A program made the translations under genes and the position numbers. This document shows positions 1-38,450 of a DNA stretch of 38,450 bases, piece after piece (within the stretch, counting starts at the first letter, position 1; each line of letters opens with the position of its first letter). The notes beneath the pieces were generated by a model. It was not told the origin of the DNA and did not search any database. It worked only from the letters and a program-made list of their open reading frames with translations. The DNA is from Victivallaceae bacterium. Lineage in GTDB: Bacteria; Verrucomicrobiota; Lentisphaeria; Victivallales; Victivallaceae. The stretch is taken from assembly GCA_028691615.1 (NCBI GenBank), contig JAQUYX010000009.1, forward strand, positions 1-38,450, written 5' to 3'.

Positions 1-2790
1 GGCCTCCTCGTAGGATATCTTTTCATAATACCCGCGCTCGGCCTCCCGGACGTCTTTGCGGTGAAACATCGTCGCCGTCGCAGGCCAGAATGCCAGTTTC
101 AAATAATGTTCGGAGAGCGTGAACGGTCCAAGCATCGGACGCAATTCCCGCAGCGTCCCGTGATTCATAGTGTATTCGAACTGGAAAAGCGTCCAGTTGT
201 GCATCGATGCGTAGGCCGGGAGATACACCGAAGCGTCCACATGATATTCATTGGTCGCCCCCACGCTCCATTCGGTCAGCGCATAGGGCCGCCCCGCCAC
301 ACGCCTGCTGGCAATCGACTCCATAATTCCGCCGGTACGCGACTTCACCGAGGGATTCGGATTAAAAAGCACCTGATCGAAATTCCAGCCGTTGTCCACC
401 ACCGGATGCGCCCAATACGCATGACGGTCAAACACGTCGCAATCTCGGGTATTCGCGTAAAAATCAAGGATTTCAGTCGTCCAATGATTGCTTCCGAGAA
501 TTGCCGAGCGGTACTTGAGCGAACGCAAATGCTGCACCATTTCGCGGAAATAATCCGTGTTCAATTCAGCATAGAAACGTTTCAAATCGGCGGTGCGCAC
601 CGCCGAGGCGGGAAAGGTTCCTCCGTCGGGAAGCGCCACCGTCCCCAGCTTCGGGTCTTCCTCCGGGCGCAATGCGCCATTCCATGCTTTGTCGAGCGCT
701 TCCCGGGTGGAATAGCGCCGGAGCAAATATTTTTGAAATTCCGCGGTGAATTCTTTACGGATTTCAGGATGTTTGATCGCGTCGCGAACCGCCGGATAGA
801 GCAGACTGGTTTCGTTGGCGATTTGAAGGATCGCAATGCCGGGATCTTCGGCAATGCTTAGATTGGTATACGGGTTCCGGGCAGTCAGAAGGCGCGTAGT
901 GAATTGTTTCTGCAGCGTTCGGATTTTCCGGGAAACCAGCTGGTTATTGACCCAATTGACCCCTTTGATCTCGGGATATTCAAAGTCCCTGACCACGCGT
1001 CCGGGCGTCAGATCCAATTCCACATAAATCCCGTTTTTCTTGAGCTCGGAAAGGAAATAGAACAAGCGGTCGATCCGCTCCGGATCAAAGATCATTTTCC
1101 CATCGGTTTGAAAAATCCGGCTGCTGGGATCGTCTCCGCCCACGCCGATGATCCGAACGATATTCACCCCGTAGCCGCGCAGCTTCCGGGCATTTTGCGC
1201 AAGCTCCGTATGCCCCATAAGGAGAAATTTGCCGTGACTGGCAATCACCATTCCGAGGAACCTTGCTTCGGAGTTGTCGGCAAACCGGAATTTCTCGCCA
1301 TCTACCGAAACAGGACCAAATTTTCCCGCCGGCGCCGGCACCAGATCGGAGACATCAAGGATGGATTTTTGAACCGACGCTTCGTCAATGCGCTCGTTCA
1401 ATGCAATCCATTTGGAATCATCCACCGTCGGCGCGGCTTCCTCCTGCGGCAGCAAGGGTTTGCGATTGACCGCCGTAATTCCGGCCAGCAGCACCATGCT
1501 CTTGCCCAGATGCTGGGTATCCGAGCGGTGACTCTTGGGCCGGATCGTCGGATCGGACACTTGCAGGGTGATGGAGGTAATCGCCTTGTCCGGGTACGGA
1601 TTGCTCCACGGATAGATGACCAGTCCTTTGCCTTGGGTCGCACCGGGAACCATGCTCCAGCCCATGATGTATTCCTTGCCCGGGCCTGCGGTCCACCAGT
1701 TGGCAATCGTCTCGCAATGAATTAATTTCTGATCGAAAGAGGAACCGTCCTCGTAACCAATGATGTAATGCCCGGGCACTTCACTGGCCCATGCCGAAGC
1801 GTGGAGAAAATAGAGACCGCGGGCTTTGATTTTTTCCACGGGAATGGTCACTTTTTCCGGCAAACGCAGTTTCCGTCCGGCGTGGGCGACCGCAACGATC
1901 TGCCGCCCCTGGTTTTTCTTGGGATCGGCAATCAAAAAGGGGATGCTGCCAAATTTGTGATTGCCGGAAATTTGAAATGCCCGCAGATCGTCGTCCGGGC
2001 CCTTGTCCGTCCAACCGCATACGCCGTCGTCGGCGACCGGATCCGCGACGGTGTTGTTGACCGCCTTGTCCAGCGGAATCGGGGTGAACTGGTAATTCAT
2101 TCCGTCAAAGGCTTTGCGGGAGACGCGAATCCCCTGATACCGAAAATCCAGCTCCATCGGCGTACTTCTGCCCACCTTTCCCCGGTCTCCGGGCGATAAG
2201 GCGATCACGAAGCGCTTGTCGCCCCAGCGGCGCAAATCGGAGATCGTCACATAGAAATCGCCGGAAATCTCAATCTCCGACCCGTTCACGGGAATCCGAA
2301 GCGCCTTGACTTTTTCGGCAAACAGCTGTGTTTTCTCATATTTTCCCGGGAGATTCCACTTTTTCCCGTCGGCAAAAAGCGTCATGGCGGAAGCCGGAAC
2401 CATCAGGACAAACGATGCCGTGCGAATGGAGGTCCCCTCCGGGAGATCCAACTGATAGCGCCAGTTCACCGCGTCCTCGCCGTGAACCGTCAGTTTTTTC
2501 CTGATCGTGCAAAGGTCCTGAGGACCTTCCCACGGCTGGAATTTGCAAAGCCAGATGCGGCTGTCCAACTCAATGGTCGAAGGATTCCCGACGCATTTGC
2601 TGTTTTTCAACATCTCGCTGGCGCCCTTGCGACCGTCGCCGACACTGAACATGGCGCGAATATCGCCGATTTCAAAACAGCCGTTGCTATGAATTTTCAT
2701 CCAGGACGGCGGCGTAACCTCCCCGCCCGAAAGCACCGGCAGAACAAGAGCAAGCCACGCCAAAACAAAAAACTTTTTTCGCATTTTCAT
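1..2790 (-). CDS. Secreted clan GH-A type glycoside hydrolase (3' end outside window)
   Basis: 930 codons are present and the frame is still open at the left edge. A signal peptide (residues 1-22, KKFFVLAWLALVLPVL core) is followed by a beta-rich module (about 25-215) homologous to the whole mature protein of the next gene upstream, then a middle domain and a TIM-barrel-like region (about 480-900). The barrel has the clan GH-A signature: an Asn-Glu pair in IANET (E660, expected acid/base) and a Glu in ALTEWS (E840, expected nucleophile). It probably cleaves a glycan outside the cytoplasm; whether it belongs to GH5, GH42 or an unassigned family cannot be read here. Start: ATG at 2790 has AAGGA about 9 nt upstream; a second ATG two codons later is possible. 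It begins 19 nt after the upstream stop, so the two genes likely form one operon. Confidence 0.8.
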   Translation of the reverse strand, partial: MKMRKKFFVLAWLALVLPVLSGGEVTPPSWMKIHSNGCFEIGDIRAMFSVGDGRKGASEMLKNSKCVGNPSTIELDSRIWLCKFQPWEGPQDLCTIRKKLTVHGEDAVNWRYQLDLPEGTSIRTASFVLMVPASAMTLFADGKKWNLPGKYEKTQLFAEKVKALRIPVNGSEIEISGDFYVTISDLRRWGDKRFVIALSPGDRGKVGRSTPMELDFRYQGIRVSRKAFDGMNYQFTPIPLDKAVNNTVADPVADDGVCGWTDKGPDDDLRAFQISGNHKFGSIPFLIADPKKNQGRQIVAVAHAGRKLRLPEKVTIPVEKIKARGLYFLHASAWASEVPGHYIIGYEDGSSFDQKLIHCETIANWWTAGPGKEYIMGWSMVPGATQGKGLVIYPWSNPYPDKAITSITLQVSDPTIRPKSHRSDTQHLGKSMVLLAGITAVNRKPLLPQEEAAPTVDDSKWIALNERIDEASVQKSILDVSDLVPAPAGKFGPVSVDGEKFRFADNSEARFLGMVIASHGKFLLMGHTELAQNARKLRGYGVNIVRIIGVGGDDPSSRIFQTDGKMIFDPERIDRLFYFLSELKKNGIYVELDLTPGRVVRDFEYPEIKGVNWVNNQLVSRKIRTLQKQFTTRLLTARNPYTNLSIAEDPGIAILQIANETSLLYPAVRDAIKHPEIRKEFTAEFQKYLLRRYSTREALDKAWNGALRPEEDPKLGTVALPDGGTFPASAVRTADLKRFYAELNTDYFREMVQHLRSLKYRSAILGSNHWTTEILDFYANTRDCDVFDRHAYWAHPVVDNGWNFDQVLFNPNPSVKSRTGGIMESIASRRVAGRPYALTEWSVGATNEYHVDASVYLPAYASMHNWTLFQFEYTMNHGTLRELRPMLGPFTLSEHYLKLAFWPATATMFHRKDVREAERGYYEKISYEEA

Positions 2791-2809
2791 CCGTAAAATT
2801 CCTTAGCTT

Positions 2810-3484
2810 TTATGGATTCACGCCGGTGCGGGTGATCGTTATTTCCAGCGAATCGTTGTTTTTCACTTTGCCCTTGTCGCCCAGATGGAAGGCCAGCAGA
2901 ATCCGACGGTCTTTCCATTTTCTCAAATCGGTCAGAGAGAGAAACCAGTTGCCGGAAAATTCCAGTTCCGCATTGCCGCGGCGAAGCCGAACCGATTTGG
3001 CATTGCCGCGATAGATGGTCGTCCTGTCGTATTGCGCCGGAATCTCAAAATCCTTGCCGTCGATGGATAGTTTCATGGCTTCCGCGGGAAGAAACAAATT
3101 GAAGCTGGAAGAAACCACCGTCGTCGGTTCGGGAAGGACAAGCTGATATTTCAGTGCCACGCAATCGGAACCCCGAACCGTCAGCTGCTTCTCAATCCGG
3201 CAAAGTTCCTCTCCGCCCTTCCACGGGCGGAAATCGCATTTCCAAAAACAAGTATTCTGCTGATCCGGCGCGACACTTCTCACGCCTTTGCTGTTTTGAA
3301 ACGATTCCGTCGCTCCGATTTTGCCGTTGCCCACGGCCATAACGGTCATCATATCCCCGAGATTGAAGCATCCGTTGGAATGGACTTTCATCCACGACGG
3401 AAATGCGATCTCGGCGGCGCCGGTCGAAAGACCAAAACTCAAAGTGAATGCGGCCAGAAACATTGTGACAATCTTCGTTCTCAT
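2810..3484 (-). CDS. Small secreted protein: stand-alone copy of the hydrolase N-terminal module
   Basis: 224 aa with signal peptide (MRTKIVTMFLAAFTLSFGLS). The mature part aligns end to end with residues 25-215 of the downstream glycoside hydrolase: both have PSWMK-hydrophobic-HSNGCF, then a W-x-C-x-F-x-PW block, a KxLTV-G strand and a SLTDLRKW / TISDLRRW block. The pattern suggests a carbohydrate-binding or accessory beta-sandwich; no catalytic motif is visible. The open frame extends upstream to 3721, but the start at 3484 is preferred because it opens a clean signal peptide and follows a GGGGGAG element. The promoter at 3536-3564 lies inside the longer reading frame, which also argues against the upstream start. 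Function unknown. Confidence 0.75.
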   Translation of the reverse strand: MRTKIVTMFLAAFTLSFGLSTGAAEIAFPSWMKVHSNGCFNLGDMMTVMAVGNGKIGATESFQNSKGVRSVAPDQQNTCFWKCDFRPWKGGEELCRIEKQLTVRGSDCVALKYQLVLPEPTTVVSSSFNLFLPAEAMKLSIDGKDFEIPAQYDRTTIYRGNAKSVRLRRGNAELEFSGNWFLSLTDLRKWKDRRILLAFHLGDKGKVKNNDSLEITITRTGVNP

Positions 3485-3535
3485 AACTCCCCCTTTTTTC
3501 GTTTGACCGAGTTCCGTCTCTAATCGTCCGTCTCT

Positions 3536-3564
3536 AATATAGTTTGCCGAAGATCGTTCAACAA
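3536..3564 (-). promoter_or_regulatory. Predicted sigma70 promoter of the module-hydrolase operon
   Basis: On the minus strand, -35 TTGTTG (3564-3559), a 17-bp spacer and -10 TATATT (3541-3536). The start codon is about 50 nt downstream. An 11-bp direct repeat (TTAGAGACGGA on the transcribed strand; 3527-3537 and 3513-3523) begins at the -10 and runs through the predicted +1, where a repressor could bind. Confidence 0.55.
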
Positions 3565-3582
3565 TAAAAAAAGAAGGCATTT

Positions 3583-3631
3583 TTTTATAAAAAACAACTG
3601 TTTTCATATCGATATTAATAAAAAAAACAGT
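3583..3631 (-). terminator. Weak hairpin with T-rich tail downstream of the prepilin peptidase
   Basis: ACTGTTTT (3597-3604) pairs with AAAACAGT (3624-3631) across a 19-nt loop. On the minus strand it is followed by a T-rich run. The stem is AT-rich and 115 nt beyond the stop codon, so termination is plausible but not strong. Confidence 0.35.
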
Positions 3632-3745
3632 CGATCGCATCCAAAAAACGTGGACAACATGAAATGCAAATTCGTCGCAGGACGCAACAAAAATCACCGC
3701 CGCAAGAAGCGCTCGCCGCAATCGGGCAATGCCACTTGCAAGGAT

Positions 3746-4603
3746 TCAGAACGGCAGCAGCGGCGCAAGCTTGCTCCCCAGAAAAATCCAGACAAAAGTC
3801 CCCAGCGCAATGAATGGACCAAACGCAATCGCATACCCGCGAATCCGTTTTTTTCCGGCGGAAAACAGCACCGCGCCCACGGCGCATATCACCCCGAAAC
3901 CCGAGGCGAATAGCAGAATAAAAAAGACGCCCGTTCCGCCGAAAAGGCCACCTGCTGCAATCAGGAGCTTCACATCTCCCCAGCCCAACGCGTCCCCGCC
4001 GAACAGCGCCTTCCCCAACAAGGCGAAACATGCAAGAATCACTCCCGTCGCCAGCATAATTCCAACGGCATGACACAGCCCCCGCAGCGGACTAGGCATC
4101 CCGAAGGCCGACGGCAGCACCGTCGCGCCCACGATTGCAAATCCGATGAAAAAATAAGTCAGCCGATTCGGGATAATCCGATGCTCCGCGTCAATCCATG
4201 CTGCGGGAATCATCAGTGACAGCGCCGCAAATTGCGGCAGCGTCGTCAAAAAGTCCGCCCCCGAAAATCCGCATCTCAACCAGATGCCCAGCGCCAGAAG
4301 CCCCGTGAGCAGTTCCACAATCAAATAGCGCGGCGAAATCTTCTGGCCGCACCCCGAACACCGTCCGCGCAGCGCCAGATAGCTCACGACCGGCAAATTT
4401 TCATACCAACGAATCGGATGCCCGCAGTTCGGACAATGCGACGGCACCCGGACAATACTTTCGCGCCGGGGCATTCGCCAGATGCAGACGTTCAGGAAAC
4501 TCCCGACGCAAAGCCCGAACAGCAAACTCCACACCCCGCCGACCACAATCAGGCTGTTCCGATCAGAAATCAGCCAGGAAATCATCTCATCGCACCAATT
4601 CAT
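3746..4603 (-). CDS. Type IV prepilin peptidase / N-methylase (A24 family)
   Basis: 285 aa membrane aspartyl protease that cleaves the leader of type IV pilins and pseudopilins at the cytoplasmic membrane and methylates the new N-terminus. Visible: GSFLNVCIWRMPR near the N-terminus, two CxxC pairs (CPNC, CSGC) forming the zinc-binding cytoplasmic domain of the bifunctional type, about seven hydrophobic segments, and the two catalytic Asp motifs (WIDAEHRIIPN and GWGDVKL). Length is normal for PilD/GspO. Start 4603 is chosen because GGAGG sits 9 nt upstream; it overlaps the 3' end of aroE by 17 nt, suggesting coupling. A likely substrate, the pilin-like protein at 17466-18224, is in the same window. 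Confidence 0.92.
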   Translation of the reverse strand: MNWCDEMISWLISDRNSLIVVGGVWSLLFGLCVGSFLNVCIWRMPRRESIVRVPSHCPNCGHPIRWYENLPVVSYLALRGRCSGCGQKISPRYLIVELLTGLLALGIWLRCGFSGADFLTTLPQFAALSLMIPAAWIDAEHRIIPNRLTYFFIGFAIVGATVLPSAFGMPSPLRGLCHAVGIMLATGVILACFALLGKALFGGDALGWGDVKLLIAAGGLFGGTGVFFILLFASGFGVICAVGAVLFSAGKKRIRGYAIAFGPFIALGTFVWIFLGSKLAPLLPF

Positions 4604-5450
4604 TTTGCGAAGCCTCCAGTGCTGTTCGCATTGCCTCTTCGTCGGGGGAAATGCCCGTCCAAAAGAAAAACGAAGCGCTTCCCTGATAGAGCAGCATCCC
4701 CGCGCCGTCGGATGCCAAGAGATTGCGCTGCCGCGCCGCCCGAAGCAGCTTCGTTTCGTGATAAATAAAGTCGAAAACCGCGCAAGTTGCGCCGTCCAGA
4801 TCCTCTTCCGGAAACAACGGTGCATCCTCTTTGCGCAAACCGCAGCTGGTCGCCTGAATCAGCAGATCGCAGGTCGTCAAAATCTTCCGCAGCGCGGGGC
4901 GGTCCGTAGCGGAAACCACATCAACCGTCTGCGTTTTTCCTGCGTGCGCCAAAAGTTTCTCCGCCAGCATCTGTGCGGTGGATTGCGTGCGGTTGATCAA
5001 CGTCAGATGTTTGACGCCACAATGCAACAGAAGATGCCAAGCTGCGGCGCTGCCCGCCCCGCCGACGCCCCAGATAATTACATGTCGCTGCGCAAAATCA
5101 AATCCCAGTCGTTCGCGCACCGCGCGTTCAACGCCGATTCCATCGGTGGAGCAGCCCCGGAGAAGCCCCGACGGCATAACCTTGACGGTATTGACACTCT
5201 CTGCCAGACGCGCAGCCGGATCGATTTCATCCAGAAAAGGCAGAATCGCATTTTTATGCGGCACAGTCACATTAAATCCGCGAAGGTGGGTGCGCGCGAA
5301 GTCGACGAAAGCCCCCAGCTCCTCCGGGCGGACGAGTCGTTTGCCATATCGCGCGGGAAGTCCCGCCGCACGGAATGCGGCATTTTGCATTTCGGGCGAC
5401 TTGCTGTGCGCAATCGGATCACCAATGACCAAATATTCCAAATCTTCCAT
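4587..5450 (-). CDS. aroE: Shikimate 5-dehydrogenase
   Basis: 287 aa cytoplasmic NADP-dependent reductase converting 3-dehydroshikimate to shikimate in aromatic amino acid synthesis. Shikimate-site residues are all present: S16 and S18 in HSKSP, K66 in NVTVPHK, N87 in SVNTV, D103 in STDG. The dinucleotide loop GVGGAGSAA and the NRT motif that usually contacts NADP follow. The C-terminal GMLLYQGSASF with its conserved Gln is intact. The frame is open to another ATG at 5513, but family homology starts at the chosen Met (EYLVIGDPIAHS). No convincing ribosome-binding site precedes 5450, so 5513 remains possible. The gene is joined to the prepilin peptidase by a 17-nt overlap. Confidence 0.92.
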   Translation of the reverse strand: MEDLEYLVIGDPIAHSKSPEMQNAAFRAAGLPARYGKRLVRPEELGAFVDFARTHLRGFNVTVPHKNAILPFLDEIDPAARLAESVNTVKVMPSGLLRGCSTDGIGVERAVRERLGFDFAQRHVIIWGVGGAGSAAAWHLLLHCGVKHLTLINRTQSTAQMLAEKLLAHAGKTQTVDVVSATDRPALRKILTTCDLLIQATSCGLRKEDAPLFPEEDLDGATCAVFDFIYHETKLLRAARQRNLLASDGAGMLLYQGSASFFFWTGISPDEEAMRTALEASQNELVR

Positions 5451-5606
5451 CTGCGGGACTGCTTCGGATACTCCGTCCTCTCTCTCTAAAAAAAGTCCGG
5501 GCGAGCGGCACAAAAAAAGAAAAAGCCACTTCGCGCCGGAACTATTTTGCCGCTTCCACAGCAGGAGAGCCTTCCCCCGCCCGGAAGCGTGAATTCATCC
5601 AACGGC

Positions 5607-6119
5607 TTATTTCCCGATCTCGATCAACTTGCAATCGGAAATTTCCAGCTTGCCGCCCACGGGCATCGTGCCGAACCCGATCTGCGGAACCCGGTAGCTG
5701 CCATTGACATCGGTTTTGGGCGTAAAGCTCAGGGAGACCGTCTGCGGCACATCTTTTTTAAGCGAGAAGCTCTTGGTTCCCAACGACTGGTAAGGAGAAC
5801 CGGACTGAATCACACCAAAGACAAAAGAGCAATCAACATTGGCCAATGCCTTGCATTCCAGACGGTAGGTGGTTCCGCTCTTGAATTCGCTCTTGCGATT
5901 GCACCAGACTTGCGCAGTGGTTGCATTAGTCTTCGCGCCTTGCGCATTTTGGAGAAGCTCGGCAATGATCTTCCCGTCCACATAGCGGCACTTCGTCTTC
6001 TGTTCCTTGATGCTCCACGATTTAAGATTTTCTTTCTTCGCCACATCCGGCATTACCATATCCGCGAACACAACTCCGGCGCAGCACAACGCGGCCAACA
6101 AACAGACTGTCTTTCTCAT
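5607..6119 (-). CDS. Small secreted beta-rich protein, unknown function
   Basis: 170 aa. A clear signal peptide (MRKTVCLLAALCCAGVVFA, cleavage before D20) is followed by about 150 residues of alternating short beta strands ending KLEISDCKLIEI. This is the usual layout of jelly-roll carbohydrate-binding modules, such as those at 14697 and in the GH13 enzyme, but sequence similarity to them is too weak to claim homology by eye. No catalytic motif. Start 6119 has AAAAGGAG about 9 nt upstream. It is separated from aroE by 156 nt and has its own promoter. Confidence 0.75.
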   Translation of the reverse strand: MRKTVCLLAALCCAGVVFADMVMPDVAKKENLKSWSIKEQKTKCRYVDGKIIAELLQNAQGAKTNATTAQVWCNRKSEFKSGTTYRLECKALANVDCSFVFGVIQSGSPYQSLGTKSFSLKKDVPQTVSLSFTPKTDVNGSYRVPQIGFGTMPVGGKLEISDCKLIEIGK

Positions 6120-6152
6120 TGAAAAATACTCCTTTTCCCGTTTTCCTCAGGA

Positions 6153-6220
6153 TTGTCATGACAAGGCGGAAAATTCGCCTGTTCCCTCTTCAAAGGTAGC
6201 ATATTTTTCTTCAAAGTCAA
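6153..6220 (-). promoter_or_regulatory. Promoter and palindromes upstream of the small secreted protein
   Basis: Minus strand: -35 TTGACT (6220-6215), 16-bp spacer, -10 TACCTT (6198-6193). Between the predicted transcription start and the gene lie a perfect 12-bp palindrome TTGTCATGACAA (6153-6164) and, directly beside it, an interrupted one, GGCG-N7-CGCC (6165-6179). Either could be an operator or leader structure. Confidence 0.45.
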
Positions 6221-6381
6221 GCAATCGCAAGGGTTACGCTTTGACTTTTTGTATGGATGGCACGGAATCCAAATTTTATCGCATTAAATTATGTCTTTTC
6301 ACTGGCATTTCCAGTCCGAACGAATTATAATACGAAAAAACAGACTGCGACCTCAAAGAAAACGCAATCACGCTGGACAAA

Positions 6382-6961
6382 ATGCATTTCGATTCTTTTT
6401 CGGAGAAAATCACACCGTTTCCTGTTTTCGGCGCACTTTATTACTGCGGAGCCAAAACAGGCCCCTCATGGCTGCTGGACACCGACGACGGAATCGTCCT
6501 GATCGACACGGGAATGCCCCAGACCTTTTATCTGCTGATCGATTCGATCGTGACGCTGGGTTTTCGCCCGGGCGACATTCGGCATATTCTGCATTCCCAC
6601 GGGCATTACGACCACATCGGCGCAACAGCAGCGCTTCGCAAACTCACCGGCGCAACCACTTACATCGGCAGCGGCGATGAAAATTACGTCAACGGCAAAC
6701 TCCCTCACACGCAAGTTTTTGAAGGACTACAATTTAAGCGAACAGTGCCAAATGGACTTCCTCGCCAGTTTGGACCGGGCGGAAAAAGAACCGGTCGATC
6801 TATGCGTCCCCAATCATATCACGCACGGCCCCATGCTGGAACGGGTCGCCGCGGGCATGCGGCTTTATGAGCCGGGCGACTGGCGGAAAATGTTAAACAT
6901 ATATCGCCAAAAATACCACGCGATGATTTCCGCCGAGGAGCGTTCTACCAAACTTGCCTGA
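6382..6961 (+). pseudogene. Metallo-beta-lactamase-fold hydrolase, frameshifted and internally deleted
   Basis: The first frame (6382 onward) encodes a good metallo-beta-lactamase N-terminus: strand pair WLLDTDDGIVLIDTG, then the zinc motif HSHGHYDHIG (HxHxDH). Around 6701-6730 homology jumps to the +1-shifted frame ending at 6961, which reads as a normal family C-terminus (VDLCVPNHITHGPMLER, with the terminal His). The two pieces total about 190 residues against roughly 280-300 for related subclass-B3-like proteins. The central segment carrying the GHTPG zinc histidine is missing. It is therefore both deleted and frameshifted and should be inactive. No strong ribosome-binding site is visible. 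It ends 14 nt from the convergent RND gene. Confidence 0.8.
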
Positions 6962-6975
6962 TCGCCCCCCCCGAC

Positions 6976-8850
6976 TCAGCGCCGGTCCTTCACAAAAAGA
7001 AAATACATCGCGGGAATCAGATACAGCGTCAACGCCGTCGAAAAGGTCAATCCCCCTACCACGCCGATTCCGCAGGAAGAACGGATTTCCGACCCCAGTC
7101 CCGTGCCGAACGCCATCGGCAGAATCCCGATGATGCTGGTCAAGGATGTCATCAGAATCGCCCGGAATTTACTCCGGCAGGCCAACAGCATCGCCTCGTG
7201 CGGCGACACTCCGTCGCGCGTCAGATTGCCGACCTCGTCCATCATCAGAATCGCGTTGTTAACCACAATGCCGATCATCATGACCGCGCCGAGCATTCCC
7301 ACAATCGAGAACGGCGTGTGCGTCAGATGCAGCAGCAAAAACATCCCGACAAATCCGAGCGGTACCGTGAACATAATCAAAAACGGTTTGGACCAGGATT
7401 CCATAATTGCCGCAATCAGCAAATAAGTCAGCACAACCGCCGCCAGAAATGCCGTTTTGAAATCCGCAAGCCCGTCCGCCATCATCTCCGCCTGTCCAAA
7501 ATACGCCAGAACATATCCCGTCGGCAAACGCGGCGCCAGCTGGGTATTCAAGAGATCCACCAGATTGCTCAACGACGCCCCTTTAACCGGATTGGCATAA
7601 ATCCACGAACACCGCTGCTTGTCCTGGCGCCGGATGCACAGCGAAACCGGTTCCGGTTTGAGCCGTGTCACCGTTTCCAGATTCAACGGTTTCCCATTGC
7701 GCGACCCGACAATCAGCCGCGACAGCGAATCCACGCCTTCGGCCTCGTCGGTCCGGATTCTCATATCATAGGAACGCCCTTTGACTTTATAAGTTCCGCT
7801 TTCCACGCCGTCAAAGAACCCAAGCGCTTCCAGACCGACGGTATCCGCGTCCATCGACAGATTGCGCAGCACCGGCCGGTCGGGAATCAGATAGATGCGA
7901 GGCTTCCCCGGCCGCACTGTCGAATCCAAATCGGTGGCGATGCCGGAACGGCGCAGGATTTCCCCCCCCTCCCGCGCGAAGCGATCAAGCTGCTCGGGAT
8001 CGGGCCCGGTAATATACGCGGTCAAATCGGCGCCGGAGGTTCCGGTAATGACCGGGATCGCCAGATTGAATTGCAGATTGTCGTATTTCTCCATGTGCTT
8101 TCGGACATCCTCAAGGAGAACTGTCACGGATTCCCGTTTGTCCCGGTCGATCAGCCGAATGACGATTCCGGCCAGATAAACGCCTTCATTAAGCTGCCCG
8201 GTGGTCGCGTTGCGGTAGCCCACGGTAGCGGCAACCTTCTCGACATACGGTAGTTTCCGAAGATCTTCGAGGATTGTTTCGACTTTTTTGGCGTTGGCGG
8301 CCAAACTGCTGTCGGCGGGAAATTCGCAGTTCAAAGTGATCTCGCCTCGGTCGTTGCTCGGAATAAAAGAGAAGTTCAGCTGCGGCAGCGTCCACGCCAG
8401 AAGCGCTGCGGAAGCGACAAAGATCCCCACCACCACCACCAAAGCATGCGTCCGGACAAAGGCCAGCGAACGAATAAAATGTTCCAACACCGCATCGTAC
8501 CCTTTGTCCCATTTCCGCGCGAACCATCCGTTGTTCCCCTGCCCCGAAGAGGAGAGCATCCGCGAAGCCAGAATCGGCGTGAGCGTGAAGGTAATGAAAA
8601 TCGAAATCAACGTCACCAGCACCATCACTCCCGCGAACGGTCCGACAATCAGCCCGGCCACGGAGGTCATTGTGGCGATCGGCACAAAGACCACCAGATT
8701 GGTGAGCGAACTGGCCAGAACCGCGTTTGCCACCGAAGTGGTGCCGGTGACGGCGGCGGCGACGGGAGTGTCGCCGACGGAAAGCCGTTTAAAAATGCTC
8801 TCGATGACCACCACGGAGTTGTCCACCAGCACCCCGCAGGCACAGCCGAG
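6976..8850 (-). pseudogene. RND efflux transporter, C-terminal part after an in-frame amber stop
   Basis: 624 codons that continue exactly the frame of the N-terminal part at 8851-10026. The segment starts LGCACGVLVDNSVVVIES, the transmembrane helix 4 motif carrying the proton-relay Asp. It contains the rest of the first membrane domain, the second periplasmic domain (from about LNFSFIPSNDRGEI) and the last membrane bundle with GVVVNNAILMMDE-type and FRAILMT motifs. The C-terminus KDRR is complete. Together with the N-terminal part it would make 1016 residues, normal for HAE1/AcrB-type pumps. A GTG at 8832 could in principle start translation but would yield half a pump. Confidence 0.8.
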
Positions 8851-10026
8851 CTAGACCAGCGTCATCATGTCAAAGGTGTACCCGCAGCTTTTAATCACCG
8901 CAAAAGAGATCACGAAGGAGACCGGCAGCGTCACCGTGATGATGAGCGTCGGCTTCCAGCGGTGCAAAAAGAGATACAGCACCAGCGCCGTGAGGATCAG
9001 TCCCATAAAGACGCTCCCCCACGCGTCCGAGACCGACGCCTGAATGAAATTGCCGGTGTCCTTGAACCATTCCAGCCGCATTCCGCCGGGCAGCAGCCCC
9101 GGAGTGGATTGGATTTGCTCAAAACGTTCGCGGATTTTCCGAATCACCTTGACGGTATTGGCGTCGGCTTTTTTCACCACATCGAGGGCGATTCCGGCGC
9201 GTCCGTCGATGAAAGCCAGCTGCCGAAGTTCCTTGCTGCGCAGCTGCACATCGGCGAGGTCGCCAAGATAAATGCGTTTGCCGTGGATCTTGGTGATTTC
9301 CAAGTTTTTCAGTTCTTCGATATTTTTGAACTCCGCGTCGTAAGTCAAGGTGGTCTCGGAATTGCCGCGCTGCAAGCGGCCCATCGGCAATTTCAAATGG
9401 TTGCGGCGGATTTTTTCGATGATCTCGGGGACGGTGATGTTGCACTCGGCCAATTTTGCCCGGTGGGGCACAATGTGAAGCTGCACTTCGTTGCCGCCGT
9501 GAAGCCGCACCTCACCGACGCCGGCAATGGAGGAAAAACGGTCGGAAAGAACATCGTCGGCATAATCATAAAGATCATCGACGCTGCAGTCGCCGGTGAG
9601 AAAGAGGGTTGCCACCGGAACCGTATTGACGTTCAGTTTGCTTAACTGCGGCGTTTCGACCGAAGAGGGAAAATCGGCGGCGATCCGATTGAGTTTCTCC
9701 CGCACGTCGTGGAGCATGAGGTCAACGTTGGTGCCCAGCTCAAATTCGAGCGTGATTGCGGCGGCGTTTTCCATGCAGATGGTGGTCGTGTGCTTGAGAC
9801 CGTCAAGGGAACCTGTGGCATCCTCGATTTTGCGCGCGACATCGACTTCCACCTCTTCGGGGGATGCGCCGGGATAAACCGCAGTGATCTGCACATAAGG
9901 CACGTCGAATTTCGGCAGGATATCGATTCCGATCTTGTCGTAGGAGGCCGCGCCAAGCAAAAAAAGCACAAGGATGAAGCAGCACATGGCAATGCTTCTT
10001 CGAACGGAAATTGCACAGAGATTCAT
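8851..10026 (-). pseudogene. RND efflux transporter (HAE1/AcrB type), N-terminal part ending at TAG
   Basis: 391 codons followed by TAG (8853-8851). Starts MNLCAISVRRSIAMCC, a typical first transmembrane helix, then DILPKFDVPYVQITAVYPGASPEEVE, the hallmark of the RND first periplasmic domain, and continues through the porter subdomains into helices 2-3 (LILTALVLYLFLHRWK). The stop falls just before helix 4; codons on both sides match the family without loss of frame, so this is a single nonsense change. The gene starts 25 nt after the adaptor gene and is third in the TetR-adaptor-pump operon. No outer-membrane TolC partner is present here. The product as read would lack most membrane helices and be non-functional unless the stop is suppressed or is a sequence error. 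Confidence 0.8.
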
Positions 10027-10051
10027 GATCGTTACAACTGTCCTCTCCCGG

Positions 10052-11215
10052 TTATTCCGCGTCCGCCGGGCGCACCGCGGTTCCGTCATTGACAAAATAC
10101 TGCCCGGAGACGATGATCTTCCGCCCCGCAATCCGGTCGCGATCCAAAATCTCCGCAAATCCCTGCCGGGTGATCCCCATGCGAACCGGAATGATATGCG
10201 CCTTGCCGTCGCGTTCTTCAAACACGACGAAGGTGCCGTTTTTGCGGAAAAGTACCGCCTCTTCGGGCAGCGCGAGACTGGTGCGCTGCGCCAGAATCAC
10301 CGCCACGTCAAGCAACGTCCCCGGCGGCAAAGAAAAGCCCTCCGGAAGATCCGCCTTGACTTCGAAAGTGCGGCTCACCGGATCAATCGCATCGGGCACA
10401 ATGGTCACCGGCACCTGGCAGAGTTTCTTGCCGGCGAAGCCGACCTCCACAAGCGTTTTTCCGCGGCGGATTTGCGGATAATGAATTCCGCCCAGCGCGG
10501 CGACGACCCGTTTTCGGGTGGGACTTTCCAGTTTAAGCACGGGGGTTCCTGCGTTGCAGAACTCATTTTCCTGACGGAATTTCGCGGTGATCGTCCCGTC
10601 GTACGGCGCAGTGACCGAAGAATCGGACAAGCGTTTCCCCGTGATTTCCAGCGTGGCCTTCGCAAAATCCACTTCCGCCTGCGCGGTTTTGGCGTCCGCA
10701 TGCGCCTTGTCCAGCGCGATCTGGGCGGCTTGATAAGCCAACTGCGCACTTTCATTGGCGTCGGCGGATACGGAACGGTCTTTGAACAGACGGGAACTGC
10801 GGTTGAAATCGATCTCGGCTTTTTTCAATTTGAATTTGGCCAATTCGATGTCCAGATTGCGCGTGCGCAGACGCTCCTCGGTCATTTTGAGCGCTTGCCG
10901 GGCCAACGTGTGGCGGTTTTCCAAATTCTGCCGGTCCGAGCGGAACAGGACGGCCCCGGCTTTGACCTGATCGCCTTCATTGAGGCGAAGTTCTTCAAGT
11001 TTTCCGGGAATGAGCGCCGAGATCACTGCGGCGTCCACCGATTCGACGACCCCCTGCGTTTCCACCGCCGCCTGAAAAATCCGTTCGGTCGGCACACTGG
11101 TGCGAATTGTCACCGAAGGCGACGGCGGCGCTTCTTTTTTGCGGCAGCCGCCGACCACGACAAGCGTGCTCGCGCAGCAGCAAAGAAAGATATGACGGAG
11201 CGATCTAAATTTCAT
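10052..11215 (-). CDS. RND efflux periplasmic adaptor (membrane fusion) lipoprotein
   Basis: 387 aa. Lipobox VVVGGC (Cys about 24) follows a basic, hydrophobic leader, so the protein is anchored in a membrane facing the periplasm. Order of regions fits HlyD/AcrA adaptors: lipoyl half-motif (VISALIPGKLEELRLNEGDQVKAG), a long helical hairpin with heptad pattern (about 95-190), the second lipoyl half (SVTAPYDGTITAKF), then beta-barrel and membrane-proximal domains. It would link the inner-membrane pump encoded next to an outer-membrane channel. Its ATG overlaps the TetR stop in an ATGA arrangement, so translation is coupled to the regulator. Confidence 0.92.
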   Translation of the reverse strand: MKFRSLRHIFLCCCASTLVVVGGCRKKEAPPSPSVTIRTSVPTERIFQAAVETQGVVESVDAAVISALIPGKLEELRLNEGDQVKAGAVLFRSDRQNLENRHTLARQALKMTEERLRTRNLDIELAKFKLKKAEIDFNRSSRLFKDRSVSADANESAQLAYQAAQIALDKAHADAKTAQAEVDFAKATLEITGKRLSDSSVTAPYDGTITAKFRQENEFCNAGTPVLKLESPTRKRVVAALGGIHYPQIRRGKTLVEVGFAGKKLCQVPVTIVPDAIDPVSRTFEVKADLPEGFSLPPGTLLDVAVILAQRTSLALPEEAVLFRKNGTFVVFEERDGKAHIIPVRMGITRQGFAEILDRDRIAGRKIIVSGQYFVNDGTAVRPADAE

Positions 11216-11877
11216 GATTCTTTTCTCCCGATTGACGCACGCGCCAGCGCAAGGGAATGAAGCGCCTCGTGAATGGTCATCTGCTTAAGTTGTTCATAAA
11301 GATGCAAATTGACCGCATCGTCCTCGCAGAATTTTGCAAAGACGGTCAGCCTCGCGGTTAGAACCATCGGAGCGGATAGAATCCGCAATGCCCAGCAATG
11401 GGCGGCTTCGGCATCGGAATCGCCGGTAAGTTTTACATACAACTCGAGCAGCAGCGGGACGATGCAGCCGGAAATGGTGCGGGAAACCTCCGCTTTTCCG
11501 CTGTCGGACATGGCACAGCGCACCAGAAATTTATTGATCCAGATTGCCCGGTCAGGGCGATACATGATGTGAAAAAGCAGGTCAATCAGGCCACCGACCA
11601 ATTGGTTTTGTCCCTCCGTTGTTTTCAACAGCTCCTGATTGCTGGCCAAATAGTCGCGCACCGCAGACGGATTCCATTGCACCAGAACATACGCCCAAAC
11701 CGCCTCGATGAGTCCGCCGATCCCGTTGAAATGATAGGCGATGGCATTCTGTGCGGTTCCGGCTTTGCGCGCAATCTCCCGGGTGGACACTCCTTCAATT
11801 CCTTTTTCCGCAAAAAGTTCACCGGCCGCCTCAATGAGTTTGAGTCTGGTCTGTTCCGAAATCAGATAACTGCCCAT
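11212..11877 (-). CDS. TetR/AcrR-family repressor of the efflux operon
   Basis: 221 aa. N-terminal helix-turn-helix of the TetR type: LKLIEAAGELFAEKGIEGVSTREIARKAGTAQNAIAYHF with the recognition helix around residues 37-48. The rest is the helical ligand-binding and dimer domain. Start ATG 11877 follows AGGGG 9 nt upstream. As first gene of a coupled operon with the adaptor and pump, and with a perfect palindrome over its own predicted -35, it is probably an autorepressor relieved by a pumped compound. The ligand cannot be inferred. Confidence 0.9.
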   Translation of the reverse strand: MGSYLISEQTRLKLIEAAGELFAEKGIEGVSTREIARKAGTAQNAIAYHFNGIGGLIEAVWAYVLVQWNPSAVRDYLASNQELLKTTEGQNQLVGGLIDLLFHIMYRPDRAIWINKFLVRCAMSDSGKAEVSRTISGCIVPLLLELYVKLTGDSDAEAAHCWALRILSAPMVLTARLTVFAKFCEDDAVNLHLYEQLKQMTIHEALHSLALARASIGRKES

Positions 11878-11990
11878 CCCGCATCCCCTGTGTTCCCGCA
11901 CGACATCCCGTGAACTCTTACGCCCCCAACCGTCCCCGCGCCCCTTCAATCCGATGACAAAATACGCAGGTCGGTTCCTTTGGAAGACAC

Positions 11991-12033
11991 AATATAGTTC
12001 ATTTGATATAATTTGCAAGCAAAATTTGCTTGC
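11991..12033 (-). promoter_or_regulatory. tetR-efflux promoter with palindromic operator
   Basis: Minus strand: -35 TTGCAA (12018-12013), 16-bp spacer, -10 TATATT (11996-11991). A perfect 19-bp palindrome with a one-base centre, GCAAGCAAAATTTGCTTGC (12015-12033), overlaps the -35 and is the right size and place for a TetR operator. Its own gene lies about 110 nt downstream. Confidence 0.65.
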
Positions 12034-12073
12034 TCCAAGAGTAATTTTTTTCAAAAAAATCCCGGATTCCCCC

Positions 12074-12101
12074 TTGCTCCCGCCCCGTTGCAGATTATAT
12101 T
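12074..12101 (+). promoter_or_regulatory. Predicted promoter of the CE15-like esterase
   Basis: -35 TTGCTC (12074-12079), 16-bp spacer, -10 TATATT (12096-12101). Transcription would start near 12108 and run through the 57-bp inverted-repeat element before reaching the start codon at 12200. Confidence 0.5.
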
Positions 12102-12119
12102 GTAGGGAAAGACAATCAA

Positions 12120-12176
12120 GACGGCACTGACAAAAGTCCCGTCGATGGACACGGCGCAAGTTTTGGCAGTGTCGTC
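12120..12176 (+). repeat. 57-bp inverted-repeat element (shortened relative of the 171-bp element)
   Basis: The left arm GACGGCACTGACAAAAGT and the right arm ending GGCAGTGTCGTC form an imperfect inverted repeat of about 18 bp. The left 29 bp match the start of the 171-bp units at 14318, and the right 28 bp match their end. The two ends meet directly (near GATGG/ACACGG) with the interior missing. The element is flanked on both sides by AATCAA (12114-12119 and 12177-12182), a possible 6-bp target duplication. In RNA it would form a hairpin ending 23 nt before the esterase start. Confidence 0.7.
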
Positions 12177-12199
12177 AATCAAAATGAAAGGTTTGAGCT

Positions 12200-13360
12200 A
12201 TGTCGGATCTGATCGGATGCAGGAAAGAGGAAATCACGCTGCCCAGCCTTCTGGACGGAACAACCACCGCGTCGGAATGGGCTGGACGGCGGCGCATGGA
12301 GATTTTGAAACTGCTGGAAAATCAGATGTTCGGCGCGATTCCACCCCGCCCGGACACGACCGTATACGAAACCACCAGTCTGGTGGAAAATGTCTTTGAC
12401 GGTCTGGGCAGCCGGCGCGAAGTTGCGATGCATTTTCAAGTGGGGGGCAAAAAACACACGGTGAAGGCGCTGTGGTATCTTCCCGGCTGTGCCTGCGTCG
12501 CCCCCCGTTCGGTTCCGCTGATCGTCGGGCTTAATTTCAAAGGCAACGCAAGCTGCTCGGCGGAACCGGATCTTGAGATCAACGACGGCGAGATCCGCGG
12601 CGAACAGGTGTCCCGCTGGCAGATCCCGTTTCTGCTGAAACAGGGATTTTCCCTGATTTCCGCAGCGCGCAACGACTTTTTCCCCGACCGTGCGGACGGC
12701 AGATTGGAAAGCATCTTCCAACTGTTCCATCCGGCCACCGAATTAACCGTGTCCCATCGGGAATACACCGCCATCAGCGCATGGGCATGGGGATATATGC
12801 GCCTCTTGGAGCTGGGCGAAACGGAACCGGCGATCGATTCCCATTGCATCTGGGCGCACGGGCACTCCCGGCTCGGCAAGACTGCGCTGTGGACGGCGGC
12901 CAACGATCCACGTTTTGCCGGTACGGTTTCCAATGATTCGGGGTGCTGCGGCATGGCGATCGAACGCGATCATCTGCCGGAAGCCGAACATTTTGCCAGC
13001 ATTGTCCAGATGTTTCCCTGGTGGTTCGTCCCGGCGCTGGATGCGTATGCGAACAAGGAAAATGCCATGCCGTGGGATATGCACTATCTGGCGGCACTGG
13101 CGGCGCCGCGTCCGCTGCTGGCGGCAAGCGCCAGCGAAGACCGCTGGGCGGATCCGTACAACGAATTTCGCTGCGCCAAAGCGATCGGCGAAGTCTATCG
13201 GCTTTTCGGGGCGCAGGGATTGCCTGACGACGTGCAATTTCCCGCGCCGGAGCAGCCGATCTACGGCGACCGTGTCGGCTATTACCTGCGCACGGGAAAG
13301 CACGATGTGACATTGACCGACTGGCAATTCGTCACCGAATTCATCCGGCGGAATCGTTGA
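12200..13360 (+). CDS. CE15-like glucuronoyl esterase family alpha/beta hydrolase, no signal peptide
   Basis: 386 aa. It matches the bacterial glucuronoyl esterase pattern: nucleophile S223 in HGHSRLGKTALW, followed by SNDSG and the FP-W-F block, the APRPLLAASASEDRWADP segment with a candidate acid (E313), and H368 in TGKHDVT. CE15 enzymes cleave ester links between glucuronic acid and lignin alcohols or act on related esters; the true substrate is unknown. Most bacterial homologues are exported, but this one starts MSDLIGCRKEE without a signal sequence, so as read it is cytoplasmic. Start 12200 has only AAAGG about 9 nt upstream. The inverted-repeat element lies just upstream and might have displaced the original 5' end. 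Confidence 0.82.
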   Translation: MSDLIGCRKEEITLPSLLDGTTTASEWAGRRRMEILKLLENQMFGAIPPRPDTTVYETTSLVENVFDGLGSRREVAMHFQVGGKKHTVKALWYLPGCACVAPRSVPLIVGLNFKGNASCSAEPDLEINDGEIRGEQVSRWQIPFLLKQGFSLISAARNDFFPDRADGRLESIFQLFHPATELTVSHREYTAISAWAWGYMRLLELGETEPAIDSHCIWAHGHSRLGKTALWTAANDPRFAGTVSNDSGCCGMAIERDHLPEAEHFASIVQMFPWWFVPALDAYANKENAMPWDMHYLAALAAPRPLLAASASEDRWADPYNEFRCAKAIGEVYRLFGAQGLPDDVQFPAPEQPIYGDRVGYYLRTGKHDVTLTDWQFVTEFIRRNR

Positions 13361-14317
13361 TCGGAAACAATCGTCGCGGAGCAACAACGTCTGGGGAATT
13401 GACAAACGGCAGTGCCGACTTTATTTTCTGTCTTCGCGCGCGGGAGTTCCGGCCGGAAGAGAAAAAGAGACTTTGCACTGCCATTTCCCAGTCTCCCCGG
13501 GCGCGAGTTTCACGTCCCAGAATGGTTCGATCGAGAAGCATTTATTCGTCTTCCAGAAAAACACCCGGGAGATGGACGGCTGCATCTGAAACCGCGCCTC
13601 TCCGCAGGGAGTTGTGACATTCACTTTGTCACTGCTCCGGCGCAGTTCGAAGTCGCAGGGCGTTGCGGCAACAGAAAAAACCTGAGGGGTTCCCGAAAGC
13701 TGAAAGAAACACTTTTCTGCGTCTCCTTCCGACGGGATGCGAAAAAAAGGATGGGCGTACAATTCCGTCCGAATCTCTCTTTTCCCGGTGTTTTTGAGTA
13801 CGAATTCTTACTCGATCGAGCTACCCGACGCGGGGAGCAGGACCGTAACCGATAAATCATACGCATATTGCCGGTACAATTTCTCTCCGGATGATTGCCG
13901 GAACACGAGACGCGTCCCGGCGGATGTCACTTCTTTGGCGGTGCGCCACGGGAAAAAAAGTTTCGGCTTTGTTTCAAAGCGTCCGTCCGCCTCTTCGTTG
14001 AGCACACCGACGCCGATATGAAACAAGGTTGACCGCTTGGGGCCAGACCTTGCCAGTTCCAGCGCCGGATAAAATTCGAAAGGAACTCCGAAGATCGGAT
14101 GTCGGTCATGAATGGAATTGGACTCGAGCAGCCTTGCATTGTTCCCATGAAACCGGAGATCACGCAACCACCCTCCCCGCAGGAAACGCCGACCGTAATA
14201 CTGCCAGTCGGTTGTGGCGTCGGGATCGACGAAGTCTGCAGTGAAGCTGGAATTTTCCACCCGGAATGTGGGGGAGTCCACAACCGAGGCGCAAAGAGGA
14301 AACACCGCTGCAAGAAG

Positions 14318-14488
14318 GACGGTACTGCAAAAAATCCCGACGATGGATTTCGGAACGATCGGGAAAGGGATGAAATGATGGTTTTGAGCGGAGCTACTCG
14401 GAGAGTAACTCCCGAAAAGCCACCGTTTCAGGCCTTTTTCGAGATTCGGAAAGACACGGCGCGACTTTTTGCAGTGCCGTCCCGGAAA
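14318..14488. repeat. 171-bp element, unit 1
   Basis: Unit of 164 bp plus a 7-bp linker (CCGGAAA). The ends are 19-bp inverted repeats: GACGGTACTGCAAAAAATC (14318-14336) and the complement of GACGGCACTGCAAAAAGTC (14463-14481), 17 of 19 matching. The interior contains a 10-bp hairpin (GGAGCTACTC / GAGTAACTCC) and a second stem (CCGAAAA / TTTTCGG). No protein of its own is evident; it is MITE- or REP-like in form. It differs from unit 2 at 3 of 171 positions. Confidence 0.8.
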
Positions 14489-14659
14489 GACGATACTGCA
14501 AAAAATCCCGACGATGGATTTCGGAACGATCGGGAAAGGGATGAAATGATGGCTTTGAGCGGAGCTACTCGGAGAGTAACTCCCGAAAAGCCACCGTTTC
14601 AGGCCTTTTTCGGGATTCGGAAAGACACGGCGCGACTTTTTGCAGTGCCGTCCCGGAAA
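14489..14659. repeat. 171-bp element, unit 2 (tandem copy)
   Basis: Direct tandem copy of the preceding unit with the same 7-bp linker; 168 of 171 bases match, so the duplication is recent. The bases right after it (GACGGCGGTGCAAAAAC, 14660-14676) are native signal-peptide codons that resemble the element end. This could have guided integration or recombination. Confidence 0.8.
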
Positions 14660-14696
14660 GACGGCGGTGCAAAAACATCGGGAAATCTTCCGCATC

Positions 14697-15236
14697 TTAC
14701 TTTACGGTGAAGTTGATATTGGAGAACAACACCGTCCCGCTGGTTTGATAGATTCCCATGCTCAAGCCCATGTAGTTGAGGTTGGCAGGCACGGCAAAGG
14801 TCGTGCTGACTTTGCGCCATTGATAACTGCCGAAACGATCCGCGCGGGTGAGACCTTCTTCGTTGTACTGCTTATTGCCATCGGCAACCGCGAAGATCTG
14901 GCATTTGACGCCCTTCCAGCTCTGCGGAACGGCTTTGACGTTTTCCGCCTTGACCATCGCGGAAAAAGTCACAGTCTTGCCCCGCACCGCAGCCACCGGA
15001 ATAATGAAGTTGATCGTTTTTCCTTTGTCGTCGGAAGCGACAAATTTGACCGCGTAATTGCCACTGGGGCCTGCCGCCGGAAGCAATTCAGCAACTGCAG
15101 AATTTTTCCAGAGGGCCAGCGACTGGGCAGTACCGCACATGTTTTCATAAAGCGCGCCTGCGGCCTTTCCCTCCTCGGCAGCAACTCCGATTGCCATCAA
15201 TGCCGCAGACAACATGCACAACGTTTTCCCTACCAT
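14697..15236 (-). CDS. Secreted stand-alone carbohydrate-binding-like module
   Basis: 179 aa with a signal peptide (MVGKTLCMLSAALMAIGVAA). The mature part is closely similar, over about 150 residues, to the C-terminus of the GH13 enzyme encoded upstream: shared blocks include AAVRGKTV-FSA-VKAE-VKAV, SWKGVK, DRFGSY-WRK and GIYQTSGTV-FS. A jelly-roll, glycan-binding fold is likely; no catalytic residues are seen. Start 15236 is preferred over the longer frame from 15311 because AAAGGAG lies 8 nt upstream and a signal peptide begins there. The next gene starts one base after its stop. Confidence 0.8.
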   Translation of the reverse strand: MVGKTLCMLSAALMAIGVAAEEGKAAGALYENMCGTAQSLALWKNSAVAELLPAAGPSGNYAVKFVASDDKGKTINFIIPVAAVRGKTVTFSAMVKAENVKAVPQSWKGVKCQIFAVADGNKQYNEEGLTRADRFGSYQWRKVSTTFAVPANLNYMGLSMGIYQTSGTVLFSNINFTVK

Positions 15237-15358
15237 CTTCGATTCTCCTTTGTTTTGTCCGGTCTTGCGACCGGATTGAAGTTGTTGCAAAACGGAACTT
15301 CGCATCCGCAACGGTCGATTCCCCGTTTTTTAGGGCTCACTCTTTCCGTTTCTGTTCT

Positions 15359-15386
15359 AATTTAACATTCTTTTAAGATTTTTCAA
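15359..15386 (-). promoter_or_regulatory. Predicted promoter of the stand-alone module gene
   Basis: Minus strand: -35 TTGAAA (15386-15381), 16-bp spacer, -10 TAAATT (15364-15359), in the 180-nt gap after the GH13 gene. This would allow the module and the mutarotase-like gene to be expressed apart from the GH13 enzyme. Confidence 0.5.
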
Positions 15387-15416
15387 ATTTCCATCCACAA
15401 GCGCGCTCTTCGACTC

Positions 15417-17447
15417 TCATTTCGCGGACAAATCCAGAGCCGAAAAATACACCGTTCCGCTGGTCTGGTAGATTCCGATGCTCAAACTCATATAAGTGAC
15501 GTTTTCGAGCACCTGGAAGGTCGTGCCAAGCTTGCGCCAATCGTAACTGCCAAAACGGTCGGCGAAAGTCATACTCTCCTGATTATAATCTTTTTTGTCC
15601 GCCGTCGTCGCGTAGATCTGAAGCTTCACGCCCTTCCAACTTTCCGCGACCGCCTTGACGTCCTCGGCTTTGACCAGCGCCGAAAAACGCACGGTCTTGC
15701 CCCGCACCGCAGCGACAGGCACGACAAACCGCATGGTTTTGCCCTTAGCGTCCGATGATTGCAACCGGATGGCCCCAGTTCCGTTCGGTCCGCCCGAAGG
15801 CAACAGCTCGGCCGCAGCATAATTATCCCAGAGCACCAGAGTCTTCTTGCTCTCCGCCATCGGGCTGAACAGCCGGTGGGCAAACACCTCCTTATTTTCC
15901 GCAGAAGCGGATTGCGGAGCCTTCGCCTCCGACTTGGGACGGACGGGCCGGAGCGGCCCTGCTGCGGAACACTTTCCTTCGACGAGATAAACCCCGACGC
16001 CGTCCGGCGCAATCGAGGCGCTGAAATCCCGGAGCTTCCCCGAGGAAATCGCGCGATCAAGCATGAGATCCTTGACCGTCACCGGCGCGGCGGCGTCCAA
16101 ACCGATCCGTTCATAGGGAATGGAGATTTGGAACTTGCGCAACTCTTTGCCATTGTTCGGCACGACCAGCACCGCCTTGTTGCCCGCGTAACGGGCGTAG
16201 GGCTGAAGCAGATCTTTCTGATCGGTGTCGACCTTGCAGATGTTGGAGTCGCGGTGATCCTCCGGGAAATGCTCAAAGATTTCAGGGAAACTGCGCCGGA
16301 TTCGGATAAGCTTCTTGACCGACTCGAAGAACGCCCGGTTCTCCGGCTTGTCCAGAAGCGTCCAATCAATCTTGTTGTCATACATCCAGGGCGCTTTTTC
16401 CCCGGGTTTCCGGGGCTTTCCGGTCACCGGATTGTTCCACTCCTCCCCGAGGTACCAGAGCGGAATATAGGGCGCGAGAATCGCCTGATACCCGAGGACG
16501 TAAAGTCTTCCCTGCGCCAAATACTGCCGACTGTCGTGACAGGAGATCATATAGGTATAGAAACGCTCCCGCCCGGAGGGGGCTTTGGCGTCGCGCACCC
16601 AAAATTCGTCGCCGGATTTCACCATGTCGACCAGATTCTTCTCCAGAAAAGCGTCCCCGACCCAACGGGGTTTCGCGTGCTGTTCCTGAAGCATGGAAAC
16701 CTGATCGAAATCAAAGACGTTTTTGCGCGCGCTGCCCCATTCGGAGATAAAGACGGTTTTGCGTCCCATCGCGCGAAGGCGCGTTTTGGCCGTTTCGTAA
16801 GGCCCGTATTCGCAATAGAACGGCGCACAGTCACAGCGGAACCCGTCGGCGCCGGTAAGCAAAATCCATTCAACGATCCGCGAGGCAAACCACTCCCGCA
16901 GCTCCGGATTCTTCCAATCGAAGAGCCAGCCGCCGTATTTCTTGATCTCGTCGCCGAACCACTCGGGTTTCTCCCGGCGCAGCGGCGCGTGTTTGCTCGC
17001 CCCCCAGGAGACGACGTCAAAAAAGACACGGATATTGCGTTTATGGGCTTCATCAACGAAATTTTTCAGCGCCTGCCAGCGTTTCGCGGGCTCTTTCTCG
17101 CCGGTAATCCGGGCGTTGACCGTGTGAATTCCGTAGTTGCCGTAATGACTGCCTTCACAGAGCGGCGGAATCCAAACGCCATTGACCCCCATCTCGGCAA
17201 GATGATCGAGAACTTTGGGCATGCCTTTGACCGTCCAATCGGGGGACGCCGAATCGATGCGCACCTCCACCATGATGAGGCTCTTGATCCAATCGACGTG
17301 CTCGCGGGAACCGTCCCGAGAAATCTCATACTGCACCTTGTCGTCGCTTCGGTATTTCGGCAACAGCTGCGAATTATCGATTCCGCCGGCGGCGGCAAGC
17401 GTCGCCACGGCAAAAATTCCCGTCAAAACTCCGAATCGTTCCCGCAT
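15417..17447 (-). CDS. Secreted GH13 (alpha-amylase family) enzyme with C-terminal binding module
   Basis: 676 aa. Signal peptide (about 1-20, GVLTGIFAVATLAAAG) and a GH13 barrel: region I D144-V-V with H153, region II GFRCD (R204, nucleophile D206), region III FISEWG (acid/base E236), region IV CHD (H304, D305). The catalytic triad is complete. Region I lacks the usual Asn-His pair (DVVSWGASKH), so this is a divergent subfamily. After a barrel-end domain and a Pro/Ala/Ser linker (about 490-520) comes a module (about 524-676) nearly the same as the protein encoded next. The enzyme likely acts on alpha-glucans or related sugars outside the cytoplasm. Start ATG 17447 has GGAGG 4-5 nt upstream. 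Only 18 nt separate it from the pilin-like gene. Confidence 0.88.
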   Translation of the reverse strand: MRERFGVLTGIFAVATLAAAGGIDNSQLLPKYRSDDKVQYEISRDGSREHVDWIKSLIMVEVRIDSASPDWTVKGMPKVLDHLAEMGVNGVWIPPLCEGSHYGNYGIHTVNARITGEKEPAKRWQALKNFVDEAHKRNIRVFFDVVSWGASKHAPLRREKPEWFGDEIKKYGGWLFDWKNPELREWFASRIVEWILLTGADGFRCDCAPFYCEYGPYETAKTRLRAMGRKTVFISEWGSARKNVFDFDQVSMLQEQHAKPRWVGDAFLEKNLVDMVKSGDEFWVRDAKAPSGRERFYTYMISCHDSRQYLAQGRLYVLGYQAILAPYIPLWYLGEEWNNPVTGKPRKPGEKAPWMYDNKIDWTLLDKPENRAFFESVKKLIRIRRSFPEIFEHFPEDHRDSNICKVDTDQKDLLQPYARYAGNKAVLVVPNNGKELRKFQISIPYERIGLDAAAPVTVKDLMLDRAISSGKLRDFSASIAPDGVGVYLVEGKCSAAGPLRPVRPKSEAKAPQSASAENKEVFAHRLFSPMAESKKTLVLWDNYAAAELLPSGGPNGTGAIRLQSSDAKGKTMRFVVPVAAVRGKTVRFSALVKAEDVKAVAESWKGVKLQIYATTADKKDYNQESMTFADRFGSYDWRKLGTTFQVLENVTYMSLSIGIYQTSGTVYFSALDLSAK

Positions 17448-17465
17448 AAATCCTCCCGTTTCCCG

Positions 17466-18224
17466 TCAAAGCGTCTGAACTGTGCCTGAGAAATCAAAAT
17501 ACTTGCTGACCTTGTTGGGCAGACTCTGCATCGCCTTGATCTCGGTGGCGGCGGCATGTCCATCCACATACGCCACGTTGCTGCGGCTGGTGTCGTGCCA
17601 CGCCGCCGTATAAGTGGTCTCGGCAGCGGCGCCACCGGTGGCAAAAATCGACATATTCACCCGGGTTGCAGCCTCGTTTCTGCGATTGTCGGCGAGCAGA
17701 ATGGTTTCACTGGTGCTGGACTTGAGCCGTCCGAGAGCGAGAACTCCGGCGTAGGCATTGCTGGCTTCGCTGGCGGCAAACGGCACAAAAATGCGGCCCA
17801 GCCGTCCCGCATAGGACGAATCCATCGCTGCGGTCGTCAGAATACCATAAGATCTCTGACTGGCGCGCAACGGATTTGTGCCAAGATCTGGAATATCCGA
17901 CTTGGGGCAGCGGACAAACGCAGCGGTCGGGACGAGCGTCGATCCGTCACTGCCGACTTTGTTGTCGATATATTTGGCTTTGAGCAGCGTGTAAAGCCAC
18001 GGGTAAGCCGGAGAAAGTTCCTGCTGGGGAACCATATCGCCGTTGTCGTTGCGATAGAACGCGAGCGCGAGACTGCATTGTTTGATGTTGTTGAGACAGG
18101 TGATCGCACGCGCCTTCTCGCGCGCCTGATTCAATGCGGGCAGCAGCATCCCCGCAAGAATTGCGATGATCGCGATCACGACCAAGAGCTCGATCAAAGT
18201 AAAATTGTTCCGTTCCTTTTTCAT
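17466..18224 (-). CDS. Type II/IV pilin-like secreted protein
   Basis: 252 aa. MKKERNN then [16 protein letters not shown], the class III signal with E5 in the mature protein, followed by [22 protein letters not shown], the usual first helix. The C-terminal part carries a variant of the H-x9-DG motif ([17 protein letters not shown], here with ten residues between His and Asp-Gly) common in planctomycete and Lentisphaera pseudopilin-like families. The residue before the cleavage site is Asn rather than Gly. It is probably processed by a prepilin peptidase such as the one at 3746-4603. It is the first gene before the GH13 enzyme (18-nt gap), so a role on the surface in glycan handling is inferred, not shown. 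A GGAGAAGGA-type ribosome site precedes ATG 18224. Confidence 0.88.
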
Positions 18225-18362
18225 CTTTCCTTCTCCTTTTGTTTTTCTAACGGTTTGCTTCTCAATGCTTCCTCACTGTGTCAACTTGCGTATCCAAAAT
18301 CATTCAATTCCCTACCACCAAAAACAGCCTCGCGGTCCTTTCCGCCCGCAAAAAAATGTTCC

Positions 18363-19400
18363 TTATGCAAGAATAAAGTTATCCGAATCGCGGATTAGCC
18401 GCGCCGGGATTCCCACATCGGAAAAGAGTGCCTGCTCCCCCTGAAGTTTACGTTTCAAAATCCCGACGGCCGCCCGAATCTCCGCAGACCGGTCAGCCTC
18501 AATGCGGAAACCGGGCCAATTGCGGTCGGAATTGCGCTGATTCCGGAAAATCCAAAAAATCTTTCGCACCCGCTCCTCCCCGTAAAGATCGCCGAGAATG
18601 CTCCGCAACGGAGGCAGCAGCAGCGGATAAGTGACGATCCAATCGGGACACTTGCGTGCAAAAACCGCTTTGTTTTTTTCAAAAAACCCTTCGTTGAACA
18701 ACGGATCCTCCTGCGATCCGAATTCCAGTCGGATCCGCTGCGCGCGCTGCAACACCATCAGAAACGTGTCCCGGGAATTTTCCGGCATCGCCGACCACAC
18801 ATGGATCGCCCCGTCGCGTCCCCATAGTTCCTGCAACTTCTCCAGAATTTTCGTGCAGTCCGGATAGACGTTGGTCGCGCCCTCCGCATACAACCCCAAA
18901 TTGACCGTCGGCATCAGCGACGACGCGGCGCGCACCGCGAAATCCCGGCAGCCGAAGGAGATCGCACCGTCAAGATAGTTATGCGCCAACACCGATCTTG
19001 CCTCCGCTTCGGAGGTAATTTGTCCGGTCACCGTCCGCACGTTCCATCCGGTCGTCGCCAGTTCCTGATAGAAACAGGTCAACTCGCGCTGAATCTCCGG
19101 CGTATAATAAAACAAATTGCAGTCGAGCACCATCAGTCCGATCAGCGGCGCGCCGTTACAGCCGATGCAAGCCTTGGGATTGGTGAATGTCCCGGATCCG
19201 CGCCGGGTCAAAAGATACCCATCCTGCGTCAGTTTTTCCAAAGCGATGCGCACGGTGGAACGGGCGATTCCGAACTCCTGGGCAAATTCATTCGACGAGG
19301 GAATCCGGATGGATTGCTCCCCCGCGCGATAGAGAATGGACATGACCCGATACCAGATCTTCTGAACTTCGGTCACTGTTTGTGGCGCCTTTTTCCGCAT
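18363..19400 (-). CDS. GntR-family transcriptional regulator with sugar-sensor-like C-terminus
   Basis: 345 aa. Winged helix of the GntR type at about 8-75 (IRIPSSNEFAQEFGIARSTVRIALEKLTQDGYLLTRRGSGTF), then about 260 residues beginning IGLMVLDCNLFYYTPEIQRE, the layout of a LacI/periplasmic-binding-like effector domain (NYLDGAISFG and PTVNLGLY match its core strands). It probably senses a sugar and controls the pilin/GH13/module genes immediately downstream (139-nt gap), and perhaps itself. Start ATG 19400 has GGAGG 12 nt upstream. Confidence 0.88.
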   Translation of the reverse strand: MRKKAPQTVTEVQKIWYRVMSILYRAGEQSIRIPSSNEFAQEFGIARSTVRIALEKLTQDGYLLTRRGSGTFTNPKACIGCNGAPLIGLMVLDCNLFYYTPEIQRELTCFYQELATTGWNVRTVTGQITSEAEARSVLAHNYLDGAISFGCRDFAVRAASSLMPTVNLGLYAEGATNVYPDCTKILEKLQELWGRDGAIHVWSAMPENSRDTFLMVLQRAQRIRLEFGSQEDPLFNEGFFEKNKAVFARKCPDWIVTYPLLLPPLRSILGDLYGEERVRKIFWIFRNQRNSDRNWPGFRIEADRSAEIRAAVGILKRKLQGEQALFSDVGIPARLIRDSDNFILA

Positions 19401-19451
19401 CAGGACGTCGATCCTCCGTCTTTATAAAACCAACCATCGGCCAACTTTAAT

Positions 19452-19480
19452 ATTATATCACGAAACCGGGCGATTGTCAA
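19452..19480 (-). promoter_or_regulatory. Consensus sigma70 promoter of the gntR gene
   Basis: Minus strand: TTGACA (19480-19475), 17-bp spacer, TATAAT (19457-19452), a perfect match to the consensus in both boxes. It lies about 50 bp from the start codon. A promoter this strong in front of a repressor suggests that it is itself repressed. Confidence 0.85.
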
Positions 19481-19490
19481 GAGGCAGGGC

Positions 19491-19526
19491 AAAAAAAACG
19501 GCAGTTTAGCGGGCGAGGACATGCCG
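19491..19526 (-). terminator. Possible terminator of the araC-type gene
   Basis: CGGCA (19522-19526 on the transcribed strand) pairs with TGCCG (19499-19503) and is followed by eight T. The 5-bp stem is short and its loop contains the stop codon, so efficiency is doubtful. Confidence 0.35.
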
Positions 19527-20288
19527 GGCGCGATAAGCCCCCGGAGACATTCCACTGGACGCGCGAAATCTGCGATGAAACCCTTCCACCGATTCAAAAC
19601 CGCATTCCGCGGCAATCTCTTTGACCGGGAGCCGCCCCTCCACCAACAGCAGCCGCGCCTGTCCCAGACGCTTTTCCAGCGCGTATTGATAAGGGGATTT
19701 GCCAAGGTATCTGCGGAACAGCCGGAAAAGATTCGGTTCGCTCGTTCCCGCGCGAGTTGCCGCCACTTTGATCGGAAGTGCCGGATTTTTTTCCAGCAGA
19801 GCGACCGCCCGGCGCAGCGAAGCGGGAAATCCCAGCTCCCCGGTCGCGGCGGATTCATCCGGTTCGAGCATCTGCCGAAGCAAAGTATAATAGCAGTAAT
19901 TCGACAGAACTTGCGGTGCAAGTCTTTCTCCATGATATAGTTTTAGACACTCCTCAGCGAATCCTTCCGGATCTCCGGCGCCGCACCACGTGCGCACACG
20001 CGGAAAAATCCGCTCCGGCGGCTCCCCGTCAAAACGGAAAGTAACGCATCGATAAGGATTCTCCGGCGGAGTCCGGCAGATGGTCTGTTCCCCGGGCCAA
20101 TGCCAGAAGATGGTTCCGCGCCCGAAGAGACGACCGTCCGCGGCGGAGGGGAAATACACCTGCCCCCCGGTCAACAGTTCGACCAGCGTCCGCCCCGGCG
20201 GAATCGTCACCGGAACAATTTCGCGATCCGACGGTGCGACATACACCCCCACGGAATCGAGCTTCGGCAGATAAGAATTAAAATCCAT
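19506..20288 (-). CDS. AraC-family transcriptional regulator
   Basis: 260 aa. An N-terminal cupin-like sensing domain (about 15-90, IPPGRTLVELLTGGQVYFPSA) is followed by the AraC double helix-turn-helix: first unit around LPIKVAATRAGTSEPNLFRLFRRYLGKSP, second around LPVKEIAAECGFESVEGFHRRFRASSGMSPGAYR. It is divergent from the sugar isomerase/dehydrogenase pair and is probably its activator, responding to a sugar. ATG 20288 is chosen over the upstream TTG at 20300; neither has a clear ribosome-binding site. Two TCAATT-containing repeats 20 bp apart lie just upstream. Confidence 0.88.
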   Translation of the reverse strand: MDFNSYLPKLDSVGVYVAPSDREIVPVTIPPGRTLVELLTGGQVYFPSAADGRLFGRGTIFWHWPGEQTICRTPPENPYRCVTFRFDGEPPERIFPRVRTWCGAGDPEGFAEECLKLYHGERLAPQVLSNYCYYTLLRQMLEPDESAATGELGFPASLRRAVALLEKNPALPIKVAATRAGTSEPNLFRLFRRYLGKSPYQYALEKRLGQARLLLVEGRLPVKEIAAECGFESVEGFHRRFRASSGMSPGAYRARHVLAR

Positions 20289-20295
20289 AGCAAAA

Positions 20296-20349
20296 GTCAA
20301 TTTTTGATTGTTTTGGTCAATTGCAAAAAAGAATTCATGGAGATATACT
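20296..20349 (+). promoter_or_regulatory. AraC-type operator and promoter of the isomerase operon
   Basis: Direct repeats GTCAATT at 20296-20302 and 20316-20322, 20 bp apart, about two helical turns as AraC-type dimers require. The second overlaps the -35 TTGCAA (20321-20326), followed by a 17-bp spacer and -10 TATACT (20344-20349). This is the position expected of a class II activator site. Confidence 0.55.
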
Positions 20350-20418
20350 AAACATTACGGAATAACTTTTGCAAGGAGCAAAAGGTTGTCAACGCAAAAA
20401 AAGGGAGTTTTTTCCATC

Positions 20419-21216
20419 ATGAAACCAATCGCCGTGCAACTTTACAGTCTCCGGGAATACTCGAAGGACGATTTTGTCGGAGTCATCCGCAAAGTCGCCG
20501 CCATCGGCTACAAAGGCGTGGAGCCGGCCGGATTTTACAATCTCACCCCCGCGGAATTCAAGCGGATCGCCGACGATCTCGGATTGAAGATTTACAGCAG
20601 CCACACCCCGTGGTGCCGCACGACTGACGACGTCGCAGCCGCGATCGACATGGCCGGCGTTCTCGGACTGGACCGGGTCGTATGCGGTTATGGTCCCGAT
20701 GATTTTGCCGATATGGACGCGATCAAGCGCACCGCCGACAAGGTCAACGCCATCGGTGAAAAAATTCGCGAGGCGGGATTGATCCTCTTCCAGCACAATC
20801 ACGATTTTGAGTTTCAGAAGATCGACGGACGGCTCAAATACGAAATCTATGCGGAGCTGGCCACGGAGGTCAAATTCCAGATCGACGCTTTCTGGTCGGC
20901 CAATTTTGGAAAGAACGATCCGGCCGAGATGGTTCGGAAATTTGCGTCCCGGATGGTTTCCATTCACATCAAGGACGGCGTCCTGGCCAAAAACGACGCG
21001 CCGTTCCGCACGGTCAACGGCACTTTGGATCGGAAAGTCGATCTGCGCCCGCTCGGACAGGGCGACATGGACATCAAGTCGGTCGTCAAGGCCATGCCTG
21101 ACACGGTCAACAGCGTGGTCGTGGAGCTGGATTATTGCTCGGTTGAAATGTTCCGGGCGATTGAAGAGAGCTACCGCTATATGACGGAAAACGGTCTTGC
21201 GCAAGGAAACAAATAA
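20419..21216 (+). CDS. Sugar phosphate isomerase/epimerase (AP endonuclease 2 fold)
   Basis: 265 aa TIM barrel of the xylose-isomerase-like family. Recognisable elements: N-terminal IAVQLYSLREY, GYKGVEPAGFY (metal-ligand Glu), LFQHNHDFEF, FQIDAFW (metal-ligand Asp), SIHIKDG (His), and VVELDYC (Glu). Members interconvert ketoses or inositol derivatives; substrate not inferable. The dehydrogenase starts two bases after its stop codon, so they likely act in one pathway. ATG 20419 matches the family start, with GGGAG 11 nt upstream. A TTG at 20386, in frame and 7 nt after a perfect AAGGAG, would add 11 residues and cannot be excluded. Confidence 0.85.
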   Translation: MKPIAVQLYSLREYSKDDFVGVIRKVAAIGYKGVEPAGFYNLTPAEFKRIADDLGLKIYSSHTPWCRTTDDVAAAIDMAGVLGLDRVVCGYGPDDFADMDAIKRTADKVNAIGEKIREAGLILFQHNHDFEFQKIDGRLKYEIYAELATEVKFQIDAFWSANFGKNDPAEMVRKFASRMVSIHIKDGVLAKNDAPFRTVNGTLDRKVDLRPLGQGDMDIKSVVKAMPDTVNSVVVELDYCSVEMFRAIEESYRYMTENGLAQGNK

Positions 21217-21217
21217 C

Positions 21218-22324
21218 ATGGCTCAGATTCCCAAAGTCAAAATCGGAGTCATCGGTTGCGGGATGATCTCCAGCACTTATTTCAACGCGGCCAAACGCTT
21301 TGAAATTCTTGACGTGGTCGCTTGCGCGGACATTAAGCCGGAAGCGTCGCAGAAGAGCAGCGAACTCTTCAACGTTCCGGCCATGCCGGTGGCGGATCTG
21401 CTCGCTCGCAAGGATGTCGAAATCGTCCTCAACCTCACTCCGCCGAAAGAGCACAGCAAAGTTGCGCTGGCGACGCTTGCCGCAGGGAAACACGCATACA
21501 GCGAGAAGCCCTTCGGCGTCGACATGGCGGATGCCTCGAAGGTTGTGGCACTGGCGAAAAAGAACCACCTGATGCTCGGTTGCGCCCCGGACACGTTTCT
21601 GGGGGGCGGGCAGCAGACGGCTCGGAAGATTCTTGATGACGGCTGGATCGGCAAACCGATCGCCGGGACCGCGATGGTCTTGGGGCGCGGGCCGGAAAAA
21701 TGGGCGCATGCGCCATTCTTCTATGATTATGGAGCCGGTCCGATGTTGGATCTGGGTCCATACTACATCACCAGTCTGGTCAATTTGCTCGGTCCGGCGA
21801 AGCGAGTGACGGCGGTCACGCTCAAGGGGTCGGAGGAGCGCGTTGGCGGACCGGAGACGGAGCCGCGTGTTTACCCGGTGAATGTGACCACACATTTAAG
21901 CGGCATGGTGGAATTTTGCTGCGGCGCGGTGATCACAGTGATTACCAGTTTTGAGGTTTACAAGCACGGTCACACCAATCCGATTGAAATCTACGGAACG
22001 GAAGGAACGCTGGCAGTCCCCGATCCGAATACCTTCGGCGGACCGGTCAAGGTGTTCCGCAACGGGTACGAGGGTTTTGTCGAAGCGCCGCTGTCGCACA
22101 TCTACACTGCGAATTCCCGGAGCATTGGAGCTGCGGACATGGCCTATGCGTTGCGCAGCAAGCGTAAATTCCGTGCCTGCGGCGAATTGGCGTACCATGT
22201 GCTGGAAGTCATGCTGGCGTTTGACAAATCGAGCAAGGAAGGCCGTCCGGTCGATTTGACCACCACGTGCGAACGTCCGGCTCCGTTGCCGTTGAATCTG
22301 GAAGACGGCTTCCTGGACGAATAA
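21218..22324 (+). CDS. GFO/IDH/MocA-family oxidoreductase
   Basis: 368 aa NAD(P)-dependent sugar dehydrogenase. Rossmann loop VKIGVIGCGMIS at the N-terminus, then ADIKPE (end of strand 2), NLTPPKEHSKVALATLAAGKHAYSEKPFG with the EKP motif whose Lys is catalytic, and a beta-sheet domain with ML-DLGPYYITSL. It is translated right after the isomerase (AAGGA before ATG 21218) and probably oxidises or reduces the same sugar intermediate. A terminator follows the gene. Confidence 0.92.
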   Translation: MAQIPKVKIGVIGCGMISSTYFNAAKRFEILDVVACADIKPEASQKSSELFNVPAMPVADLLARKDVEIVLNLTPPKEHSKVALATLAAGKHAYSEKPFGVDMADASKVVALAKKNHLMLGCAPDTFLGGGQQTARKILDDGWIGKPIAGTAMVLGRGPEKWAHAPFFYDYGAGPMLDLGPYYITSLVNLLGPAKRVTAVTLKGSEERVGGPETEPRVYPVNVTTHLSGMVEFCCGAVITVITSFEVYKHGHTNPIEIYGTEGTLAVPDPNTFGGPVKVFRNGYEGFVEAPLSHIYTANSRSIGAADMAYALRSKRKFRACGELAYHVLEVMLAFDKSSKEGRPVDLTTTCERPAPLPLNLEDGFLDE

Positions 22325-22332
22325 AAACAAAA

Positions 22333-22361
22333 GACACGACGCGAATTTTATCAGTGCCGTC
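22333..22361 (+). repeat. Half-element remnant related to the 171-bp repeat
   Basis: 29 bp starting GACACGACGCG and ending TCAGTGCCGTC match the right end of the 171-bp units (24 of 29 by eye). No left end is visible nearby. It begins 9 bp after the dehydrogenase stop codon and abuts the terminator. Confidence 0.55.
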
Positions 22362-22363
22362 CC

Positions 22364-22406
22364 AAAAGTGAAGTTCCGCTTTTTTCTGGCGGACTTCACT
22401 TTTTTT
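22364..22406 (+). terminator. Rho-independent terminator of the isomerase-dehydrogenase operon
   Basis: Left arm AAAAGTGAAGTTCCGC (22364-22379) pairs with GCGGACTTCACTTTT (22389-22403) with one bulged base, a 9-nt loop and a run of T after the stem. Confidence 0.85.
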
Positions 22407-22408
22407 GT

Positions 22409-22437
22409 TTGCGCCACAGAGAAACGCGGATTATATT
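22409..22437 (+). promoter_or_regulatory. Predicted promoter of the DUF3089 lipoprotein gene
   Basis: -35 TTGCGC (22409-22414, weak), 17-bp spacer, -10 TATATT (22432-22437). It lies just after the terminator of the previous operon and 53 bp before the start codon. Confidence 0.45.
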
Positions 22438-22489
22438 GTAAGGGTGTATTTTTTCGTCTGAGATTACCCAAGCAGGAGAAGAGACTGAG

Positions 22490-23614
22490 ATGAGTAAAAA
22501 GATCAATTTTCTGTTCTTGTTTCTGTCGTTGCTTCTCCTGGCTTTGTTTTCCGGCTGCCGCTCCGCTGCGCCGGTCGCGCTGGATTACGCAGACCGCGCG
22601 AACTGGGCAATCCTTGAAGAGACGGACAATACGGCGAAAGCGGACGGATTCGATCTATTTTACATCTATCCGACGCTCGCCTCCAGCAAAAACACCGCGC
22701 TGATGGACTGGAACACGCCTGCCGTCCGCGACAACGCAATGCGTTTCATCCGCGCGCAGACCGGAATCTTCGGCGGCCGCCCCCGCGTGTTTGTGCCCAA
22801 AGTCCGCCAGCTCGAAATCGGCCGTTCCATGACAATTCTTCAGAAACGCGATCCGAGGCATGTCGAAGAAACGGCCTTGTCCAGTGGCATCGCCGATGCG
22901 CGCGCCGCACTGACCTACTACCTGCGCAATCTGCGCGGCAAAGACCGCCCCTACATTCTTATGGGCCACAGTCAAGGCGCCATGAATCTTTATCAGGCGA
23001 TCAAACAAATCCCCGACCTCTCGGAATCGAATGGATTTGTCGCGGCATACCTTCCGGGCCTCCCGCTGGTGACCACGCAACAGTTTGCCGAAGATTTCCG
23101 CAACCGCCCCATCGCTCCGGGAAAAACCGAAACGGACCTTGGCGTCGTTCTGATCTGGAATACGCAAGGAAGTGAAAGTGGCAATACCATCTTCACCGGC
23201 CCCGGAGTCTGCTGCATCAATCCGCTCAACTGGCGCACCGATGCCGTGCCCGCGCCCGCCAGTGCCAATCTCGGTGCGATCTTCTACAATCGACACGCGA
23301 AATCCCAGAAGAAAGCATTCACCCGGGCTGCCAATTTCTGCGGGGCAACCGTTGATCCGGCAAAAGGCGCACTCATCGTCGATCTCCCCGTCAAAAGCAA
23401 ATTCGACTCTTTCGGGCGCATGGGGCTTGGCGTATTTCACGGCTTCGACGTCTGGTTCTTTGCGGAAAACATCCGCGCCAACGCGGAAAAACGCGTTCAA
23501 GTATGGCGCGACGCGCAAGCACAACGCGACATGAAAGCACTCCGTCCCGGCGCGGCTCACTCAAATACGGTTCCAAGTTTACCGCAATCCGGTCTTGAAA
23601 AAAATACGCGATAA
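22490..23614 (+). CDS. DUF3089 family alpha/beta-hydrolase lipoprotein
   Basis: 374 aa. Leader MSKKINFLFLFLSLLLLALF with lipobox FSGC (Cys 23), so it is membrane anchored outside the cytoplasm. FDLFYIYPT and the nucleophile elbow ILMGHSQGAMNL are hallmarks of the DUF3089 hydrolases; the length fits. Substrate unknown; an esterase or lipase activity is likely from the fold. Cysteines near the middle and C-terminal part (PGVCCINPLNW) are family features. GGAG lies 11 nt before ATG 22490. It is a single-gene unit; the next promoter overlaps its stop codon. Confidence 0.82.
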   Translation: MSKKINFLFLFLSLLLLALFSGCRSAAPVALDYADRANWAILEETDNTAKADGFDLFYIYPTLASSKNTALMDWNTPAVRDNAMRFIRAQTGIFGGRPRVFVPKVRQLEIGRSMTILQKRDPRHVEETALSSGIADARAALTYYLRNLRGKDRPYILMGHSQGAMNLYQAIKQIPDLSESNGFVAAYLPGLPLVTTQQFAEDFRNRPIAPGKTETDLGVVLIWNTQGSESGNTIFTGPGVCCINPLNWRTDAVPAPASANLGAIFYNRHAKSQKKAFTRAANFCGATVDPAKGALIVDLPVKSKFDSFGRMGLGVFHGFDVWFFAENIRANAEKRVQVWRDAQAQRDMKALRPGAAHSNTVPSLPQSGLEKNTR

Positions 23615-23623
23615 GATTATATT
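23595..23623 (+). promoter_or_regulatory. Predicted promoter of the pgpH-ybeY operon
   Basis: -35 TTGAAA (23595-23600), 17-bp spacer, -10 TATATT (23618-23623). It overlaps the last codons and stop of the DUF3089 gene and sits 28 bp before the HD-protein start. Confidence 0.65.
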
Positions 23624-23650
23624 ATGCGCTAATTCAAGGATATTTTTATT

Positions 23651-25957
23651 ATGTTTCCACGAATCTTCCAGCGCAGAAAAAATCTGCCGCTACGCAACAC
23701 GTCGGAGGGCGCTTTCGCAGGCGCCATCGATCATTCGCGTATTCTCGCGTTGCTTTTGCCGCTGTCGCTCTGGTGCATCATCGCCATGTTGCTTTCCCTT
23801 CCGGGAGAACAGCCGGAATACGCGCTCTTCCATGCCGGGCAGAAAGCACCCCGAAGCGTTTACGCCGCCGACAACTTTTCCGTGGTCGACGCCGAAGCGA
23901 CCAAGGCGGAAAAAGAGCGCGCCCGGTTGCTCCAACTGGATTACTACCGGATCACCGATGCGGAAAGCCGGCGAATCCGGCAGGATTTCAACGCATTCTT
24001 CCGGGCGGTCGACCAGCGTTGTGAAGCAGCCAAGCGCTTTGAACAATTCCTTCCCGGCAAAGAAATCTCCGGAGTCCTCGCCGAAAATCTCGACAAACGT
24101 CTGCTCGCCATTCTGTTGAATTTCCGCAACGGCCAAAGCGCCGGATTCGCCCGGTTCAACCGGAAACTGGCGGATCTCAATGCCGCCGGCATTCTCAAGA
24201 TCGCCGACAAGAAGGCGTTTCAACTGGGGCAGAATATCCGGATTGTCGATTCCCTTGAGCGGGAACGCTATCCGGTATCCATCATCGATGTGAAAGACGC
24301 CGGAGAGTGTGCGGACGAATTGGCCGCCGAAGTCGCACGCGGCATTGCGGATCCCGCCGACAACACCACGATCACCAAGCAGCTTGCCGGAATTTTCGTA
24401 CAGCTGCTCGGAGACGGCAACCTTGAATTCGACCGCGGCAAAACCCGGAAGGCACGGGACAATGCGGCTTCGCACGTGACGGACGTGCTGCGCCACTATG
24501 AGGAAGGCGCATTGCTTGTGCGGGAAGGCGAAGAGGTCACTCCGGCCATTGCTGACGCACTGGTCGCCGACGCCAAGGCGCGCGCGGAAATGCGCACCTC
24601 AACCCGCGACAATCTGCTCCGCTGGGGAACAAGCGCACTTTGGAGTCTGCTGCTGGTGATTCTCGCATGGGCCTACATGCACCAGATTCATCCGGATGTG
24701 CTCAAGAGCAACCGGAAACTTTTTCTGGCCGGAGTCATTGTCGTGTTGTCGCTGGCCATTGATTACCTTGCGATCCGCAGCTCCTTCTGGCTGGTAAATT
24801 ACAAATATTCGTCCCCGGAGGCGATCACGGGAATCGTTCCGATTGCATTACCGGCAGTGTTGCTGGGGGCCATGCTCGGAACCCGTGTGGCGATTGCCGG
24901 AGGATTTCTGGTGACAATGGTCTGTGCGATGATGCTCGACCGGGTCGGCGGAATGGCCATTGCCGGAATGCTGCTTTGCCTTGTCGGCGCGCTGGCGGTA
25001 CGCAACGCGAGCAATTACCGGGCCTATTTTCTGCGGATTTTCTTTACCGTGACCCCAATGGCGATGGTTTTCGGCGCGATCATTTCGCTCGATTCGCTCA
25101 ATGGAGAAACCTTGCTGGTGCGGGTGATTCCTTCGGCATTTCTCAACGGGCTGTTCACTTCGGTGCTGGCGCTTTTTCTGACCTTCTTCTTCGAGTTGGC
25201 GTTCAATGTGGACACCAATATGTCACTGATGGTGCTCTGCGACTACAATCATCCGCTGCTGGAACGCTTGAAGCGGGAAGCGCCGGGAACCTTTTTTCAT
25301 TCCCTGATGTGCGCGACTCTTTCGGAAGACGCCGCGCGGACCATCGGAGCGAACTCGCTCAAAGCCAAGGCGGAAGCGCTGTTTCATGACATCGGCAAAC
25401 TGGCGAAGCCGCATTACTTTACAGAAAACAATCTCTACACCGGCAATCAGCACCTTGACCTCAATCCGCAAGTCAGCAGCATCATCATTCGCGATCACGT
25501 CCGGGAAGGTCTTGAGCTGGCGCGCCGATACAAACTCAGTCATTCGGTACGCAACGCGATCTGTCAGCATCACGGCAACGACCTGGTGCATTTCTTCTAT
25601 CATCAGGCCGTGGAAGCGGGTCGAGAAAGCGGCACGCCGGTAACCGAAGCGCAGTACCGTTACGGCGGCGAACTGCCGAGGGAAAAGGAAGTTGTGATCG
25701 TCTGCCTTGCGGACGCCTGCGAAGCGGCCTGCCGGTCGCTGGAGAAATCCAGCGCCGGAAAAATTCAAGCGCTGGTGCGGGAAATTTTTCTGAAGCGTTA
25801 TCGCGACGGAATGCTGGACGAGGCGGAGATCACGGTGGCGGAATTAAGCGAAGTCGAACAGAGTTTTACCAATACACTTGTCGCCATGCGTCACAGCCGC
25901 GTGGCCTGTCCGGAGGAACAGCGAAACGATGAAAACAACCTCTTCGTGGCGCGATAA
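23651..25957 (+). CDS. pgpH: PgpH/YqfF-type 7TM-HD cyclic di-AMP phosphodiesterase
   Basis: 768 aa. One N-terminal transmembrane helix (about 30-52), a long extracellular 7TMR-HDED domain (about 65-310), seven membrane helices (about 315-515), then a cytoplasmic HD domain. HD metal ligands: H550 in GTFFHSLM, H579-D580 in FHDIGK, later His residues in the NPQVSSIIIRDHV and CQHHGND blocks, and an Asp in VCLADACEAACRS. Homologues hydrolyse c-di-AMP, linking the signal to cell-wall and osmotic control; the assignment is by architecture. AAGGA lies 10 nt before ATG 23651. It overlaps ybeY by 29 nt, the pairing also known in other phyla. Confidence 0.9.
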   Translation: MFPRIFQRRKNLPLRNTSEGAFAGAIDHSRILALLLPLSLWCIIAMLLSLPGEQPEYALFHAGQKAPRSVYAADNFSVVDAEATKAEKERARLLQLDYYRITDAESRRIRQDFNAFFRAVDQRCEAAKRFEQFLPGKEISGVLAENLDKRLLAILLNFRNGQSAGFARFNRKLADLNAAGILKIADKKAFQLGQNIRIVDSLERERYPVSIIDVKDAGECADELAAEVARGIADPADNTTITKQLAGIFVQLLGDGNLEFDRGKTRKARDNAASHVTDVLRHYEEGALLVREGEEVTPAIADALVADAKARAEMRTSTRDNLLRWGTSALWSLLLVILAWAYMHQIHPDVLKSNRKLFLAGVIVVLSLAIDYLAIRSSFWLVNYKYSSPEAITGIVPIALPAVLLGAMLGTRVAIAGGFLVTMVCAMMLDRVGGMAIAGMLLCLVGALAVRNASNYRAYFLRIFFTVTPMAMVFGAIISLDSLNGETLLVRVIPSAFLNGLFTSVLALFLTFFFELAFNVDTNMSLMVLCDYNHPLLERLKREAPGTFFHSLMCATLSEDAARTIGANSLKAKAEALFHDIGKLAKPHYFTENNLYTGNQHLDLNPQVSSIIIRDHVREGLELARRYKLSHSVRNAICQHHGNDLVHFFYHQAVEAGRESGTPVTEAQYRYGGELPREKEVVIVCLADACEAACRSLEKSSAGKIQALVREIFLKRYRDGMLDEAEITVAELSEVEQSFTNTLVAMRHSRVACPEEQRNDENNLFVAR

Positions 25958-26408
25958 GCGCCATTGTGCGCCGCACCTTGCCCTCTTGCGCCGCCTGACG
26001 GCGCGCGCGGCGCAACTGGCGGGGCTGCCGAGCGATGGCGACTGGGAATGCGATTTATGTTTTCTCAATGATTCCGCGATGGCCAAAGCGAATAAGGAAT
26101 TTGTCGGTCATACGGGAACCACCGATGTGATCACCTTTTCCTACTTTGACGACCCGGCCACGCTTTTCCCCGGAGAAACCGCAGTGGAACTGCTGATCTG
26201 CACCGATGTCGCCGCACGGGAAGGCTTGTTGCACCCGGAGAGCGGCGGCTACGCTGGCGAACTGGTGTTGTATCTGGTTCACGGACTGCTTCATGCTGCG
26301 GGAGAGGATGACCTGACCGACGAGGCGCGCGTCTCCATGCGCAGACGGGAAAGGGAAGTTCTCAGCGTTCTGCGCGAGGAGTTCGACTTTGCGGCAATCT
26401 TCGGCTAA
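25929..26408 (+). CDS. ybeY: Endoribonuclease YbeY (rRNA maturation factor)
   Basis: 159 aa single-domain metal-dependent RNase needed for 16S rRNA 3'-end maturation and ribosome quality control. Family blocks: LNDSAMAKANKEFVGHTGTTDVITF and ELVLYLVHGLLHAAGEDD. The zinc motif is H118-x3-H122-x5-D128; the third ligand, His in Escherichia coli YbeY, is Asp here. ATG 25929 is chosen because GGAGGA lies 11 nt upstream and the longer frame from 25878 lies deep in pgpH. It shares a 29-nt overlap with pgpH. Confidence 0.9.
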   Translation: MKTTSSWRDKRHCAPHLALLRRLTARAAQLAGLPSDGDWECDLCFLNDSAMAKANKEFVGHTGTTDVITFSYFDDPATLFPGETAVELLICTDVAAREGLLHPESGGYAGELVLYLVHGLLHAAGEDDLTDEARVSMRRREREVLSVLREEFDFAAIFG

Positions 26409-26423
26409 TTCACCCGAGCCGCC

Positions 26424-26452
26424 TTGACAGATTCTGTCGCAGGTGATATCTT
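26424..26452 (+). promoter_or_regulatory. Predicted promoter of the UbiB-family gene
   Basis: -35 TTGACA (26424-26429, consensus), 17-bp spacer, -10 TATCTT (26447-26452), starting 16 bp after the ybeY stop. Confidence 0.7.
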
Positions 26453-26542
26453 GTCCACAACCCGGACAGACGGCGCGAAAAACGTTCCCTGATCAATATG
26501 CGTTTGGACTGGTGGCGAACGAACTAGAAAATGAGGCATAAC

Positions 26543-28243
26543 ATGCTTTTTGTCCGTAAAATTGCACGGCTGGATCGGAATTTCCGGCATTTGAAGAGAG
26601 TCATTGAGATTGCGGAGATCGCCGCGGCGTTCGGCTTTGACGAATTTTCCGCGACACTGCTGCCCCGCCGCTTCCGTCACCGCAAAGATTTTTCGGTGGA
26701 TGAACTGCCGAAGAGTCGTCCGGAACGAGTGCGGATGATGCTGGAAGCATTGGGTCCAACATTCATCAAGCTCGGTCAAGTGCTTTCCACCCGCAGCGAT
26801 CTCTTGCCCGCAGAGTATATCGCCAGCTTCGCAAAACTTCAGGACAATGTCGACCCGGTTCCCTTCTCCGATGTGGAAATGATTCTTCGGGACGAGCTGA
26901 AGGGGGAGATCTCGGATTTCTTCGAGTCCTTCGATGAAACGCCGATCGCCGCAGCCAGTATCGGCCAGGTGCACAAGGCGGTCACCAAAAAAGGAGAGCA
27001 GGTTGTCGTCAAGGTTCAACGCCCCTTCATCGTGCGCAAAATCGAAATGGACCTCGGCTTGCTGAAGTATTTTGCGTCCATGCTCGAAGAGCGCGACGAG
27101 GAGATCGCCCGTTACGAACCGGTGCGGATCATTGAAGAATTCGGCTACGTGCTGCGCCGGGAACTCAATTACATGGTGGAAGCGGCCAATGCCGAACATT
27201 TTGCCCGGGATATGGCCAGCATTCCGGGCGTGAAAGCGCCGAAGATTTATTCGGAGCTGTCCACGTCGAAAGTGCTGACGATGGAAAAAATCGACGGGAC
27301 AAGCGTTTCGAAGCTGATGCGCGAACCACAGTTGCGCAAGGATTTCGATGTCAAGTCCGCTGCGGAGCTTGGGGTCAATGCCGTGTTCAAGCAGATCTTT
27401 GAATTCGGATTTTTCCATGCGGACCCGCATCCGGGCAATATTTTTCTGCATCCCGACGGAGCGATCACGTTCATCGATTTCGGCATGATGGGGCGGATTT
27501 CCCCGGTGGAGCGCGGCGATTTCATCCGGGTGCTGGATCAGATGCTGCTCAATGACATCACTCGAATGACCGATTACCTGTTGCGCCTGACCATCGGCGG
27601 CAAAGCCAACGACCGGGCGCGTCTGGAGCGGGACATTGCGGATCTGGTGGACGAAAACATCAATCTTCCCATGGACAAATTGTCGATCGCCCATATTCTG
27701 GAAGCGCTGATGAATATGTTCACCAGCTATCATCTGGCCTTGAAGCCCAATCTTTACATCATGTTCAAATCGGTCATCACCATTGAAGGGATCGGCCGCA
27801 CCTTCGATCCGCAAATGAAGATCGTCGAAGAGATCAAGCCGTACATTCGCCAGCTGAAGCTCAAAGAATTTGATCCGCGTCCATACGCGAAACGCTTTTT
27901 CGATTCTCTGGGCGAAAATGCCGAGGCGATCAACGCCATGCCCTTGCAGGTCAAACGCCTCATGGACAAGGCGGAAAACGGTCGTCTGGCTTTCCGGTTC
28001 GAGCATCGCAATCTGGAAGATATCCAGCGCACCATCAACGTTTCGAGCGACCGGATTGCGGGCGCAATGGTTTTGGCGGCAATTATTGTGGGCTCATCGC
28101 TGATCGTCAACTCGGGCATCCCGCCCAAATGGCACGATGTCCCGCTGCTCGGTGTGGCAGGATATATCTTTTCCGCCCTGATGGGATTTTTTATGTTGAT
28201 CAGCGCATACTTCAGGCGGCACAGGCGGATTCGCCGCAAATAG
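26543..28243 (+). CDS. UbiB/AarF (ABC1/ADCK) family atypical kinase
   Basis: 566 aa. The family signatures are in order: KxGQ in LGPTFIKLGQVLSTR, the Ala-rich loop PIAAASIGQVH, VVVKVQRP (ATP Lys), FFHADPHPGNIF (catalytic loop) and FIDFGMMG (DFG equivalent). Two C-terminal membrane helices follow (MVLAAIIVGSSLIV and LLGVAGYIFSALMGFFMLIS). UbiB proteins support quinone or isoprenoid-lipid metabolism as membrane-bound ATPases; no quinone genes are nearby, so the partner is unknown. ATG 26543 is preferred because TGAGG lies 6 nt upstream; ATG 26531 would add four residues. The TAG stop is followed after 21 nt by the convergent nagA. Confidence 0.9.
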   Translation: MLFVRKIARLDRNFRHLKRVIEIAEIAAAFGFDEFSATLLPRRFRHRKDFSVDELPKSRPERVRMMLEALGPTFIKLGQVLSTRSDLLPAEYIASFAKLQDNVDPVPFSDVEMILRDELKGEISDFFESFDETPIAAASIGQVHKAVTKKGEQVVVKVQRPFIVRKIEMDLGLLKYFASMLEERDEEIARYEPVRIIEEFGYVLRRELNYMVEAANAEHFARDMASIPGVKAPKIYSELSTSKVLTMEKIDGTSVSKLMREPQLRKDFDVKSAAELGVNAVFKQIFEFGFFHADPHPGNIFLHPDGAITFIDFGMMGRISPVERGDFIRVLDQMLLNDITRMTDYLLRLTIGGKANDRARLERDIADLVDENINLPMDKLSIAHILEALMNMFTSYHLALKPNLYIMFKSVITIEGIGRTFDPQMKIVEEIKPYIRQLKLKEFDPRPYAKRFFDSLGENAEAINAMPLQVKRLMDKAENGRLAFRFEHRNLEDIQRTINVSSDRIAGAMVLAAIIVGSSLIVNSGIPPKWHDVPLLGVAGYIFSALMGFFMLISAYFRRHRRIRRK

Positions 28244-28264
28244 CAGAGAGAAATCGTCCCGCGC

Positions 28265-29428
28265 TCAGTGCGAGTTTTGGGCGAAGACCACTTCGCCATC
28301 CAGCACCGTCGCTTTGACGTCGAAGGACGCATCCAGAATTGCATAATCCGCGACATAGCCAACTTCGATTTTCCCGCAATCGGCCACACCAAGCGAACGC
28401 GCCGGATTGAGCGAACAGGTTTTGCACAACTGCGGCAACCCAAGACCGGTCACCTCCGCCACATTCTGCAACGCACGGTTGAGCGTGAGTGCGCTTCCGG
28501 CAAGCGCTCCGCCATCCACCAGACGCACCTCTCCGCCGGAGAGCGTAATCGGCAAACCGCCAAGCGTGTATCTTCCGTCCGGCATCCCGCACGCCCGCAC
28601 CGCGTCGGAGATGAGAATGAGGTGATCCAAATTCTTCCCATGAAAAATCAGCTCGATCATCGGCACGGACAAATGCAACTTGTCACAGATCATTTCCAGA
28701 TAAACATCATCGTGCAGCAAACCTGCGCCAACCAGCCCGATGTCACGATGATGCAGCGGACTCATCTGGTTGCAGAAATGGCTGAGATTGCGAAGCCCCG
28801 CGTCATAAGCGCGGCGAAACGCTTCATAGGTTGCGCTGCTGTGAACTGCGGAAGGCACAATTCCCATGGTTAGCAGTCCCGCGGCGAACTCTGCTCCGCC
28901 AGCCATTTCCGGCGCAAAGGAGACTTTCGCCACCGGGTAGCTCCGGGAGAGTCCGGCCACTTCCTCCAGATCGGGCGCGCGGACGAATCCAGGATTCTGT
29001 GCGCCGATATTATGCGGATTGATATAAGGTCCTTCCAGATGAACACCGGGCATTTTTGCTTTTTTTCCGGGCATGGCTGCCGCCGCGCCGACTGCGGCAA
29101 GCGCAGTTGCCAGCGTATCGTGATCGAGCGTCATCGTGGTGGGCAGAAAGGTTGTAACGCCCTCGGCGAGTTTGCCTGCGGCAATCTTCGCGGTATCCTC
29201 CGCCTTTCCGTCGGAAACATCACAGCCGAGTTTGCCATGGCAATGCAGATCCCAGAATCCCGGCATAAGGTATGCGCCTTCGCAGTCGAAAATCCGATCG
29301 GCAGTTGTGGTCTTGTTGCCGGGAAGGATTGCACCGGTGCGGCCGTTCTCCGCAAGGACACTGACAAACTCCGGCTGCAACTGACGATCCGGCGTCACCA
29401 GAACGGCATTGACAAAAAGCGTTCTCAT
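28265..29428 (-). CDS. nagA: N-acetylglucosamine-6-phosphate deacetylase
   Basis: 387 aa amidohydrolase-fold enzyme: GlcNAc-6-P plus water gives GlcN-6-P plus acetate, in amino-sugar recycling. Active-site residues fall almost exactly at Escherichia coli NagA positions: E132 in HLEGPY, H196 in HSSAT, H217 in SHFCNQM, H252 in CDKLHL, and catalytic D275 in ISDA. The N-terminal LHCHGKLGCD replaces the usual HVHG block. GGGAGG lies 7 nt before ATG 29428. It is last in the run aas-lon-lolA-like-nagA, 39 nt after the previous stop; no nagB is present here. Confidence 0.92.
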   Translation of the reverse strand: MRTLFVNAVLVTPDRQLQPEFVSVLAENGRTGAILPGNKTTTADRIFDCEGAYLMPGFWDLHCHGKLGCDVSDGKAEDTAKIAAGKLAEGVTTFLPTTMTLDHDTLATALAAVGAAAAMPGKKAKMPGVHLEGPYINPHNIGAQNPGFVRAPDLEEVAGLSRSYPVAKVSFAPEMAGGAEFAAGLLTMGIVPSAVHSSATYEAFRRAYDAGLRNLSHFCNQMSPLHHRDIGLVGAGLLHDDVYLEMICDKLHLSVPMIELIFHGKNLDHLILISDAVRACGMPDGRYTLGGLPITLSGGEVRLVDGGALAGSALTLNRALQNVAEVTGLGLPQLCKTCSLNPARSLGVADCGKIEVGYVADYAILDASFDVKATVLDGEVVFAQNSH

Positions 29429-29467
29429 GATACGACCTCCCTGTTTTCCTCTGCGTCCTTGCCCGGT

Positions 29468-30208
29468 CTAACGAAAAATCTTGGTTTTCTCGCCGGCAAG
29501 TCCGACATCCGCCTGATTAAATTCGACACGCGTTCTCCAGCCGGGGCCAAAAAGTTCCATCCCGCTGACATAATATAACCCGTTTTTCCTGGAAAAAGAA
29601 GCGATTTCCAAAGTCCGCAGTGCTTTTTCGCCCTTTTCCAGCGCCTCGGAAGAAGAAAAAAATTCCGCGCGCAACGGGAAGTAATGCTCTTTGGACACCG
29701 TCAATCTCACCGCCTCCGAAGTCTCCGGGTCCCGAAGCACCAACACGCGGCAAAGCTGCGTGCGGAACCGCGTTTCGGCCTCTTCGCGCACCGGTTCAAA
29801 GTAGACGAAATTCAACCCGAGATCCGATGGCCGCAGCCCGATCCGGCCGAGAATGGACTCTGTTTTCGCCGGATTGGAGGGCATCGGAGTCACCACTGCG
29901 GCAAACCGCCGAACTCCGGCGGTCTGCGCAATATAATATCCCTCTTTGCCATCGACGATCACCTGCGAGAGATTCCGCTCCGGAGCCAGCAAAATTGCCG
30001 TAAAAAGTGAATGTGTTTCGGTCTCCCCTCCCCTGCGGCGATGCACGGCCTCGCCTTCCAGCACGGCATACGTCGCGCGGCTCTCTCCACGCAGCGTGGT
30101 CATCCGCCGATGAAATTCAGCAGTGGGAATCTCCGGCTCGGCCGCCATGCCGATCGCAATGCCCGAACAAAAAAGCAATCCGGCCATGCCCCAAGCGAAT
30201 GATTTCAT
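29468..30208 (-). CDS. LolA-like exported protein
   Basis: 246 aa. Signal peptide ([23 protein letters not shown], cleavage before EPEI). The body has the repeated long beta strands of LolA-like proteins that handle lipoproteins or other lipidic cargo in the periplasm: FTAILLAPERNLSQVIVDG, the IGLRPSDLGLNFVYFEP block and RVEFNQADVG near the end. Assignment is by pattern and is moderate; it could be an unrelated exported half-barrel protein. ATG 30208 overlaps the lon stop (TGATG) with GGAGGAGG just upstream, so it is coupled to lon; a GTG one codon earlier is also possible. It ends with TAG. Confidence 0.65.
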   Translation of the reverse strand: MKSFAWGMAGLLFCSGIAIGMAAEPEIPTAEFHRRMTTLRGESRATYAVLEGEAVHRRRGGETETHSLFTAILLAPERNLSQVIVDGKEGYYIAQTAGVRRFAAVVTPMPSNPAKTESILGRIGLRPSDLGLNFVYFEPVREEAETRFRTQLCRVLVLRDPETSEAVRLTVSKEHYFPLRAEFFSSSEALEKGEKALRTLEIASFSRKNGLYYVSGMELFGPGWRTRVEFNQADVGLAGEKTKIFR

Positions 30209-32613
30209 CACGCCTCCTCCAGCAACACCAGCGCCGCGGCTTCGTCCAAAGTGCTCACAAAATGAAAGGTCAAAGCGTTCTTGACCACTTCCGGCAAATC
30301 TTCGAGGTCTTTTTCGTTCTCCTTGGGCATAATGATCTGCAAAATCCCGGAACGGTGTGCGGCAATAACCTTCTCCTTGATTCCGCCGACAGCGGTGATT
30401 CTGCCGCGCAAGGTGATCTCTCCGGTCATTGCGTAATGATTGTCCACCGCACGATGCGTGAGGCGCGACAGCAATGCGATTGCCAGGGTGACTCCGGCGC
30501 TGGGACCGTCCTTCGGAGTGGCGCCGTCGGGGAAGTGGATATGAAAGTCCAGTTTTTCAAACACCGATGACTTAAGTTTCCAGTGTGCAGCTCCGGCACG
30601 CACCACGCTGAATGCGATTTCCGCGGATTCCTGCATCACCTTGCCGAGCGACCCGGTCAATTTCAAATTTCCCTTGCCGGGCATATCGATCACTTCCACG
30701 GGCAGAATCGTGCCGCCGCAACTGGTCCATGCCATTCCGGTGGCGCTGCCGATCTGCGGAGTTTTTTCGGATTCGTCCATCAGGAACTTGCGGCTTCCGA
30801 GCAAATCATTGACTTGCGCGGATTTGATCGAGAAAATCTTGCCCTGCGGCAGTTGATGTTCGACAATCTTGCGCGCGATTTTGCGGCACAACTGCGCAAT
30901 CACACGGTCAAGCTGCCGCACTCCGGCCTCCCGGGTATAATAATCAATCACCTCGTCCACCGCGGAGAGGGTAATGCGGATTTTGCTCTTTTTGAGCGCG
31001 GCCTCTTCCATCTGACGCGGCACGAGATAGCATTTGGCGATCTCCCGCTTTTCATATCCGGTATAACCGGGCAGCCGGATGATTTCCATGCGGTCGCGCA
31101 ACGGCTCCGGAATGGTATCGAGCACGTTCGCAGTGGCAATAAAAAAGACCTTGCTCAAATCGTAGTCGATTTCCAAGTAATGGTCATTGAACGCCACATT
31201 CTGCGCCGGATCAAGCACTTCCAGAAGAGCCGACGCGGGATCGCCGCGAAAATCATTGGCCAGCTTGTCGATCTCGTCGAGCATAAAAACCGGATTGCTG
31301 GTGCCCGCCTTCTTCAGATTCTGAATGATTCTCCCCGGCAGCGCCCCCACATATGTGCGCCGGTGTCCACGGATTTCCGCCTCGTCGCGAACGCCGCCGA
31401 GCGATGCGCGGACAAATTTCCGGTTCATGGCACGCGCGATGGATTTCCCCAGCGAAGTCTTGCCGACGCCCGGAGGCCCCACCAAGCAGAGAATCGGCGC
31501 CGAACGGTTCGGATTGAGCTGCAACACGGCAAGGAATTCGAGAATCCGTTCCTTGACATCTTCCAGTCCATAATGATCTTCGTCCAAAATTCTGCGGGCC
31601 TCTTCCACATCCAGGCGATCCTTGGTCGTCGCCTGATAAGGCACGCTGAGCAGCCAGTCAATGTAAGTGTAGGAAACATTGTATTCCGGCGACGCCTGCG
31701 GCAGCAACTCAAGCCGGGAGAGTTCCCGCTTGACCAGCTCCGCAACCGTTTCCGGCAGCTCCAGCGATTGCATCCGCCGTTCCAAATCCACCAGATCAGG
31801 ATTGCGGGAATCCTCGGAAAGCTCCTCTTTGATCGCGCGCAGCTGTTCCCGCAGAAAATACTCTTTCTGACCGCGGTTCATGCTTTGATGCACTTCGCTC
31901 TGGATTTTGACACCAAGCCGGTTGAGTTCCAATTCCCGCGTAAGCAGCTCCAGTGCAAGGCGAATGCGCTCCTCTTCGGAGGTCGTCACAAAGACCGCGA
32001 GCTTCTCAATATAGCTCAAATTCATCGTGTCCGCCAAAAAATCCGCCAACCGCCCCGCGCCGTTCATCGTCCCTGCGGCAGCACGCATTTCGTCTGGCAG
32101 ATTCGGCAGAAACGGAACCAGATCTTGAAAGAGGCTCAGGGCCGTTTTCACCATTGCCGCACAATTTTTCTCATCCGATTCCTGATTCGGAAGAGCCCCG
32201 AAAACCATCCATTGAATATTTTCCGAGTCTGATTCCGTGCGCAGCGGCTCGACACGACGGATTCCACGCAGCAACAAGCGTTTGCTGCCATCGGGAAACG
32301 TCACGGCCTTGACAATTCTGGCAATGGCCGCGACCGCGGCACAGCGCCGCTTCCCCCCCTCCAGAAAAATCTTCGGCTCAAAATCCGCGCCATTCACCTG
32401 CAGCGGATGATTTTCTTCTGGAAGCTCAAAGAGCACACCGATCAGCCGGTCTCCCTTCATCGCTTTGTCAACAGCACCTTCGGACTGGTCGTCCACAGCA
32501 AGCGGGGTCAAACTGAATGGAAACACCGTCTGCTCGTGCACCACGAGAAACGGCGCACGCTCGGACGAGTTGTCAAAGTTTCCCTTGACGGAAATATTCA
32601 AAGGATCGGGCAT
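30208..32613 (-). CDS. lon: ATP-dependent protease Lon
   Basis: 801 aa cytoplasmic AAA+ serine protease that degrades misfolded and regulatory proteins. N-terminal substrate domain (about 15-210) and helical region, Walker A GPPGVGKT (K385), Walker B FMLDEIDK, then the protease domain with S705 in PKDGPSAG and K748 in GGIKEK. The Ser-Lys spacing of 43 equals that of E. coli Lon (S679/K722). AAGGAG lies 8 nt before ATG 32613. It is 54 nt downstream of the aas-like gene and coupled to the LolA-like gene. No CIRCE-like heat-shock operator was seen upstream. Confidence 0.95.
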
Positions 32614-32667
32614 AGAGCTCTCCTTACGGTTGCATTCGATCTATCATTTTCTTGCGGCGAAAAATAA

Positions 32668-34935
32668 TCACTCCTGCAAAGCGGAAGCGATGGCATTGAT
32701 TTTCTGAATATCCAGTTTCCCTGCTCCCAACAGCGGAAGGTGATCGATCTTATGAAAGTCCGCCGCCTTGGGAATCCAAAGATTCGGGATCTTTTTCTCA
32801 CGCAGCACTTCGATCATCCGGGGGGGCTCCAGCGTGTCCAGCGAATAGAACACCATCAGCTTTTCCCCGCGATTCGGATCGGACACTCCGCAAACAGCCA
32901 CGCAGCGTTCCTCACTCTCCAGAACTTCATTGATCGCCTTTTCCACCAATTCGTGCGGCACCATCTCTCCGGCGATCTTGCTGAAGCGGGAAAGCCGTCC
33001 GGTAATCGAAATATACCCGTCAGGACTCATCGAGGCAATGTCGCCAGTATTGTAATACCCGTGATCAATCACCTTGGCCGTGGCCTCCGGATCGTTGAGA
33101 TATCCCTTCATGACCAACGCCCCCTTAACCAGCATTAGTCCGGGCACGCCGGGCTGGCACTCCTCATTGGTTTCCGGATCGACGATCTTGACATGGATGC
33201 CGGGAAGTGGAGCGCCAACGCTGTCCGGCTTGCCAGACTCGCGCCCAAGAGTGAATACCGAGCTGGAAAGATTGATGCACACAATCGGCGAAAGCTCCGT
33301 GCAGCCGAACCCCTCCACAATTGGCAACCCGGTCATCTCCTTGAACTTGCGGCTGATGTCCTCACGCAATTTCTCGGCCCCGGTAATCACCATGCGAAGC
33401 GAATCGAACTGATGGGGTTTCAATTTTCTCATGTAATGCTGAATGAACGTCGGCGTGGCCATCAGCAGCGTCGGCTTCTCGGTTTCGACCAGCTTGCAAA
33501 CTCCTGCCGCGTCAATCGGGTTGGGAATATACACCACCGGAGTCCCGGAGACGGCGGGCAGCGCCATCCCGATCATGAAGCCGTAGGCATGAAAGAGCGG
33601 CAGATTTCCGACGGTGCGATCCTTCGGCGTCCAGTTGATGATCCGCCAGAAACTGAAGAAGTTGCTGTTGAGATTATGGTGCGTAAGCATAATCCCCTTG
33701 GGCATTCCGGTCGACCCGCTGGAAAAGAGCAGAACCGCCTGTCGATCCGTGTCATGACAGCTCAAGGGGGAATACTTTTTCATCAGCATTCCGGTCGGCA
33801 TCACCAGCGCACAGAAGATCGCCTGATGTTTTTCCGACGCGGGAATCGTTTTGGCCAGATCTTCGAGAATGACCATCTCCGGGGTCGGCTCGATTCCGAG
33901 TTTCTGCAGAAACGCCCGGCTGGTGATGATCGTCCGCAGCGACGCCTTGGCGATCGCGGCATTCCGCGCGATCTCGCCGGCGGTGAAATTCAAAATTGCC
34001 GGAGTCCGGTCCGCATACAGCACCGCCAGCACCACGGCAGCGGCGGTCGTGCAGTTGGGCAGCAGCACTCCGATGTACTCGCTGTTGTGCCCGTCCAGTG
34101 CGCGAATCCGGCGCGAAAGAACCAAAGCTTTGACCAATATTTCAAAATCGTGCGGATGTTTCCCCCCGAAATCAATGAAACTGGAATGGCGCTTGTGCCG
34201 TTTTGCGCGCCGCGCAAAATTGTAATGCAGCGGCACCTCGCCGGGAAATCCCTCGCACTCGGCGTCGGCGCCCATCTCCGAGATCAATTGTCTGAGCTGA
34301 AACGGCGTCAACTCCGGCGAAACCCGATGCCCGATCGACACCGACACCGGGAACGGGAAACAACGAGGCATGATAAACCGCAGTTTTCCTTTGTCGAAGT
34401 TGAAAAGACTTCCCCAAAGCATGCCCAGACGAATCGGAATCACCGGCACATCAATATCTTCGGGCAGCATCCGGTTGATCCCCTTTTTAAAATCCAGAAT
34501 CAAACCGTTGCCGGACACTCCGCCTTCCGGGAAAACGCAGACGATTTCCCCCTTGCGCAAAATATCCTTGGTCTGCTCCAAAAAGGCAGCCAAACGCTTG
34601 GGCTTCATCCCGCCGGGCACCTCGATGACACCAAGCCGCCGGAAGAAGCTGTTGAAAAACTTCATCCGGAAAAAATCCTCGTGCATCATAAAATGAATCC
34701 GGCGATGTGTCGTTCCGACAATCATCAGCGCGTCAAAAATCGAAACATGGTTGCTCAACAGGAGCACCGGTCCCTCCGCCGGAATATTATCCTCTCCGTA
34801 TGCTTTTACCGTGTATATGGTGTGCCGGAGCAGCGACACCAGAATCTGAAGTGTTTTGTAAGGAGCCAAAAAAGGAAGGATCAGCACAAAAACGATCACG
34901 GCGCCCGCCGTGAAAAAAAGAAAATGAGACATCAT
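32668..34935 (-). CDS. aas: Aas-like acyltransferase / acyl-ACP (acyl-CoA) synthetase fusion
   Basis: 755 aa. An N-terminal membrane helix (4-24) precedes a PlsC-type acyltransferase domain: H63-x4-D68 in SNHVSIFD and FPEGGVSGNG. The C-terminal AMP-binding ligase has LLFSSGSTGMPKGIMLTH (P-loop), GFGCTELSP, NTGDIASMSPDGYISITGR and a late GAGKLD with the catalytic Lys. Together these activate a fatty acid and re-acylate lysophospholipid, as in E. coli Aas; there is no MFS-type transporter domain. Start chosen at 34935 (GGAG 11 nt upstream); ATG 34956 and 34932 are alternatives. Promoter at 34982-35010. Confidence 0.85.
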   Translation of the reverse strand: MMSHFLFFTAGAVIVFVLILPFLAPYKTLQILVSLLRHTIYTVKAYGEDNIPAEGPVLLLSNHVSIFDALMIVGTTHRRIHFMMHEDFFRMKFFNSFFRRLGVIEVPGGMKPKRLAAFLEQTKDILRKGEIVCVFPEGGVSGNGLILDFKKGINRMLPEDIDVPVIPIRLGMLWGSLFNFDKGKLRFIMPRCFPFPVSVSIGHRVSPELTPFQLRQLISEMGADAECEGFPGEVPLHYNFARRAKRHKRHSSFIDFGGKHPHDFEILVKALVLSRRIRALDGHNSEYIGVLLPNCTTAAAVVLAVLYADRTPAILNFTAGEIARNAAIAKASLRTIITSRAFLQKLGIEPTPEMVILEDLAKTIPASEKHQAIFCALVMPTGMLMKKYSPLSCHDTDRQAVLLFSSGSTGMPKGIMLTHHNLNSNFFSFWRIINWTPKDRTVGNLPLFHAYGFMIGMALPAVSGTPVVYIPNPIDAAGVCKLVETEKPTLLMATPTFIQHYMRKLKPHQFDSLRMVITGAEKLREDISRKFKEMTGLPIVEGFGCTELSPIVCINLSSSVFTLGRESGKPDSVGAPLPGIHVKIVDPETNEECQPGVPGLMLVKGALVMKGYLNDPEATAKVIDHGYYNTGDIASMSPDGYISITGRLSRFSKIAGEMVPHELVEKAINEVLESEERCVAVCGVSDPNRGEKLMVFYSLDTLEPPRMIEVLREKKIPNLWIPKAADFHKIDHLPLLGAGKLDIQKINAIASALQE

Positions 34936-34981
34936 CGTTATATTTTCTCCATGCATTTAGATCAACTGCAAACGGTCGGTT

Positions 34982-35010
34982 AATATAACACCAATGCTCC
35001 ATTTTATCAA
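34982..35010 (-). promoter_or_regulatory. Predicted promoter of the aas-lon-lolA-nagA run
   Basis: Minus strand: -35 TTGATA (35010-35005), 17-bp spacer, -10 TATATT (34987-34982). It begins directly after the terminator of the ribosomal operon. Confidence 0.7.
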
Positions 35011-35012
35011 GG

Positions 35013-35054
35013 CAAAAAAAGAAGGAGCAAGAAGAAAATCCTTCTTCATGCTCC
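35013..35054 (-). terminator. Rho-independent terminator of the rpmJ-rplQ operon
   Basis: On the minus strand GGAGCATGAAGAA (35054-35042) pairs with TTCTTCTTGCTCC (35036-35024), 12 of 13 bases, with a 5-nt loop, followed by TTCTTTTTTT. It lies 138 nt after the rplQ stop. Confidence 0.85.
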
Positions 35055-35192
35055 TCCCCTTGGAACGGTGCTGTTGCAATCCAATCGAACCGGATCAACC
35101 GATCCTGATCGACCCCCTGCGCCGTCGCAGCATCTCCCGTCCAGAAGATGACCTTCCGAACAAGGATATGCGTCTCCGCGTCGAGTACGCTC

Positions 35193-35636
35193 TTACTTGG
35201 CTTCTTCGGCCTTCTTCTCCTCGACGACTTCGGCATTGACCACCGGAGCGGCGGTCTTGGCTTTCTTCGCATCGGCAGCCGGCACAGTCACCAGCTGAAC
35301 AAGGCACATCTCAGCGGCATCGCCCTGACGGCAGCCGAGCTTGATAACACGCGTATAGCCGCCTTCGCGTCCGGCGAAGGAGGGAGCGACATTGTCAAAC
35401 AAGTGCTTGACCGCGTCTTTGTTGCGCAGGCGGGAAACCGCCAGGCGACGATGATGCAGCGAGCCTTTTTTGCCGAGGGTAATCATTTTATCAGTGACCC
35501 GCGCGGCCTCTTTGCCCTTGACCAGCGTGGTGGTGATCTGGCCGTTCTCCAAAAGACTGCTGACCATATTGGCCATCATCGCAGTACGATGGGAGCTCGT
35601 GCGCCCGATCTTGAATGTTTTTACACGGTGACGCAT
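35193..35636 (-). CDS. rplQ: 50S ribosomal protein L17
   Basis: 147 aa. The conserved core MRHRVKTFKIGRTSSHRTAMMANMV, ITTTLVKGKEAARVTDKMITLGKKG, and GREGGYTRVIKLGCRQGDAAEM (to about residue 117) is followed by an acidic/basic tail rich in Ala, Lys and Glu (about 118-147) not present in the short bacterial L17. Its ATG overlaps the rpoA stop (TAATG), so it is translationally coupled as last gene of the operon. Confidence 0.97.
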   Translation of the reverse strand: MRHRVKTFKIGRTSSHRTAMMANMVSSLLENGQITTTLVKGKEAARVTDKMITLGKKGSLHHRRLAVSRLRNKDAVKHLFDNVAPSFAGREGGYTRVIKLGCRQGDAAEMCLVQLVTVPAADAKKAKTAAPVVNAEVVEEKKAEEAK

Positions 35637-36661
35637 TACTTTGCCTCCTCGTCCTGTTCGGCCCGGATACGCGCGGATTCAGCTTCAAGAGCCTCCAAAA
35701 GCGTATCGCTGAGGTTCATGCCCAACGTCAGGCCGAACTTTTCAATTTTTTCTTTAATTTCATCGAGCGACTTCTTACCGAAGTTGCGATACTTGAGCAT
35801 CTTGCTCTCGGTCTTGATGCAGAGCTCACCCAGCAGCCGGATATTGGCGCTGTTGAGGCAGTTCATCGCGCGAACCGAAAGATCGAGCACATCCACATCC
35901 TGAGACAAAAGCTTAAACAGCTTGACATCCTCGTCGTTCATCTTGGCGATGACATCCTTCTCGACAACCTGCCCGCCCAGGAAGGGCTGCAGATGATCCC
36001 GAAGAATCTTGGCCGCGGTTTCAAGCGCGTCCTTGGGAGAAATGCTTCCGTCTGTTTTGATCTCCAGCTCAAGCGAGTCCATTTCCGTCTCTTCTCCGAC
36101 ACGGGCGAGTCCCACGGTGTAATTCACCGCGACAACAGGACTGAACAACGCGTCAATGAGAATCGTGCCGATATTGTGCGGCAACGCGGATTTCTCCGCC
36201 GGAAGATATCCGCAACCGCGCATAATGTCGACTTCCGCGCGGAAAGGAATGTCTTTGTCGAGCGTGCAAATCACCTGATCGGGATTGAGCACCTCGGTGG
36301 TGCTGTCCACAACAATGTCTCCGGCAGTGACAACACCCGCCTTCGATTTCTTCACCTCAAGCGTCTTGATGCCTTCGGCAAAACAGCTCAGGCGCACCCG
36401 CTTGAGATTCAGGACGATCTCGGCAACATCTTCGACCACATGATCGAGCGAAGCAAATTCATGCGTGCATCCATCGATGCGCACGGCACAGATCGCCGCG
36501 CCTTCCAGGGACGACAGCAAAACCCGTCGCAGCGAGTTGCCCAGCGTCTGCCCGAACCCGCTCTGAAAAGGCGACGCCGTAAATTTGCCGTAAGTGGCGG
36601 TGGCGGTCGTCTCATCAAGTTCGATCGACTTGGGCATCGGGAATCCGATAGCAGCAGTCAT
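35636..36661 (-). CDS. rpoA: DNA-directed RNA polymerase alpha subunit
   Basis: 341 aa. N-terminal domain with the assembly motif SGFGQTLGNSLRRVLLSSLEGAAI, and AAKILRDHLQPF at its end; a flexible linker around 240-255; C-terminal domain with SVRAMNCLNSANIRLLGELCIKTESKMLKYRNFGKKSLDEIKEKI, the part that contacts UP-element DNA and activators. Complete and of slightly more than usual length. GGAGG lies 7 nt before ATG 36661, 69 nt after rpsK. Confidence 0.97.
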   Translation of the reverse strand: MTAAIGFPMPKSIELDETTATATYGKFTASPFQSGFGQTLGNSLRRVLLSSLEGAAICAVRIDGCTHEFASLDHVVEDVAEIVLNLKRVRLSCFAEGIKTLEVKKSKAGVVTAGDIVVDSTTEVLNPDQVICTLDKDIPFRAEVDIMRGCGYLPAEKSALPHNIGTILIDALFSPVVAVNYTVGLARVGEETEMDSLELEIKTDGSISPKDALETAAKILRDHLQPFLGGQVVEKDVIAKMNDEDVKLFKLLSQDVDVLDLSVRAMNCLNSANIRLLGELCIKTESKMLKYRNFGKKSLDEIKEKIEKFGLTLGMNLSDTLLEALEAESARIRAEQDEEAK

Positions 36662-36730
36662 ACTGGTTCCTCCAAAGATTGATTAGCGTAATATGGTTTC
36701 GAATGACATTACGATGACGGATCAGTCGCG

Positions 36731-37189
36731 TCAGACACGCCGTCTCTTCGGAGGCCGGCAACCATTGTGCGGAACCGGCGTAATATCTTTGATCGCATTG
36801 ATTTCCATGCCCGCAGCAACAATGCCGCGAACCGCGGATTCACGACCCGCTCCGGGTCCCTTGATGCGAACTTCCACTTCCTTCATCCCAACCAGCTGCG
36901 CCTTCTTCGCCGCATCGCCGGCAATCACCTGCGCGGCATACGCAGTGCTCTTGCGGGAGCCTTTGAAGCCGTTCTTGCCGCCGGTCGACCAGCAAATCAC
37001 GTTGCCGTGAAGGTCGGTAAAGGTGACTTTCGTATTGTTGAAGGTAGCCAGCACATACGCAATGCCGCTGGGCACATAGCGACCGCTCTTCGAGCGTTTG
37101 ACCGCAGCAGCCGTCTCGGCTGCGGGCTGGACGGCGTCCTCGGCCGCCACGGGAGCGGCTTCGACGTTGTTCTTGAGTTCTTCAGCCAT
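36731..37189 (-). CDS. rpsK: 30S ribosomal protein S11
   Basis: 152 aa. Core [69 protein letters not shown] and the basic end [12 protein letters not shown] are typical. The N-terminal extension of about 25 residues (Ala, Glu and Val rich, [13 protein letters not shown]) is longer than in most bacteria. ATG 37189 is chosen (AGGA 7 nt upstream) over the longer frame from 37234. Directly followed by rpoA; rpsD, often between them, is absent. Confidence 0.96.
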
Positions 37190-37276
37190 GGTATTTTCCT
37201 GATAATGATATAGTTTAATGTCTTCTGAACGCACGCGTCCGAATCTCCTCCGGACAGATCACGCTGCGTGCAATGA

Positions 37277-37687
37277 TTACTGCGCGGGGGTGTCCTTCGA
37301 CGCCAAACGACGCTGCGTCTTGTCGCGGATCGCGCCGATGGTGACGCGCTTGCCCTTGCGGGTACGCGCATTCGTCTTGGTCCGCTGTCCGCGAACCGGA
37401 AGACTGCGGCGATGACGGACGCCACGATAGCAGTTGATCTGCTGAAGACGACGGATGTCCGCAGCAATCTGCCGACGCAGATCGCCTTCGACGGTCATCT
37501 CATCCTGAAGAATCTGAGTAATCGCGGCGATCTGATCGCCGGTGAGATCTTTCCCTCTGAGCTCAAGAGGAATCCCAACCTTCTCAATGATTTCCAACGC
37601 CTTGGACGGGCCGATGCCGTAAATGCAGCGCAACGCATATTCAATGCGCTTATTGCCCGGGATTTCAATACCGATGATACGAGGCAT
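37277..37687 (-). CDS. rpsM: 30S ribosomal protein S13
   Basis: 136 aa. Family blocks MPRIIGIEIPGNKRIEYALRCIYGIG, the helix-hairpin region to about 60, and the basic C-terminus CYRGVRHRRSLPVRGQRTKTNARTRKG, which reaches the tRNA and subunit interface. AAGGA lies 9 nt before ATG 37687. Its tail (about 118-136) is somewhat longer than usual. Confidence 0.97.
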   Translation of the reverse strand: MPRIIGIEIPGNKRIEYALRCIYGIGPSKALEIIEKVGIPLELRGKDLTGDQIAAITQILQDEMTVEGDLRRQIAADIRRLQQINCYRGVRHRRSLPVRGQRTKTNARTRKGKRVTIGAIRDKTQRRLASKDTPAQ

Positions 37688-37728
37688 AACTTATTCCTTG
37701 ATGAATTTGATGTTGTTTGGCGCTGTAC

Positions 37729-37845
37729 TCAGCCCTGTCTCTGCTTGTGACGGGCATTGCGCGAACAAATAACGCGCACGATGCCATTGCGCTTGACAAT
37801 CTGGCAGAATTCACATCTGCGCTTAACCGACGCTCTGACTTGCAT
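37729..37845 (-). CDS. rpmJ: 50S ribosomal protein L36
   Basis: 38 aa: [20 protein letters not shown], then [17 protein letters not shown]. The zinc-binding set Cys-x2-Cys...Cys...His of the C+ form is complete. GGGGG lies 7 nt before ATG 37845. It is the first gene of the operon, 41 nt before rpsM. Confidence 0.96.
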
Positions 37846-38050
37846 TGTGTAACCCCCAAAAATTTTGACTCTCGCAAAAAGACAAAACCCCACACGCAAC
37901 GGCCTTCCCCTCCTTTCGGAAGAAAAATGCGCCGCTTCATGCGGTTTTCGACCCAAAAAGAGCTTTGCCGTCTCTTTTCGGTCATCCCGGAGTGGGAGTC
38001 ACGAGCGGTGGAATGCGATATGACTCTACGGAACCAACCGGAACAGCTTT

Positions 38051-38079
38051 AATTTAATGCACATCCCCTTGAAAAGCAA
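38051..38079 (-). promoter_or_regulatory. Predicted promoter of the rpmJ-rpsM-rpsK-rpoA-rplQ operon
   Basis: Minus strand: -35 TTGCTT (38079-38074), 17-bp spacer, -10 TAAATT (38056-38051). The first start codon is about 200 nt downstream. Confidence 0.6.
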
Positions 38080-38089
38080 GCTGAAAATA

Positions 38090-38128
38090 TTTTTTTTTCA
38101 AAAAAAAGACGCTTTTGTTTCGCAGAGT
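38090..38128 (-). terminator. Possible terminator of the right-edge surface-protein gene
   Basis: On the minus strand GAC-x-CT pairs with AG-x-GTC around a purine-rich loop, then eight T follow. The stem is only five pairs with a mismatch, so this is a weak call. Confidence 0.35.
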
Positions 38129-38220
38129 CCTCTTCACAGCGATAGCCAGGGGGGCCAAAACGCCAATCTGAAAATGTCGGCATTCGCTCCCCCCCTCGCC
38201 TTCCAGAACGTTCCCTTTCC

Positions 38221-38450
38221 TCAGGCAGTCAGGCCGATCGAGTAAACCGAACTCTGACTGAAATTCCCGGCTTCGTCCACGGCAACCAGCTGATAATAGA
38301 GTTTGGAGCCCACTGGATCCGCAAACGTCGCTTCCAGCGTATTGCCATCAAACGCCCGGACATTGCCCAGCTCGGGAGTCGAACCGTAACGAAGATCGTA
38401 TTCGACCACGCCCGCATTGTCCGTGGCCGCCTTCCAGAAAATCGTCACGT
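38221..38450 (-). CDS. C-terminal end of a fibronectin-III-like surface protein (5' end outside window)
   Basis: 76 codons are visible and the frame is open at the right edge. The sequence (VTIFWKAATDNAGVVEYDLRYG, then ATFADP, KLYYQLVAVDEAGNFSQSS) has the strand pattern and W/Y-x-L/V-x-A-x-D-x-x-G-N ending of fibronectin type III repeats, which commonly occur in tandem in very large secreted proteins of this group. The final residues YSIGLTA end the last repeat. Total size and anchoring cannot be told from here. Confidence 0.7.
   Translation of the reverse strand, partial: VTIFWKAATDNAGVVEYDLRYGSTPELGNVRAFDGNTLEATFADPVGSKLYYQLVAVDEAGNFSQSSVYSIGLTA

Follow-up and report, generated by a model that had tools for sequence, protein, structure and literature searches.

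The window, by which we mean the whole analyzed stretch of 38,450 nucleotides from contig JAQUYX010000009.1 of Victivallaceae bacterium (assembly GCA_028691615.1), carries a two-unit tandem array of a palindromic element that lies within the first codons of a gene for a secreted protein. The array, the two parts of the interrupted gene and two further traces of the element in the window are as follows.

14318..14481, + strand: element copy 1, palindromic and MITE-like, 164 bp, with ends GACGGTACTG and CAGTGCCGTC; its full-length relatives in this genome number more than 60
14482..14488, no strand assigned: spacer CCGGAAA, 7 bp, in the direct-repeat position (spacers in other arrays of this genome are about 6 bp)
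14489..14652, + strand: element copy 2, palindromic and MITE-like, 98% identical to copy 1
14653..14659, no strand assigned: second occurrence of CCGGAAA, to the right of the array
14660..14695, − strand: codons 1-12 (MRKISRCFCTAV) of the interrupted gene for the secreted protein, with its ATG at 14695
13808..14317, − strand: remaining host frame (LLAAVFPLCAS...), with an in-frame TAA at 13808-13810; likely pseudogene
12120..12176, + strand: internally deleted derivative of the element, 57 bp, with the 6-bp sequence AATCAA on both sides
22330..22361, + strand: right-end relic of the element, matching at E 1e-4 in the window with no counterpart in the reversed-window control

The first-pass annotation had proposed a tandem of 171-bp units that are 98% alike, and this was borne out: the two units form a direct repeat with a period of 171 bp and 98% identity. 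The conserved element itself is 164 bp long, running from GACGGTACTG to CAGTGCCGTC, and the other 7 bp of the period are CCGGAAA. Because CCGGAAA follows both of the 164-bp units, the 171-bp period is best understood as unit plus spacer. The two copies differ at three positions, and copy 2 is the nearest match to copy 1 in our sample (98.2%, versus at most 86.6% for copies elsewhere). The array has no clean direct repeat at the outer edge on its left, where CAAGAAG agrees with CCGGAAA at 4/7 positions. Immediately to the right of the array, at 14653-14675, the codons GACGGCGGTGCAAAAA are 13/16 identical to the left end of the element (GACGGTACTGCAAAAA), and this stretch may be a target that resembled the element end or a relic of a third copy. 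The 57-bp short form at 12120-12176 lies just upstream of the gene at 12200-13360.

The ATG of the host gene at 14695 is 1 bp past the stop of an upstream gene (14697-15311), an operon-like arrangement. By eye, that upstream gene and the C-terminal part of the gene at 15417-15870 look like duplicated domains, on the basis of similar DNA at 14740-15130 and 15450-15840. Reading the minus strand from the ATG, the 342 bp of the insert are open in the host frame, with no stop through both units, which agrees with the earlier claim that 114 codons had been added without closing the frame. When the flanks are joined without the insert they give MRKISRCFCTAV-LLAAVFPLCAS, and the longer joined product (MRKISRCFCTAVLLAAVFPLCAS...) aligns in both its N-terminus and its body with three homologues from related genomes, at 34-43% identity. 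These homologues, all of them distant, lack the insert (3/3). Since the joined flanks align with insert-free N-termini, we conclude that the array interrupts signal-peptide codons, as had been claimed. The idea that the 114 codons are a conserved domain of the host protein, which would have undermined the insertion, was ruled out by the same homologues.

It had been suggested that a signal-peptide-like stretch is rebuilt at the junction. The insert, however, offers no ATG, GTG or TTG codon in the host frame; with the only in-frame start about 114 residues away, the rebuilt hydrophobic segment would fall inside the protein. The first-pass annotation also missed that the host frame ends at the TAA at 13808-13810. 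The homologues run on past this codon, with conserved sequence recognizable further downstream in the window, and the host gene is therefore a likely pseudogene. The TAA could be an error in this draft MAG. Judging from its split signal peptide and its nonsense codon, the host gene in the window is most likely dead.

We examined how widely the element is dispersed in its source genome (3.1 Mb in 282 contigs, 92% complete), counting full copies in 462 kb of stretches sampled from it. There were at least 54 matches to the 342-bp array in this genome. A degenerate end pattern gave 219 matches in the whole genome versus 1 for a reversed-pattern control, so the earlier expectation of further copies of the unit was amply confirmed; a right-end pattern gave 164 matches and a longer left-end pattern 80, each versus 0 in the control. 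The 462-kb sample contained 62 full-length copies and 130 pieces. The full-length copies are 163-166 bp in size with a mean mutual identity of 81%, and they share the recurring sharp ends GACGRYRCTG...CAGYRYCGTC. The family is present in 100 or more copies in this Lentisphaeria genome, mostly between genes. By a crude hexamer gene call, under which 81% of the sample was called coding, 52 of 62 arrays are intergenic. The 10 that overlap a gene call all lie near its 5' end, mostly with a plausible start codon after the element, and we found no consistent pattern in the position and orientation of arrays relative to genes. Searches of plasmids, phages and viral contigs found no copies, and named genomes gave no exact matches.

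Comparison of the flanks of full copies revealed a signature of insertion. The 6 bp to the left and right of the element are identical at a rate of 0.57, compared with 0.33 when right flanks are permuted; 12/61 copies have perfect 6-bp repeats, and the signal is gone at 7-8 bp. This flanking direct repeat of about 6 bp is a target-site duplication. The copies are also strongly clustered: for 45/62 full copies a further element end lies no more than 22 bp away, versus about 10% for random positions. Within arrays, the spacers are the direct repeat specific to that locus (ACTTCA three times in contig C15, CCTTAA in contig C80), and head-to-tail neighbors are each other's closest relatives in the sample in 20/23 adjacent pairs. 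Because neighbors are closest relatives, we infer that arrays grow by local duplication of the element together with its direct repeat, and not by repeated independent insertion. This local duplication may proceed by slippage on the hairpin or by the re-joining of one end at the 6-bp repeat.

The same data bear on whether the window tandem was created by assembly, a concern raised by the draft nature of the MAG and by runs of N in several other arrays. However, tandem arrays with locus-specific spacers occur at many independent loci, three copies are contiguous in both C15 and C80, and the two window copies are distinguishable at their differing positions. We regard an assembly artefact as extremely improbable.

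The first-pass annotation had further supposed that the element prefers exported genes and keeps them in frame, and we asked how far the open frame in the window is a property of the family. Every full copy (62/62) has at least one open frame, and column shuffling produced similar numbers of open frames, except in one frame (27 versus 20, reached in 2% of shuffles). The synonymous fraction was 0.275 versus 0.266 expected in the main plus-strand frame, and 0.313 versus 0.279 in a further comparison. These shuffles and the synonymous test rule out a protein-coding role for the element, and the open frame in the window is a by-product of the element sequence. As a more general lesson, the presence of an open frame in an element of this kind does not constitute evidence for a coding role.

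In-frame insertions do occur. By scanning 5' ends for N-terminal insertions we found three arrays of this kind, namely the window array, one at L137:3429-3936 and one at L191. At L137, three tandem copies stand in frame after ATGAA and are followed by TSLLILLLLLGGPSLTSA (MK-array-TSLLILLLLLGGPSLTSA), a second case within a signal peptide, in a gene whose frame runs open over 822 codons until the fetched DNA ends. The product beyond TSLLILLLLLGGPSLTSA is long and coiled-coil-like. The L191 array, not far from the end of a contig, is in frame near the first codons of a different gene. That the L137 gene remains open indicates that in-frame N-terminal insertions can persist. In-frame signal-peptide insertion is therefore real in the window and at L137, as had been claimed, although most arrays lie between genes. 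An element specialized for exported genes and for keeping their frames would account for these three arrays, but it is very unlikely on the remaining evidence: most arrays are intergenic under the gene call used, the excess of open frames is marginal and confined to a single frame, there is almost no codon-level constraint and the window host carries a nonsense codon. Survivorship explains the in-frame cases, because out-of-frame insertions in needed genes are lost. Copies at first codons can survive in frame because element plus spacer often amounts to 171 bp (165+6 or 164+7) and is poor in stops.

The annotated 19-bp terminal inverted repeats and internal hairpins are better described as one end-to-end hairpin in each window unit, with folding energies of -87.2 and -78.4 kcal/mol on the plus strand. 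Across 39 copies, the hairpin has 53 consensus pairs, which hold in 95.5% of cells, while slid registers of the same hairpin test are only 39-46% paired. Both sides have changed at 19 pairs, compared with a shuffled mean of 11.3, and the covariation score is 0.210 versus 0.127 in shuffles, with 0/500 shuffles as high; related sequences can exceed such shuffles without any structure, yet here whole blocks have been swapped together. Selection on the hairpin and templated correction from arm to arm would both give this pattern.

Such strong compensatory change raises the alternative that the family is a structured RNA or regulatory hairpin that spread across the genome and is kept because the GACGG...TTTGAG...CGAAAA transcript has a function in mRNA leaders and 3' ends, for instance that of an RNase III site, a stabilizer or a terminator. 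Consistent with this, the copies are mostly intergenic, and of the two strands it is the GACGG one that folds better in 57/62 copies and in nearly all tested relatives of other genera. A strong G-U strand bias was considered and rejected: that strand was the one on which the structure had been picked, and at consensus Watson-Crick pairs the departures to G-U and A-C are similar in number (122 versus 93). Other observations argue against the RNA: direct repeats and local arrays mark mobility, position and orientation relative to genes are inconsistent, and Rfam returned no family at gathering score in the window, the region giving only a single chance-like match below threshold. The need for a hairpin can equally arise in a mobile element. 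We therefore consider a functional RNA as the reason for the family's maintenance to be improbable.

If the element is mobile, a source of transposase might be expected. In the 92% complete genome, a search with four families (DDE_Tnp_1, rve, Y1_Tnp and Transposase_mut) found no transposase associated with the element ends. The last three families had no matches, and DDE_Tnp_1 had a single partial match without similar ends, a decayed fragment with a 202-codon frame (L272, contig C23 of G000, the source genome). Within the scope of these four families, a REP/RAYT or IS source was set aside, given the lack of Y1_Tnp, rve and Transposase_mut and the differing ends of the DDE_Tnp_1 fragment. When the sampled stretches were scanned loosely for end pairs 0.2-5 kb apart, none combined matching ends with convincing direct repeats as a source transposon would.

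Sharp ends, direct repeats of about 6 bp, many unrelated sites, a compensated hairpin, short deleted forms and arrays of related copies together lead us to read the family as a MITE (miniature inverted-repeat transposable element, a non-autonomous derivative of a DDE transposon) of 164-166 bp, and we hold this with considerable confidence. The element is shorter than 500 bp, contains no transposase gene and is free of protein-level constraint; it has terminal inverted repeats at sharp boundaries, a target-site duplication and dispersed copies. It would have inserted by a 6-bp staggered cut, through a transposase acting in trans that would since have been lost, be missing from the assembly or go unrecognized here. 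Arrays would then enlarge through local copying of the element plus its direct repeat. Most surviving copies lie between genes; in the window, the array broke up the signal peptide of a small protein that is secreted. Against the MITE stand the compensatory evolution over the whole element, which exceeds what end binding by a transposase needs, the want of a transposase with these ends among the four families searched and the unclean outer left repeat of the window array. It is conceivable, though we think it unlikely, that the entire 164-nt fold on one strand is under selection, through an ssDNA or RNA intermediate, and that the element multiplies into head-to-tail arrays linked by direct repeats in a way not known from ordinary MITEs, without a recognizable transposase.

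Several named systems share parts of this build. The closest of them in build is QMITE2 of Coxiella burnetii (PMC5896051). In the excerpted account, its elements are 150-190 bp, form a long hairpin, have direct repeats of variable sequence and occur in full and short versions; the copies, about 50 or more, lie chiefly between genes or on their 3' side. QMITE2 differs in sequence, in host and in the 7-9 bp direct repeats of its full-size copies (about 6 bp here), and the direct-repeat-spaced tandem arrays that are frequent here are absent from that account. The enterobacterial ERIC (RU-1, 127 bp) and RU-2 (168 bp) are also palindromic, MITE-like and mostly intergenic, and their open frames make in-frame fusions with genes; in Y. 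pestis YPO1552, part of the predicted signal peptide is RU-2 sequence (PMC2759123). Unlike our family with its 6-bp repeats, they have TA ends and TA target duplications, and a sequence relation is not established. Rickettsia palindromic elements (RPE) are palindromes of about 150 bp that lie in frame inside genes, and nearly half of the reported Rickettsia copies are genic, with a conserved peptide (reviewed in PMC10969869), whereas here the copies are mostly intergenic (52/62) and no peptide is conserved, the synonymous fraction being near expectation. The CGTC-tagged REPs are palindromic repeats of 20-40 bp, with stems of 8-9 bp, an unpaired CGTC tag and no dedicated transposase known (PMC3733652); a REP/RAYT system as such pairs a stem-loop of this size, tagged with unpaired GTAG or CGTC, with a Y1 transposase. 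The CGTC-tagged REPs share with our family the end letters CGTC alone, which here pair with GACG in a 164-bp hairpin, and the genome has no Y1_Tnp.

The window family thus differs from these systems in its sequence, in its 6-bp repeats (not TA or 7-9 bp) and in its frequent arrays. A narrow literature search with few terms found no paper on MITEs of Lentisphaeria, which agrees provisionally with the earlier claim of an undescribed family, although precedents of the same build exist. The family adds an abundant and apparently undescribed palindromic MITE for rumen or gut-type Lentisphaeria. Together, its direct-repeat-spaced arrays, compensated hairpin and rare in-frame N-terminal insertions provide a test case for the local duplication of hairpin elements and for their occasional addition of peptide to secreted proteins.

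Finally, we looked for the element in other Lentisphaeria. With the window unit as query, 60 relatives gave short matches only, and the long end pattern identified one other family member, G079. With the G079 element as query, G078, G079, G081 and G068 yielded diverged relatives that share its ends and core, G064 and G097 gave weaker matches, and a core pattern from the related element occurs at 12 places in two named goat-rumen Lentisphaeria MAGs. In G078 the related element is embedded in an intergenic module, as long as about 530 bp, that is repeated at several loci (L242:1131-1663 and 13981-14302; L243; L248). This module was considered as a carrier transposon and set aside, since the flanking open frames, examined by eye, contained no transposase. 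In another genus, tandem repeats of about 160 bp (L032 and L035, contig C282 of G030) have only the core TTTGAG(hairpin)CGAAAA in common with the element.
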